A stretch of DNA of 64,000 nt, from the NCBI GenBank assembly GCA_021809425.1, contig JAKBAA010000006.1, positions 1 through 64,000 of the forward strand, written 5' to 3'. The DNA is from Actinomycetes bacterium (GTDB lineage: Bacteria > Actinomycetota > Acidimicrobiia > Acidimicrobiales > Bog-793). Below are positions 1 through 64,000 of this stretch, piece after piece (positions within the stretch are counted from its first letter, which is position 1; each line of letters starts with the position of its first letter). The notes beneath the pieces were generated by a model. That model made no database searches and was not told the origin of the DNA. It saw nothing but the letters and a program-made list of their open reading frames with translations. A program made the position numbers and the translations under genes.

Positions 1-65
1 CGGCGAGCGACCGGATGGGGCGCATCGGCCGCGTCCAGGCGGCCGAGCCGTCGGCGACGTGGAGG

Positions 66-860
66 TCAGATCCAGCTCGGCGGCACGGGCAGCGCCGCTC
101 GCCCGGCCAGCGAGCCGGCGAGCCGGTGCAGCACGGCCGGCCCGGCCCGCCCGGTCAGCCAGGCCAGCAGGTCGTCCCATCGACCCGTGACAACGCCTTC
201 CGGCTCGCCCCGGCCGAGCCGGAACGCCCCGTGCCGGCCCTCGGCGACGAGGGTGAGCGTCGGGCACGCCTCCCGCCCCGAGAGGGACTCGGCAACCTCG
301 GCGAGGAGCGCCTCGCCGAAGTCGTCCGGGAGCGCCGCAAAGCCCGAGCCGGCGCCGAGGTCGACGGCGTGCACCCACACCTCACGGGCGCGCAGCCAGG
401 GAACGACCGAGGCGGGCACGGTACGACCGAGGGCGGTGCGGATGGTGGCTGCCCACTGGCCGGGCAGGAGCTGCGCGCAGCCGTCCTCGAAGCGCGCCTG
501 CGCCGACCGCAATTGCTCGAGGAGCGCCCCCCAGGGCTGGCACGACCAGGTGGCGATGTCCTCGGCCCGCTGGTCGGCACTGGCATACATCGGCGTCTCC
601 TCACCGGTCGCCGCCCAGTGCAGGAGGTTGCACAGGGCCGCGGCGTTGCAGGCGACGTGCGCAACCACCTCCTTGCGCGACCAGCCGGGCAGCAGGGACG
701 CCAGGGCGGCGTCCTCGGGCGAGAGTGAGGTCGCCGCCCGCTCGAAGCACGCGCCGCCGAGCCTGGCCCACGAGCGCGTCACGGCGAGATCGGGGTGGGC
801 AACCGCCCCCCTGCCGCTCGCAGGGCCCTGCCCGGCCGCTCCCGCCGGCTCGAGCGCCAC
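66..860 (-). CDS. Maleylpyruvate isomerase-like / mycothiol-dependent (DinB-type) enzyme
   Basis: 264-aa ORF; 'LLPGWSRKEVVAHVACNAAALCNLLHWAATGE' followed by 'REVWVHAVDLGAG' fits the MDMPI N-terminal domain. Start uncertain. Confidence 0.7.
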   Translation of the reverse strand: MALEPAGAAGQGPASGRGAVAHPDLAVTRSWARLGGACFERAATSLSPEDAALASLLPGWSRKEVVAHVACNAAALCNLLHWAATGEETPMYASADQRAEDIATWSCQPWGALLEQLRSAQARFEDGCAQLLPGQWAATIRTALGRTVPASVVPWLRAREVWVHAVDLGAGSGFAALPDDFGEALLAEVAESLSGREACPTLTLVAEGRHGAFRLGRGEPEGVVTGRWDDLLAWLTGRAGPAVLHRLAGSLAGRAALPVPPSWI

Positions 861-893
861 CCTGGCCTCCCTTCCTTCCCGCCGCCCCGGCGC

Positions 894-2021
894 TCAGCGC
901 AGGCCCGGCATGACCTGCTCGGTGAACAGCGAGAGCGTCCGCTCGAACTCGCCGTGGCTGACGCTTCCGAATTGCAGGACCCCGACGAGGGTCCCGAAGC
1001 CGAGCTCGTCACGGAGGCGGGCGAGCGCCTCGCCCACGCTCGCCGGCGAGCCCGCGAGCACGTAGCCCCGCTCCATGAGGTCGTCCGGATCCAGCCGTCC
1101 GCTGCCGAGGCCACGGCGCGAGGACCGCACCCTCGCCGCCGACGCCTCGGTGAGGTAGCCGGCGGGGAAGAGCATGTCGGGGGGCATTCGCAGCAGGGTG
1201 TTGAACAGGTAGTCGACGTGCGGTCGCGCCCCGGCACGGGCCGCCTCGTCGGTCTCGGCGAGGTAGATCGGGACCGACCAGCCGAGCTGCTCGGGGTCGG
1301 CGGCATAGCCGTGCCGCTCGGTCGCCTCCTTGAACGAGGCGAAGATGCGCCGGAGCGACTCGAGGTCGGTGAAGGTCTGCAGGTAGGTGTAGCGGCGCTC
1401 GGCGGCCCACTCGATCGTCTCGCCGCTGCCCTGCGACGGGCTCCAGATCGGCGGGTGGGGCTGCTGGATCGGCCGGGGCCAGGGGTTGACGTAACGGAGC
1501 TTGTAGTGCTCCCCATACCACTCGAAGGGTCCCGGCTCGGTCCAGGCCCGCACGATCAGGTCGTGGGCCTCGTGGAACCGGTCCCGGGACGAGGCCGGGT
1601 CGAGGGCGAAGGTGTGGTACTCCGAGCCGATCCCCCGCACGAACCCGCTGACGATCCGGCCGTTCGAGAGCACGTCGAGCATGGCGACCTCCTCGGCGAC
1701 CCGCAACGGGTGATCGCGCAGCGCGATGGCGTTGCCGAGGAGGGCGATCGTGCCCCGCGTGCGCCCGATGAGGGTGGCGGCGACCAGGTTCGGCGCGGGC
1801 ATGAGCCCGTAGGCGGTCTGGTGGTGCTCGTTGACGCAGACCCCGTCGAAGCCGGCCTGGTCGTAGGCGACCAGCTCGGACAGGTAGCGCTCGTAGAGCT
1901 CCCGTCCCCGGACGGGGTCGTACTCCTTGTTGCTGAGGGTCACCCACGACGCCGCCCCGCTGTCGCGGTGGGCCTCGTCGAGGTAGGGCCAGGGCATGAG
2001 ATGGAACCCGTAGAAGCGCAT
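894..2021 (-). CDS. LLM-class flavin-dependent oxidoreductase (luciferase-like)
   Basis: MRFYGFHLMPWPYLDE...GFDGVCVNEHHQTAYGLMPAPNLVAATLIGRT...; start set at the ATG (2019-2021) overlapping the upstream stop (TGATG). Confidence 0.85.
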   Translation of the reverse strand: MRFYGFHLMPWPYLDEAHRDSGAASWVTLSNKEYDPVRGRELYERYLSELVAYDQAGFDGVCVNEHHQTAYGLMPAPNLVAATLIGRTRGTIALLGNAIALRDHPLRVAEEVAMLDVLSNGRIVSGFVRGIGSEYHTFALDPASSRDRFHEAHDLIVRAWTEPGPFEWYGEHYKLRYVNPWPRPIQQPHPPIWSPSQGSGETIEWAAERRYTYLQTFTDLESLRRIFASFKEATERHGYAADPEQLGWSVPIYLAETDEAARAGARPHVDYLFNTLLRMPPDMLFPAGYLTEASAARVRSSRRGLGSGRLDPDDLMERGYVLAGSPASVGEALARLRDELGFGTLVGVLQFGSVSHGEFERTLSLFTEQVMPGLR

Positions 2022-2824
2022 CACGCCACGCCCCACGTGCGCGCCGCCAGGAAGGGGGCGATCTCGGCGCGGACCGCCTCGGGAGCCTCGAGGTGGGGCA
2101 GGTGGCCGGTGCCGGCGATCGTGACGGTCCGGGCCTTCCCGATCCCCCCGGCGTACCGCTCGGCGGTCCGGCTCGACACCACCCGGTCGTCGGCGCCCCA
2201 GACCACCAGGGTCGGTGCCGCGATCCGGTGGAGCCGGTGACCGAGGCCGGGGTCGTGCAGGTACGGGTTCCAGCCGAGGTGGGCCATGGCCGCCCGGTTC
2301 CGGAGGTAGCGGGCGTGCAGCTCGAGGTCGCCGGCGAGGCGCTCGGCGGCGAGGACCGCCTGCTCCACGGCGGAGGGCGTGTGGTACAGGGCCGTCGCCG
2401 CCTGGACCGGGTCGAGGAGGAAGAGGTCCGTCTCGTGGCCGCCCGGCGGCCGGAGACCGAGGGCCCCCACGAGCGCGAGCCGCTCGACTCGGCCGGGCTC
2501 GATCGTGGCGAGATCGGCCGCCAACCAGCCGCCGAGCCCAGCGCCCACCACGCTCGCCCGCTCGAGCGCCAGGGCGTCCATCACGTCGAGCATGAAGAAG
2601 GCCAGGTCGTGCACGCTCGAGCAGCCCGGGCGCTCGGCGCTCCCGTTGAAGCCTGCCAGGTCCGGGCGGACGACGGCGAAGCTGGCCGAGAGCCCCTCGA
2701 GCACGGCCGGCCACTCGCCGAGATCCTCCTCGTCGTGCAAGTACAGCAGTGGCGAGCCCTCGCCATCTGCGAGAACGCGGACGGCGCTGCCGCGCACGTC
2801 GACGACCTGCTCGGTGACGGGCAA
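2021..2824 (-). CDS. Alpha/beta hydrolase
   Basis: 267 aa; 'VVGAGLGGWLAADLA' nucleophile-elbow-like, 'GADDRVV', 'GTGHLPHLEAPEAV' C-terminal His region; overlaps the LLM gene by one base. Confidence 0.8.
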   Translation of the reverse strand: MPVTEQVVDVRGSAVRVLADGEGSPLLYLHDEEDLGEWPAVLEGLSASFAVVRPDLAGFNGSAERPGCSSVHDLAFFMLDVMDALALERASVVGAGLGGWLAADLATIEPGRVERLALVGALGLRPPGGHETDLFLLDPVQAATALYHTPSAVEQAVLAAERLAGDLELHARYLRNRAAMAHLGWNPYLHDPGLGHRLHRIAAPTLVVWGADDRVVSSRTAERYAGGIGKARTVTIAGTGHLPHLEAPEAVRAEIAPFLAARTWGVA

Positions 2825-3019
2825 CAGCCGCTCCCCCTTCCGGCGTCAGCCTCCGCTTGGCCTTCCACTGGCGAGACGTGCCGCCAGGTGGACCGAGCCG
2901 ATGATAGGCGAGCCGGAGCGCGACAAGCGCCTTAAGAATGGGCAGGCTGCCCGATGCGGGAGCGGCCGCCACCTCCGTACGTTCGCACTAGCGCTGCACG
3001 CGGGCGAAAGGGGCAGGTG

Positions 3020-3502
3020 ATGGATTGGAGCAAGCTCACCAAGCTCGACTACTGGGCGGCTGGCCTGGCGCTCGCGCTGGCGGTCGACCTGTTGGCCTTG
3101 CCCTGGGTCGACGTGTCGGTCGGGCCCTACTCGTACTCGAGCGCCGGCACCGGCAGCCCGGACGGCTTCCTCGGCGTGCTGGCACTTCTCGTGGCCCTCG
3201 CCGTCGCGGCCGACGTGGTGCTGGCGCGCCTGGCGCCGTCGGTGCGGGTGGCCGCGCTCGAGGCGTTCGGGCGCGGGCGCGCCCGGCTCCTTGCCGCAAC
3301 CGGTGCGGCCGCGCTCGTCGTGCTGAAGCTACTCCTCCACCCGCACCCGAGCTACCTCGGCGCCGGCTGCTGGACGGCGCTCGTGCTCGCCGCCGGCCTC
3401 GTCGTCACGACCGCCCGCCTGCGGGTGCCGTCCGAGACGGTCGGTGCGCGTGGTGCGGGTGCCGGGACGACCACCCCGCGGGCTCCCGGCACGGGTGCCT
3501 GA
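3020..3502 (+). CDS. Small membrane protein (about 4 TM helices), unknown function
   Basis: MDWSKLTKLDYWAAGLALALAVDLLALPWVDV...; ATG preceded by a purine-rich 'gaaaggggcagg' SD; several hydrophobic segments. Confidence 0.65.
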   Translation: MDWSKLTKLDYWAAGLALALAVDLLALPWVDVSVGPYSYSSAGTGSPDGFLGVLALLVALAVAADVVLARLAPSVRVAALEAFGRGRARLLAATGAAALVVLKLLLHPHPSYLGAGCWTALVLAAGLVVTTARLRVPSETVGARGAGAGTTTPRAPGTGA

Positions 3503-3673
3503 ACGCCGGTGGCCGCCGAGCGCCCGGGCCCCGGCCGCCCGCGGCACAACGTCGAGAGGATCGCCGAGGCGGCTGGACAGGCGGGGACCCGAACGAGGAC
3601 CGCGGTCGTCGACAGGTCGGGTCGGCTCGGGCCACGGCGCCACGAGGGTGGGTCGTCGATCGAGGAGGTAGCG

Positions 3674-4225
3674 ATGGATCACGAGGTCGGCAAGCGTTTC
3701 GTCCGTACCTGCGCCCTGGGCGTGGTCGCAGCGACGGGTCTCGTCGCCTCGGCTGCCGCGGCGCCGCTCGCGGGGGCCATGCAGACGCCGATGCGCCAGC
3801 CCAGCTGCTCCTGGCCGGTCTCGAGCGGGCAGATCGACGCGACCCTCGGCGTGCACGTGACGAGCTCGGGCAAGGGCATGCAGTTCGCCGAGCCCGTGCC
3901 CACCGGCACCGTCCGCTGGACCATGTGCGTCTACTACGCCGACGGCGGCACCAAGGCCGGCGCGGCCGGCGACGTCTTCCTCGAGTACTTCGGCGGGGTG
4001 GGGACCCACCAGATGTTCATGTTCCTCGAGAGCGGGTTCACCCAGTCGAAGCACATCCAGCACGTGACGACGGTGCACGGGATGGGCTCCGAGGCGTTCT
4101 ACGCGATCGCCTCGCACCAGACGTATCTGATGGTGCACGTGGGCGCAACCATGTTCATCGTGGTCGCAGCGCGCCCACCGGCGAAGGTGCTCGGTCTCGG
4201 CCGGATCGTCGCCCGAGCGCTGTAG
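3674..4225 (+). CDS. Secreted protein of unknown function
   Basis: SD 'gaggaggta' 5 nt before the ATG; signal peptide MDHEVGKRFVRTCALGVVAATGLVASAAAAPLAGA; 183 aa. Confidence 0.65.
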   Translation: MDHEVGKRFVRTCALGVVAATGLVASAAAAPLAGAMQTPMRQPSCSWPVSSGQIDATLGVHVTSSGKGMQFAEPVPTGTVRWTMCVYYADGGTKAGAAGDVFLEYFGGVGTHQMFMFLESGFTQSKHIQHVTTVHGMGSEAFYAIASHQTYLMVHVGATMFIVVAARPPAKVLGLGRIVARAL

Positions 4226-4569
4226 GGCGGGCCCGCGTCCTGTGGACCGCGGGACTCGCCGAGGGTGCGTCCCCGAGGCACCTGTGAAGCATCTATGACG
4301 ACGTGGTGAGGAGTCGGTGATGGCCGCGCCGTGCCCGCTTCGCAGGGGTGCCGGCGTCTTACACTCCGCGCGCGAGGAGTGCACCGATCCGTCATCCATC
4401 ATGGGTCATCCGCCGTCCGTCGTCCGCCATCCGTCACCGGTCAGGCGGCCGAGCGGTGGTGGGTGGGCCGGGCACAAGGGGGGGCGATGACCGCCACGAC
4501 GGCGTTGGCGAGGGTGGCCCGCATCGTGCCGCTCGTGCCGTCGCCGTCCTCCCACCGCGGCGGGAGCTG

Positions 4570-6981
4570 ATGGGCCCCGTCGTGGCGCACCACCGGGTCG
4601 GGCGGCGGGCGCGGCGGGCGCGCCGGGCGCGTGGCCGTGTGGCTGGGCTCGCTGGCGCGCTCGCCATCGCCGTCGTCGTGCTCGTCCTCGTCGTGCTCGC
4701 CCTCGCCGGCCCGGCCGCCGTGGCGAGCCCGCGACCGGCGCGTGCCACCGGGGAGGCGCCCTCGCTCGGGCCGGCAGCGCGCGGCCTGATCGCCTTCCGG
4801 GACGCCGCCGGGATCGGGGTGCTCGACCCGGTGACGGGGCGGCAGCGCCTCCTGCTCGCCGTGCCGAGCGCCTGCACGGCCACCGCTGGGCTCGGGGGCG
4901 TCCCCGCCGTCGATCTGGCGGGCCCCGTCTGGGCACCTTCGACCGGCGCGGGGGCGCGCCTGTTGTTCTGGCTGACCGACTGGCAGTACCACGCCAGCCC
5001 CGGTTGCGACCTTCCGCTCCCGCCGAGCTTCGTGCGCGTGGGTGCACCGATCCTCGTGGAGGCGGACCCCTTCACGGGCACGCTCGCCGCCGTCGCCGCC
5101 GCACCCACGGGGCTTCCCTGCCAACCCGGCGCCGACGTCGCCGCCGTGCCCGGTGCGATCGCCTTCACCGACGGGGGGTGCGACGAGCCCACCGTCGAGG
5201 CCCTCGCGCTCCCCCTGCGCCCGGGCGCGCAGCCCGTGACCGCGGTGCTGCCGCCCGACCGGGCGGCGTCCTGCGGGTGCCAGACGGTCGACGCCCTCCT
5301 CGGGCCGGGCCCCGCAGGCCGGCTCCTCTACAAGCAGGTGCACGTCGGGTCGCCGGGCGCGCCGCCGCCGTCGCTCGGGTGGTGGAGCCCGACCGGGCGG
5401 GTCGCCGGGCTCCTCACGCCGGCGCCACCCCGCGTGCTGTGGAGCCACCTCGCCGATTCGGCCGCCTCCCCGAGCGGCCGCCTCGAGGCCTTTGCCGCCG
5501 GTGCCGCCGGTGCCGGCGTGCTCGACCTGGCCACCGGGGCGTGGGCGCCGATGCCGCTGCCGGCGTGTGGGCGTCACTGCGGCGGCGCCGTCGCCGTGTC
5601 GTTCTCGCCGGGCGGCGGCCGGCTGGCGGTGGCCTCGAGCGGCGACCTCGTCGTCGACCCGGCGACGGGCAAGGGCTCCCCCGCGGTCCTCCTCGGAGGG
5701 GCGGGGGTGGCGGACGCCAGCTGGTCGGGGCCCATTGGCGTCTCGCTCGCCACGACGCCCCCCGTGCCGCTGGCGCGGGCGCTCGGGTCGCTGTTCGCGT
5801 CGTTCGCCAAGTGGTGGGGATCGGGGCTCACGGCGACGTGGCGCGTGGACCCGGCGGCGATGGCCGCCCCCGCCGTCTCGGTCGTCTCGCTCCCCGGTCC
5901 GGCGAGCGCCCTCGTCATGGTCTCCGAGGACGTCGCCCTCGCTGCCGGCGGGGGGAAGACGTGGCGCAGCACCGACGGCGGCCGGACGTGGGCCACGGTG
6001 ACCGCCCACTGCGCCCAGCTCCCGATGGCCGGCTCGGACGTCCCCCCGTGCGACATCGCGCGGATGGCCGCCTTGCCGGGAGGGGTGGTGCTGGCGGCCG
6101 GTGGACCGGCGTTCGGACCAGCCGGCGGGTCGACGGGCATCTGGCGCTCGACGGACACCGGGCTGCGATGGCAGCGCCAGCCGTTCAAGGGAAGCGTCAT
6201 CGAGGGAGGGCCGTGGGCGGCCGGATCGACGGCCTACCTGCTCACCGCGGCCGCCCTGCCGAACGGCCAGCCTGTCCCCACCGCTGCCAGCCTGTCCCTG
6301 CTCGCCTCCACCGACGCGGGCCGGACCTGGCGCACGGTCCTCGCCGTCCCGCGGCGCGACCCCTCGAAGGGTGCGACGGCCGCGCGGTTCGACCGCTTCT
6401 TCGTCCTCGGCCCGGGGCGCTTCGCCGAGCTGTACGAGGCTGGCGACTGCTCGCTGCCCACCGACCTGCGGCTGAGCACCGACGGCGGGCGGACGTGGCT
6501 GCACGCGTCGCCGCCCGTCCCCCTCGAGCCCGCCGCCCTCCTCGAGACGCTCCCGGGGCGCCTCGTGCTCGGCAGTCGCTTCTGCAGCGCGGCGGCCCCT
6601 TCCTATGGGGAAGGGATCTTCACCCACCCCGCCGGCGCTCCCGGGTCCTGGTCCCCGGCCCGGCTGCCCCCCCCGTACCTCGACCGCTACGGGCTCGGGC
6701 CGGGCAGCCGCTTTCCTGCCTCGGCGCCGGGCGTCGACCCGCTGTCGGTGGCGGCGATCGCCTTCCCGAACGGGGCCGACGGCATCGCCGTCGGCTCCGC
6801 CGTGACGACGAGCACGGACCGCTACGGCGACCCGCAGGCCGATCCGACGGTGACGGCGAGCGAGAGCCTCGTCCTCGTGAGCCACGACGGCGGGACCACC
6901 TGGTCGGACGAGTCGTTGCCGGGTAGCGGGCTCGAGCTGCTCGCCTGCGCGGGCCCGGGACACTGCCTGGCCGCGGGGTAG
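4570..6981 (+). CDS. Membrane-anchored/secreted beta-propeller protein with Asp-box (BNR) repeats
   Basis: Hydrophobic N-terminus; repeated S-x-D-x-G-x-T-W boxes: STDGGRTWATV, STDTGLRWQRQ, STDAGRTWRTV, STDGGRTWLHA, SHDGGTTWSDE. Start chosen at ATG 4570 rather than the ORF-track start. Confidence 0.7.
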   Translation: MGPVVAHHRVGRRARRARRARGRVAGLAGALAIAVVVLVLVVLALAGPAAVASPRPARATGEAPSLGPAARGLIAFRDAAGIGVLDPVTGRQRLLLAVPSACTATAGLGGVPAVDLAGPVWAPSTGAGARLLFWLTDWQYHASPGCDLPLPPSFVRVGAPILVEADPFTGTLAAVAAAPTGLPCQPGADVAAVPGAIAFTDGGCDEPTVEALALPLRPGAQPVTAVLPPDRAASCGCQTVDALLGPGPAGRLLYKQVHVGSPGAPPPSLGWWSPTGRVAGLLTPAPPRVLWSHLADSAASPSGRLEAFAAGAAGAGVLDLATGAWAPMPLPACGRHCGGAVAVSFSPGGGRLAVASSGDLVVDPATGKGSPAVLLGGAGVADASWSGPIGVSLATTPPVPLARALGSLFASFAKWWGSGLTATWRVDPAAMAAPAVSVVSLPGPASALVMVSEDVALAAGGGKTWRSTDGGRTWATVTAHCAQLPMAGSDVPPCDIARMAALPGGVVLAAGGPAFGPAGGSTGIWRSTDTGLRWQRQPFKGSVIEGGPWAAGSTAYLLTAAALPNGQPVPTAASLSLLASTDAGRTWRTVLAVPRRDPSKGATAARFDRFFVLGPGRFAELYEAGDCSLPTDLRLSTDGGRTWLHASPPVPLEPAALLETLPGRLVLGSRFCSAAAPSYGEGIFTHPAGAPGSWSPARLPPPYLDRYGLGPGSRFPASAPGVDPLSVAAIAFPNGADGIAVGSAVTTSTDRYGDPQADPTVTASESLVLVSHDGGTTWSDESLPGSGLELLACAGPGHCLAAG

Positions 6982-6990
6982 CGGCGCTTC

Positions 6991-8892
6991 CTACGGGGAC
7001 GCGACGACGGGGGGGCAGGCGGGCTCGGTGACCTCGACCTTGGTCGCGACGCCCCCCGCCGCGGCCGTGGCCAGGCACGGCCCGAGGCTCACGGTGCTCG
7101 CCAAGGCGCCGCCGGGCGAGAGCCGGTAGAGGGCGCGGGCTCGGTAGGGCGTGGCACAGGCGTTGCAGGCGTCGTTGAGCGGGAGCTGGAGCCACAGCTC
7201 CTCGGTGCCGTTCGGAAGCGACCGGGCCGCCTCGAGGTCGGGGGGATAGAACACGAAGAGCGGGTTGAAGCCCGGGCGGTAGCCTCCGGCCAGGCGGTAG
7301 GCGCGCTGGAGGGTCGCGTAGGCGGGGGTCGTGAGCGACGGCAACGGCGGGCGTAGGTCGGAGGGCCGGCCGTTGAGGAGGATCCAGCCGAAGCAGCCGC
7401 AGTCCATCGGGAACTCCGAGAGGGTGTAGCCGATGTCGACCCTACCGGTGTCGAGGAAGCGGATCAGGTAGGTGCGGGTGGCCTCGAAGAAGGCGACGGC
7501 GGCGGCGGAGGCTCCGTGGGCGGCCATGTAGCGGGCCACGCAGGCCTGGACCGCGGCCGCCGAGGCCGTCGCCGCGAAGCACAGCTGGGAGACCGCGACC
7601 TGGCCGCCCCTCGTCGCGTCCGGCCACACGGCGCTCGGACCGGTGCGCCCGCCGGCGGACGGGGCGGCCGACGTGGTGATCGGGACCACCGACCACGTGC
7701 GGCCGCCGTCGTGGGTCATGAGGAGCCGGTCGGGCGACGGACCCGTCGTCGGGCGCCCGTCGACGACGACGCCCACCGAGGGGCTGACGAAGGAGAGCCC
7801 CGACAGCCCGGCACCGCCGTCGTCGAGGGTCGTGACCGCCCAGTGCCGCCCGGCGTCGGCGGAGCGGTCGAGGAACCCCGCACCCGAGCTGGCAGCGAGC
7901 ACGAGCAGTGAGGGGCTCGGTGCCGCGAACGCCTGGGTAAGCCCTTCGAGCGGGGCGGTGCCGACGGGACGGGTGGAGATCCCGCCGTCGGTCGACTCGA
8001 GCACCTGCTTCTCCTCCTGGCCGGCACCGGGGTTCCCTGCGCACAGCTCGAAGAGGGTGGAGCCCCCCGGGGAGGCCAGCTCGGCGAGGTCGATCGCCCA
8101 GGACGGCCGATAGCAGGGGTCGGGCATCCGACTCCACGACGTGCCCGCATCGGTGGTGCGCCAGATCGTCACCGCGGCGAGCGGACGCCGCGGCCACATC
8201 GCCACCCAGCCGGTTGCTCCGCCGAAGAGGAGCCGGGCGTCGGAGAAGCCGCCGATGCCGGTCACGACCTGCCAGGTGCTCGTGCCGACCCGGGCGCGCT
8301 CGAGGCGGAGGGAGGGCGCAAGGCAGCCGGGGTTCATCGACCAGCAGCTGGCGACGACGGCCCAGGCGGTGCCGGCGTCCACGGCGACGTCCAGCACCGG
8401 CCCCCCCGGGTGCAATGCCTGCCAGTGGCCCGGGCCGGCGGTGGTGGCCCACAGCCCGGGCCCGTAGGCGTAGTCGCTCGCCCTGGTGAACAGGACCGTG
8501 CCGACGGCGTCCGCCGGGACGGCGGACGTCCCGGTGGGTGGGCTGGCGACGGGCGCCGGCGGGGCCGGCTCGCTGGTCCAGCTCCTTCCGCCGTCGGACG
8601 TGGCGGCAAGGGCGGCACAGGTCCCCGTCGCGCACGGCGTCGCGCCGAGCACGAGTCCCTCGGTGGCCGACACGAAGCTCGCCGACAGTGGCGCGAAGCG
8701 CGCCGAGGCGCCCTGTGCCGGCCCGGCAGGCGATGCCGAGCCCCCCGACGCCCCGGCTGCGGGAAGGCGGACGACGACAAGGGCTGCGACGAGAAGCAGG
8801 GCTGCGACGACGGCGGGGCCTGCAGCGCCGACGGGGGCTGCAGCGCCGAGGCGCCCCCTCACGGCTCGGCCCCGTGCGCACCCGGTGCTCAT
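6991..8892 (-). CDS. Secreted beta-propeller protein with Asp-box (BNR) repeats
   Basis: N-terminal signal/TM; TSDGGRSWTSE, TTDAGTSWSRM, SADAGRHWAVT, THDGGRTWSVV. Start at ATG 8892 with SD AAGGGGGCAGCGAC. Confidence 0.7.
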   Translation of the reverse strand: MSTGCARGRAVRGRLGAAAPVGAAGPAVVAALLLVAALVVVRLPAAGASGGSASPAGPAQGASARFAPLSASFVSATEGLVLGATPCATGTCAALAATSDGGRSWTSEPAPPAPVASPPTGTSAVPADAVGTVLFTRASDYAYGPGLWATTAGPGHWQALHPGGPVLDVAVDAGTAWAVVASCWSMNPGCLAPSLRLERARVGTSTWQVVTGIGGFSDARLLFGGATGWVAMWPRRPLAAVTIWRTTDAGTSWSRMPDPCYRPSWAIDLAELASPGGSTLFELCAGNPGAGQEEKQVLESTDGGISTRPVGTAPLEGLTQAFAAPSPSLLVLAASSGAGFLDRSADAGRHWAVTTLDDGGAGLSGLSFVSPSVGVVVDGRPTTGPSPDRLLMTHDGGRTWSVVPITTSAAPSAGGRTGPSAVWPDATRGGQVAVSQLCFAATASAAAVQACVARYMAAHGASAAAVAFFEATRTYLIRFLDTGRVDIGYTLSEFPMDCGCFGWILLNGRPSDLRPPLPSLTTPAYATLQRAYRLAGGYRPGFNPLFVFYPPDLEAARSLPNGTEELWLQLPLNDACNACATPYRARALYRLSPGGALASTVSLGPCLATAAAGGVATKVEVTEPACPPVVASP

Positions 8893-9147
8893 GTCGCTGC
8901 CCCCTTGCGCAAACACGGCATTGACCGATCTCACGATACCCGTTCGACGACACGGTGGCGCATCTGCTCGTCGCCGGCACCCTGGAGCTGCGACGCACGG
9001 AGATCTTGCACTTGTGGAGCGCCGAGGCCGCCGCCGCACCCGCACGCGCCGCGAGGCGGGTGATCGCGGACAGCGACGCACTCGCCCGGCGCCTCGATCA
9101 GGCGGCACGCAATCGTCGAGCTCCTGCGGCGTCGCCGTTGCGTGCTG

Positions 9148-10113
9148 TCACCTCCAGAGCCGGCCCATCCACTTGAGCTGCTCGGCTCGATGGAACGCCT
9201 GGCCACCTTCGTGCCCGTTGAAGGGATACTCGATGATCTGCTTCGGGCCGCCGTAGCGGTTGTAGGCGGCGTAGACGGTCGACGGCGGGCAGATGTCGTC
9301 CATCAGCGCAACGGAGAACAGCGCGGGAGCGCGAGCCTGCGCGGCCAGGGCAGCCGCGTCGAAGTAGGCCAGCGTCTCGAACACGGCGTCGACGTGGTCG
9401 CGGTGCACCTTGAGGTAGCGAACGAGCTCGCCGTAGGGATCGCTCTCCACGATCTCGGTCGCACGCCGGAAGTCGCACAGGAACGGCACGTCCACGAGCA
9501 CACCGCAGACGTCCCCGGCCAGCGCGGCGACGGCGAGCGCGATGCCGCCACCCTGGCTGGCGCCGGCGATCGCCACGCGGTCGCTCCGTACCATCGGATG
9601 CGACCGGGCTGCCTCGACGGCGAGGACGGCGTCGGTGTAGACGCGCCGGTAGTAGTAGTCGGCCGGGCTCAGGATGCCTCGGGTCATGAAGCCCGGATAC
9701 GCCGGGGCGGCGCCCGCCGGGTCCGGGGTGTCGCCCGTCGCCCATGCCGATCCCTGCCCGCGGGTGTCCATCCGCAAGGTCGCGTAGCCGGCGAGGGTGA
9801 AGTGGTCGACCTCGACCGGGAGGCCCCGACCCCCGCCGTAGCCCTGGAACGTGACGACCGCCGGGAGCGGCTCGGTGCTCGTGGCCGGCAGCTGCAGCCA
9901 GGCGCGGATGTCGTCGCCTCGGAACCCGGAGAAGGTGACGTCGTAGGTGTCGACCAGCGTGAGGCCCGTCTCCACCCGCTCGAACCGGGGTGGGGCGGCG
10001 CAGGAACGGCTCTCCCCGAGCGTGGCCGTCCAGAAATCCGTGGCGTCGGGAGGAACGCGAAACTCCGGCGCGTACGCGCGGAGCTCCTCCTTCGGCATGT
10101 CGAGGTACGGCAA
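9148..10113 (-). CDS. Acetylxylan esterase / cephalosporin-C deacetylase family
   Basis: MPYLDMPKEELRAYAPEFRVPPDATDFWTATL...; 'GASQGGGIALAVAAL' nucleophile motif; 'NRYGGPKQIIEYPFNGHEGG' C-terminal region. Confidence 0.85.
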   Translation of the reverse strand: MPYLDMPKEELRAYAPEFRVPPDATDFWTATLGESRSCAAPPRFERVETGLTLVDTYDVTFSGFRGDDIRAWLQLPATSTEPLPAVVTFQGYGGGRGLPVEVDHFTLAGYATLRMDTRGQGSAWATGDTPDPAGAAPAYPGFMTRGILSPADYYYRRVYTDAVLAVEAARSHPMVRSDRVAIAGASQGGGIALAVAALAGDVCGVLVDVPFLCDFRRATEIVESDPYGELVRYLKVHRDHVDAVFETLAYFDAAALAAQARAPALFSVALMDDICPPSTVYAAYNRYGGPKQIIEYPFNGHEGGQAFHRAEQLKWMGRLWR

Positions 10114-10123
10114 CGCTTCCCCC

Positions 10124-11086
10124 TCAGTCTGCGGTGACGACGACGTCGCCCGAAGCGGTCACCTCGACCGGCAGCGGCCCGGTCAGCTCTCCGACGAAGC
10201 CGTGATCGCTCACCTCACGGAAGGCGACGAACCCGTACTTGTCCGTGTCGGTCGGCACGAGCTTCCCGGCGTAGAGGGTCTCCCCGGGTACCGCGGCGAC
10301 CGGGCGATCGCTCGGCCGCAGCACTCCGCTCCCCGACCGCCCGACGAAGGCGAACGTCCCCGTCGCCCGGCAGGAGTTGCCGAGCCGCTCGCGACGCTCG
10401 GCGGAATGGTCCTCCGTCCGGCAGGAGAAGAGGACGACGCTCCAACCGTCCACCTCGGAGAGCTGGGGAACCTCCACCTGGGCGAAGTCGCCCGGTTCGG
10501 TGATCGGGGGCAGGACCTCCCAGTCGACGAGGTCACGCGAGCGCGCGTGCGCGATCACCCCGGCGCCGTCGGCGGGGCCTTCCGGGGAGCGGGCGGTGAT
10601 GAGCGCGTGCACCTCCTCCTCGCCGGGGACGCGGAACAGGAAGGGATCGCGCCAGGACTGGTCGCGCCAGCGCCCCTGGGGGAGCTGCTCGTACCAGCGG
10701 GGGTCGGCCTCGAGGACCGGGTTGGCGCCGTGGCGTCTCCAGGTGAGCAGGTCTTCCGAGGTCGCAAGCCCGATCCGCTGCACGAGTCCCTGCTCGGCCC
10801 GGTGGATGCCCGTGTAGAGCATGTGCCAGCGACCTTCGTGGCGCAGGACGCTCCCGGTCCAGACGGCGAGGTCGTCCCACGCCCCCTGTTCCCCCGGGTG
10901 CAGGGCATCGGAGAGCACGCGCCACTCGCGAAACTCGCGCGTCACGGCGTGGCCGATCGTGGCGTGGTGATGGCGCAGCTCGGGATCACCGAGGTCTCGT
11001 GGGGCCTGGAGGTAGAAGACGTGGTGCTCGCCGGCATCCTCCGCGAGCCAGAAGTCCCACACCCACCTGTCCGGAAGCGCAAACAT
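10124..11086 (-). CDS. Glycoside hydrolase, GH32/GH68/GH43-like five-bladed propeller
   Basis: MFALPDRWVWDFWLAEDAGEHHVFYLQAPRDL..., 'WRDPFLF', 'WTGSVL'; embedded in a sugar ABC transporter locus. Confidence 0.65.
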   Translation of the reverse strand: MFALPDRWVWDFWLAEDAGEHHVFYLQAPRDLGDPELRHHHATIGHAVTREFREWRVLSDALHPGEQGAWDDLAVWTGSVLRHEGRWHMLYTGIHRAEQGLVQRIGLATSEDLLTWRRHGANPVLEADPRWYEQLPQGRWRDQSWRDPFLFRVPGEEEVHALITARSPEGPADGAGVIAHARSRDLVDWEVLPPITEPGDFAQVEVPQLSEVDGWSVVLFSCRTEDHSAERRERLGNSCRATGTFAFVGRSGSGVLRPSDRPVAAVPGETLYAGKLVPTDTDKYGFVAFREVSDHGFVGELTGPLPVEVTASGDVVVTAD

Positions 11087-11097
11087 GCCGGCGATCC

Positions 11098-11922
11098 CTA
11101 ACCCTTCAACGAGCCCTGCAAGAGGGCGGTGACGAACTGCCGCTGGAACGCGATGAACAGGATGAGCGTCGGGGCGAGGATCAGGAGCGAGCCGGCGTTC
11201 AGGAGCGGGATGTTGGTCCCCCACTGGCCCTGGAACGCCCCGAGGGCGCCGGCCATGGTGCGGTTCGTCGGGACGTCGACCAGCACGATGGCGAGCAGGA
11301 ACTGGTTCCAGGTCCACACCGACAGCAGGATCCCGAGCGAGGTCAGTGCCGGGCGGGCGAGCGGGACGTGCACCCGCCAGAACAGCTGCCAGGTCGTCGC
11401 ACCATCCACGCGCGCGGCCTCCGAGAGCTCGCGGGGCGCGTTGATGAAGTGCGCCCTCATCCAGTAGACGCTGAACGGCATGAACAGGCCGATCAGGGGC
11501 AGGATGAGCGCCCACCTCGTGTCGAGGAGGCCCAGGCCGCGCACCTCGTAGTACAGGGGCACGATGATGCCTTCGAGCGGGAGCGTGAGGCCCAGCAAGA
11601 ACAGCACGAAGGCGACCTGGCCGCCACGGACCCGGAGGTGACCGAGGGCGAAGCCGGCGAAGGTCGAGATGAGGAGCGAGATGGGGACGACGCCGAGCAG
11701 GATGAGCCCGCTCGACTCGAGGAGCACGCCCATGTCGGCCGCCCTGAATGCCGAGAGGAAGTTGCCCCACTGCGGGTGTGCCGGCCACGAGATGCCGATG
11801 GGGTACGAGCCCGACGGGAAGAGCGCGCTCGTGAACATGCTGACGAAGGGCAGCAGGGTCACCACCATCAGCACGCCGAGGAGCAGCCAGCCCACGACGA
11901 CGTTTCGGCGGGCGATGATCAC
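11098..11922 (-). CDS. Carbohydrate ABC transporter permease (MalG-like)
   Basis: Multiple TM segments plus EAA loop 'ELSEAARVDGATTWQLFWRVHVPLARPAL'. Confidence 0.9.
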   Translation of the reverse strand: MIIARRNVVVGWLLLGVLMVVTLLPFVSMFTSALFPSGSYPIGISWPAHPQWGNFLSAFRAADMGVLLESSGLILLGVVPISLLISTFAGFALGHLRVRGGQVAFVLFLLGLTLPLEGIIVPLYYEVRGLGLLDTRWALILPLIGLFMPFSVYWMRAHFINAPRELSEAARVDGATTWQLFWRVHVPLARPALTSLGILLSVWTWNQFLLAIVLVDVPTNRTMAGALGAFQGQWGTNIPLLNAGSLLILAPTLILFIAFQRQFVTALLQGSLKG

Positions 11923-12893
11923 CGGTCACCGCTTCCGCGCCGGACGTACCACTGGATGGGAAGGATGCAGACGAGGACGAGCACCATGAGGACGACCGCC
12001 AGAGCGGAGGCGAGCCCCATCTGCCGGTTGTAGAACGCAAGCTGGTAGATCTCGAGCCCGGGGACCATCGTGGCGTTCCCCGGACCTCCCTGGGTCGAGA
12101 TGTAGACGATGTCGAAGGCGGAGAGTGCGGCGATCACCGTCACCGTCACGCACACACCGATCTCTTGGCGGATGCTGGGCAGCGTCACCGAGAGGAACTC
12201 CCGAAGCGGGCCCGCTCCGTCGAGCTGCGCCGCCTCGTAGAGCGACGACTCGATCTTCGTCATGCCGGCCAGCAGCAGCACGATGCAGAGGCCGAGCAGC
12301 ACCCAGGCGCCGATGATGCCGACCGAGGGCAGCGCCGTGCTGAAGTCACCCAACCAGGAGTGCGCAAGACTGCCGAGACCGACCTTCTGCAGGATCTGGT
12401 CCACCGCGCCCGTCGTCGACAGCATCCAGTTCCAGGCGATGCCGGCGGCAACGAGAGGGACGACCTGGGGCAGGAAGAGGACGACCCGGGCGACGGCGCT
12501 CATCTTGGCGCTCACGAACCGCCGCATCGCCGTCGCCACGGCGAGCCCGAGGACGATCGGGATCACGCTGAAGTACAGGATCAGCACGAAGGCGTGGCCG
12601 ATGACGCCGAGGAGCTGACCGTTGGTGAAGACGGTGCGGTAGTTGGAAAGGCCCGCGCCCTGGAGCGTGCTGATCCCGTCCCAGTTGTAGAAGGAATACC
12701 GCACGGTCTGCACGATCGGCCAGAGCACGAAGCCCGCGTAGGCGAGCAGCGCTGGAGCGACGAACGCCCAGTACCGGTTCGGGACACCGCGCCCCTTGCG
12801 CGGGCGTGGTGCACCGCGCTCCTTGTGGGAGCGCGGTGCACCGGCGCCGTGGGGGGCGCCTGACGGTCGCGTCAGGTCGTTCAAAGCGGTCAA
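11919..12893 (-). CDS. Carbohydrate ABC transporter permease (MalF-like)
   Basis: Multiple TM segments; EAA loop 'LYEAAQLDGAGPLREFLSVTLPSI'; overlaps the MalG-like gene by 4 bp. Confidence 0.9.
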   Translation of the reverse strand: MTALNDLTRPSGAPHGAGAPRSHKERGAPRPRKGRGVPNRYWAFVAPALLAYAGFVLWPIVQTVRYSFYNWDGISTLQGAGLSNYRTVFTNGQLLGVIGHAFVLILYFSVIPIVLGLAVATAMRRFVSAKMSAVARVVLFLPQVVPLVAAGIAWNWMLSTTGAVDQILQKVGLGSLAHSWLGDFSTALPSVGIIGAWVLLGLCIVLLLAGMTKIESSLYEAAQLDGAGPLREFLSVTLPSIRQEIGVCVTVTVIAALSAFDIVYISTQGGPGNATMVPGLEIYQLAFYNRQMGLASALAVVLMVLVLVCILPIQWYVRRGSGDR

Positions 12894-12909
12894 CTCGGGC
12901 TCTGGATGC

Positions 12910-14340
12910 TCAGGGAGCCGAAAGCTCCTGCTGGTAGGCGCTCTGCACCGCCTGGAGCACCCCCGACGGCGTGGTCTGGCCGCCCAGCAGCTTCTGCACC
13001 GCAGGGGTGAGACCCTCCGCGTCGATGGAGCCCGTCGCGTTGGCGATGAAGCCCATCGCGCCGTCGTCGGCCGCCACCACCTTGCCGGCGGCGAGCGTCT
13101 GCGCCGTCACCGTGCCGGGCTTGACCGCCGGGATCGGGAGGCTCGACGGGCCGCCCGGGTTGGAGCCGCCCTCCTTCACGTTGAGCGCCCGAGCTGCCGG
13201 GTTCGTCTCGACCCAGTTCAAGAAGAACGCCGCACAGTTCGCGTGCTTGGCTGCCGCAGGGATGAGGTAGGTCAGCGGTGCCGACATCGCGGCCTGCTTG
13301 CCACCGGCCGTGATGGCCGGGAACAGGAAGAACCCGTACTTCCCCGGGAAGTTGGTGTCGAAGTTGCCCGACTCCCAGTCACCGTCGAAGATGAACACGC
13401 CCTGGCCGTGCTCGAAGCGGCCCATCATGGTGGAGTACGACACCGCATTGGCGTCCGAGTTGAAGTACCCCTTCTTGATCCAGGTGTCGAGGTGCTCGGT
13501 CGCGGCGAGGTTGGCCGGCGTGTTGAAGGTGGCGTGCGGCTGGTCGAAGACCCACTTGTTGATGTTGGCGACCGACCCGTACTGCTTGATGTTGTAGTCC
13601 GCCATGAGGTCCTGCAGGGGGAAGATCAGCCCGCCGTTGCCGGCGCTGTTGAACTGCTCGACGGGGAGCAGGCCCTTGGCCTTCGCCTTGGCGAGGTCGG
13701 CGTCCAACTGCGCCAGGGTCGCCGGCGGCTTGGTCATGCCGATCTTCTTGGCGTAGGCCTTGTTGTAGAACACGCCGGTCATCGAGTAGTTGATCCCCAT
13801 CGCCCACAGCGGGCCGATGCCCTGCGGGCTGCCGCTCGGCGCGACACGCAGCTGGGCGAGGTCCGAGGCGGGGAACTTGCTCCACCCGAACGTCTTGTAG
13901 TAGCCGTCCATGTTCTTGATGAGGTGGTCCTTGACCAGGCCGGAGATCTGCGGCGCCCGCATCAGGTCAGGCGGGTTGGGGCTCGACATCACGAGCGGCG
14001 CGTCCTGGGTGATGACGGCGAAGGGGTCCTCGCGGATCTTCCACGTCACGTTCGGGTACTGCTTCGTGAACAGCTTGGTGAGATCGACGATGTCCGGGAA
14101 GCCGGTCTCGAAATAGCCCTGCATCGTGACCGGCTTGGTGCCGCAGTTCGCGGCGAAGCTCGCAGCGCCACCGGCGGCCTTCGGCCTTGCTGCAGCGTGA
14201 CCGGCCGTGCGGTGGGCGACCCGAGACCCCGACGCGGGGCCGGCCGCGAGTCCAGCGGCGGCGATGACAGCCAGCGTGGACGAGCACGCCGTCACGGTCC
14301 ACCGTCGCCTTGTCGTGCCAACGGATCTCCTCAACTCCAT
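12910..14340 (-). CDS. Extracellular sugar-binding protein of ABC transporter
   Basis: Start at ATG 14340 with AGGAGGA SD; signal sequence; SBP_bac_1-like 'ETGFPDIVDLTKLFTKQYPNVTWKI', 'FIFDGDWESGNF'. Confidence 0.85.
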   Translation of the reverse strand: MELRRSVGTTRRRWTVTACSSTLAVIAAAGLAAGPASGSRVAHRTAGHAAARPKAAGGAASFAANCGTKPVTMQGYFETGFPDIVDLTKLFTKQYPNVTWKIREDPFAVITQDAPLVMSSPNPPDLMRAPQISGLVKDHLIKNMDGYYKTFGWSKFPASDLAQLRVAPSGSPQGIGPLWAMGINYSMTGVFYNKAYAKKIGMTKPPATLAQLDADLAKAKAKGLLPVEQFNSAGNGGLIFPLQDLMADYNIKQYGSVANINKWVFDQPHATFNTPANLAATEHLDTWIKKGYFNSDANAVSYSTMMGRFEHGQGVFIFDGDWESGNFDTNFPGKYGFFLFPAITAGGKQAAMSAPLTYLIPAAAKHANCAAFFLNWVETNPAARALNVKEGGSNPGGPSSLPIPAVKPGTVTAQTLAAGKVVAADDGAMGFIANATGSIDAEGLTPAVQKLLGGQTTPSGVLQAVQSAYQQELSAP

Positions 14341-14444
14341 CCTCCTTTGTTGGAGCCATCGTGGGTGATCGCGGCGATCCGAGGCACGCCGGGAGCGGAC
14401 CAGAAGCCCTCCCCGGTGCCCGGACACCCCCCCATCCCCCATGT

Positions 14445-14460
14445 GCTAAATCGCATTAGC
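14445..14460. promoter_or_regulatory. Putative LacI-family operator GCTAAATCGCATTAGC
   Basis: Imperfect palindrome (GCTAA...TTAGC) with central CG, in the divergent intergenic region between the binding-protein gene and the lacI-type gene. Confidence 0.6.
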
Positions 14461-14552
14461 GGCGGTCTTGATGATGCAGCTTCGACCAGTCGTCGTCAAG
14501 ATGGAGCCCTCACCCGGCCGTCCGGCCGTGGCGGCCGCGTATGCTCACTGCC

Positions 14553-15689
14553 ATGCCGGCACCGCCTTCGAACGGACCCCGCCGGCCGCGCCGTCGCTCT
14601 ACGACCGAGGAGGAGGGCTCCGGCGCCGCAGCGAAGCCGAACCGGCGGACGACCCTTGCCGACGTCGCTCGACGCGCAGGGGTCTCCCAGACGACCGCCT
14701 CGTTCGTCCTGAGCGGGCGCCGAGAGGAGATGCGGATCTCGGCACAGATCGAGGCGAAGGTTCTGGAGGCCGTCGCGGAGACCGGCTACCGCCCGAACGT
14801 CGTCTCCCGCAGCCTGCGCACGGGCTCGTCGCACACGATCGGCTTCGTCTCCGACACCGTCGCCACCACCCCGTTCGCCGGTCACCTCATCTGGGGGGCG
14901 CTCGACGCAGCGCGCGAGCGTGACCGGCTCTTGCTCATCGCAGAGACCGAGGGTGACGCGGAGCTCGAGACGCAGATGATCGAGACGATGCGCGACCGGC
15001 AGGTGGAGGGCATCGTTCTCGCGTCGATGTACACGCGCCGGACGAACGTCCCCGCCGCCCTCCTCGACGGACCCGGCGTGCTGCTCAACATCGTGCCGAC
15101 GAGAGCGTGCGCGGTACCGGTCGTCATCCCCGACGAGGCGGAGGCGGGGCGGACCGCAGCACGCCACCTGCTCGAGGCCGGCTACCGGGAGGGCATCTAC
15201 CTCGTCGGCGTGGGCGTCAACCCGCCGAAGACGCCGAGGGGCGCCGTAGCCGCCTCCGAGCGGCTCCTCGGGATCATCGAGGAGCTGGCCGCCGCCGGCG
15301 TCACACCGGCGGGAGGCGCCTACGTCAAGGACTGGCAACCCAAGGGTGGCTACGAGGCGACGAAGGAGCTTCTCCGACGCCGGCACCAGCCGAAGGCGCT
15401 CATCTGCTTCAACGACCGACTGTCCATGGGGGCGTTCCAGGCGCTGGAGGACGCAGCCCTGATGGTCGCCCGAGACGTATCGGTGATCTCCTTCGACGAC
15501 GAGCCCGTCGCCTCGTGGCTCCGGCCGGCCCTGACGAGCATCGCCCTCCCCCACTACGAGCTCGGTCGTCAGGCCATCGAGCTGCTGCTGGCGCCGGGAA
15601 GCGAGGCGCCGGGCGGCGTGCACCGGGTCCCCATGCCGCTGCGCCTGCGCGAGTCGGTCGGTCGGGTCGAGCGGACGGCGACGGGATAG
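14553..15689 (+). CDS. LacI-family transcriptional regulator
   Basis: HTH 'TTLADVARRAGVSQTTASFVLSGRREEMRISAQIEAKVLEAVAETGYRPN' and a periplasmic-binding-like sensor. ATG 14553 preferred over 14541 because of TATGCT-N7-ATG. Confidence 0.9.
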   Translation: MPAPPSNGPRRPRRRSTTEEEGSGAAAKPNRRTTLADVARRAGVSQTTASFVLSGRREEMRISAQIEAKVLEAVAETGYRPNVVSRSLRTGSSHTIGFVSDTVATTPFAGHLIWGALDAARERDRLLLIAETEGDAELETQMIETMRDRQVEGIVLASMYTRRTNVPAALLDGPGVLLNIVPTRACAVPVVIPDEAEAGRTAARHLLEAGYREGIYLVGVGVNPPKTPRGAVAASERLLGIIEELAAAGVTPAGGAYVKDWQPKGGYEATKELLRRRHQPKALICFNDRLSMGAFQALEDAALMVARDVSVISFDDEPVASWLRPALTSIALPHYELGRQAIELLLAPGSEAPGGVHRVPMPLRLRESVGRVERTATG

Positions 15690-15708
15690 CGAAGGGGCCT
15701 CTCCGAGG

Positions 15709-15793
15709 GGTGGACCCAGTCGCGCTCGTCCTTCGGGTCGCCGTCGCCCAGCGCCCGCTGAACAGGCGTTTTGCTCGGCTGATCGTGAGCCAT
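15709..15793 (-). pseudogene. C-terminal remnant of a DUF5615-type PIN-like toxin gene
   Basis: VQRALGDGDPKDERDWVHP matches LQALLDGDPKDELDWVHWL of the intact copy at 18169-18528; nucleotide similarity over ~55 bp. Confidence 0.6.
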
Positions 15794-15846
15794 CCACCTC
15801 GTCCAAACACGTCTGATGTTTGTCTGACGTCGAGGAGGATGGCGTC

Positions 15847-16308
15847 GTGCCCACCACCGAGCAGTTCACCTTCAGGGACCTGCTTCGCGAGCCGAAGCGG
15901 GTGTCGGAGGCCGTCGATCGCGAGCGCCGACTCCTCATCCACCGCCGCGGTGCCCCCGACCTCGTCGTGACCCGAGCCGACCTGTTCGAGGACGAGCTCG
16001 CAGGCGCCAGCGGCCTCGGCCGTCTGCTCCGCAACCTCCTCGCCCACGTTCCCTCGAGCGAGGTCGGCGAGATCGTGGCCGACGCCCTTCCCTGGACGCG
16101 CTTTCTCAGCGAGGAAGGACGCACCAAGCTCGCCGCCGAGCTCGGCGCAACGCTCGATGCCTGCGCCGAGCTCGAGACCTTCGTCGCCCTCGGTCAGCTC
16201 CTCGCGGAGTGGAAGGCCACCGCGGCGGTGCAAGCCGACCCAGAGCTTCGCGCGCGCCTCGCCACGCCCGTCGAGGCCGTCGACGGCCGTAGCGTCCCTG
16301 CCTCGTGA
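15847..16308 (+). CDS. Phd/YefM-like antitoxin-type protein
   Basis: FTFRDLLREPKRVSEAVDRERRLLIHRRGAPDLVVTRADLFE resembles a Phd/YefM N-terminal fold; GTG start with GAGGAGG SD. Confidence 0.5.
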   Translation: MPTTEQFTFRDLLREPKRVSEAVDRERRLLIHRRGAPDLVVTRADLFEDELAGASGLGRLLRNLLAHVPSSEVGEIVADALPWTRFLSEEGRTKLAAELGATLDACAELETFVALGQLLAEWKATAAVQADPELRARLATPVEAVDGRSVPAS

Positions 16309-16440
16309 CCCTTCGCTCACCGCAGCGCCGAGGACAGCGGGTCGCGCCCCCTGCGGCCGGTAGCGAGTGGGAGCTTCGCTTCGCAACCCAGTTGTCGCCG
16401 ACCCTGGCACCGCACCGCTGGCGCCCACGATCGGAAGGCG

Positions 16441-16931
16441 GTCCTGCGGTGCACAAGGAAGCTCCTCGACGTGATCCACGCCGAGCGACTGGCAACGCCT
16501 CGGCTCGACGGCGAGAACTGGTACGCGAACCTTCTCGTCCTCGACCGGCGCAAGTGCCTCCTGCTCACCCACCCCAGCACCTTGTTCACGGTCTTCGAGC
16601 CCGACGTCCGGGCGGCGGCCCATGCGAGCGACCCCACGACCTCGTGGTCCAACTCGCCGAGCGCGAGCTGCTCCACGAGGCCCTCTCCCTCGACGTCTTC
16701 GGCGAGCTTCGGGCCGAACCACTGTCGCTCGCCAAGACCGCCGACCGCAGGGTGCTGGGGTGCATGAACGACATGGCCATCCACTGCGAAGTAGCCGCCG
16801 CGAGAGCCGGGAGCTTGTCCGCGGACAACGTCCGCGCTCTCAACAACGACTTGCGCCGGAACATCAACAGCGCCCGGGACGATGGGCGTCCGATCGACCT
16901 GGTGGCGGCGCGTACCGTCGCCTCGCCGTGA
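16441..16931 (+). pseudogene. DUF6933-like protein gene interrupted by a frameshift
   Basis: Frame 1: VLRCTRKLLDVIHAERLATPRLDGENWYANLLVLDRRKCLLLTHPSTLFTVFEPDVRAA. After ~16610-16645 the homology continues in another frame: HDLVVQLAERELLHEALSLDVFGELRAEPLSLAKTADRRVLGCMNDMAIHCEVA...LNNDLRRNINSARDDGRPIDLVAARTVA. Confidence 0.6.
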
Positions 16932-17083
16932 GTGTCCGACGCCACCTGGGGCCTTCCGTGCGTACTCGAAGCCATGGCTTCGGGCCCTCATCGAGGCCCA
17001 TGGGCGGCGGCGCACACGCGACGGCTCGTGCGACTCGAACCCCACGTTCCATCTGGCTTCTTGGCCAGCCACGTTCCCTGATG

Positions 17084-17116
17084 TTGTGGGAGTTCAACTC
17101 GGTGTCGGAGGGGGGA
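17084..17116. repeat. Distal copy of 33-bp att-like direct repeat (tRNA-Leu 3' end)
   Basis: TTGTGGGAGTTCAACTCGGTGTCGGAGGGGGGA; one mismatch to 19213-19245. Confidence 0.75.
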
Positions 17117-17198
17117 TTGTTCCACCTACGACACGCGCGACAACGCTCGTCTTGGCGCCCCGAACAGGGCGTTCGCGCGCACATCACCGTGCCGCTGG

Positions 17199-17570
17199 TT
17201 AGCGAGCAACGACCCTCCAGCGTTCCGCTATCGCGCGCGCGTCGATGGCGCCGCGTGCGACATCGACGACGAGGTCGAATGCCTCGTCGTCGCGCAGCGC
17301 GACCTCGCAGCCGTTGAGATCGAGGAACACGACGACCGCCAGCCATGCGAGTCGCTTGTTCCCATCGACGAGCGCGTGATTACGGGCGAGCGAGTGGAGG
17401 AGCGCGGCCGCCTTCAGATCGATCGTGGCGTACACGTCCTCGCCAAAGGCGCTTGCCCTCGGTCTCGCCAACGCCGACTCGAGCAGACCCACGTCTCGAA
17501 CCGGGCCGACCCCGAGCACCCGAACCATGCCGAGGAGGTCCTCGAGGTCGAGGTGCTCGGTCTGCCTCAC
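17199..17570 (-). CDS. Fic/Doc-family toxin
   Basis: 'HSLARNHALVDGNKRLAWLAVVVFLDLNG' matches the Fic motif HxFx(D/E)GNxR; 123 aa; 4-bp overlap with the upstream RHH gene. Confidence 0.85.
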   Translation of the reverse strand: MRQTEHLDLEDLLGMVRVLGVGPVRDVGLLESALARPRASAFGEDVYATIDLKAAALLHSLARNHALVDGNKRLAWLAVVVFLDLNGCEVALRDDEAFDLVVDVARGAIDARAIAERWRVVAR

Positions 17571-17773
17571 TCCCGCCCGAGACGCTCGAGCACGTCGCCC
17601 CAGCGCTCGGCAAGTCGCTGCGTGCCCTCGGCGACACGGCGTCGATGGACCATGCGTTCGTAGCGCTCCACGACCGAGCGTCGGATCACCTCTTGGCGGG
17701 AGACCCCTTCGAGCTCGACGAGCCCATCGAGCGCCTCTTCCATCTGGTCATCCGTCCGCACCGTCAGCGCCAC
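17567..17773 (-). CDS. Ribbon-helix-helix (CopG-like) antitoxin
   Basis: MALTVRTDDQMEEALDGLVELEGVSRQEVIRRSVVERYERM: RHH-like; GTG start; pairs with Doc. Confidence 0.8.
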   Translation of the reverse strand: MALTVRTDDQMEEALDGLVELEGVSRQEVIRRSVVERYERMVHRRRVAEGTQRLAERWGDVLERLGRE

Positions 17774-17780
17774 GCAAGAA

Positions 17781-17799
17781 TGATACCACCGTGGTATCA
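17781..17799. promoter_or_regulatory. Perfect inverted repeat TGATACCAC-C-GTGGTATCA, probable autoregulatory operator
   Basis: 9-bp arms, 1-bp centre, 7 bp upstream of the RHH GTG start; overlaps a -10-like TATCAT. Confidence 0.7.
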
Positions 17800-18168
17800 G
17801 CCGCGATCCCTCGCGGTGCTTCGCGCCAGGGCCAACGCCCGATGCTGGATCCTGCGAACCGGGCGGTGTGAGATGACAGCGGCGCCTACACCACCACCAT
17901 GGTGCTCGCCATCGGCCCGCTCCTGCCGGCCGGGCGCCTCGGTGGCTCGGTCGGGCAAACGGACGGGGGATCCCGCCTACTCAACTACCTCGACGGGTCG
18001 TATCCGCTCCCCGCCGGCGAGCCGTCGCGCGGTGCTCGTGGGGCGCGAGCGGCTGCACGGTGGCGACTACCGGGATGGCGAGGCGTCTGAGGGCGGAGCG
18101 AGGCGGAGATTGCAGGGACCTACCGGAAGGCCTTGAGGCGGCGCCGAGGATTGAGGCAAGGCGCGCGC

Positions 18169-18528
18169 TCAGGAGAGCCAGTGGACCCAGTCGAGCTCGT
18201 CCTTGGGATCGCCGTCGAGCAGGGCCTGCAAGGCAGCGACGAGGTTCGCCGGGTAGGCGGCACTCCCCCGGTGGAACCGCCGCGGCGAGGTGAACACGAC
18301 CCCGGCGTGATGCTCGCCTGCCGCAGCCCAGGCACGGACGATCCGGTCGAAGTCCGCCACGTTCTCCGTCACGACCGCCCGCCCCTCCCTCGTCGCAGCG
18401 CGCAGCAGGTCGTCATCGGCGAGGGAGGCGAGCACCGGGTCGCCCGAGGCCGCCACGACGTCGTGGCCAGCGCCACACAGCCGCTCGGCGGCAAGGCGGG
18501 AGTGGTGGACGTCGAGCAGCAGCCTCAC
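18169..18528 (-). CDS. DUF5615-type PIN-like toxin
   Basis: MRLLLDVHHSRLAAERLCGAGHDVVAASGDPVLASLADDDLLRAATREGRAVVTENVADF: PIN-like acidic pattern (LLLD, DDDLL, TENVADF); 4-bp overlap with the upstream gene. Confidence 0.75.
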   Translation of the reverse strand: MRLLLDVHHSRLAAERLCGAGHDVVAASGDPVLASLADDDLLRAATREGRAVVTENVADFDRIVRAWAAAGEHHAGVVFTSPRRFHRGSAAYPANLVAALQALLDGDPKDELDWVHWLS

Positions 18529-18950
18529 CCCGCCAGCAGGTCCTGCTGGCGGCGCCAGAGCGACTCGGCCTCCTCCGCTGCCCGCCGGTTCGCCTGGAGC
18601 TCCGCGTCGATCTCGTCGGTGAACTCGGCGTAGTAGGCGAGCGCCGCCTCCACCTGCTCCCGGCGCAGCCCGAACAGCTCGACGGCCCGCTCGACGCGCT
18701 CAGCCGGCGCCACGTCGCCGCCGACGACACCGCCGATGACCTCCCAGACGTCGGGGCCGCCGACCAGGCAGGCCCGGCGCCCTGCCGGGCCGTCCCGGAA
18801 GCCGACGAGTGGATGGCGCCGCACCCGCAGCCCCTCGTCGATCAGCTCCTCGGCGAGCGCCGAGGTCGAGGTTCCCCGCGTGCCTGCCTCCGCCTTGAGG
18901 CGCTCGGCGATGCTCGCCTCCCGGAACCGGACCGAGATGGGATGCGTCAT
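18525..18950 (-). CDS. Antitoxin-like protein: N-terminal RHH-like region plus DUF433-type region
   Basis: MTHPISVRFREASIAERLKAEAGTRGTSTSALAEELIDEGLRVRRHPLVGFRDGPAGRRACLVGGPDVWEVIGGVVGG...; start ATG 18950. Confidence 0.7.
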   Translation of the reverse strand: MTHPISVRFREASIAERLKAEAGTRGTSTSALAEELIDEGLRVRRHPLVGFRDGPAGRRACLVGGPDVWEVIGGVVGGDVAPAERVERAVELFGLRREQVEAALAYYAEFTDEIDAELQANRRAAEEAESLWRRQQDLLAG

Positions 18951-18965
18951 GACTACAGCGTAGTC
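18951..18965. promoter_or_regulatory. Inverted repeat GACTAC-AGC-GTAGTC abutting the antitoxin start codon
   Basis: 6-bp arms, 3-bp spacer, directly adjacent to the ATG on the minus strand; contains a -10-like TACGCT. Confidence 0.6.
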
Positions 18966-19212
18966 GTAAGGTCGTTCGTGAGGTCGATCCCGTCTCGGGA
19001 GGCGTGCCGGGAGGTCGATCCGGAATCGGGAGCCGATCCGGGAGGCCGATGTGGTCGCGCCATCACGCCTCGCCCCCGCCGAGGAACCTCCCGATCGCAC
19101 CGGCCGCGCACGCAACCCTTCCCAAGCACCACGGCATGGCTTGCGAGCGGTGTCCCTAGCGACGTGAACCCCCACACGCTCCACAGCCGATTGACCAGGT
19201 CTTTCGGCGAGC

Positions 19213-19245
19213 TTGTGGGGGTTCAACTCGGTGTCGGAGGGGGGA
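19213..19245. repeat. tRNA-proximal copy of 33-bp att-like direct repeat
   Basis: TTGTGGGGGTTCAACTCGGTGTCGGAGGGGGGA; overlaps the last 14 nt of tRNA-Leu(GAG). Confidence 0.75.
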
Positions 19246-19315
19246 CTTGAACCCCCACGCCCTTTCGGGCACTAGCCCCTCAAGCTAGCGCGTCTGCCTA
19301 TTCCGCCACTCCGAC
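19232..19315 (-). tRNA. tRNA-Leu(GAG)
   Basis: GTCGGAGTGGCGGAATAGGCAGACGCGCTAGCTTGAGGGGCTAGTGCCCGAAAGGGCGTGGGGGTTCAAGTCCCCCCTCCGACA: 7-bp acceptor, long variable arm, T-arm GTTCAAG, anticodon loop TTGAGGG; CCA not fully encoded. Confidence 0.95.
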
Positions 19316-19406
19316 GTGGGCCGCCGGGTCCCGGCGACGGGTGGTCATGCTAGCGCCTCGGCTGCCCTCCGCTGGCCACGCCAGCGCTCCCCCGCCGGGT
19401 CTCGCG

Positions 19407-21500
19407 CTACCCGCCCGAGGTCGGTCCGGCCGCCCCTGTCGTCCCCGCCCCTGTCGTCCCCGCCCCTGTCGTCCCCGCCCCCGACGTGGCGCCGGACGGA
19501 CCACCGGCGCCCGGAGCCGTGCCGGACGCGCCCGAGGCGCCAGACGAGCCGGCCGGCACCTCGAGCACCCAATTCTGGGCGTCCCAAAGCGGGCCGAGCC
19601 AGGTGGAGCTCGGGAAGAGGTTGTAGAGCGCCCGCTCGCCGACGAGGGCGGTCGGCACCTGGTAGAGCGGCAGGCTCGGCAGGTCGCTCCAGATGACGCG
19701 GTCTGCCTGGTCGTACAGGCTGGCGGCCTGGCCCGGGTTGAGGGCGGAGAAGGCCTGGGCGAGCAGCGTCTCGAGAGCCGGGTCGCGGTAGCCGAGGACG
19801 TCACGGGTAACCGATCCGGCAGCGACCGCCCCCGGCTCGGTGGCAGTGCCGGTTTCCGGGGCGTACGCCGTGACCTGCGGGGCGGTCGTCGCCGCCTTGG
19901 TGGTGGAGGCCGGCAGCGTGGTCGTGGTCGTGGTCGACGTCGACGTGGTGGTGCCGGGGGCGGGCGGCAGGGTGAACGGGCTGCCCGTCGGCTGGGGGCC
20001 GACCGGGTCGACGTAGTAGGTGGCGTTCTCGGAGGGATAGGCGGACACCCACTCGGGGACGAGCGCCACCTGGTAGGCGCCGGTGGGCAGCACCCCCGAG
20101 AGGAGGCGGGCGAGCGGCACCCGGACGACGTGGACGACGATGCCGGCGTCGAGCAGCTGGGCGCGCAGCTCGGCGGTCATCTGGCTGACGAGCTGACCGG
20201 AGGACGGCACGACCAGGCGGAGGACGAGCGGGGCGCCGCTCGCGCTGCGCAGGATGCCGGACGCGTCCAGCCGGTAGCCGGCCGAGGCCAGCAGCTGGTC
20301 GGCGAGCGGCACGTCCACGAGGCCGTAGTCGCCGTCGTTCCCGGCGCTGCCCGGCGCCCCCACCTGGTACAGGTGGTTGCCCGACAGCGGCACCCCGTTG
20401 CGCTGCAGCCCGATCGAGTCGGCCACGAGCTCCGGCCGGTCCACGGCCGTGGCCACGGCACGGCGGACGGCCAGCTGGCCGACGAGCGGATCGGCCAGGT
20501 TGAAGTCGAGCTGCCACAGCACCGAGGAGGCGTAGGTCTGGGCGCCGAGGAACCGGTGCTGCATCAGGGCGTTGCGCAGGCTCGGCCCGGGGGCCACCTG
20601 GGCGACGTCGATCGTCCCCTGCTCGAGCCCGTGCAGCAGGGCGCCCTGGCCGTGCACCACGCGGAACACGATCTGGTCGAGCATCGGGGCGCGACCCCAC
20701 CAGTGCGGATTGCGCCGAAGCACGAGCTCCTTGCCCGGCACCACCCGGGCGACGGCGAACGGACCACCGGACAGCAGGTGGGAAGGCGTCGCCGTCGTGA
20801 ACCCGGCCGACCACCCGTACTGGGCCGCCACCTGGGCCGGGGCGAGCTCGTGGAAGAGCGCCTCCCACTCGGCGTCGGGACGCTTGAAGGTGACCGTCAC
20901 CACCTTGCCGGCCGATGACGAGGTGATCGAGGCGATGTCCTCGTAGCCCGCCAGCGGGTCGTTCGCCGGGAGCTCCTGGCCGATGGCCAGCTGGGCATGC
21001 CACTCGGCGATGAAGTCGGCCGCCGTGATCGGCGTGCCGTCCGACCAGCGCGCCTTGGCGTCGATCGTGTACACCACCCGCTGCGGGCTCACGCTCACGT
21101 TCTCGGCAGCGTCGATGAACGTGGTCGACGCCCGCGTGTCACCGGGCCCCACCGTGACGAAGGTCGACGGCCACACCTGGCTCATGATCTCCGCCGCGAC
21201 CGGGTTGGCCCCGGCCGGCGAGGCCGGGTTGAGCGTGCTCGGCAGGTAGGGCACCGCCACGGTGACGGTGCCCCCGTGCACCACCTGCAACGGACCGGGA
21301 GCCGTCGTGGCGGTCGTCGGTCCCGACGACCCGCTGGCACCGGCGGACCCGCTCGAGCCGCTGGACCCGCTCGAGCCGCTGGCCCCGCTCGAGCCGGCGC
21401 TTCGGCCCGGCTCCGCCGCCGAGACGGCGGTGGCGGCCAGCCCGGCGACGAGCAGCCCTGCCGGGGCGAGGGCGAGGAGGCGGCGGAGCCTCAGCCCCAC
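19407..21500 (-). CDS. Family 5 extracellular solute-binding protein (peptide/nickel ABC transporter type)
   Basis: Signal sequence; 'YLPSTLNPASPAGANPVAAEIMSQVWPSTF', 'WSDGTPITAADFIAEWHAQLA'; low-complexity termini. Confidence 0.85.
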   Translation of the reverse strand: MGLRLRRLLALAPAGLLVAGLAATAVSAAEPGRSAGSSGASGSSGSSGSSGSAGASGSSGPTTATTAPGPLQVVHGGTVTVAVPYLPSTLNPASPAGANPVAAEIMSQVWPSTFVTVGPGDTRASTTFIDAAENVSVSPQRVVYTIDAKARWSDGTPITAADFIAEWHAQLAIGQELPANDPLAGYEDIASITSSSAGKVVTVTFKRPDAEWEALFHELAPAQVAAQYGWSAGFTTATPSHLLSGGPFAVARVVPGKELVLRRNPHWWGRAPMLDQIVFRVVHGQGALLHGLEQGTIDVAQVAPGPSLRNALMQHRFLGAQTYASSVLWQLDFNLADPLVGQLAVRRAVATAVDRPELVADSIGLQRNGVPLSGNHLYQVGAPGSAGNDGDYGLVDVPLADQLLASAGYRLDASGILRSASGAPLVLRLVVPSSGQLVSQMTAELRAQLLDAGIVVHVVRVPLARLLSGVLPTGAYQVALVPEWVSAYPSENATYYVDPVGPQPTGSPFTLPPAPGTTTSTSTTTTTTLPASTTKAATTAPQVTAYAPETGTATEPGAVAAGSVTRDVLGYRDPALETLLAQAFSALNPGQAASLYDQADRVIWSDLPSLPLYQVPTALVGERALYNLFPSSTWLGPLWDAQNWVLEVPAGSSGASGASGTAPGAGGPSGATSGAGTTGAGTTGAGTTGAAGPTSGG

Positions 21501-21721
21501 CGCAGGCCGATGATGACCGTGGTGAAGGCGAAGACGAGGGCGCAGGTGACCGTCAGCCGGTCGAGGTTCTTCTCGGCCACGGTCGACCCGGAGGCGGCCG
21601 AGCCGATCGACGAACCGAACATGTCCGACAGGCCACCGCCCCGGCCGGAGTGCAGGAGGATGAGCAGGATCAAGGCGAACGACGAGGCGATCTCGACGCC
21701 CACCACCACGTCCGTCAGCAC
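21491..21721 (-). CDS. secG: Preprotein translocase subunit SecG
   Basis: 76 aa; 'LILLILLHSGRGGGLSDMFG' is the SecG signature; located next to tpiA. Confidence 0.93.
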   Translation of the reverse strand: MLTDVVVGVEIASSFALILLILLHSGRGGGLSDMFGSSIGSAASGSTVAEKNLDRLTVTCALVFAFTTVIIGLRWG

Positions 21722-21847
21722 CGCGCTCCTCCTGCCACCTGGTCCGACTCCGGCCAGGCAGGCTAGCAGCCGGACCGCCGCCGTCCCGGTCGGCCAGCCG
21801 GCCGACCCGGCCGGCCCGGCGCCGTCGGGGGGCGACGAACAGCAGCG

Positions 21848-22627
21848 CTAGCCGGCGGCGCGGGCGATGGCGTGGAAGCTGGCCGCCTCAAGGCTCGCCC
21901 CACCGACGAGCAGCCCGTCGACGTTCGGCTGGGCGAGCAGCTCGGCGGCGTTGTCCGGGTTGACCGACCCGCCGTACTGGATCCGGGTGGTCTCGGCCGC
22001 CGGGCCGGCGAGCCGGGCGAGCTCGGCCCGGATGGCGGCGCACATCTGCTCGGCGTCGTCGGGGGTGGCGGTGACCCCGGTGCCGATCGCCCAGATCGGC
22101 TCGTAGGCGACGACGGCGGCGGCGACGGCGGCGGACGGCCGACCGTCGAAGGCGGCGTCGACCTGCGCGCGGACCCGGTCGAGTGCGGCGCCCGAGGCGC
22201 GCTCGTCGGCGTCCTCGCCGACGCAGACGATCGGGACCATGCCGTGGCGGAGGATGGCGTCGACCTTCGCCCGGACCATCTCGTCGGTCTCGCCACACCC
22301 CCGGCGCCGCTCGGAGTGGCCGGCGATCACGTACCGGACGTTCAGCTTGGCGAGCATCTCGGCGCTGACCTCGCCGGTGAAGGCACCCTTGTCGGCGTGA
22401 TGGCAGGTCTGTGCCCCGAGCGCGAGGGGCACACGGTCGGTCTCGACGGCGGTCTGGACCGTGCGCAACGAGGTGAACGGCGGGTGCACGCTCGCCGCAC
22501 AGCCCTCGGGCAGCGCCTGGGCGCGGAGGAGCGCCGCCAGCTCCTGCACGAGCTTCAGCGCCTCGAAGTGGTTGATGTGCATCTTCCAGTTGCCGCTCAC
22601 GAGCACGCCCCGCTCGCCGACGCCCAC
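21848..22627 (-). CDS. tpiA: Triosephosphate isomerase
   Basis: SGNWKMHINHFEALKLV, VIAGHSERR, AYEPIWAIGTG, IQYGGSVNPDNAAELL; GTG start with AGGAGG SD. Confidence 0.95.
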   Translation of the reverse strand: MGVGERGVLVSGNWKMHINHFEALKLVQELAALLRAQALPEGCAASVHPPFTSLRTVQTAVETDRVPLALGAQTCHHADKGAFTGEVSAEMLAKLNVRYVIAGHSERRRGCGETDEMVRAKVDAILRHGMVPIVCVGEDADERASGAALDRVRAQVDAAFDGRPSAAVAAAVVAYEPIWAIGTGVTATPDDAEQMCAAIRAELARLAGPAAETTRIQYGGSVNPDNAAELLAQPNVDGLLVGGASLEAASFHAIARAAG

Positions 22628-22641
22628 GCCGTCCTCCTTGG

Positions 22642-23795
22642 TCAGGCCCGGCGGCCGGCGCGCAGGGCGGCCAGGCCGGGAAGGTCGCCGTACTCGAGCA
22701 GCTCCAGGGTGGCCCCGCCGCCCGTCGACACGTGGGTGATCGCCTCGGCCAGGCCGAGCCGGTCGATGGCGGCCACCGAGTCGCCGCCGCCGACGACGGT
22801 GAACCCGCCGCAGGACGCCACCGCCTTCGCCACCGCCTCGGTTCCCGCCGCGAAGCGGGCGTCCTCGCACACCCCCATCGGGCCGTTCCACAGCACCGTG
22901 CCGGCACCTGCCAGCGCCTCGGCGAAGGCCGCCCGGGTCGCCGGGCCGATGTCGTAACCTCGCCAACCTTCCGACAGGTCCTGGCCGCGCACGGCGACCT
23001 GGCCGGTCGCCTCGGCCTCCGGGTGCCCGCCGAAGTTGGCCTCGCCGTCGGGAGAGAGCGCCACGAGGTCGCTCGGCAGCAGGATGTCGGCAGCGCCCGC
23101 CAGCAGCGCGCGGCAGGCGTCCAGCTTGGAGGTGTCGACGAGCGAGCCTCCCGCCTCGTGGCCGAGGGCGGCCAGGAAGGTCGCCGCCATGCCGCCGCCG
23201 ACGAGCACGGCGTCGGCGCGGGCCGCCAGGGCGTTGAGCACGCCCAGCTTGTCGGCCACCTTCGCCCCGCCGACGATCGCCACGAACGGCCGCTTCGGCG
23301 CCTCGAGCAGGCCGCCCAGCACCTCCACCTCGCGCTGGAGCAGCCGGCCGGCGGCGCACGGGAGGAGCGCCGGCGGTCCCACCACGGAGGCGTGCGCCCG
23401 GTGCGACACGCCGAAGGCGTCGTTGACGTAGGCGTCCTTGCCCTCGACGAGGCGCCGGACCAGCTCCGGGTCGTTCGCCTCCTCACCCGGGTCGAAGCGG
23501 AGGTTCTCGAGCAGCTCCACCCCCGGCGCCAGCTCGGCGAGGCGCGCCCGGACCGGTGCCAGGTCGTAGCGGGGGTCGGGGGCGCCCTTCGGACGGCCGA
23601 GGTGGGTGCAGACGGTCACCTCGGCCCCGTGCTCCTGCAGCCACGACAGCGTCGCCACGCTCTGGCGGATGCGGAAGTCGTCGACCACCACCTTGCCGCT
23701 CGGGCCGTCGGCGAGCGGTACGTTGAGGTCGGCGCGCACCAGCACCGACCGGCCCTCGAGCGGCAGCAGGTCCTCGAGGAGCGGCAGGCCGCTGC

Positions 23796-23799
<4 letters not shown>
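22642..23799 (-). CDS. pgk: Phosphoglycerate kinase
   Basis: VLVRADLNVPLADG, THLGRPKG, VAIVGGAKVADKLGVL, VGGGDSVAAI; GTG start 23799. Confidence 0.95.
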
Positions 23800-24815
<1,016 letters not shown>

Positions 24816-24926
24816 CTCGTCACCCTCCGCTCAGGTTCACGGCCGGCACGCCACCGGCTCGCGGTCCGGGCCGGCCGGCGCGCGGCGACCCCGACGATAG
24901 TTGGCCTGCCAGGAGCCTAGGAACGC

Positions 24927-25805
24927 TCAGCCGGCCAGCGCGGCCAGGGCGGCCCCGAGCAGTGCCTCGTCGTGCACCTGGGGCCGGCCGGGCACGGTGA
25001 GGGACGCCTCCACCACGCGGGTGGCGTCCGCCGGCGAACCGAGGGCGAGGCCGCCGCGCTCGACGAGCATCACGTCGGGGACGACCCCGTGGGCGACGAG
25101 GGCGTCGAGGTGCATCCCGGCGTCGAACCCGGCCGTCTCGGGGTGCTGCTCGGCGAGGTTGCACACGTACACCACGGTCGCCGAGGCCGCCGCCACCGCC
25201 GCCGCCAGCTCGGCGGCGGCCAGGCAGGCGAGGACGCTCGTGAACAGCGACCCGGGCCCGAGCACGATCTGGTCGGCCTGCCCGATCGCGGCGAGGGCGC
25301 CCGGCGGGGTGGTGGCGCCCGGCGGGTCGAGCGCCACCGCCTCGACGCCGCCGACCGACATGACGGCGACCTGGCCGCGCACCGAGGCCCCGGCAGCGGT
25401 CCGGGCGCGCAGCACCACCGCCTCGTTGGTCGCCGGGAACAGCTCGCCGACCGTCTGCAACAGCTGGCACGCCCGCGCCACACCCTCGGCGAACCCGCCC
25501 CGCTCGGCGGCAAGGGCGCCGAGCAACAGGTTGCCGAAGGCGTGGTGGTCGAGCTCGCCCGGGAAGCGGTGCTCGAGGGCGTTGCCCATCGGCGAGCCCT
25601 CCGGCAGGAGCGCCCCGAGGCAGCGCCGCAGGTCGCCCGGCGCCGGGATGCCGAGCGCCTGGCGCAGCCGCCCGCTCGACCCGCCGTCGTCGGCCACCGA
25701 CACCACCCCCCACAGCCGCCCGGCGTAGCGGCGGGCGGCCCCGAGGGTGCGGGCGAGCCCGTGGCCGCCGCCGATCGCCACGACGGCCGGGGCGGGGCGG
25801 GTCAA
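24927..25805 (-). CDS. yvcK: YvcK/CofD-family gluconeogenesis factor-like protein
   Basis: VVAIGGGHGLARTL, VSVADDGGSSGRLR, GDLRRCL, FGNLLLGAL, VLGPGSLFTSVL. Confidence 0.93.
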   Translation of the reverse strand: MTRPAPAVVAIGGGHGLARTLGAARRYAGRLWGVVSVADDGGSSGRLRQALGIPAPGDLRRCLGALLPEGSPMGNALEHRFPGELDHHAFGNLLLGALAAERGGFAEGVARACQLLQTVGELFPATNEAVVLRARTAAGASVRGQVAVMSVGGVEAVALDPPGATTPPGALAAIGQADQIVLGPGSLFTSVLACLAAAELAAAVAAASATVVYVCNLAEQHPETAGFDAGMHLDALVAHGVVPDVMLVERGGLALGSPADATRVVEASLTVPGRPQVHDEALLGAALAALAG

Positions 25806-26656
25806 CGCTGCACGTCCCGGTGGTGCACGCTCGGGTCGAAGCCGCGCCGGCGGATCCGGCGGGCCAGCTCCTCGGCGACCGCCACCGAACGGTGCCGCCC
25901 CCCCGTGCAGCCGATGGCGATCGAGAGGTAGGCCTTGCCCTCGGCGGCATAGGCCGGGAGGAGGAACCCGAACAGGTCGTCCAGGCGGGCCAGGAACTCC
26001 TCGGCCTCCGGCCGGTCGAGCACGTAGGCACGCACCTCCGGGTCGAGCCCCGTCTGGACCCGGAGGTGCTCAACCCAGTGCGGGTTGGGCAGGAACCGGC
26101 AGTCGAGCACGAGGTCGACGTCGAGCGGGAGCCCGTGCTTGAACCCGAACGACACCACCGCCGTCGTCATCCCGCCGGGGGCCTCGCGCGACGAGAACAG
26201 CTCGACGAGGCGCGCCTTCAGCTCGTGGACGTTGGTGTCGCTCGTGTCGACCACCACGTCGGCGTCGTCGCGCAGCGGGTCGAGCAGCGCCCGCTCCGCC
26301 CGGATGGCCTCGAGGACGCCCTCCGCCTCGAGCGGGTGGCGGCGCCGGGTCCCCTCGTAGCGCCGGACGAGCACCTCGTCGCTGGCGTCGAGGAACAGCA
26401 CCCGCACCCTGGCCCCGGTCGCCCGCAGGGCGGTGACGGTCGGGGCGAGCTCGACCACCGACTCGGCACCGCCCCGCCCGACGACGAAGCAGAAGCGCTC
26501 CAGCTCCGACCCTGGCTGGCCGGCGAGCTCGGCCACCTTTCCGATGAGCGGCGCCGGCAGGTTGTCGATCACGAACCAGCCGAGGTCCTCGAGGGTCGCC
26601 GCCGCGCTGGAGCGGCCGGCGCCCGACAGGCCCGCCACGATCAGGTACTCGGCCAT
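25802..26656 (-). CDS. rapZ: RNase adapter protein RapZ (P-loop)
   Basis: VAGLSGAGRSSAAATLEDLGWFVIDNLPAPL, SFGFKHGLPLDVDLVLDCRFLPNPHW, IAIGCTGGRHRSVAVAEEL. Confidence 0.95.
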   Translation of the reverse strand: MAEYLIVAGLSGAGRSSAAATLEDLGWFVIDNLPAPLIGKVAELAGQPGSELERFCFVVGRGGAESVVELAPTVTALRATGARVRVLFLDASDEVLVRRYEGTRRRHPLEAEGVLEAIRAERALLDPLRDDADVVVDTSDTNVHELKARLVELFSSREAPGGMTTAVVSFGFKHGLPLDVDLVLDCRFLPNPHWVEHLRVQTGLDPEVRAYVLDRPEAEEFLARLDDLFGFLLPAYAAEGKAYLSIAIGCTGGRHRSVAVAEELARRIRRRGFDPSVHHRDVQR

Positions 26657-26693
26657 CGCCCGACCCCTCCTCCTCGCCGCCCACCTGCCCGCC

Positions 26694-27488
26694 CTACCTG
26701 CCGCCGGTCGCCTCGTCCCAGTCTCGCACCCGGGCGGCCGGCGGTGGCCGGGCCTCGAAGCGCAGCGAGAGCAGGCGCGGGATGGCCGACTCGAGGGCCG
26801 GGTCGAGCGAGGTGGCGAGCAGCTCGGCCGGCGGCCGTGGCTCGTCCATGCGGACCAGCACCACGTCACGGGCGCCGAGCGGGTTGACGTAGCGCGACAG
26901 CGGGCGGTGGGCGAAGGCGATGGCCACCCCCGGGTCGACCTCCTCGTAGGCGACCGACTCGTCGAGGTACGGGCCGACCCGCCAGTAGCGCTCGCCCAGG
27001 ATCTGGTCGTCGATGAACCCGGAGCCGGTGCCCTGGTAGAGCGGGTGGTTGACGAGCAGGACGAGCCGTCCACCCGGGGCGAGGACGCGGGCCATCTCGG
27101 CGAGCACGGCGTCCGGATCGTCGGCGTGCTCGATGACGAGGCAGCAGACCACGGCGTCGAAGGTGGCGTCGGCGAAGGGGAGCCGCTCCCCCCTCCCTTG
27201 CACGAAGCACGGCCCGCCGCCGGCTCCGGCGGCGAAGGCCAGCTGGGCCCCGGAAGGGTCGATCCCGACGACCCGCCGGTCGGCCGGCCCGCACGCCTGG
27301 AGGGAACGGGCCACCTGACCCTCGCCGGTCCCGACGTCGAGGACGCGCCGCGCCCCCTCGCCCACCTCGCGGCGCACGAGCGGCACGATCTCCCGGTCGT
27401 ACTCCGGGTCGGCCCCGCCGGTGAAGGTGGCCTTCCACCAGGCGGCGTGCGCGTCCCACGGATGACCCCCGGCGGCCTGCTCGCTCAC
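26694..27488 (-). CDS. SAM-dependent class I methyltransferase
   Basis: VLDVGTGEGQVARSL, LPFADATFDAVVCCLVIEH, LAPGGRLVLLVNHP; 4-bp overlap with uvrC. Confidence 0.88.
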   Translation of the reverse strand: MSEQAAGGHPWDAHAAWWKATFTGGADPEYDREIVPLVRREVGEGARRVLDVGTGEGQVARSLQACGPADRRVVGIDPSGAQLAFAAGAGGGPCFVQGRGERLPFADATFDAVVCCLVIEHADDPDAVLAEMARVLAPGGRLVLLVNHPLYQGTGSGFIDDQILGERYWRVGPYLDESVAYEEVDPGVAIAFAHRPLSRYVNPLGARDVVLVRMDEPRPPAELLATSLDPALESAIPRLLSLRFEARPPPAARVRDWDEATGGR

Positions 27489-29359
27489 CGCCCGGCGCCC
27501 TCGTGGACCCGGGCGTGGACGGCCCGGGCGACCGGCTCGGGCAGCCACGACAGGGCGAGCAGCTCGTCCAGGCTGGCCTGGCGCACGCCGCGCACGCCGC
27601 CGAGCTCGGCGACGAGCCGCTGGCGGCGCGCCGGGCCGAGGCCCGGGACGTCGTCGAGGGCCCCGCGGGTCATCCGCTTGCCGCGCAGCTGGCGGTGGTA
27701 GGTGATGGCGAAGCGGTGCGCCTCGTCGCGGACCTGCTGGAGCAGGTAGATGGCCGGCGAGTCCCGCGGGATGCGCACCGGTGCCGACCGCCCCGGGAGG
27801 AACACCTCCTCGAACTGCTTGGCGAGGGCGGCGAGGGCGAGCCGGCCGGTCAGGCCGAGCTCGGCGAGCACCCGCTCCCCGACGTGCAGCTGGCCGAGGC
27901 CGCCGTCGAGCAGGAGCAGCTGCGGCGGGTAGGCGAACCGGACCGGACGGCCGTCGGCCGGGGCCGGCCGGGCGGACTCGTCGTCGAGCAGGCGGCGGAG
28001 CCGCCGGGTGAGCACCTCGTGCATCGCCCCGTAGTCGTCGTTGCCCTGGACGGCGCTCACCCTGAAGCGCCGGTAGTCGCTCCGCTTGGCGAGCCCGTCC
28101 TCCATGACGACCATCGAGCCGACGTAGTCGGTCCCCTGCAGGTGGCTCATGTCGTAGCACTCGATGCGAAGGGGGGGCTCGTCGAGGCACAGGTGTGCCT
28201 GCAGCTCCTCGAGCGCCTGGGCCCGGCTCGTGAGGTCGGACGAACGCCGCATGGTGTGCCGCTGCAGCTGCTCGGCGGCGTTCTTCTCGGCGACCTCGAG
28301 CAGGCCCCGCTTGCGCCCGCGCTGGGGCACCCGCACCCCGACCCGCGACCCGCGCCGCTCCCCGAGGAACTCCTCGTAGGTCGCCGCCTCCTCGGGCAGG
28401 TCGCGCACGAGGACCTCCTTCGGGACGCCGAGCGGGGTCTCGGCGTACTGCTGCTCGAGGGCCCGGGCGACGAGCTCGGGGCGGGTGAGCGGCTCGACCT
28501 TCTCGAGGACGAATCCCTGCCGGCCGACCACCCGGCCGCGCCGGACGTGCAGCACCTGGACGGCCGCCTCCAGCTCGTTCTCGGCGACCGCGACCACGTC
28601 GAGGTCCTCGGGCGTGTCGACGACCATCTCCTGGCGCTCCACCGCCAGTCGGAGCGCGGCCAGCCGGTCACGAAGGCGCGCCGCCAGCTCGAACTCGAGG
28701 TCGTCGGCGGCCGCCGCCATATCGGCCTCGAGCCGGGCCGTCACCGGCCCGGTGTCGCCGTCGAGGAACCCCATCAGCTCCTCCACGAGCACCCGGTACT
28801 CCCCCGGCGACACCTCGCCGACGCAGGGCCCGGAGCAGCGCTCGATGTGGAACAGCAGGCACGGCTTGCCGAGCCGCTCGTGCCGGTTCAGCTTTGCGTT
28901 CGAGCACGTCCGGATCGGGAACGACCGCAGCAGCAGGTCGAGCGTCTCTCGGATGGCGTAGGCATGCGCGTACGGGCCGAAGTACCGCGTCCCCTTGCGT
29001 CTCGCCCCCCGCATGACCGTGGCGCGCGGCCACTCCTCATCGAGGGTGACGGCCAGGTACGGGTAGCTCTTGTCGTCGACCAGGCGGATGTTGAAGCGGG
29101 GCCGGTGGGCCTTGATCAGGTTGTACTCGAGCATGATCGCCTCGACGTCGCTGCGGACCTGGATCCACTCGACCGAGGCGGCCCGTGCCACCATCTGCGC
29201 CGTGCGCGGGTGCAGCAGGCGCGGGTCCTGGAAGTAGTTGGACAGCCGCTGGCGGAGCGAGCGCGCCTTGCCCACGTAGATGATCCGGCCGTCGGCATCC
29301 TTGAACTGGTAGGACCCCGGGCCGTCCGGTATCGCTGGCGGTCGCTCGAGCACTACCAT
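27485..29359 (-). CDS. uvrC: Excinuclease ABC subunit C
   Basis: PGSYQFKDADGRIIYVGKARSLRQRLSNYF (GIY-YIG); RIECYDMSHLQGTDYVGSMVV; C-terminal HhH. Confidence 0.97.
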   Translation of the reverse strand: MVVLERPPAIPDGPGSYQFKDADGRIIYVGKARSLRQRLSNYFQDPRLLHPRTAQMVARAASVEWIQVRSDVEAIMLEYNLIKAHRPRFNIRLVDDKSYPYLAVTLDEEWPRATVMRGARRKGTRYFGPYAHAYAIRETLDLLLRSFPIRTCSNAKLNRHERLGKPCLLFHIERCSGPCVGEVSPGEYRVLVEELMGFLDGDTGPVTARLEADMAAAADDLEFELAARLRDRLAALRLAVERQEMVVDTPEDLDVVAVAENELEAAVQVLHVRRGRVVGRQGFVLEKVEPLTRPELVARALEQQYAETPLGVPKEVLVRDLPEEAATYEEFLGERRGSRVGVRVPQRGRKRGLLEVAEKNAAEQLQRHTMRRSSDLTSRAQALEELQAHLCLDEPPLRIECYDMSHLQGTDYVGSMVVMEDGLAKRSDYRRFRVSAVQGNDDYGAMHEVLTRRLRRLLDDESARPAPADGRPVRFAYPPQLLLLDGGLGQLHVGERVLAELGLTGRLALAALAKQFEEVFLPGRSAPVRIPRDSPAIYLLQQVRDEAHRFAITYHRQLRGKRMTRGALDDVPGLGPARRQRLVAELGGVRGVRQASLDELLALSWLPEPVARAVHARVHEGAGR

Positions 29360-29484
29360 CGAGGCTACGCCGGCCTGGCATCCCGGCGGACAGATCACGA
29401 CTCGAGGCCGACAACCCCGCGGATGGGCGACCAGGCTGTCCCCGCCGGCCGCAGTACGAGCCGTGCAGAAGGCAAGGGGCCACC

Positions 29485-30579
29485 ATGTTCCGCCTACAGA
29501 CACCACTGCCCGAGCGCTACGTCCACGCCGCGCCCGAGGAGCTCGAGACGTGGATCCGGCAAGCCCGCCAGCGCCTCGGCACCCGCTGCGTGGTCCTCGG
29601 CCACCACTACCAGCGCGACGAGGTCATGCGCTGGGCCGACGCCCGGGGCGACTCGTTCGGGCTGGCCCGCTTCGCCGCCGACCAGCGCGCCGCCGACTAC
29701 GTGGTGTTCTGCGGCGTCCAGTTCATGGCCGAGTCGGCCGACGTGCTCACCGCCGCCCACCAACAGGTGGTGCTGCCCGACCTGAACGCCGGCTGCTCGA
29801 TGGCCGACATGGCCGACCTCGAGGCCGTCGAGACGGCCTGGGACGAGCTCGCCCGGGTGGTCGACCGCTCGACGGTGCTGCCGATCACCTACATGAACTC
29901 GTCGGCCACCCTGAAGGACTTCGTCGGCCGCAACGGCGGTGCCGTGTGCACGTCCTCGAACGCCGCCGCCGTGGTCACCTGGGCGCTGGAGCGGGCCGAC
30001 AAGGTGCTCTTCTTCCCCGACCAGCACCTCGGCCGCAACACCGCCGTCGCCCTCGGCTACGACCTGGCCGACACCCGGGTCTGGGACCCGCGCCTCGCCC
30101 TCGGCGGCCTCGAGGACGTCGACGTGAAGGCGGCCCGGTTCCTGCTCTGGAAGGGCCACTGCTCGGTCCACCAGCGGTTCCGGCCGGCTCATGTCGAGGC
30201 GTTCCGGGCGGCGCACCCGGGCGGGGTGGTGGCGGTGCACCCGGAGTGCAGCCACGAGGTGGTCGCCCTCGCCGACGTGGTCGGCTCGACCGACGCCATC
30301 ATCCGCTACGTCGACCAGGCGCCGGCCGGCACGGCGATCGGGATCGCCACCGAGATCCACCTCGTGCACCGGCTCGCCGACGAGCACCCTGAGCTCGCCG
30401 TCAGCTCGCTCGACCCGCTCGTGTGCCCGTGCTCGACCATGTTCCGCATCGACGAGCCGCACCTCGCCTGGGTCCTCGAAGGGCTCGTCGAGGGCGAGGT
30501 GCGCAACCGGATCGTGGTGCCCGGCGAGGTCGCCGAGGGTGCCCGGATCGCCCTCGAGCGGATGCTCTCGATCAGCTGA
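29485..30579 (+). CDS. nadA: Quinolinate synthase A
   Basis: CVVLGHHYQRDEV, VFCGVQFMAESADVL, HPECSHEVV, CPCSTMFRID. Confidence 0.95.
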   Translation: MFRLQTPLPERYVHAAPEELETWIRQARQRLGTRCVVLGHHYQRDEVMRWADARGDSFGLARFAADQRAADYVVFCGVQFMAESADVLTAAHQQVVLPDLNAGCSMADMADLEAVETAWDELARVVDRSTVLPITYMNSSATLKDFVGRNGGAVCTSSNAAAVVTWALERADKVLFFPDQHLGRNTAVALGYDLADTRVWDPRLALGGLEDVDVKAARFLLWKGHCSVHQRFRPAHVEAFRAAHPGGVVAVHPECSHEVVALADVVGSTDAIIRYVDQAPAGTAIGIATEIHLVHRLADEHPELAVSSLDPLVCPCSTMFRIDEPHLAWVLEGLVEGEVRNRIVVPGEVAEGARIALERMLSIS

Positions 30580-31426
30580 CCCGGCCGGCGGCCGGCGGCG
30601 CCGCCCCCGCCGAAGCCTCCTGGCGGGCGCGCTTTGCCTCGTACATCTCGACGTCGGCGGCGGCGAGCGCGGCGTCGATCGAACCGCCCGGCGGCACGAC
30701 GGCCCGCCCGGTCGAGCAGCTCACCGTGCGGGTGGTGCCGTCCGGCAGCCCGACCACCAGCCCGGACAGGCGGCCGTCGGGCGCGCCGGGCGCGCCGGGG
30801 CCGGCCGCCGCCAGAACGGACGGGTCGAGCTCGGCGAGGACGACGAACTCGTCGCCGCCGAGGCGCGCCACGTCGGCACGGCCGGCGAGCTGGCGCAGCG
30901 AGCTGGCGATCACGTTGAGCACGGCGTCGCCGGCGGCGTGGCCGAAGCGGTCGTTGACCTCCTTGAAGTTGTCGACGTCGACCACCGTCACGGCGAGCGC
31001 CTTGCCGGCGGCTGCCGTGGCGCGCTCGAAGAAGCCACGCCGGTTGAGCAGGCCGGTGAGCGGGTCACGGCGGGCCAGCTCCTCGAGGCGCCGCTGCACG
31101 GCGATCCCCTCGGCCACCTCGTCGGCGAGCGCCCGGCGGGTCGCTTCGACCTCGGCGAGCAGGGCGGCGATGCGCTCGTTGGCCCGGGCGAACGGGTAGG
31201 CGGCCAGCGGGGCCACGAGCAGCGGGGTGGCGAGCGGCGCCACGATCATCACGACACCCCCCACCCCGCCCCCGCCGATCGACAGCCCGAGCAGGGCGTA
31301 CAGCAGGAAGCACACCCCTCCCGAGCCGGCCACGGCGAGGGCGGTCTCGGCGAGCACCCGGCGCCACATCCGCCGGCGGGCGGCCGCCGGCAGCGTGCCG
31401 CGTGCCGACCCGCGCCGAGACGTCAT
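30572..31426 (-). CDS. Membrane-anchored GGDEF-domain protein (putative diguanylate cyclase)
   Basis: N-terminal TM helices, coiled-coil, 'RDPLTGLLNRRGFFERA', 'DVDNFKEVNDRFGHAAGDAVL', intact 'RLGGDEFVVL'. Confidence 0.92.
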   Translation of the reverse strand: MTSRRGSARGTLPAAARRRMWRRVLAETALAVAGSGGVCFLLYALLGLSIGGGGVGGVVMIVAPLATPLLVAPLAAYPFARANERIAALLAEVEATRRALADEVAEGIAVQRRLEELARRDPLTGLLNRRGFFERATAAAGKALAVTVVDVDNFKEVNDRFGHAAGDAVLNVIASSLRQLAGRADVARLGGDEFVVLAELDPSVLAAAGPGAPGAPDGRLSGLVVGLPDGTTRTVSCSTGRAVVPPGGSIDAALAAADVEMYEAKRARQEASAGAAPPAAGRVS

Positions 31427-31506
31427 CTGCTCCAGACGACCACCACGGGGGTGCCGTTGAGCCCCTTCGCCACGGGCGTCGTGCCGGGGGGACGGGGGCG
31501 GCGGCG

Positions 31507-34449
<2,943 letters not shown>

Positions 34450-34499
34450 GGGTCCCGGCACCCTATCGGCTCGCCGGTCGGCGTCGACCACTGCTCGGC

Positions 34500-36581
34500 T
34501 CAGCCAACCTCTCGGAGCTCCCGCTTCAGGGTGCGCACCTCGTCGCGAAGGCGCGCCGCGTACTCGAAGCGCAGCTCGGCGGCCGCCAGGCGCATCTCTG
34601 CCTCGAGGGTGTCCACGAGGCGGCGCAGCTCGTCGCCCGCCAGCTCGCTCGGGTCGTCGGGCAGGGCGACCCCGGCGTGCTCGGCCGCCCGCCGTCCCGT
34701 GCGCCGGGCGCGGTCGGACCGGCCGTGGTGGCCGGTCGGCAGCGGCGCACCCTTTGCCTCGACGAGCTCCCCCGTCCCGGCCGCCGCACGGAACTGGGCC
34801 ACGAGGTCGGTCACCGCCTTACGGATCGTCTGCGGGTCGATCCCGTGCGCCTCGTTGTGCGCCTGCTGCAGCGCCCGGCGCCGCTCCGTCTCGGAGATGG
34901 CGGCGCGCATCGAGTCGGTGATCACGTCCGCGTACAGGATGACCCGGCCGCCGACGTTGCGGGCCGCACGCCCCATCGTCTGGATGAGCGACGTGGCCGA
35001 GCGGAGGAACCCCTCCTTGTCGGCGTCCAGGATGGCGACGAGCGACACCTCCGGCAGGTCGAGCCCCTCACGCAGCAGGTTGATCCCGACGAGCACGTCG
35101 AACTCGCCGAGGCGCAGGTCGCGTACGATCTCGATGCGCTCGATCGTGTCGATGTTCGAGTGCAGGTACCGCACCCGGACCCCCGACTCGAGCAGGTAGT
35201 CGGCGAGATCCTCGGCCATCTTCTTGGTCAGCGTCGTCACGAGCACCCGCTCGCCCTTCGCCACGGTCGCCTCGATCTCGGCCAGCAGGTCGTCGATCTG
35301 GCGCTTCGTCGGCTTCACGACCACGGCCGGGTCGAGCAGACCGGTCGGCCGGACGATCTGCTCGGCCACCACCGTCGACACCTCGAGCTCGTAGGACGAC
35401 GGGGTCGCCGACATGAAGATCACCTGGTTCAGCCGCTCCTCGAGCTCCGCGAAGCGCAACGGCCGGTTGTCCAGGGCCGAGGGCAGGCGGAACCCGTGCT
35501 CCACCAGCACCTCCTTGCGGGACCGGTCCCCGGCGTACTGGCCGTGCAGCTGGGGGACGGTCACGTGGCTCTCGTCGATCACGAGCAGCCAGTCCTTCGG
35601 GAAGTAGTCGAGCAGGGTGAACGGCGGGTCGCCGGCGCTGCGCCCGTCGAGGTGGCGCGAGTAGTTCTCGATGCCGTTGCACGTGCCCACCTCGGCCAGC
35701 ATCTCGAGGTCGTGCTCGGTGCGCATCCGCAGCCGCTGCGCCTCGAGCAGCCGGCCGTCGCCCTCGAGCTCGCGCAGGCGCTCGCCGAGCTCCACCTCGA
35801 TCGAGGCGATCGCCCGGCGCATCCGCTCGTCGCCGGCCACGTAGTGCGACGCCGGGAACACGACGAGCTCGTCCAGCTCGCCGAGCAGCTCGCCGGTCAG
35901 GGCGTCGAAGCGGGTGATCCGCTCGATCTCGTCGCCGAACAGCTCGACCCGTACGGCCGTCTCCTCGTAGGCCGGGTGCAGCTCGAGGGTGTCCCCCCGC
36001 ACCCGGAAGCGTCCGCGCACGAGGTTGAGGTCGTTGCGCTCGTAGTGCATCTCGACCAGCCGGCGCAGCACGTCCCGCTGGTCGTGGGACTCGCCCGGGT
36101 GCAGCACGAGGATCCGCCCCTCGTACTCCTCCGGCGAGCCGAGGCCGTAGATGCACGAGACCGAGGCCACGACGATCGTGTCCCGGCGCGTCAGCAGGCT
36201 CGCCGTCGCCGAGTGGCGCAACCGGTCGATCTCGTCGTTGATCGACGAGTCCTTCTCGATGTAGGTGTCCGTCTGCGGCAGGTACGCCTCGGGCTGGTAG
36301 TAGTCGTAGTAGGACACGAAGTACTCGACGCGGTTCTCCGGAAAGAACTCGCGCAGCTCGCCGGCGAGCTGGGCGGCGAGCGACTTGTTCGGCGCCAGCA
36401 CGAGGCTCGGTCGCTGGGCCGCCTCGATGGTCCAGGCGATCGTGGCGCTCTTGCCCGACCCGGTGATCCCGAGCAGGGTCAGGAAGCGCTCACCCCGGCC
36501 GAGACCGTCGGAGAGCTGCGCGATCGCCTTCGGCTGGTCGCCGGAGGGCGAGAACTCGGAGACGACGCGGAAGGGGGGCAC
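34500..36581 (-). CDS. uvrB: Excinuclease ABC subunit B
   Basis: [46 protein letters not shown]-terminal UVR motif; GTG start 36581 supported by TACGAT-N6-GTG. Confidence 0.97.
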
Positions 36582-36625
36582 GGGAGCATCGTACCGAGGG
36601 GGTGCGCGCTCGCTCCCGGCGACGG

Positions 36626-37357
36626 TCAGGCCGTCAGGCGGCGCGCCTCCAGGCGGGCCTCGACGGCCGTCGCGCCGGCGCGGGTGACCCGGTAGGCAGC
36701 CTTGCCGTCGACCTCGGAGACGACCTCGACGAGGTCGGTGCCCTCGTAGACGAGGCCGACGCCGTCGTCGGTGGCATAGGCATCCGGCAGGGTGCCGTCG
36801 GCGACGAGGGCCTGGAGGAGGGGGCGGCGGCGGGCCTCGGAGTCGTAGTGGACGCCGTTCGCGTACGGGAGGAGCCCGAGCCCGTTCGTGACGGGCGCCA
36901 GCTCCGGGCCGAAGGAGTCGGTGGTGCCGCCGACATGCCAGCACAGGGAGCCGGCGGACACCCCGCCGAGCACGACGCCGGCACGCCAGGCCGACGCCAT
37001 GGCGGCGTCGAGGCCGTGCAGGCGCCACAGGGCCAGCAGGTTGGCCACGCTGCCGCCGCCCACCCAGACGGCGTCGCAGCTGCCGACGTAGTCGGCGAGG
37101 TCGGCCGACGGCGGCATCGGGAACAGGTTGCAGTGCCGGACCACCACCCCGACCGCCTCGCCGGCCTCCGACAGCTGGGCGTTGCGCCAGCGCTCGTCGC
37201 CCATGGCGGTGCCGACATGGCAGAGCACGGGCGCCCGGCCGGTGACGCCGGCGCGCTCGAGCAGGTGGTGGAGGAGCGGGCCGAAGCCGTACAGGGTGCG
37301 CTCGCCACGCACGAGGCCGCCCGAGGTGGCGACGATGGTCGGCCGGTCAGCAGGCAC
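36626..37357 (-). CDS. Peptidase E / S51-family dipeptidase
   Basis: [16 protein letters not shown] and [24 protein letters not shown] (S51 nucleophile GxSAG). Confidence 0.85.
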
Positions 37358-38060
37358 GGCCGCCCCCCGCCCCGGCGGGCCGCCCCGCCCGAAGGTCCTC
37401 GATCCAGGACCACGCCCGGGCGACCATCGCGTCGAGCTCGTCGCGGGTCCCGAGGTTCTCGATGACGAAGTCGGCGAGGCGCATGCGGGCGAGCCGGTCG
37501 CCCTGTGCCGCCATGCGCGCCCGGGCGTCGTCGGGGTCCATGTGGCGGTGGCGCACGAGCCGGTCGAGGGCGACCTCCTCTGGGACGTCGACGACGAGCA
37601 CGCCGTCGACCCGGGCGGTCGGGGCGCCGTCGGGTCCGCGCAGCAACGGGAGGTCGAGCACGATCACGTCGTCGCTGTCGGCGTGCGCCGCCAGCACCTC
37701 GTCGGTCGCCCGGCGGACGACCGGGTGGACGATGGCCTCGAGCGCCGCAAGTGCCGCCGGGTCGTGGAACACGACGGCCGCCAGGCGGGCCCGGTCGATC
37801 GGGGGCGGCACCGGGCCGCCGGCGGGCGACCGAGCCGGCTCGGGGTCGCCGGCACCCGGTCCCGGGAGCGGGCCCGGGGTCCGGACGAGGACGTCCGCGC
37901 CGAAGCGGGCAACCACGGCCCCGTACCCCGGGCCGCCCGGGTCGAGGGCCGCCCGGGCGAGCGCGTCGGCGTCGACGACGACGGCGCCGCGCCGCCCGAG
38001 CAATCCGGCGACGGTCGACTTGCCGGCACCGATGCCACCGGTGCAGGCGATGACCAGCAG
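37347..38060 (-). CDS. coaE: Dephospho-CoA kinase (start uncertain)
   Basis: LLVIACTGGIGAGKSTVAGLLGRRGAVVVDADALAR, LPLL, HRHMDPDDARARMAAQ. No ATG/GTG/TTG close to the P-loop; nearest in-frame ATG is 38156, inside the rpsA repeat tail. Confidence 0.88.
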   Translation of the reverse strand: MLVIACTGGIGAGKSTVAGLLGRRGAVVVDADALARAALDPGGPGYGAVVARFGADVLVRTPGPLPGPGAGDPEPARSPAGGPVPPPIDRARLAAVVFHDPAALAALEAIVHPVVRRATDEVLAAHADSDDVIVLDLPLLRGPDGAPTARVDGVLVVDVPEEVALDRLVRHRHMDPDDARARMAAQGDRLARMRLADFVIENLGTRDELDAMVARAWSWIEDLRAGRPAGAGGGRAC

Positions 38061-38061
38061 G

Positions 38062-39597
38062 TCAGGACTCGGCGGTCGCGTCCGGCTCCGCGGCGTCGGC
38101 CGGCACGGCGTCGGCCGGCGCAGCATCGGCCGGAACGGCGTGGGCCGGCGCAGCATCGGCCGGCACGGCGTCGGCCTGCGCAGCGTCGGCCGGCCCGCCA
38201 GCGGGGGCGTCGTCTGCAGCTGAGTCGGCCCCCTCAGCCGGGTGCTCGACGGCCTCGCCGGCGAAGTCGGCCCAGGCGGCCTGCGCCTCGGTCTCAGGGG
38301 TGAACTCGGCGGCCTGGTAGTCGAAGCCGCCGATGTAGTTGCCCTCGGCGTCGTAGGCGTGCTCGCCGAACGCCTCGCGGTACTCCTCGGCCACCTCGCC
38401 GCCCTCGGCGGCCTGCTTGATGGACAGGCTGATCCGGCGGCGCTGGAGGTCGATGTCGATGATCTTCACCCACAGCTCCTCGCCGGGGCTGACCACCTGC
38501 TCGGGCAGGTCGACGTGGTGGGCGGCCATCTCCGAGATGTGGACGAGACCCTCGATGCCGTCGCCCACCTGGACGAAGGCGCCGAAGGGGACGAGCTTGG
38601 TGATGCGGCCGTACACGAGCTCGCCGACCCGGTGGGCGCTGGCGAACTCCTGCCAGGGGTCGGACTGGGTGGCCTTCAGCGAGAGGCTGATCCGCTCCTT
38701 GTCCAGGTCGACGTCGAGCACCTGGACGGTGACCTCGTCGCCGACCGACACCACCGAGGAGGGGTGGTCGACGTGCTTCCAGGACAGCTCGGAGACGTGG
38801 ACGAGGCCGTCCATGCCACCGAGGTCGACGAAGGCGCCGAAGTTGACCACCGACGACACCGTGCCCTTGCGGACCTCGCCCGGCTTCAGGTTGACGAGGA
38901 ACTCGCCACGCTGCTCCTTCTGGGTCTCCTCGAGCCAGGCCCGGCGCGACAGGACGACGTTGTTGCGGTTCTTGTCGAGCTCGATGATCTTGGCCTCGAG
39001 CGTCTTGCCGACGTAGGGCTGCAGGTCGCGGACCCGGCGCAGCTCGACGAGCGAGGCCGGCAGGAAGCCGCGCAGGCCGATGTCCAGGATGAGGCCGCCC
39101 TTGACGACCTCGATGACCTGGCCCTTGACGACCCCGTTGGCCTCCTTGGTCGTCTCGATCTGGCCCCAGGCCCGCTCGTACTGGGCGCGCTTCTTGGAGA
39201 GGACGAGGCGGCCCTCCTTGTCCTCCTTCTGGAGGACGAGCGCCTCGACGTCGTCGCCGACGGACACGATCTCGTGCGGGTCGACGTCGTGGCGGATCGA
39301 GAGCTCGCGGGCCGGGATGACGCCCTCGGACTTGTAGCCGATGTCGAGGAGGACCTCGTCCTTGTCCACCTTCACGACCGTCCCCGAGACGAGGTCGCCG
39401 TCGTCGAAGTCCACGATGGTCTGCGCAACGGCGTCGTCGAAGGAGAGGCTGCCGAGGTCGTCCTCGACCACCTGGCGAGGGATGTAGTTGCCTTCGGCAT
39501 CGAACGTGCCGTAGGCCTCCTCTGCTCGGGTGGCGACGGCGGTGGGCGCGCCGCCACTCGTCGGCGCGTCGCTCGGGTAGGTCGTGGGATCGGACAT
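38062..39597 (-). CDS. rpsA: 30S ribosomal protein S1 with low-complexity C-terminal tail
   Basis: Four S1/OB domains (e.g. VNFGAFVDLGGMDGLVHVSELSW, VPFGAFVQVGDGIEGLVHISEMA). Confidence 0.96.
   Translation of the reverse strand: MSDPTTYPSDAPTSGGAPTAVATRAEEAYGTFDAEGNYIPRQVVEDDLGSLSFDDAVAQTIVDFDDGDLVSGTVVKVDKDEVLLDIGYKSEGVIPARELSIRHDVDPHEIVSVGDDVEALVLQKEDKEGRLVLSKKRAQYERAWGQIETTKEANGVVKGQVIEVVKGGLILDIGLRGFLPASLVELRRVRDLQPYVGKTLEAKIIELDKNRNNVVLSRRAWLEETQKEQRGEFLVNLKPGEVRKGTVSSVVNFGAFVDLGGMDGLVHVSELSWKHVDHPSSVVSVGDEVTVQVLDVDLDKERISLSLKATQSDPWQEFASAHRVGELVYGRITKLVPFGAFVQVGDGIEGLVHISEMAAHHVDLPEQVVSPGEELWVKIIDIDLQRRRISLSIKQAAEGGEVAEEYREAFGEHAYDAEGNYIGGFDYQAAEFTPETEAQAAWADFAGEAVEHPAEGADSAADDAPAGGPADAAQADAVPADAAPAHAVPADAAPADAVPADAAEPDATAES
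38101..38190. repeat. 3 x 30-bp tandem repeat in rpsA 3' end
   Basis: cggcacggcgtcggccggcgcagcatcggc / cggaacggcgtgggccggcgcagcatcggc / cggcacggcgtcggcctgcgcagcgtcggc. Confidence 0.9.
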
Positions 39598-39658
39598 GGG
39601 TGGGGTTCGCCTTCGAGGTGCTCGTCGGACAGGTGAACCGCGATGCTACACCCGGGTC

Positions 39659-42403
39659 TCAGCCCTGCTTCGCGTCCGCCCACGTCGGGCCCCAGGCCAG
39701 GTTGACCTCGAGCGGCACCGAGAGAGGGAATGCGGCGCGCATCGCCTGGAGGGTGTGGGCCTCCAGCTCGGCCTGCTCGCCGTCGGGGACCTCGACGACG
39801 ATCTCGTCGTGCACCTGGAGCACGATCCGGGCGGCGAGGCGCCGCTCCTCGATGGCGGCGTCGAGCCGGACGAGGGCCACCTTGAACAGGTCGGCGGCGA
39901 GCCCCTGGATGCCGGCGTTCATCGCCTGACGCTCGGCCGCCTGCCGGACGCGGAAGTTGTCGGAGGCCAATTCGGGGAGGTAGCGGCGCCGGCCGAGGGC
40001 GGTCTCGGTGAAGCCCCGCCTGCGGGCCTCGACGACGGTGTCCTCCATGTAGGCCCGGACGGCCGGGAAGGCGGTGAAGTACTGGGCGAGGATGGCGGCG
40101 GCCTCGTCGACGGGGATGGCGAGCCGCTGGGCGAGACCGTAGGCCTCCATGCCGTAGGCGAGGCCGTAGGAGACCATCTTCGCCTTGGCCCGCTGCGCCG
40201 GGGTGACGGCGTCGGGGGCCACCCCGAAGATGGCGGCGGCGGTCGTGGCGTGGATGTCCTGGCCGGTCGAGAAGGCGGCGAGGAGCCCGGGGTCGCCCGA
40301 CAGGTGGGCGATGACGCGCAGCTCGATCTGGTTGTAGTCGGCCACCAGCAGCAAGGTGCCCGGTGGGGCGACGAACGCCTCCCGGAAGCGCCGTCCCTCG
40401 GGGGTGCGGACGGGGATGTTGTGCAGGTTGGGCTGGTCCGACGACAGGCGGCCGGTGCGGGCGACGGTCTGGTTGAAGCTGGCGTGGATGCGGCCGTCGG
40501 CGGCCACCTCGGCGAGGAGGCCGTCGCCGTAGGTGGAGCGGAGCTTCTCCACCTCGCGGTAGCGGAGCAGGGTCTCGACGAGCGGGTGCTCGTCGCGCAG
40601 CTTCTCGAGGGTGGCGGCGTCGGTCGAGTAGCCGGTCTTGGTCCGCCGCTGCGGCTTGAGGGCGAGCTTGTCGTACAGGACGACGCGCAGCTGGGTGGTC
40701 GAGTTGACGTTGAACGGCTCGCCGGCGAGCGCCTGCACCTCGGCCTCGAGGGCGGCGGCGTCGTGGGTGAGCTCGTCGCCGATCGCCTTCAGCCGGTCCC
40801 GGTCGACGGCGATGCCGGCGACCTCCATACGGGCGAGGACGCGCACGAGCGGTCGCTCCACCTCCTCCCACAGGCGGCGCTCGCCGACCTCGTCGAGCCC
40901 CTCGGCGAGCCGCCGGGCGAGCGCCCCGACGACGCTGGCCCGCTCGCCGGCCGCCTCGGCCGGCGAGACGGCGGTGGCGTCGAGGTCGAAGCCGAGCTGG
41001 CCACCGGCCGCCTCGCTCGTGGCGGGCGCCACCAGGCCGAGCCTGCCGGCGACCTGGTCGAGCGACGCCTGGCCCTCGGCCGGGTCGACGAGGTAGGCGG
41101 CCACGGCCGTGTCGAGGTCGAGCCCGGTCAGGTCGATGCCGAGGGGCAGGAGGACGCGCAACAGCTCCTTCACCCGGTGTCCGACGACCCGGCGAGCCCC
41201 GCCGGTGCCGGCCCGGAGGGCGTCGGCGAGGGCCGCCCGGACCGCTGCCGCTTCGAGCAGGTGGCCGGGGAGGTAGCCGACCTGGTCCCGCCCGACGACG
41301 AGGACGGCGAGGCCCTCGAGGGGCGACCGGCCGGGCGGGCCGGACCAGCTCGGCTCGACCACGACCGGGCCGGGAGCGGCGGCCGCCTCGGCGAGGAGGG
41401 CGAGGGCACCGGCCGGGTCGAGGACGGTGACCGGCAGGGCGGTGGGGCCGGCCGGGGCGGGGCCGACCTGGGTGGGGCCGACGGCGGGGTCGAGCGGTCC
41501 GGCGGGGCCCCCGGCGGAGCGGCCGAGCTGGTCGAGCACGCCGAGCAGGCGCTCGCGCGGGGCACGCAGCTCGAGCAGGTCGAACAGCCGGCCGAGCGCC
41601 TCCCGGTCCTCCTGACCGAGCCCGAGGGCGCCGGGGTCGAGCTCGAGCGGCACGTCGCGCACGGCCGGGGTGAGCTGAAGGTTGCGGCGCACCTGTGCCT
41701 CGCAGTCGGCCAGCGAGGCCCGCAGCTTCGGAGTGCAGGTGGCCAGGCCGGCGTACAGGGCGTCGACGTCGCCGTAGGTGACGACGAGCTTCGCCGCCGT
41801 CTTCTCCCCGACCCCGGGCACGCCGGGAAGGTTGTCGGACGGGTCGCCCCGGAGGGCGGCGAGGAACGGGTACTGCGCCGGTGGAACCCCGGTGCGCTCG
41901 GCGATGCCTGCCTCGTCGTACAGGACGTAGTCGCTGACGCCGCGGCGGTTGTACAGGACCCGCACGTGCGGGTCGGCCACGAGCTGGAAGGCGTCGCGGT
42001 CGCCCGTTACCACCACCACGTCGTCGCCGCCGGCGGCGAGGGTGCCGGCGACCGTGGCAAGGACGTCGTCGGCCTCGAACCCGGCGGCGTCGAGGGCCGG
42101 CACCCCGAGGGCGGTGACGAACTGGCGGATCAGCCCGAGCTGCTGGCGGAGCGGCTCGGGGGTCGGCGGCCGCCCGGCCTTGTAGTCGGGGGCGAGCTCG
42201 TCCCGGAAGGTCGGCTCGGACCGGTCGAAGGCGACGGCCATCCCGTCGGGGCGGAAGTCGCCGAGCAGCTTGGTGACCATCGACACGAACCCGTACACCG
42301 CCTGGGTCTCCTGGCCCGACGACGTCCGCATGCCGGCCTCCTGGAGGGCGAACCACGCTCGGTAGGCGAGCGAGTGACCGTCGAGGAGCAGGTAGGTCGC
42401 CAT
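39659..42403 (-). CDS. polA: DNA polymerase I
   Basis: N-terminal 5'-nuclease (LLLDGHSLAYRAWFAL); polymerase motifs DYNQIELRVIAHLSGD, QRAKAKMVSYGLAYGMEAYGLA, VLQVHDEIVVE. Confidence 0.97.
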   Translation of the reverse strand: MATYLLLDGHSLAYRAWFALQEAGMRTSSGQETQAVYGFVSMVTKLLGDFRPDGMAVAFDRSEPTFRDELAPDYKAGRPPTPEPLRQQLGLIRQFVTALGVPALDAAGFEADDVLATVAGTLAAGGDDVVVVTGDRDAFQLVADPHVRVLYNRRGVSDYVLYDEAGIAERTGVPPAQYPFLAALRGDPSDNLPGVPGVGEKTAAKLVVTYGDVDALYAGLATCTPKLRASLADCEAQVRRNLQLTPAVRDVPLELDPGALGLGQEDREALGRLFDLLELRAPRERLLGVLDQLGRSAGGPAGPLDPAVGPTQVGPAPAGPTALPVTVLDPAGALALLAEAAAAPGPVVVEPSWSGPPGRSPLEGLAVLVVGRDQVGYLPGHLLEAAAVRAALADALRAGTGGARRVVGHRVKELLRVLLPLGIDLTGLDLDTAVAAYLVDPAEGQASLDQVAGRLGLVAPATSEAAGGQLGFDLDATAVSPAEAAGERASVVGALARRLAEGLDEVGERRLWEEVERPLVRVLARMEVAGIAVDRDRLKAIGDELTHDAAALEAEVQALAGEPFNVNSTTQLRVVLYDKLALKPQRRTKTGYSTDAATLEKLRDEHPLVETLLRYREVEKLRSTYGDGLLAEVAADGRIHASFNQTVARTGRLSSDQPNLHNIPVRTPEGRRFREAFVAPPGTLLLVADYNQIELRVIAHLSGDPGLLAAFSTGQDIHATTAAAIFGVAPDAVTPAQRAKAKMVSYGLAYGMEAYGLAQRLAIPVDEAAAILAQYFTAFPAVRAYMEDTVVEARRRGFTETALGRRRYLPELASDNFRVRQAAERQAMNAGIQGLAADLFKVALVRLDAAIEERRLAARIVLQVHDEIVVEVPDGEQAELEAHTLQAMRAAFPLSVPLEVNLAWGPTWADAKQG

Positions 42404-42460
42404 GCCCCGATGCTACGAGCCCCCCGGAGGCAACGCCCCGGCGGCGGTACCATCGTGACG

Positions 42461-43216
42461 ATGCCCCCCGGCTTCCACCCGCCGCTCGAGGAGTACCTCG
42501 AGACGATCTACGGGCTCGTCGAGGAGGGCGTCCCGGTCATCCAGGCCCGCCTCGTCGAGCGGCTCGGGCACAGCCCGCAGGCGGTGTCCGAGATGGTCCA
42601 GCGCCTGGCCGCCGACGGCTACCTGGCGCGCTCGGGGCGTGGCCTGCTGCTGACCGAGGCCGGCCGGGCCGAGGCCGAGCGGGTGGTGCGCCGGCACCGC
42701 CTGGCCGAGCGCTTCCTCGTCGAGGTGGTCGGGCTGCCCTGGCACCAGGCCCACGTCGAGGCCGGACGGTGGGAGCACGTCATCTCCGACGACGTCGAGC
42801 GGCGCTTCGCCGAGATCCTCGGCCACCCGGCCACGTGCCCCCACGGCAACCCCATCCCGGGCGAGGCCCGGGACGAGACGCCCCAGGTGGCCCTCGCCGA
42901 GGTCGCTCCCGGCGAGCGGCTGCGGCTGGCACGCATCACCGAGAAGGTGGAGACCGACCACGACGCCCTCGTCTACCTCAACCGCCACGGCCTCGTCCCG
43001 GGACGCTCGGCGCGGGTCCAGTCGGTGGCCCCCGACGGCACCACCATCCTGGAGCTCGAGCCGGTACCGGTCGGCCTGGCGTTCCTGGCCAGCCAGTCGG
43101 ACGGCGCCGACACGGTGGCCCTCGGGGCCGAGCTGTGCCGTGAGCTGTACGTCAACGCCCTCTCCGACCCCCACCGGGCCGGGACGCCCGCGGGGGCGGG
43201 CGCCGGGGCGGCCTAG
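42461..43216 (+). CDS. DtxR/MntR-family metal-dependent transcriptional regulator
   Basis: EEYLETIYGLVEEGVPVIQARLVERLGHSPQAVSEMVQRLAADGYL, RRHRLAERFLVEVVGLPWHQAHVEAGRWEHVISDDVERR, C-terminal SH3-like FeoA part. Confidence 0.93.
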   Translation: MPPGFHPPLEEYLETIYGLVEEGVPVIQARLVERLGHSPQAVSEMVQRLAADGYLARSGRGLLLTEAGRAEAERVVRRHRLAERFLVEVVGLPWHQAHVEAGRWEHVISDDVERRFAEILGHPATCPHGNPIPGEARDETPQVALAEVAPGERLRLARITEKVETDHDALVYLNRHGLVPGRSARVQSVAPDGTTILELEPVPVGLAFLASQSDGADTVALGAELCRELYVNALSDPHRAGTPAGAGAGAA

Positions 43217-43289
43217 CGGCCCGGGCCAGCGGCCCGAGCTGGCGGGAGGGCCGGAGCTGGCGGCCCGAGCTGGCGGGAGGGCCGCTAGG
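43212..43289. terminator. Putative bidirectional terminator (inverted repeat CCTAGCGGCCC...GGGCCGCTAGG)
   Basis: Perfect 11-bp arms (43212-43222 and 43279-43289) between convergent genes; arms contain both stop codons; no U-tract. Confidence 0.5.
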
Positions 43290-43881
43290 GTGCGAGGCCG
43301 CCCTCGACGACCTCACGGGCGATCGCCCGCATGGTCGTGCGGCGGCGCATGGCGCTGTCACGGATGAACGTGAACGCCTCCGACTCGGACAGGGCCTGGT
43401 CGTCCATCAGGCGGCCCTTGGCCCGGTCGACCCAGCGGCGCGTCTCGAGCTGCTCCTCGAGGCCCTGCTTGTCGTCGGCCAGCGAGGCGTTCTCGGCCTC
43501 GAGCGCCTGCAGCTCGGCGAAGCGGCCGAGGGCGACCTCGATCGCCGGCAGCAGCTCCTCCTTCTGGAAGGGCTTCACCAGGTAGGCGAGGACCCCGGCG
43601 TCGCGGGCCTGCTCGACGAGGTCACGCTGGCTGAAGGCCGTCAGGACGAGGACAGCGGTGCGCGGGCCCTGCTGGATCTGGCGGGCGGCAGCCAGGCCGT
43701 CGAGCCCGGGCATCTTGATGTCGAGCACGACGAGATCGGGCTGGAGCTGGCGGACGAGCTCGACGGCCTCGTCGCCCCGGCCGGTCTCGCCGACGACCTC
43801 GAAGCCCTCCTCCTCGAGGGTCTCCCGCAGGTCGAGCCGCACGATGGCCTCGTCCTCGGCGATCACGACCGTCCGCGCCAA
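43285..43881 (-). CDS. ANTAR-domain response regulator
   Basis: Receiver domain VVIAEDEAIVRLDLRETLEEEG...LVVLDIKMPGLDG...YLVKPF; C-terminal ANTAR 'VDRAKGRLMDDQALSESEAFTFIRDSAMRRRTTMRAIAREVV'. Start TTG 43881 preferred. Confidence 0.93.
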   Translation of the reverse strand: MARTVVIAEDEAIVRLDLRETLEEEGFEVVGETGRGDEAVELVRQLQPDLVVLDIKMPGLDGLAAARQIQQGPRTAVLVLTAFSQRDLVEQARDAGVLAYLVKPFQKEELLPAIEVALGRFAELQALEAENASLADDKQGLEEQLETRRWVDRAKGRLMDDQALSESEAFTFIRDSAMRRRTTMRAIAREVVEGGLAP

Positions 43882-43998
43882 CCTGCTCCCCTTCCTGCGC
43901 CGACGGCGCGCCCTGCGGCGCCGTGGCGCCGATGCGCACAATGTAGGCCGCCCGACCGGCTCCCGGGCGAACCGCCGGGCGACGGGCGCGACGGCCGG

Positions 43999-44310
43999 TC
44001 AGGCGAGCGGCACCAGCAGGTCGTCCAGGGCGACGTCCTGGGCGGCCTCCAGCTCGGCCAGCTGCTCGCGCGCCCCTGCCAGGGCGCTGGCGGCGGCCTC
44101 CACCTCCCGCCGGGCCGCCTCGAGGGCGCGCTGGGCCCCCGGGGTCTCCGCCGCCAGGGCGCGCCGGCGGGCCTCCTCGGCGCCGCGGCGGGCGGCGTCC
44201 AGGTGGGCGCCGAGGACGCCGGCGAGCTCGCGGGCGACGGCGAGGGCGGCGTGGGCCTCGAACAGGCGGCGCTCGGCGCGCAACCGGCGCAGCTCGGGCT
44301 GGGCACGCAT
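43999..44310 (-). CDS. Small coiled-coil hypothetical protein
   Basis: MRAQPELRRLRAERRLFEAHAALAVARELAGVLGAHLDAARRGAEEARRRA...; Ala/Glu/Arg-rich helical. Confidence 0.5.
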   Translation of the reverse strand: MRAQPELRRLRAERRLFEAHAALAVARELAGVLGAHLDAARRGAEEARRRALAAETPGAQRALEAARREVEAAASALAGAREQLAELEAAQDVALDDLLVPLA

Positions 44311-44336
44311 CGGCCCATCGTACGCTGCCGACCTGC

Positions 44337-45602
44337 TCAGCGGCTCGCGCCGGTCCCTGGTCGGCGGCCCGGCTCGACGGCGCCGGCGAGGCGACCCCCG
44401 GCGGCGGCGAGCGCCGCGGCGAGCGGGCGGCGTCCGACGCCCGGGCCCGGCGGCACCGCCAGCTCGCCGTCGACCACCACGTGCGGCTCGGTCAGGTCGC
44501 CGGCGAAGTACCGGTCGCTCCCCCCGAGGTCGCCCGGGAGGTCGAAGGCGGGCAGGGCGGCCACGGCCAGGCTGGCGGCCCGCCCGAGCCCGGTCTCGAG
44601 CATCCCGCCGAGCGCGCACGACCACCCGAGCTGGCGGGCCCGACCGGCCAGGCGGGCGGCGGCGAGCAGGCCGCCGGAGGGGCCCGGCTTCACCACGAGG
44701 CCACGCCCGGCGCCGAGGGCCGCCGCCGCCTCCAGCTGGCCGATCGTGCGGACGGCCTCGTCGAGCAGGACCGGCGTCTCGAGATCGGCCGCCAGCCGGC
44801 CGTGGCCGACGAGGTCGTCCGGGTCGAGCGGCTGCTCGATCGCCGCCAGGCCCAACCGGTCGAGCAGGCGAAGGTCGTCGGCGTCGTCCCGGTCGTCGAG
44901 GCGGTAGGTGCCGTTGGCGTCCACCACCAGCGCAACCTCCGGCAGGGCGCGCCGCACGGCGGCCACCTGGGCGGCGTGGCGACCGGGTGCCACCTTGCAC
45001 TTGAGCCGGCCGTAGCCCGCTCCGACGGCGGCGGCGGCGGCCTCGACCAGGGCGGCGGCGCTCCCCTGCAGCCCGACGGTCGCCCCGGCCGGCACCCGGT
45101 CGCGGCTGGCCCCGAGCGCGTCGGCCAGCCGGCGGCCCTCGCCGCGCAGGGCGGCGTCCACCACCGCCATCTCGAGCGCCGCCTTGGCCATCCGGTGCCC
45201 CCGTACCGGCGCCATCGCCGCCAGCGCCGCCTCGGCGCTCTCGAGCGCCGTCACCGCCCCGGCCAGCCGGGCGTCGGCCAGGACCCTCGGCGCCAGGTGG
45301 TCGAGCAGCACCGGGACGACGCCGGCGGCGTGCTCCTCGCTGTAGGCCGGCTCCGCCAGCGCCACGCACTCGCCCCACCCCTCGCCCGCACCGCCCGTGC
45401 CGAACGCCCCGGCGGCCCCAATAGCCGGGTCGGCCCCGATCGCCGGGTCGGCCCCGATAGCCCCGTCCCACCCGGCCGCCGCATCTGCGACGAGCACCCG
45501 GACGAGCACCACCGGGCGGCGTGCCTCTGCGCCGAGGCCGGTGGCGAGGGGGTGGCGGAGGGTGAGCTGGGCGACGTGCACCTCGATCCGGTCGATCTGC
45601 AC
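44337..45602 (-). CDS. menC: Enolase-superfamily enzyme, o-succinylbenzoate synthase-like
   Basis: AKAALEMAVVDAALR, YGRLKCKVAPGRH, VVDANGTYRLDD, IEQPLDPDDLVGH, LLDEAVRT, LGGMLETGLGRAASLAVAAL. Confidence 0.85.
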   Translation of the reverse strand: MQIDRIEVHVAQLTLRHPLATGLGAEARRPVVLVRVLVADAAAGWDGAIGADPAIGADPAIGAAGAFGTGGAGEGWGECVALAEPAYSEEHAAGVVPVLLDHLAPRVLADARLAGAVTALESAEAALAAMAPVRGHRMAKAALEMAVVDAALRGEGRRLADALGASRDRVPAGATVGLQGSAAALVEAAAAAVGAGYGRLKCKVAPGRHAAQVAAVRRALPEVALVVDANGTYRLDDRDDADDLRLLDRLGLAAIEQPLDPDDLVGHGRLAADLETPVLLDEAVRTIGQLEAAAALGAGRGLVVKPGPSGGLLAAARLAGRARQLGWSCALGGMLETGLGRAASLAVAALPAFDLPGDLGGSDRYFAGDLTEPHVVVDGELAVPPGPGVGRRPLAAALAAAGGRLAGAVEPGRRPGTGASR

Positions 45603-45715
45603 GCCCGATGCTTAGCCGGCGCACCGGAGCCATGCCGGCGGCGCCCGGCGCGGGTAGCCTGCCGGGGGCCGCCGTGCGCGGCCCGGCTCGGCGGCGGTGC
45701 AACGGCCGGCGGCGG

Positions 45716-45798
45716 GCCCGGATGGCGGAACGGCAGACGCGGCGGCCTCAAAAGCCGCTGTCCGAGAGGGCGTGCGGGTTCGAGTCCCGCTCCGGGCA
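45716..45798 (+). tRNA. tRNA-Leu(CAA)
   Basis: GCCCGGATGGCGGAACGGCAGACGCGGCGGCCTCAAAAGCCGCTGTCCGAGAGGGCGTGCGGGTTCGAGTCCCGCTCCGGGCA; anticodon loop CTCAAAA; long variable arm. Confidence 0.95.
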
Positions 45799-45913
45799 CG
45801 GGACCGGCGAGTGGCCGGTGGCTGTAACCGGCGGCGGTCGTGCCGGGTCGAACCCGTAGGGGTTGCGACAGATGGGCGGCCGCGCACGAGCGGGACGCGA
45901 AAGGGGCAGTTGG

Positions 45914-47173
45914 TTGCTGGCGTTCACCTTCCCGGGGCAAGGCTCCCAGCGGCCGGCGATGGGGGCGAGCTGGACCGGGCACGAGTCGTTCGAGCTCGTC
46001 ACCCACGCCAGCGAGGTCGTCGGCCTCGACGTCGCCGCGCTGCTGCTCGAGGCAGACCAGGAGACGCTCACCCGGACGGCGAACGCCCAGCTGGCCACGT
46101 TCGTGACGAGCCTCGTGGTGCTCGACGCCGCCGAGCGGCTCGGGCTGGAGCCGGCCGCCTGCGCCGGGCACAGCCTGGGCGAGTACACCGCCCTCGTCGC
46201 CACCGGGGCGCTCACCTACGAGGACGGCCTGCGCCTCGTGTGGGAGCGCGGCGCCGCCATGCAGGACGCCGCCGACCAGCGCGCCGGCACCATGATGGCG
46301 GTGCTCGGGCTCGATGACGACGACGTGGCCGCCGCCTGCCAGCGGAGCGAGGGCGAGGCGTGGGTGGCCAACTACAACGCCCCCGGCCAGGTGGTGATCG
46401 CCGGCGACCCGGCCGCCCTGGCGGAGGTGGCCGAGATCGCGAGGTCGCTCGGGGCGAAGCGGGTGCTGGCGTTCCCGGTCGGGGGGGCCTTCCACACGCC
46501 GTTCATGACACCGGCCCGCGACCGGCTGCGCAAGGCGCTCGCCACCGTCACCTTCCACCCGGCCGAGCCGGTCGTGGTCGCCAACGTCGACGCCCGCCCG
46601 CATCCCGAGCCGGACGACTGGCCCGGGCTGCTGTCGGCCCAGCTGTGCGGCCCGGTGCGGTGGCGCCAGAGCCTCGCCACGCTGCACGGGGCCGGTGCCC
46701 GCACCTTCGTCGAGCTGGGACCGGGCGGGGTGCTGACCGGGCTCGTCAAGCGGGCGCTGCCCCCCGACGGGGTGACCGCCGTGTCGGTCGCCACGCCGGC
46801 CGACCTCGAGGGGCTGGTCGAGCGGCTAGCCGGCGCTGCGGCGGCGACGGGACGGGAGACGGCGCACGACAACGAGCGGTTCCTCATGACCGAGCGGCTC
46901 ATCGTGGCGCCGGCTACCGGCCGGTTCCGGCCGGAGCCGGCGTTCGCTGCGGCGACGCCCCAGCTGCCGACCCGCCGCGACCGGGATGGCGACACCGCGG
47001 CCGCGCCGGCGGGACAGCTCCAGGTGGCGGTCGGCGACCGGGTCGGGTGGGCGGGCGAGGCCGAGATACGCTCCGCCTTCGCCGGGAGCCTCGAGGGCCT
47101 GCTCGTCCTCCCCGGCGAGCGTGTGGTCCCCGGCCAGCCGGTGGCCTGGCTGCGAGCGAGCGAGGAGCGCTGA
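45914..47173 (+). CDS. fabD: Malonyl-CoA:ACP transacylase with C-terminal biotinyl/lipoyl-like domain
   Basis: FTFPGQGSQRPAMG, CAGHSLGEYTALVATGAL, GGAFHTPFM; TTG start with AAAGGGG SD; C-terminal ~95 aa barrel-sandwich-like. Confidence 0.92.
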   Translation: MLAFTFPGQGSQRPAMGASWTGHESFELVTHASEVVGLDVAALLLEADQETLTRTANAQLATFVTSLVVLDAAERLGLEPAACAGHSLGEYTALVATGALTYEDGLRLVWERGAAMQDAADQRAGTMMAVLGLDDDDVAAACQRSEGEAWVANYNAPGQVVIAGDPAALAEVAEIARSLGAKRVLAFPVGGAFHTPFMTPARDRLRKALATVTFHPAEPVVVANVDARPHPEPDDWPGLLSAQLCGPVRWRQSLATLHGAGARTFVELGPGGVLTGLVKRALPPDGVTAVSVATPADLEGLVERLAGAAAATGRETAHDNERFLMTERLIVAPATGRFRPEPAFAAATPQLPTRRDRDGDTAAAPAGQLQVAVGDRVGWAGEAEIRSAFAGSLEGLLVLPGERVVPGQPVAWLRASEER

Positions 47174-48117
47174 TGGGCATCGCCATCACCGGCTGGGGCA
47201 CCGCCCTGCCGGACAAGGTCGTGACGAACGCCGACCTCGAGGTGCGCCTCGACACGTCCGACCAGTGGATCGTCGACCGGACCGGCATCCGGGAGCGGCG
47301 GGTCGGCGGCACGACCAGCGCCCTCGCCATCGAGGCCTGCGAGCGGGCCCTCGTGCGGGCAGGTCGCTCGGGCGACGACGTCGGCCTCGTGGTGCTCGCC
47401 ACCACGACCCCCGACCAGACCATCCCGGCCTCGTCGGCGTCGATCCACCACGCCCTCGGCTGCCGGGGCGGGGCGTTCGACCTGAACGCCGCGTGCGCAG
47501 GGTTCGTGTACGCCCTCGTCACCGTCGACGCCCTCCTCCAGAAGGGTGGCGGGCGGGCGCTCGTGGTCGGCACCGACACGCTGTCACGGGTCACCGACCA
47601 CGACGACCGCTCGACGGCCATCCTGTTCGGCGACGGCTCGGGCGCCGTGCTGCTCGACGCCGAGGCCGGCGGGGCGGGGCCGCTCGTGCTCGGAGCCGAC
47701 CTCGGCGTGGACGGGTCGGCCGCCGGGCTGCTGTTCGCCGAGGTGGGTGGCACCATCCAGATGGAAGGTCGCGAGGTCTTCCGCCGTGCGGTGCGGGCCG
47801 AGATCGACTCGATCACGAAGGTGCTCGACACCTGCGGGATCACCCCGGACGACCTGGCCCTGTTCGTGCCGCACCAGGCCAACGTGCGGATCATCGACGC
47901 CGTCAACGAGCGGCTCGGCTTCCCGTCGGAGCGCACGGCGCTGGTGCTCGAGCGCACCGGCAACACCTCGGCCGCCTCGATCCCGCTCGCCCTGTGCGAG
48001 GCGGCCGACGCCGGCCGGCTTCGCGACGGCGACCTCGTCCTGCTCTCCGGGTTCGGCGCCGGGATGACCTGGGCCTCGGCGGTCATCCGCTGGGGCACCG
48101 CCGCTCCGGCTCGATGA
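47173..48117 (+). CDS. fabH: Beta-ketoacyl-ACP synthase III
   Basis: TGWGTALPDKVVTNADLE, DQWIVDRTGIRERR, AFDLNAACAGFVYAL, FVPHQANVRIIDAV, NTSAASIPLAL. Confidence 0.97.
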   Translation: MGIAITGWGTALPDKVVTNADLEVRLDTSDQWIVDRTGIRERRVGGTTSALAIEACERALVRAGRSGDDVGLVVLATTTPDQTIPASSASIHHALGCRGGAFDLNAACAGFVYALVTVDALLQKGGGRALVVGTDTLSRVTDHDDRSTAILFGDGSGAVLLDAEAGGAGPLVLGADLGVDGSAAGLLFAEVGGTIQMEGREVFRRAVRAEIDSITKVLDTCGITPDDLALFVPHQANVRIIDAVNERLGFPSERTALVLERTGNTSAASIPLALCEAADAGRLRDGDLVLLSGFGAGMTWASAVIRWGTAAPAR

Positions 48118-48842
48118 GCGGGCGCGTCGCCCTCGTCACGGGCGGGTCGCGCGGCATCGGGCTGGCCTGCGCCCGGTGGCTCCAGGCGGCCGGCGACCGG
48201 GTGGCCGTGACCTACCGGACCAAGCCGCCCGAGGTCGACGGGCAGGACGGGACGGCACCGCTGCTCCCGGTGGCCTGCGACGTCACCGCTCCCGACGAGG
48301 TCGAGGCGGCCTTCGCCCAGGTGGAGGAGCGGCTCGGCAAGGTCGAGGTGCTGGTGTGCGCCGCCGGCATCGCCGACGACGGGCTGCTGCTGCGCATGAG
48401 CGACGCCCAGTGGGACGCCGTGGTCGACACCAACCTGACCGGCTGCTTCCGGGTCGTCCGTCGGGCGCTCCCGGGGATGGTGCGCGCCCGCTCCGGCCGG
48501 ATCGTGCTGGTGTCGTCGGTTGTCGCCCTGCTCGGCAACGCCGGCCAGGCCAACTACTCGGCAGCCAAGGCCGGCCTCATCGGCTTCGCCCGGTCGGCCG
48601 CCCGCGAGGTGGCGTCGCGTTCGGTGACCGTCAACGTGGTGGCGCCCGGCCTGATCGACACCGATATGCTCTCGGCGCTCGGCGACGAGCGCACGGCGGC
48701 CTTCGCCGAGCGGGTTCCGCTCGGCAGGATCGGCACGCCCGACGAGGTGGCGGCCGTCGTCGGCCTGCTCTGCTCGCCCGAAGCCTCCTATGTCACGGGG
48801 GCCGTCGTCCCCGTCGACGGCGGCCTCGGCATGGGACACTGA
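48114..48842 (+). CDS. fabG: 3-oxoacyl-ACP reductase (SDR)
   Basis: VALVTGGSRGIGLACARWL, NYSAAKAGLIGFARSAAREVA, VAPGLIDTDM, VVPVDGGLGMGH. Confidence 0.95.
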   Translation: MSGRVALVTGGSRGIGLACARWLQAAGDRVAVTYRTKPPEVDGQDGTAPLLPVACDVTAPDEVEAAFAQVEERLGKVEVLVCAAGIADDGLLLRMSDAQWDAVVDTNLTGCFRVVRRALPGMVRARSGRIVLVSSVVALLGNAGQANYSAAKAGLIGFARSAAREVASRSVTVNVVAPGLIDTDMLSALGDERTAAFAERVPLGRIGTPDEVAAVVGLLCSPEASYVTGAVVPVDGGLGMGH

Positions 48843-48922
48843 CAGCCGCTGGGCCGGCCCGACCGGCCCGCGACACGCCCGGGGGCAACGGCGCCGCCGG
48901 CACGACAAGGAGAACCAACAAG

Positions 48923-49159
48923 GTGGCAGACGACACGTTCGAGAAGTTCCGTGCCTGCGCGGTCGACGTGCTGCAGGTGCCGGCCGAGAAGGTCGTGCCC
49001 GAGGCGACCTTCGCCGGTGACCTCGACGCCGACAGCCTGGACCTCGTGGAGTTCGTGATGGCCCTCGAGGAGGCCTTCGAGATCACCGTCGACGAGGCCG
49101 AGCTGCAGGGTGTCGAGACGGTCGGCCAGGCGTACGAGCTCGTGACCAACAAGCTCTGA
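48923..49159 (+). CDS. acpP: Acyl carrier protein
   Basis: GTG start with AAGGAG SD; DLDADSLDLVEFVMALEEAFEI phosphopantetheine site. Confidence 0.96.
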   Translation: MADDTFEKFRACAVDVLQVPAEKVVPEATFAGDLDADSLDLVEFVMALEEAFEITVDEAELQGVETVGQAYELVTNKL

Positions 49160-50358
49160 TGGCCGAGCCCTTCCCGAAGCGGCGCGTCGCGGTCACCGGC
49201 CTCGGCATCCTCTCGTGCTGCGGGTCCGGCCTCGACGCCTTCTTCGGGGGGCTCTGCGGCCCGGCTCCGGCCGGGCCGCACACCGTCGTCGGCTACGACC
49301 CGACCGCCTACTTCGACGCGAAGGAGGCCCGCCAGACCGACCGCTTCGCCCAGCTGTCCATTGCCTCGGCAGCGATGGCCCTCGACGACGCCGGCGAGGT
49401 CGGCACCGACCCGCTGCGCTCCGGCGTCGTGTACGGCACCGGCGTCGGGGGGCTCGAGACGCTCCAGGAGCAGATCGGCGCCCTCATCGAGAAGGGGCCG
49501 CGGCGGGTCTCGCCGCGGCTCGTTCCGATGATGATGGCCAACGCCGGGGCCGCCGGCATCTCGATGCGCTTCGGCTGGACCGGCCCGTGCGAGACGGTCG
49601 TGACGGCGTGCGCCGCCGGCGCCCACTCGATCGGCAACGCCTACCGGCTCATCGCCTACGGGCGCTGCGACGCCGTCATCGCGGGCGGCGCCGAGGCGGC
49701 GATGACCCCGGTCGGCGGCCGGCCGGCCGTCGGGGAGGTGGCGTTCGCCAACATGACGGCGCTGTCGACGAGCGGCGTCTCGCGCCCCTTCGACCGCCGG
49801 CGCGACGGGTTCGTCCTCGCCGAGGGGGCGGCCACCCTCGTGCTCGAGGAGCTGGAGCACGCCCGGGCCCGGGGCGCACGGATCTACGCCGAGCTGCTCG
49901 GCGCCGCCTCGACGGCCGACGCCCACCACATCACGGCCCCCTCCCCCGACGGGACCGGCGCCGTCGCCTGCATGGAGCTCGCCCTCGCCGATGCCGGGCT
50001 GTCGCCGGGCGAGGTGGCCCACGTGAACGCCCACGGCACCTCGACCCCGCTCAACGACCTGGCCGAGGCGCAGGCCATCCGCAAGGTCTTCGGCGCCTCC
50101 GCACCGCCGGTGACCTCGATCAAGGGCGTCACCGGGCACGCCCTCGGTGCCGCCGGGGCGATCGAGGCGGTGGCGGTGGCCCTCACGATCGACCGCCGCC
50201 TCATCCCGCCGACCGCCGGCCTCGAGGAGGTCGACCCGGAGATCGAGCTCGACCTCGTGCGCCAGCCACGCCCGTTCCAGCCGGGTCCGGTGCTGTCCAA
50301 CAACTTCGGGTTCGGCGGGCACAACGGGTGCCTCGTCCTCGGCCCGGTCGCACCCTGA
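49159..50358 (+). CDS. fabF: Beta-ketoacyl-ACP synthase II
   Basis: VAVTGLGILSCCG, VVTACAAGAHSIGNAYRLI, VNAHGTSTPLNDLAEA, KGVTGHALGAAGAIEA. Confidence 0.96.
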   Translation: MAEPFPKRRVAVTGLGILSCCGSGLDAFFGGLCGPAPAGPHTVVGYDPTAYFDAKEARQTDRFAQLSIASAAMALDDAGEVGTDPLRSGVVYGTGVGGLETLQEQIGALIEKGPRRVSPRLVPMMMANAGAAGISMRFGWTGPCETVVTACAAGAHSIGNAYRLIAYGRCDAVIAGGAEAAMTPVGGRPAVGEVAFANMTALSTSGVSRPFDRRRDGFVLAEGAATLVLEELEHARARGARIYAELLGAASTADAHHITAPSPDGTGAVACMELALADAGLSPGEVAHVNAHGTSTPLNDLAEAQAIRKVFGASAPPVTSIKGVTGHALGAAGAIEAVAVALTIDRRLIPPTAGLEEVDPEIELDLVRQPRPFQPGPVLSNNFGFGGHNGCLVLGPVAP

Positions 50359-51953
50359 CGGGCGCCACCGACCGCCCGGGCGACGCCGGGGACCTCGCCG
50401 TCGGCGCCTTCCGGGAGGACGGGCCGTGGCTCGTCGAGCCCGACCGGCTCCGCTGGCGGGTCGGCCTGGCGGAGGTCCGCCGGCACACCCATGCCGAGGT
50501 GCCGGGCCTCATCCGCCGGCGCCGCCTGCCGCCGGCGCGGCGCATGGCGACGGTCTCCTGGCACATCGGCCTGGCCCTCGCCGGCTGGTACCTGCGCGAC
50601 CGGCGCTGCGGGCGGGAGCGCTCCCGCGCCGGCCTGTCGCGGCGGCTGCGGCGTGCCTTCCAGGCACTTGGCCCCACCTACATCAAGCTCGGCCAGGTCC
50701 TCTCCTCGGGCGAGGGCATCTTCCCGCCCGAGCTGGTCGCCGAGTTCAAGCTGCTCCGCGACCGGGTGCCGGCCGAGGACTTCGCCACCGTGCGGGCCAC
50801 CGTCGAGGCCGATCTCGGTCGGCGCCTCGAGGAGGTGTTCGCCTTCTTCGACCCGACCCCGCTCGCCGCCGCCTCCATCGCCCAGGTCCACCCGGCGCGC
50901 CTGGCCGACGGCACCGACGTCGTCGTCAAGGTCCAGCGCCCACGCGTCGCCCAGCTCGTGCGGGACGACCTCGCCGCCATGAGCTACCTCGCGCCCCACC
51001 TGGTCGGCCGCATCCCGATCGCCGTGCTGGCCAACCCGCCGGCCCTCATCGAGCTGTTCGCCGAGACCATCGTCGAGGAGCTCGACTTCCGCCTCGAGGC
51101 GGAGAACATGCTGGACATCGCCGGCATCCTCGTCCGGACCGGGCAGCGGGCGATCGTCGTGCCCCGCCCGCACCCCCGCCTCGTCACCCCGCGCGTCCTC
51201 GTCATGGAGCGGCTCGACGGCTTCGCCTGGGACGAGGTCGGGGCCATGCGGGCGGCCGGCATCGACACCGAGGCGGTCCTGCGGGCCGGGGTCGTCTCCT
51301 TCCTCGAGGGTGCCCTCCTCTACGGGGTGTTCCACGGCGACCTGCACGGCGGCAACCTGTTCGTCCAGCGCGACGGGCGGGTGGCCCTGCTCGACTTCGG
51401 GATCACCGGCCGCCTCGACGAGACCCGCCGCCTCGCCTTCCTGCGCCTCGTGATGGGCGGCACCATGAACGACGTCCGCTCCCAGGTGGTCGCCCTACAG
51501 GCCCTCGGCGCCCTCCGCCCCGACGCCGACGTCGACCAGGTGATCGCCGACCTCCACCTCGACGCCGCGCCGACCGACGTCACCCAGCTGACCGCCGAGG
51601 AGCTCACGGCGCAGCTGCGAGACCTCACGCGCCAGCTCCTCGCCTACGGGGCGAAGCTGCCGAAGGAGCTCATGCTGTTCGTCAAGGACATCCTGTTCCT
51701 CGACGGCGCCGTCGCCGCCTTCGCCCCCGACGTCGACCTGCTCGGCGAGATCGCCGGGATCGCCACCTACTTCGCCAGCCGCCACGGCGGCCGGATCGCC
51801 GACGACATCGGGGTGGACCCCCGCCAGCAGGCCGTCGACCTCGACGGCGTGCGGTCGTCGCTCGGTGTCGGCAGCGACATCGAGCGCCTCAGCTACCGGG
51901 ACCTCCAGGAACGGCGGGCCACCCTGCGCCGCAAGCTCGGCCCGGACCGGTGA
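50355..51953 (+). CDS. ABC1/AarF/UbiB-family atypical kinase (start uncertain)
   Basis: [75 protein letters not shown]. Possible CTG start in a CTGA overlap with fabF. Confidence 0.9.
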
Positions 51954-52984
51954 CCGATGACCAGGCCGGCGACCCGGCCGGCGACCCGCCGCCGGCACCG
52001 GCCCGGACCGCCACCCGGTTGCGCCGTGGCCGGTGCCGCGGCGCGCTCGGTGCCGCCGTCGCCGCCATGGCGATCCTGGTCGGCACCGTCGCCACCCCGG
52101 CCGAGGTGGGCACGGCCACCGGGGCGGCGCCCCCGACCGGCGGCATCCTGCTCGCCCTCGGGGACTCGCTGGCCGCCGGCTACCAGCCGACCGACGGCCG
52201 CCGGCTGCCGCCCACGAGCCCGTCGAGCGGGCTACCCGACCAGGGCTACCCGGGCGGCTACGCCCGCGCCGTGGCGGCCGCCGAGCACCTCCACCTCGTC
52301 GACCTCGCCTGCCCGGGCGAGACCACCGCCAGCTTCGCCGGCCGGCCGGCCCAGCCGGCCTGCGCCACCCTCTACCGCGCCGCCACCGGCGCCCGGTCCC
52401 AGCTCGGCGCCGCGCTCGCCTTCCTGGCCACCCACCGCGGCACCGTCCGGCTCGTCACGATCGACCTCGGGGCGAACGACGTCGTCGGCTGCCAGTCCGG
52501 GAGCACCGTGTCGCTCTCCTGCGTACGCGCCACCACCGTGCGCGTCCGGGCGCGCCTCGACCACGACCTCGCCCGCCTCGCCGCCGCCCTCCACGCCGAC
52601 GACCCGACCGCCCGGCTCGCCGGCATGACCTACTACGACCCGTTCCTCGCCCTCGCCTACCAGCCGGGCGGGCTGGCCGGGCTGGCCGAGGCGGCGTTCA
52701 GCCTCGCCGCCGTGGGCACCTTCGATGCCGCCCTCACCACCGTGTACCGGGCGCACGGTGCCGTCGTCGCCGACGTCGCCGGCGCCTTCGACACGGGCAG
52801 GTCGCGCCCGGTCGAGACCTACCGGGGGGTCCGCCTCGCCCTCGACGCGGCCGTCGTCTGCCGGCTCACCTGGATGTGCCCCCTCCCCCACCACGCCACG
52901 CCGGACATCCACCCGACGACCGCCGGCTACGCCCGCATCGCCGCCGCCTTCGTGGCCGCCCTCCGGCGCGCACCCGCCCGCTAG
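51950..52984 (+). CDS. Secreted SGNH/GDSL hydrolase
   Basis: Signal/TM; LLALGDSLAAGYQP (block I), DLGANDVVGC, TPDIHPTTAGYARIA (block V); GTGA overlap with the kinase stop. Confidence 0.88.
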   Translation: MTDDQAGDPAGDPPPAPARTATRLRRGRCRGALGAAVAAMAILVGTVATPAEVGTATGAAPPTGGILLALGDSLAAGYQPTDGRRLPPTSPSSGLPDQGYPGGYARAVAAAEHLHLVDLACPGETTASFAGRPAQPACATLYRAATGARSQLGAALAFLATHRGTVRLVTIDLGANDVVGCQSGSTVSLSCVRATTVRVRARLDHDLARLAAALHADDPTARLAGMTYYDPFLALAYQPGGLAGLAEAAFSLAAVGTFDAALTTVYRAHGAVVADVAGAFDTGRSRPVETYRGVRLALDAAVVCRLTWMCPLPHHATPDIHPTTAGYARIAAAFVAALRRAPAR

Positions 52985-53088
52985 CCTTCCTTCCGGCCCG
53001 GGCCGTCTCGGGAGCCCCGCTCCCCTCGTCTGCTGCGCAGCGTCCCCCGCCCTGTCGGAGGAACCTGCGCCCTCCGAAGGAGCGTTCC

Positions 53089-53460
53089 GTGTCCTTGCAT
53101 CCCGACCTCGTCGCGGTGGAGACCCTCCGAGCCCACCTCCCGTCCTTCGCCGGGCCGTACCTCGAGCTCGCCGCCGACTACGGCGAGGACCTCACCGCCC
53201 AGGTGGTCTTCCACGAGCTCGCCGATCTCGTGGCGGCGGCGCTGCGCACCGGGACCCACGAGCGGTTCCTCGAGGAGGCCTTCGACGCCCTCGAGCACGT
53301 CGCCGCCCTCGAGCGGGCCGACGCCGTCGAGGCGGTCGGGCTCTGCTTCCTCGGCGCCCTCCCGGACGAGGTGCTGGCGCTCGCCGACACCTACCTCGGG
53401 CCACGAACCGAGGCCATGCTCGACGCGCTGCTCGAGGGGACGCTCGACCTGGAGGGCTGA
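53089..53460 (+). CDS. Hypothetical acidic helical protein
   Basis: AAGGAG SD 6 nt before the GTG; VSLHPDLVAVETLRAHLPSFAGPYLELAADYGEDLTAQVVFHELADLV...; 123 aa. Confidence 0.6.
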   Translation: MSLHPDLVAVETLRAHLPSFAGPYLELAADYGEDLTAQVVFHELADLVAAALRTGTHERFLEEAFDALEHVAALERADAVEAVGLCFLGALPDEVLALADTYLGPRTEAMLDALLEGTLDLEG

Positions 53461-53480
53461 AGCCGGCGGTCGCCCTCGCG

Positions 53481-56147
53481 TCAGGCGCGCAGGATCGCCC
53501 CGAGCCGCTCGGCGGCAAGCGCGATGGCGGCAGAGCGGAAGGCCGCGACGTCCTGGTCGGACAGCGTCCGCTCGAGGGCACGAAGGCGCGTGCGCACGGT
53601 GACCGAGCGCGTGCCGTCCCCGGCGCGGTAGGCGTCGAGGACGGCGACCGCCTCGCCGAGGTCGCCGGCCGCCTCCCGCACGACGGCGACCAGGTCGTCA
53701 GCCGGGCGAGCCTCGGCGAGGACGAAGGCCAGGTCGACGTCGCTCGACGGGTAGCGGCTGACCGGCCGGGCGAGCGGGCTCCGCCGGGGGGTGGCGAGCA
53801 GGCCGGCCACGTCGCACACGAGCCAGCCGACCCGGCGGCCGGGCGGCAGGTCGAAGGTGGCGAGCAGCGACGGATCGACCTCGCCGAGCGCCCCGACACA
53901 GCGCCCCGACGAGCCCGAGCCCTGGCGGATCCAGGCGGCGCGGCTCGGGTGACAGCCGGCGAGGAGGTCCCCGACAAGGCCCTCGCCGGCGCCCCCGCCG
54001 GCACGGTCCCCGTCGCCACGGCCGGCACGGTCCTCCGCTGCTGCAGCGCCGGCCCGCAGCCGGGGCTGGTCGAGCGCCAGCGCGTCCGGGTCCAGGCCGA
54101 GCCCGTCGACGAGGCGCCACCAGCAGGCGACGGCGGCGCTCGCGTCGTCGCCGGGTGCGCCGAGCAGGACGCCCACGAGCTCGCGCTCTTCGACGTGGGC
54201 CTGGAGCAGGCCGTCGCCGGCGGGACCGGGCGTCGCGGGGGCGGTCGGGCGGGCGGCGAAGACGGCGCCGAGCTCGAAGAGGCGGACGTCGTCGTTCTGG
54301 CGGCTGACGTTGCGACGCAGGGCGTCGAGCAGGCCGGGCAGGAGGTGCGTGCGCAGCGCCGACTCCTCGGCCACCATCGGGTTGGCGAGCGCGACGGCAC
54401 CGGCCCGCACCTCGAGCCGGCGGGCGACCGTCGGGTCGACGATGGAGCTCGTCCAGGCCTCGTCGACCCCGGCGCCGGTGAGCAGCCGGCGGAGCCGCCG
54501 CCGCAGCACCTGCCCGTCGCTCAGGCGGCCCACGCCGGGAGCGCGCCGCGGGGTGCCGGCGATGCGCTCGTAGCCGTAGTGGCGGGCGACCTCCTCGACG
54601 ACGTCCACCTCGAGGGTGACGTCGGGGCGGAACGACGGGACGGTCACCTCGAGGCCGCCGGGGAGGGGCGAGGTCGTGAAGCCGATCGGCTCGAGGCAGC
54701 CGGCCGCCTCCTCGGCGGCGAGGGCGGTGCCGAGCACGCCGTTCAACCGGTCGGTGCGAAGGACGATCCGCCGCGCCGGGCGCGCCACGGCACGCACGTC
54801 GACCACGCCGGCGGCCACGAGCGGGGCAGGGGCGCCCGCCGCCGCGGCGGCGGCCGCAACGAGCTCGACGACACGGTCGGCGGCGCGCACGAGCCCTTCG
54901 GGGTCGATGCCCCGCTCGAAGCGCACCGACGCCTCGCTGCGCAGCCCGTGGTGGCGCGCCGAGCGCACGATGCGGCGCGGCTCGAAGGCTGCCGCCTCGA
55001 GCAGCACACGGGTCGTCGTCGCGCTGACCTCGGTGGCAGCCCCACCCATCACCCCGGCAAGGCCGACCACGTGGTCGTCGAGGTCGGCGACGACGCACTC
55101 GTGGCGAACGTCGGCCTGGCGTTGGTCGGCCCCGGCAGCGGCGCCGACCGGCAGGGTGAGCTGGCCGAGGTGGCGCTCGACGCCGTCGAGCGTGACGAGT
55201 TGCTCGCCCGGGCGCGCGAGGCGCACGGCGATGCCACCGCCGCCCAGCCGGTCGAGGTCGTAGGCGTGGGTCGGCTGGCCGAGCTCGAGCATGACGTAGT
55301 TGGTCGCGTCGACGACGGCCGAGATCGGGCGCATCCCGGCGAGGACCAGCCGGCGCTGCACCTGCGGCGGCGAGGCGACCGGCACCAGCTGCTCGACGAC
55401 CCGCACGACCAGCCGCTCGCAGGCCTCCGGGGCGGCCACCTCCGCCCGGGCCAGCCCGGCGGCCGGCGGCCCGGCCTCGACCGGCTGCGGCGTCGGGACG
55501 GTGAGCGGCAGCCGTGCCATCGCGGCAAGGTCGCGGGCGACGCCGAGGATGCACAGGGCATCCGGCCGGTTGGGCTCGACGGCGAGGTCGAGGACGACGT
55601 CCGGTCGCAGACCGAGGTGCTCGGCGAGCGGCTGGCCGAGCGCGAGTGCGCCGGGAGCACCGGCGGCTGCCTCGTGGGCGCCGTCACCGACCCCCCGCTC
55701 GAGCACGAGGATGCCGGCGGCGTCGGTCGCCAGCTCGAGCTCGGCGCTCGAGCAGAGCATGCCGTTCGAGGTCACCCCACGGAGGGCCCGACGCTCGATG
55801 CGCATCCCGCCGGGCAGCGTCGTGCCGACGGTGGCGAGCGGCACGACGTCACCGAGGCCGAAGTTCCAGGCGCCGCAGACGACCTCGACGGGCTCGTTGC
55901 CGCCGGCGTCGACGAGGACGCGCCGGATGCGATCGGCCCCCTTGATCGGGCCGATCTCGACGACCCGCGCCAGCACGACGCCCGGCAGGTCGCCAGGGAC
56001 GGGGGTGACGCGCTCCACCACGAGGCCCAGGCTGTCGAGCGTCTCGGTGAGCCGGCGCAGGCCGGGGCCGGTCACCGGCACGCCGCCGGGGCCGAAGAAG
56101 GCCTCGAGCGGCACGAAGTCGCCGAGCCACGAGAGCGGGACGAGCAC
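53481..56147 (-). CDS. pheT: Phenylalanyl-tRNA synthetase beta subunit
   Basis: MLVPLSWLGDFVPLEAF, VVCGAWNFGLGDVVPLATVG, IEPNRPDALCILGVARDLAA-like region, C-terminal FDX-ACB. Confidence 0.96.
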   Translation of the reverse strand: MLVPLSWLGDFVPLEAFFGPGGVPVTGPGLRRLTETLDSLGLVVERVTPVPGDLPGVVLARVVEIGPIKGADRIRRVLVDAGGNEPVEVVCGAWNFGLGDVVPLATVGTTLPGGMRIERRALRGVTSNGMLCSSAELELATDAAGILVLERGVGDGAHEAAAGAPGALALGQPLAEHLGLRPDVVLDLAVEPNRPDALCILGVARDLAAMARLPLTVPTPQPVEAGPPAAGLARAEVAAPEACERLVVRVVEQLVPVASPPQVQRRLVLAGMRPISAVVDATNYVMLELGQPTHAYDLDRLGGGGIAVRLARPGEQLVTLDGVERHLGQLTLPVGAAAGADQRQADVRHECVVADLDDHVVGLAGVMGGAATEVSATTTRVLLEAAAFEPRRIVRSARHHGLRSEASVRFERGIDPEGLVRAADRVVELVAAAAAAAGAPAPLVAAGVVDVRAVARPARRIVLRTDRLNGVLGTALAAEEAAGCLEPIGFTTSPLPGGLEVTVPSFRPDVTLEVDVVEEVARHYGYERIAGTPRRAPGVGRLSDGQVLRRRLRRLLTGAGVDEAWTSSIVDPTVARRLEVRAGAVALANPMVAEESALRTHLLPGLLDALRRNVSRQNDDVRLFELGAVFAARPTAPATPGPAGDGLLQAHVEERELVGVLLGAPGDDASAAVACWWRLVDGLGLDPDALALDQPRLRAGAAAAEDRAGRGDGDRAGGGAGEGLVGDLLAGCHPSRAAWIRQGSGSSGRCVGALGEVDPSLLATFDLPPGRRVGWLVCDVAGLLATPRRSPLARPVSRYPSSDVDLAFVLAEARPADDLVAVVREAAGDLGEAVAVLDAYRAGDGTRSVTVRTRLRALERTLSDQDVAAFRSAAIALAAERLGAILRA

Positions 56148-56189
56148 CGGGCTCCTTTCGGTGGGAAGGGGGACGGGGGGACGGGGTTG

Positions 56190-57341
56190 TCAGAGCTGGC
56201 GCAGGAAGCGCACGTCGTTCTCGATGAACGTGCGCAGGTCCTCCACCTCGTGGCGCATGAGGGCCAGCCGGTCGATGCCGAACCCGAAGGCGAAGCCCGA
56301 CCACTCCTCCGGATCGACCCCGGTGGCCTGGAACACGGCCGGGTGGACCATGCCGCAGCCGCCGAGCTCGATCCAGCCCACCTGGCCGCAGGTGCGGCAA
56401 CCCTCGCCACCGCAGATGGTGCAGGTCACCTCGAACTCTGCCGACGGCTCGGTGAAGGGGAAGTAGGCCGGCCGGAGCCGGGATCGGGTGCCCTCGCCGA
56501 AGATGGCCCGGACGAACGTGTCGATCGTGCCGACGAGGTCGGCGAAGGTGACGCCGCGGTCGACGACGAACCCCTCGATCTGGTGGAACACCGGCAGGTG
56601 GCGGGCGTCGGCGGTGTCCCGGCGGTAGACACGGCCGGGGGCGACGGCGTAGATGGGCAGCTGGCCGCGCTCGAGCAGGCGGACCTGCACCGGGGAGGTC
56701 TGGCTTCGAAGCAGCAGCGAGGCGCCCCCGGCGAGGTCCAGGTAGAAGCTGTCCTGGGCGCTGCGCGCCGGGTGGTCGGGCGGCATGTTGAGCGCCGTGA
56801 AGTTGTGCCAGTCCGACTCCGCCTCGGGCCCCTCGGCGATCTCGTAGCCCATCCCGACGAACACGTCCTCGAGCTCCTCGCGCACCTGGGTGACCACGTG
56901 CAGGTGCCCCGGCCGCCAGCGCGCCGTGACCTCGGTCAGGTCGAGGGCGTCCGCTGCCAGCTGGGCGGCGCGCGCCTCGGTGGCGAGCTCGGCGGCACGC
57001 GCCTCGGCGAGCGACTCCAGCTCGGCACGCCGGTCGTTCAGCACGAGCCCCACCCGGCGGCGCTCGTCCGGGTCGAGCGCCCCGAGGCTGCGCCGCCAGA
57101 CGAGCAGGGGCGAGCTCCGTCCGAGATGGGCGTGGCGGGCGGCCTCGAGCGCCTCGAGCGAGCCGGCCGCCTGGAGGGCCCCGCGGGCGGCGGCGGCGGC
57201 GGCCTCGACCGCTCCGGGGTCGGGGGGCGCCTCGGTCCCCGTTCCGCCCGTCGTGTCGTCGCCCATCGTCCCGTCCTCGCCCTCGGCCCGCCCACCCCTG
57301 CCGTCGCCCGCCGGGCGGCCCCGGGCGGGCAACCTGCTCAT
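56190..57341 (-). CDS. pheS: Phenylalanyl-tRNA synthetase alpha subunit (start may be 57266)
   Basis: FVGMGYEIAEGPEAESDWHNFTALNMPPDHPARSAQDSFYL, VYRRDTADARHLPVFHQIEGFVVD, GIDRLALMRHEVEDLR. Confidence 0.96.
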   Translation of the reverse strand: MSRLPARGRPAGDGRGGRAEGEDGTMGDDTTGGTGTEAPPDPGAVEAAAAAARGALQAAGSLEALEAARHAHLGRSSPLLVWRRSLGALDPDERRRVGLVLNDRRAELESLAEARAAELATEARAAQLAADALDLTEVTARWRPGHLHVVTQVREELEDVFVGMGYEIAEGPEAESDWHNFTALNMPPDHPARSAQDSFYLDLAGGASLLLRSQTSPVQVRLLERGQLPIYAVAPGRVYRRDTADARHLPVFHQIEGFVVDRGVTFADLVGTIDTFVRAIFGEGTRSRLRPAYFPFTEPSAEFEVTCTICGGEGCRTCGQVGWIELGGCGMVHPAVFQATGVDPEEWSGFAFGFGIDRLALMRHEVEDLRTFIENDVRFLRQL

Positions 57342-58147
57342 CGTAGGTGCTCGCCCGCCGACGCCTGGCCGGCGCGGCGACGGCGGGCGGCCTCGAAGCA
57401 GAGCACCGTGGCGGCCATCGCCACGTTGAGGGACTCACCGCCTCCGGCCATCGGGATCGTGACCACCCCGTCCAGCTGCGCCTGCAACGACGGGTCGAGC
57501 CCGTTGGCCTCGTTGCCGAGCACCAGGGCCACCGGTGGCTCGAGGGAGGCCGACAGGTAGTCGTCGCCGTGGCGGGCCACCGTGGCGAGGGACCGCACCC
57601 CGGCGGCCCGCAGCGCCTCGAGCACCCCGGCAGGGTCCCCCCCGACGGCCAGGCGGACCCGCACGAGTGCCCCGGCCGAGGCCCGGACGACCTTCGGGTT
57701 GTACGGGTCGGCGCTCTCCCCGCAGACCACCACGCCGGCGCACCCGGCGGCGTCGGCGCTGCGCACGATGGCCCCGAGGTTGCCCGGGTCGCGCACCGTG
57801 ACGCAGACCACCACCGGCCCCTCGGCGAGCGCCGCCGGCGCCAGGAGGTCGCCGAGCGGGACGTCGACGAAGGGCGCCACGGCGCACACCGGCTGCGGGG
57901 TCACCGTGTCGCTCACCGCCTCGAGCAGCCCGGGACGCAACGTGAACACCCGGGCGCCGGCGTCCCGGGCGCGCCCGATCAGCGCGCCGACGCCGCGCGC
58001 CTCCTCGGCGCCCGGCGCGTGGAACACCGCTTCGAGCGGCACCGCCGCCTCGAGGGCGGCCTCGACGAGCTTGGCGCCCTCGAGCACGAACCGCTCCTCG
58101 TGCTGGCGGGCCGCCCGCTGGTGGATGAGCCGGCGGAGCCGCTGCAC
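57338..58147 (-). CDS. SpoU/TrmH-family RNA 2'-O-methyltransferase
   Basis: FVLEGAKLVEAALEA, VVCVTVRDPGNLGAIVRSADAAGCAGVVV, ALVLGNEANGLDP, IPMAGGGESLNVAMAATVLCFEAAR. Start GTG 58147 or CTG 58183. Confidence 0.92.
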   Translation of the reverse strand: MQRLRRLIHQRAARQHEERFVLEGAKLVEAALEAAVPLEAVFHAPGAEEARGVGALIGRARDAGARVFTLRPGLLEAVSDTVTPQPVCAVAPFVDVPLGDLLAPAALAEGPVVVCVTVRDPGNLGAIVRSADAAGCAGVVVCGESADPYNPKVVRASAGALVRVRLAVGGDPAGVLEALRAAGVRSLATVARHGDDYLSASLEPPVALVLGNEANGLDPSLQAQLDGVVTIPMAGGGESLNVAMAATVLCFEAARRRRAGQASAGEHLR

Positions 58148-58179
58148 CCGCTGGTGGCGCGGGCCGAGCAGCAGCTCGC

Positions 58180-58575
58180 TCAGGAAGCCGCCTCCGCCCC
58201 CTCCAGGCCGGCGTCGTCGCCGGCGAGCGACTCGCCCGCCACGGCGACGAGGGCGCGGAAGGCCGCCTCGTCCCGCACGGCGAGGTCGGCGAGGATCTTG
58301 CGGTCCACCTCGACCCCGGCCCGGTGCAGGCCGGCGATGAAGCGGCTGTAGCTCATCCCCTCCGCCCGGGCCGCCGCGTTGATCCGCTGGATCCACAGCT
58401 TGCGGAAGTCGCCCTTGCGGGCCCGGCGGTCACGATAGGCGTACTGCAGGGAGTGCATCACCTGCTCGTTCGCCGCCCGGTACGACCGGGACTTGTTGCC
58501 GTAGTAACCCTTTGCCCGCTCGAGGACGGCTCTGTGGTGCTTCTTTGCGTGGACGGCGCGCTTCACCCTGGCCAT
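58180..58575 (-). CDS. rplT: 50S ribosomal protein L20
   Basis: [70 protein letters not shown]. Confidence 0.97.
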
Positions 58576-58648
58576 CGGGGTGCTCCTTTCGACGAGATCG
58601 ACGTGGCCCGGCACCGAAGCCGGGTCCGTGTGCGGTGCGGTAGTGCGC

Positions 58649-58843
58649 TCAGATCCCGAGCAGCCGCCTCACCTGCCGGCGGTCGCCGGCCGAGATCTCG
58701 ACGTCGTGGCCGAGGCGGCGGGTGCGCCGGGTCGGCTTCTTCTCGAGCAGGTGCTTGCGGTTGGCCTGGCGGCGCAGGATCTTGCCGCTCCCGGTCACCT
58801 TGAAGCGCGCGGCCGCACCCCGGTCGGTCTTCATCTTGGGCAT
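58649..58843 (-). CDS. rpmI: 50S ribosomal protein L35
   Basis: [45 protein letters not shown]. Confidence 0.96.
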
Positions 58844-58846
58844 CGC

Positions 58847-59671
58847 TCAGGCATCTCCGCTGGTCGTCGGGGCGCCGCCGATGGCCGGCGCTCCCAGCTG
58901 CTGTGGTCGGGGTGCACCGTCGGTCGCCGGTGCCGCCGCGACGGCCATCTGCGGGGCCGGCGCGGCGCCGTTGGTGGTGGGGCCGTCGGCGGTGGGGCCG
59001 TCGGCGGTGGGGCCGTCGGTGGTGGGGCCGCTCGTGGTGGGGCCGCTCGTGGTGGGGCCGCTCGTGGTGGGGCCGCCCGCAGGGTCCGCCGAGACCGGCT
59101 CGCCCGAACCGCCCTGGGCCGTCTTGGCCGCCTGGGACTGGCGGGCCCGCTTGTCGGGGGCCAGCACCATCACCATGTTGCGGCCGTCGAGGCGTGCCTC
59201 GGACTCGATCTTGGCGACGCCGGCGACCCGCTCGGCGATCCGGTCGAGGATCCGCTTGCCGAGCTCGGAGTGGAACACCTCGCGGCCGCGGAACATGATC
59301 GTGACCTTGACCTTGTGGCCGTCTGCCAGGAACTTCTCCACCTGACGGGTCTTCGTGTCGAAGTCGCCCGGGCCGATCTTCGGCCGGTACTTCATCTCCT
59401 TGATGCCGACGTTGGTCGCCTTGCGCCGCGACTCCTTGGCCCGCTGCGCCTCGTCGAACTTGAACTTGCCGTAGTCCATGATGCGGGCCACCGGCGGGGA
59501 GGCCAGCGGGGCCACCTCGACGAGGTCCAGGTCCATCTGACGGGCGATCGCGAGGGCTTCCGGCAACGGCTTGATGCCGAGCTGCTGGCCTTCCGGATCG
59601 ACGAGGCGGACCTCACGAGCCCGGATACGGTCGTTCAGGCGTGGCTCGTTGGCGGTCGTGGCGCTGGAGAT
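58847..59671 (-). CDS. infC: Translation initiation factor IF-3, probable ATC start
   Basis: ISSATTANEPRLNDRIRAREVRLVDPEGQQLGIKPLPEALAIARQMDLDLVEVAPLASPPVARIMDYGKFKFD...; in-frame TGA 6 nt upstream of the ATC; GAGAGGAG SD. Confidence 0.93.
   Translation of the reverse strand: MSSATTANEPRLNDRIRAREVRLVDPEGQQLGIKPLPEALAIARQMDLDLVEVAPLASPPVARIMDYGKFKFDEAQRAKESRRKATNVGIKEMKYRPKIGPGDFDTKTRQVEKFLADGHKVKVTIMFRGREVFHSELGKRILDRIAERVAGVAKIESEARLDGRNMVMVLAPDKRARQSQAAKTAQGGSGEPVSADPAGGPTTSGPTTSGPTTSGPTTDGPTADGPTADGPTTNGAAPAPQMAVAAAPATDGAPRPQQLGAPAIGGAPTTSGDA
58973..59077. repeat. 15-bp tandem repeat encoding GPTTS/GPTAD units in infC C-terminal tail
   Basis: Successive ggtggggccg[ctc/tcg]gt units; protein GGPTTSGPTTSGPTTSGPTTDGPTADGPTADGPTTNG. 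Confidence 0.9.
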
Positions 59672-59843
59672 CTGGCATCACTCCTCTCGGTGGGAGCCCC
59701 GCTCTCGCAGGGCGCCGGCGGGGTACGCGACGCGATCGGCTCGACCACCGAGACCCGGTGCACGCGCACGAGGGCGGTGACCGGGTGGGAGTCACCGTGG
59801 TGGCCCCGCTTTCCCCAGTTCAGTTTGGTTCTAGGCTAGCAGC

Positions 59844-60356
59844 ATGAGCAGCCTGTGGACACCGGGCGGAGAGCACCGTGTGCCCCGCGAGGGCGCCGGC
59901 GGGCACGACGGCGGCCGGGGCGGGTACGACGGCGGCCGGGGCGGCCCCGCCGGCTCGCCGGGGCGGGCGGGCGGCGAGGTCGAGGTGGACGGGGTGGCGG
60001 GCGACGGGATCGCCGAGGCGGAGCTGGCCGCCGAGGAGCTGGCGGCGCTCGAGGCCGAGCTGGCCGCCGTGCCGGCCGCCGACGTCGTCGCCAACCACTG
60101 CTACGGGCTGTTCGAGCTGGCGGCGGTGCACCTCCGCCAGCAGCCGCCCCGCCTGGACCAGGCGGCAGTGGCGATCGACGCCCTGGGCGCCGTCGTCGAG
60201 CGGCTCGGGGCGCGCCTCGGTGCCTCGGCCGCCCAGCTGCAGGAAGGGCTGACGTCGATCCGGCTGGTGTACGTCCAGCTCGCCTCGCCGCCACCCGCCG
60301 ACCCCGATGCGGCCGGCGCCGAGGTGCCGCCGGCAGGCACGGAGACGGCCAGCTGA
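59844..60356 (+). CDS. DUF1844-like protein divergent from infC
   Basis: VANHCYGLFELAAVHLRQQPPRLDQAAVAIDALGAVVERLGARLGASAAQLQEGLTSIRLVYVQL; Gly-rich N-terminal tail. Confidence 0.65.
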   Translation: MSSLWTPGGEHRVPREGAGGHDGGRGGYDGGRGGPAGSPGRAGGEVEVDGVAGDGIAEAELAAEELAALEAELAAVPAADVVANHCYGLFELAAVHLRQQPPRLDQAAVAIDALGAVVERLGARLGASAAQLQEGLTSIRLVYVQLASPPPADPDAAGAEVPPAGTETAS

Positions 60357-61177
60357 CGTTCCGCCTGGTCGCCACCGACCTCGACGGGACGCTCGTGCTC
60401 CCTGACGGCTCGGTGAGCGAGCGCAATGCGGCGGCGCTCGCCCGCGCGGCGACCGCCGGGGCGACCATCGTGCTCGTCACCGGCCGACCCCACCGGCGGG
60501 TGGAGGCGCTGGCTCGGTCGCTCCCCTGCCACCCCATCGTGCTCTGTGCCAACGGCGCCCTCGTCTACGACGCCTCCGCCGGCAAGGTGGTCAGGGCGCA
60601 CCCGATCGACCCGGCCACGGCAGCGGTGGTGGTGGCCCGCCTGCGGGCGGCACTCCCCGACGCCGCCTTCGCCGTCGAGCACGTCGGCGGGTTCGGCTAC
60701 GAGCCGGGGTACCCGCTCACCTACGACGTCCCCGACGGCGCCCTCGTGGCCGTCGTCGAGGAGCTCGTCGCCGTCGGGCCGACCAAGCTGCTCGCTCGCG
60801 GGCCCCGGCCGGACGGCCCTGTGGCAGCGCCGCCGCCGGGCTGGGCGGACCCCGAGGCGTTGTACGCCCTCGCCCGGGCGGCCGTCGGCGAGCTCGCAGA
60901 GCTGACCATGTCGGCCACCGACGGCCTGCTCGAGGTGGCCGCCCGAGGCGTCACCAAGGCGGTCGCCCTCGCCGGGCTCGCCAGGGAGCTCGGGGTGACC
61001 GCCGAGGAGGTCGTCGCCTTCGGCGACATGCGCAACGACATCCCCATGCTCGAGTGGGCCGGGCATGGCGTCGCCATGGGCAACGCACCCGCCGACGTCC
61101 AGGCGGTCGCCGACGAGGTGACCCGCCGCTTCGACGAGGACGGCGTGGCCGTCGTCCTCGAGCGCGCCTTCCCCTGA
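60353..61177 (+). CDS. Cof-type HAD-superfamily hydrolase
   Basis: FRLVATDLDGTLVLPDG, VLVTGRPHRRV, VAFGDMRNDIPMLEWAGHGVAMGNA; probable CTG start with GGAG SD. Confidence 0.9.
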   Translation: MTFRLVATDLDGTLVLPDGSVSERNAAALARAATAGATIVLVTGRPHRRVEALARSLPCHPIVLCANGALVYDASAGKVVRAHPIDPATAAVVVARLRAALPDAAFAVEHVGGFGYEPGYPLTYDVPDGALVAVVEELVAVGPTKLLARGPRPDGPVAAPPPGWADPEALYALARAAVGELAELTMSATDGLLEVAARGVTKAVALAGLARELGVTAEEVVAFGDMRNDIPMLEWAGHGVAMGNAPADVQAVADEVTRRFDEDGVAVVLERAFP

Positions 61178-61198
61178 GCGGGACGCCCCGGACGGGCG

Positions 61199-61501
61199 TC
61201 AGGCCGCCGGGGCGGGGGTGGCAACGAGCTGGACGGCCTCGAAGATGCCACCGTGGGCCGCCCGAAGGGCGAAGACGACCGGCGTGCCCTCGGCGATGCG
61301 GCGAGTGCCGTCGGCGATCTCGACACAGTGGAAGGGGTACCGGCCGCGCTCGTCCTCGACCTCGCCGGTGCAGCGCTCGGACGAGAAGGCGACGACGCGG
61401 CCCTGGCGCAACGAGGCGAGGCGGCCCGGCTGGGTCGCCACCGGCCGGGCCTCGCCGAGCTGGGCCTCGCCGAGCTGGGCGCCTCCTGCCGGGTCGGTCA
61501 C
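61199..61501 (-). CDS. Cold-shock/OB-fold-like small protein upstream-coupled to hisG
   Basis: GRVVAFSSERCTGEVEDERGRYPFHCVEIADGTRRIAEGTPVVFALRAAHGGIFEAVQLV has a CSD-like strand pattern; 4-bp overlap with hisG. Confidence 0.5.
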   Translation of the reverse strand: MTDPAGGAQLGEAQLGEARPVATQPGRLASLRQGRVVAFSSERCTGEVEDERGRYPFHCVEIADGTRRIAEGTPVVFALRAAHGGIFEAVQLVATPAPAA

Positions 61502-62373
61502 GGGACGATCTTGGAGAGCGGCAGCTCGATGAGGTCGGTGGCGCCACGCTCTTTCAGCTCGGGGATGAGCGTGTTGATGGTCGACTTCGGCACGACCGCC
61601 TCGAGGGCGAAGCCGTCGGTGCCGAAGAGCTGGGAGACCGTCGGCGACTTCATCGAGGGCAGCACCTCGATGACGGCGTCGAGGTGGGCGGCGGCAACGT
61701 TGAGCTTGACGAGCACGTTGCGGCGGGCGTCGAGCGCGCCCTGGAGCAAGGTGCGGATCTGGTGCATGGCGTGGGCCTTCGCCGGGTCGGCGGCCGCCTC
61801 CTTGCTGGCGACGAGCTCGGTGTAGGAGGAGAGCACCTCCGCCACGATCCGCAGCCCGGCCGCCCGCAGCGCCCGCCCGGTCTCGGTGATCTCGACGACG
61901 GCGTCGGCGATGTCGGGGATCTTCGCCTCGGTCGCCCCGTAGGAGAGGCGGACGTCGGCCTTGACGCCGTGGTCCAGGAGGAAGCGCTCGGTCAGGTTGG
62001 GGTACTCCGTGGCCACCCGGGCACCGGCCGGCAGGTCCTCGACGGCCTGGATCGGCGAGCCGGCGTCGACGGCGAGCACGACCCGGATCGGCCGGTCGGT
62101 CGCCTTCGAGTACGGGAGCACGCCGAGCGACACCACCTCGGCGCCGCGCTCCTCGATCCAGTCCCGACCGGTCACGCCGAGGTCGAACAGCCCCTCGGCG
62201 ACGTAGACCGGGATCTCCTGGGGACGCAGGATGCGGACCTCGTCGATGCGCGGATCGTCGATGCTCGCCCGATAGTCGACGTCGGATCGGCGCCGCACGG
62301 CCAGGTCGGCGGCCTCGAACAGCTCGAGCGTCGGACGCTCGAGCGAGCCCTTCGGAAGCACCAGGCGCAGCAT
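61498..62373 (-). CDS. hisG: ATP phosphoribosyltransferase (long form)
   Basis: MLRLVLPKGSLERPTLELFEAADL, DLGVTGRDWIEE, RVATEYPNLTERFL, C-terminal regulatory domain. Confidence 0.96.
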   Translation of the reverse strand: MLRLVLPKGSLERPTLELFEAADLAVRRRSDVDYRASIDDPRIDEVRILRPQEIPVYVAEGLFDLGVTGRDWIEERGAEVVSLGVLPYSKATDRPIRVVLAVDAGSPIQAVEDLPAGARVATEYPNLTERFLLDHGVKADVRLSYGATEAKIPDIADAVVEITETGRALRAAGLRIVAEVLSSYTELVASKEAAADPAKAHAMHQIRTLLQGALDARRNVLVKLNVAAAHLDAVIEVLPSMKSPTVSQLFGTDGFALEAVVPKSTINTLIPELKERGATDLIELPLSKIVP

Positions 62374-62377
62374 CGCC

Positions 62378-62986
62378 CTAGCCTGCCACGGCGCCGAGCA
62401 TGCGCAGGACGGCGGCCATCTCGAGCGCCGTCTCGACCGCCTCGGCACCCTTGTCGCCGTGATCGCCGCCGGAGCGTGCCAGCGCCTGGGCGCGGTCCTC
62501 GGTGGTGAGCACCCCGAACACGACCGGGATGCCCGTGTCCAGCTGGACGGCCTGGCAGCCGGCTGCGCACTGGCCGGCCACGAAGTCGTAGTGGCTCGTC
62601 TCCCCCCGGATCACCGCCCCGAGGCAGGCGACGGCGTCGACGCGGCCCGACCGGGCGAGGGCGCCGGCCGCCAGCGGCAGCTCGAAGGCGCCGGGGACCT
62701 CCACGACGACGACGTCGCCGTCGTCGATCCCCGCCGCCCGCCACCCGGCACGCGCCCCGACGAGCAGCCGCCCGGTGACGTCGCCGTTGAACCGGGCAGC
62801 GACCACCCCGAGCCGCACCGGCACCCCGCCCGGGGCAGCCTCGGGCTCGGCGGTGAGGTAGGTGACGGCACCCGCACCGAGCGCCGCTTGCAGGGCGCCA
62901 CGCGCACCGGGGCCGTGGTCGCCCGGTCCCTGGCTGCCAGCGGTGGCGGGGGCGGGGGCGGCGGAGGGCAGCTCAGTCGAGGCCAT
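62378..62986 (-). CDS. ribH: 6,7-dimethyl-8-ribityllumazine synthase
   Basis: [75 protein letters not shown]-terminal extension. Confidence 0.94.
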
Positions 62987-64000
62987 CGAGAAGGTGGCCG
63001 AGACGCTCGCGCTTCGTGCGCAGGTAGGCGATGTTCTCCGGCGTCGGGCTCGTCTCTACCGGCACCCGCTCGGTCACGTCCAGCCCGAAGCCGTTGATCC
63101 CGCCGTACTTGGCCGGGTTGTTGGTCATCAGCCGAAGCTTGCGCACGCCGAGGGCGACGAGGATCTGGGCGCCGATGCCGTACTCGCGCGAGTCGACGGG
63201 CAGGCCCAGGTCCAGGTTGGCGTCGACCGTGTCCCGACCTTGCTCCTGGAGGGAGTAGGCACGCAGCTTGTGGCCGAGTCCGATCCCCCGTCCCTCCTGG
63301 CCACGCAGGTAGACGACGACCCCGCGGCCGGCGTCCGCGATGGCCTCGAGGGCGAATTCGAGCTGGGGTCCGCAGTCGCAGCGGCGGGAGCCGAAAACGT
63401 CCCCGGTGAGACACTCGCTGTGCACCCGGGTGAGCACGGGGGCGCCGTCGGCGACGTCGCCGAGGACGAGCGCCAGGTGCTCCTCGCCGTCGAGCAGCGA
63501 CCGGAACACGATCCCGTCGAATTCGCCGTGTGTCGTCGGGATACGCGCCCGGCTCACCTCCTCGACCAGCCGCTCGGCGCGGTGGCGGTAGGCGACGAGG
63601 TCGGCGATGGTGACGAGGGCGAGGTGGTGCTCGGCGGCGAACGCCTCCAGCTCGGGCATCCGGGCCATGGTGCGGCGGTCCTTCGCCACCACCTCGCACA
63701 GCACCCCGGCCGGCACGCACCCGGCCATCCGGGCGAGGTCGATGGCCGCCTCGGTGTGGCCGGCGCGCTTCAGCACGCCGCCCTCCCGGTAGCGCAGCGG
63801 GAGCACGTGGCCGGGGCGGGCCAGGTCGGCCGAGCGGGTCTCGGGGTCGACGAGCGCCCGGATGGTCGCCGCCCGGTCCTCGGCGGAGATGCCGGTCGTG
63901 GTCCCGTGGACGGCGTCGACGGTCACCGTGAAGGCGGTGCGCTGCGACTCGGTGTTGTTGGCCACCATGAGCGGCAGGTCGAGCGCGTCGAGGCGGTCGC
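62973..64000 (-). CDS. ribBA: Bifunctional DHBP synthase / GTP cyclohydrolase II, truncated by window edge
   Basis: [74 protein letters not shown]. The N-terminus appears to continue past 64000. Confidence 0.94.

Follow-up and report, generated by a model that had tools for sequence, protein, structure and literature searches.

The window, by which we mean the whole 64,000-nt stretch of actinobacterial DNA analysed, contains a tRNA-Leu(GAG) gene adjoined by a small islet of about 2.1 kb. The islet is bounded by two copies of a 33-nt direct repeat and carries two toxin-antitoxin (TA) pairs, RHH-Doc and RHH-DUF5615, with no recombinase (Table 1). Self-comparison found the repeat copies 32/33 identical (family D7), bearing out the single mismatch recorded in the initial annotation. 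The tRNA gene, which we take as the attachment gene, was placed at about the same coordinates by ARAGORN and Rfam, and the right repeat copy therefore covers the last 16 nt of the tRNA, not 14 nt as first given.

Table 1. Features at the tRNA-Leu(GAG) locus, in window coordinates
Feature	Position	Strand	Basis or remark
Remnant of a second DUF5615 3′ end	15700..15760	-	86% identical to 18181-18229 over 49 nt (D3)
Weak DUF6247-like ORF, possible antitoxin of an older left element	15820..16308	+	1.1e-3, below Pfam cut-off
DUF6933-like gene, frameshift-broken	16516..16922	+	Homologue in G020 (L089)
Left repeat copy: tRNA tail core 17102-17116 and same arm as right copy, ~17084-17101	17084..17116	-	Read as tandem-element junction
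Arm on islet side of left core: CGCGTGTCGTAGGTGGAACAA (minus strand)	17117..17141	-	Imperfect inverted repeat of core
Doc/Fic toxin, motif HALVDGNKR intact	17199..17570	-	Pfam Fic/Doc 6.1e-13; NCBIfam DOC_P1 5.3e-13
RHH (CopG-like) antitoxin, overlaps doc start	17567..17773	-	Pfam RHH_1
DUF5615 PIN-like toxin	18169..18528	-	Pfam 3.4e-10
DUF5615 partner antitoxin, RHH-like N-terminus by eye	18525..18951	-	Homologous to gene beside G071 DUF5615
Right repeat copy: tRNA tail core 19231-19245 and element arm CGAGTTGAACCCCCACAA, ~19213-19230	19213..19245	-	
tRNA-Leu(GAG), attachment gene; no encoded CCA after 3′ end (reads CACCG)	19230..19315	-	ARAGORN and Rfam

Within each TA pair the genes overlap by a few nucleotides, and the Fic/Doc domain with its H-x-x-x-D-G-N-K-R motif, next to an overlapping antitoxin gene, is typical of a type II TA module. 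The gene content first proposed is confirmed: Doc, its RHH partner and DUF5615 are recognised by Pfam, and the partner of DUF5615, which matches no Pfam or NCBIfam model, resembles, by eye and in tblastx, the antitoxin adjoining DUF5615 in genome G071 (locus L113). The islet pairs share toxin families and gene overlaps with known type II modules (Doc/RHH and DUF433-DUF5615) and are unusual in location alone. Neither a recombinase nor a relaxase was found between the putative attachment (att) sites, either by Pfam annotation of the main ORFs or by comparison with the recombinases of relatives. When the window was searched for recombinases under relaxed conditions, the matches listed were all noise, and a plasmid search for DNA like the islet gave, among the matches listed, short tRNA and doc-like matches alone.

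The repeat identity is composite: 15 nt belong to the tRNA tail (TCCCCCCTCCGACAC, minus strand) and the next 18 nt lie beyond the tRNA core, where both copies share CGAGTTGAACYCCCACAA (minus strand); on the islet side the identity ends 3 nt left of CCCCTCCGACAC. The initial annotation had proposed that a repeat common throughout the genome would count against an att reading. In the 3.5-Mb host genome, exact matches to a 20-mer from the repeat are confined to these two sites, with three other sites at 3 mismatches, and the exact 14-mer CCCCCCTCCGACAC likewise occurs only at the two repeat sites. The stretch separating the TA pairs has a core-like 12/16 match at 18098, which is at the background level of the window scan. 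Parts of the repeat region recur elsewhere: the arm-core stretch 19215-19255 is 95% identical over 41 nt to G071, and arms resembling the one at 17117-17141 are found at L096/L097, L037 and L241.

To the left of the islet lie further decayed gene pieces (Table 1). The homologue of the broken DUF6933-like gene in G020 (L089; 69% DNA identity over 258 nt) adjoins a full-length serine recombinase at the tRNA-Leu(GAG) core. Since the repetition takes in the 18 nt beyond the tRNA core, and since the left flank looks like a decayed element, the left repeat copy is probably an internal junction between tandem elements, the older one having the same arm type. The original reading of the repeats as att remnants is thus kept, with the left copy reassigned as a probable tandem junction. 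The array probably extends left to about 15.7 kb, such that 15.7-17.08 kb would be an older decayed element of the same kind. A window scan for the outer left end of the array, near 15.7 kb and the LacI stop at 15689, detected no core at up to 4 mismatches. The neighbouring pair of genes for an ABC substrate-binding protein and a LacI regulator (12910-15689) is 75-77% identical at the DNA level in G012 and G024; this flank was rejected as a guide to the empty site, since its orthologues in those genomes lie away from tRNA-Leu.

An SBP_bac_5 gene with tRNA-Leu(GAG) after it is a conserved arrangement across much of the family, and the DNA downstream of the tRNA gene varies among the relatives examined, so that the site does hold the alternative content that had been suggested as a check. 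The tRNA tail core, GTCCCCCCTCCGACAC, has extra copies in direct orientation in many genomes. A search of 35 family genomes with the 14-nt core returned tRNA copies and extra copies, several of the latter downstream of the tRNA on the same contig; for G028 the distance to the tRNA is 2.0 kb, for G001 it is 5.3 kb, and two G018 cores are 3.4 kb apart. Many more extra cores were found across 248 genomes of the order, the same-contig pairs listed all being in direct orientation. A reversed-pattern control gave zero matches in both searches. Across many genomes the core of these extra copies is fixed and their arms are unrelated.

Empty and occupied versions of the site were found within one genus, g18. 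The site is uninterrupted in G017 (CACCATGTAGCGGGTTTGCGATCATCGGGCTGG) and is occupied in G028 by a 2.0-kb islet; the 28 nt after the distal core in G028 equal the G017 empty-site sequence except for one substitution and one gap, after which the contig ends. An empty site of the kind first called for therefore exists, in a genus other than that of the host. The distal core at L037 and the last core of L046 are followed by CCA, as expected if the original tRNA end has been displaced. To the left of distal cores, identity to the tRNA extends over a roughly bimodal length, ~3-7 nt or at least 10 nt, with the longer matches reaching GTTCAAGTCC in the T-loop. The window belongs to the short-identity group along with L046, L109, L110 and L116, which have serine recombinases or their remnants; the long-identity group includes L117 and L119, with tyrosine integrase-like ORFs. 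The two groups may reflect elements of serine and of tyrosine recombinases, respectively. These genome comparisons show tRNA-Leu(GAG) to be an integration hot spot, used repeatedly and with tandem junctions.

Other arrangements were seen at the locus. Segments bounded by two whole tRNA-Leu(GAG) genes, or tandem copies of this tRNA ~119 nt apart, are present at L108 (G205), L115 (G150) and L120 (G089), so that a complete tRNA must be part of some elements or duplications. L098 and L099 are 100% identical for 6,297 bp around tRNA-Leu(GAG) in different species-level genomes (G031 and G025), which could be due to recent transfer or to contamination; non-typical repeat-bearing DNA lies nearby. Many MAG contigs of relatives stop no more than a few hundred bases past tRNA-Leu(GAG) on its downstream side, which would be expected where a site varies within populations.

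L038 and L089 each have, at the core, a full serine recombinase with Resolvase, Recombinase and zinc-ribbon domains; that of L041 is of a different subtype. Tyrosine integrases are found at the same site in L048 and L095. A profile prepared from an alignment of four serine recombinases defined family A3, whose members were found in 19 of 198 genomes by alignment search. When positions were compared by hand in the order, 11 of ~23 A3 loci ended exactly at the core and 5 more within 85 nt of it. Among the best 80 A3 relatives from Actinomycetota in the GTDB contig collection, with hosts including Streptomyces, Nocardia, Frankia and Nonomuraea, 53 run, on the opposite strand, into the 3′ part of tRNA-Leu(GAG); no other tRNA is overlapped. 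A subset has its stop codon within the T-loop complement, which gives C-termini such as RVGGGT. Since members of this subfamily end inside tRNA-Leu(GAG) in 53/80 loci, A3-type serine recombinases are likely to integrate much of the traffic here. Over the same loci (L161-L240), the recombinase takes its stop codon from within or near tRNA-Leu(GAG) in 53/80.

A search of the host genome (93% complete) for a cognate recombinase found none, the best match (E 1.6e-9) being of a different subtype. As no recombinase was recognised in the islet and none cognate in the genome, we infer the integrase type for the islet. The window arm, read in frame as GVQLGVGGGT (compare RVGGGT), was considered as a serine recombinase 3′ end; this reading was weakened and demoted to a possibility because the G071 arm follows unrelated genes and is not the end of a recombinase gene.

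Several other small att-bounded segments, in relatives, have TA genes and no more than remnants of a large serine recombinase. In L046 (G042) the tRNA is followed by a C-terminal remnant of a recombinase, by ParE/Phd and by a core; beyond that core come a segment with MazF and a third core, which has CCA. In L110 (G083), 1.3 kb long, VapC accompanies a recombinase remnant; in L109 (G115) a Phd-like antitoxin stands with recombinase remnants; L113 has a recombinase-like remnant and a DUF5615 pair related to that of the window; and L100 (G028) and L241 (G218) each have a PIN toxin. The intermediates with recombinase remnants (L046, L109, L110) belong to relatives, and none is directly ancestral to the window islet. 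By Pfam or by eye, no TA genes were found in the small segments L037, L108 and L114, and the small ORFs of L112 matched no Pfam family.

The commonest Pfam families among 119 ORFs within 2 kb of non-tRNA cores were PIN (8) and Phd/YefM (6), with DUF5615, PemK, ParE, VapB and RHH at 2 each; in the control, 46 ORFs drawn from 20 arbitrary segments, no TA family was among the first 25 of 54 families. Approximate hand counts, with ORFs chosen by a simple GC3-based rule (doc in the window corrected manually), gave ~24/119 TA ORFs near distal cores against 0/46 in the control, with 25 of the 54 control families inspected (Fisher p = 3e-4). By site, 17 of 40 distal ends had TA genes against 0 of 20 control segments (Fisher 5e-4), a count that mixes clear and weak Pfam hits and includes non-independent sites within one genome or genus, making the p values rough. 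As a rough estimate, then, the 2 kb next to distal att copies are enriched in TA genes. These relatives show that elements at tRNA-Leu(GAG) often appear to shrink to little beyond predicted TA genes and putative attachment sites.

The islet is most probably a decayed, integrase-less, CIME-like element in a tandem array, reduced to two TA modules between att sites. It has attL-/attR-like direct repeats at a specific integration site, the repeat is limited to this locus, and recombinase and relaxase are absent from between the att sites. Its lack of any recombinase, relaxase or conjugation genes of its own sets it apart from an ICE or IME. Nor does it have an A3 gene with its 3′ end at the tRNA core, as a large-serine-recombinase element would; the att structure alone is shared. 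Site variability, the G017/G028 pair and the locus-limited repeat all support the original proposal of an integrase-less TA islet at a tRNA 3′ end.

We propose that several element lineages, many with a large serine recombinase ending inside the tRNA, would integrate at the tRNA tail. Each insertion would bring a new tail copy and shift the older copy downstream, leading to a head-to-tail pile-up. Internal deletion would then strip recombinase, relaxase and other cargo, and TA modules near the distal end would tend to survive. Their persistence may be explained by addiction, through the predicted TA activity, with cells that lose a TA pair being poisoned. In this best explanation the newest remnant in the window is that at 17.1-19.2 kb.

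The islet might instead be a currently mobile TA cassette, moved in trans by enzymes of other elements, either serine recombinases or tyrosine integrases, able to recognise the tRNA-Leu(GAG) core. Both att copies of the islet are well preserved, and similarly small TA segments in other families retain both att arms. Arms of the class seen in L046 and L110 also terminate L086 (G018), with VapBC cargo, and L128 (G083), with DUF433/DUF5615 cargo, so that a single class is tied to ParE/Phd, VapBC and DUF433/DUF5615; different TA cargo beside the same att arms, another suggested check, is thus found in other genomes. G018 and G083, genomes of different families, share the VapBC part, a module together with its arm, at 82% identity over 671 bp. 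However, such shared modules could equally be derived from full elements by separate deletions, and the host genome lacks a cognate recombinase, leaving a mobile cassette unlikely. That the second repeat is a chance local duplication of the tRNA tail, with TA genes gathered without site-specific integration, would fit the decayed TA pieces also present left of the repeat and the whole-tRNA duplications at the locus in other genomes (L120), but is strongly disfavoured and very improbable given the recurrence of extra cores with fixed core and unrelated arms in many genomes, the recombinase genes that end at the core, and the empty and occupied sites within one genus.

A bolder reading is doubtful: tRNA-Leu(GAG) in these actinobacteria could be an integron-like platform, at which a dedicated large-serine-recombinase family docking at the tRNA tail captures and shuffles TA cassettes with matching att arms and spreads them between families in trans. 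Chromosomal superintegrons are arrays of small units, many with TA modules. The arrays described here are alike in consisting of small, often TA-bearing units, and differ in that the units are bounded by tRNA-tail cores.

CIMEs are elements that have lost integration and transfer genes and kept their att sites, and tandem arrays form by serial site-specific integration (PMC5704250). The islet likewise is without integration and transfer genes, has att sites, and is in tandem. In contrast to described CIMEs and tandem accretion at tRNA genes, the cargo kept here is TA modules, the segments are 0.7-3 kb, and the recombinases at the site are commonly of the large serine type. Insertion into tRNA genes by serine recombinases has been called rare, and in eight Mycobacterium AICEs related serine recombinases integrate in one tRNA-Leu gene (PMC3218068); judged by its description, that recombinase group is possibly the same as A3 or related to it. 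Whereas those AICEs are full elements, Acidimicrobiaceae and other uncultured actinobacteria have remnants and arrays here, and members of the recombinase family are spread over many Actinomycetota. TA-rich arrays of small att-bounded units at one tRNA in many actinobacterial families appear to be new, no earlier description having been found in the open-access literature searched.

With these results, serine-recombinase integration at tRNA-Leu, reported from the Mycobacterium AICEs (PMC3218068), is extended to a wide range of Actinomycetota and one dedicated tRNA gene. They point to an integration hot spot where mobile elements leave behind tandem TA modules bounded by att sites that are predicted to be still usable. 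The locus would allow one question to be tested, namely whether TA pairs are selected for holding remnants in place or are minimal TA cassettes that move with borrowed recombinases.
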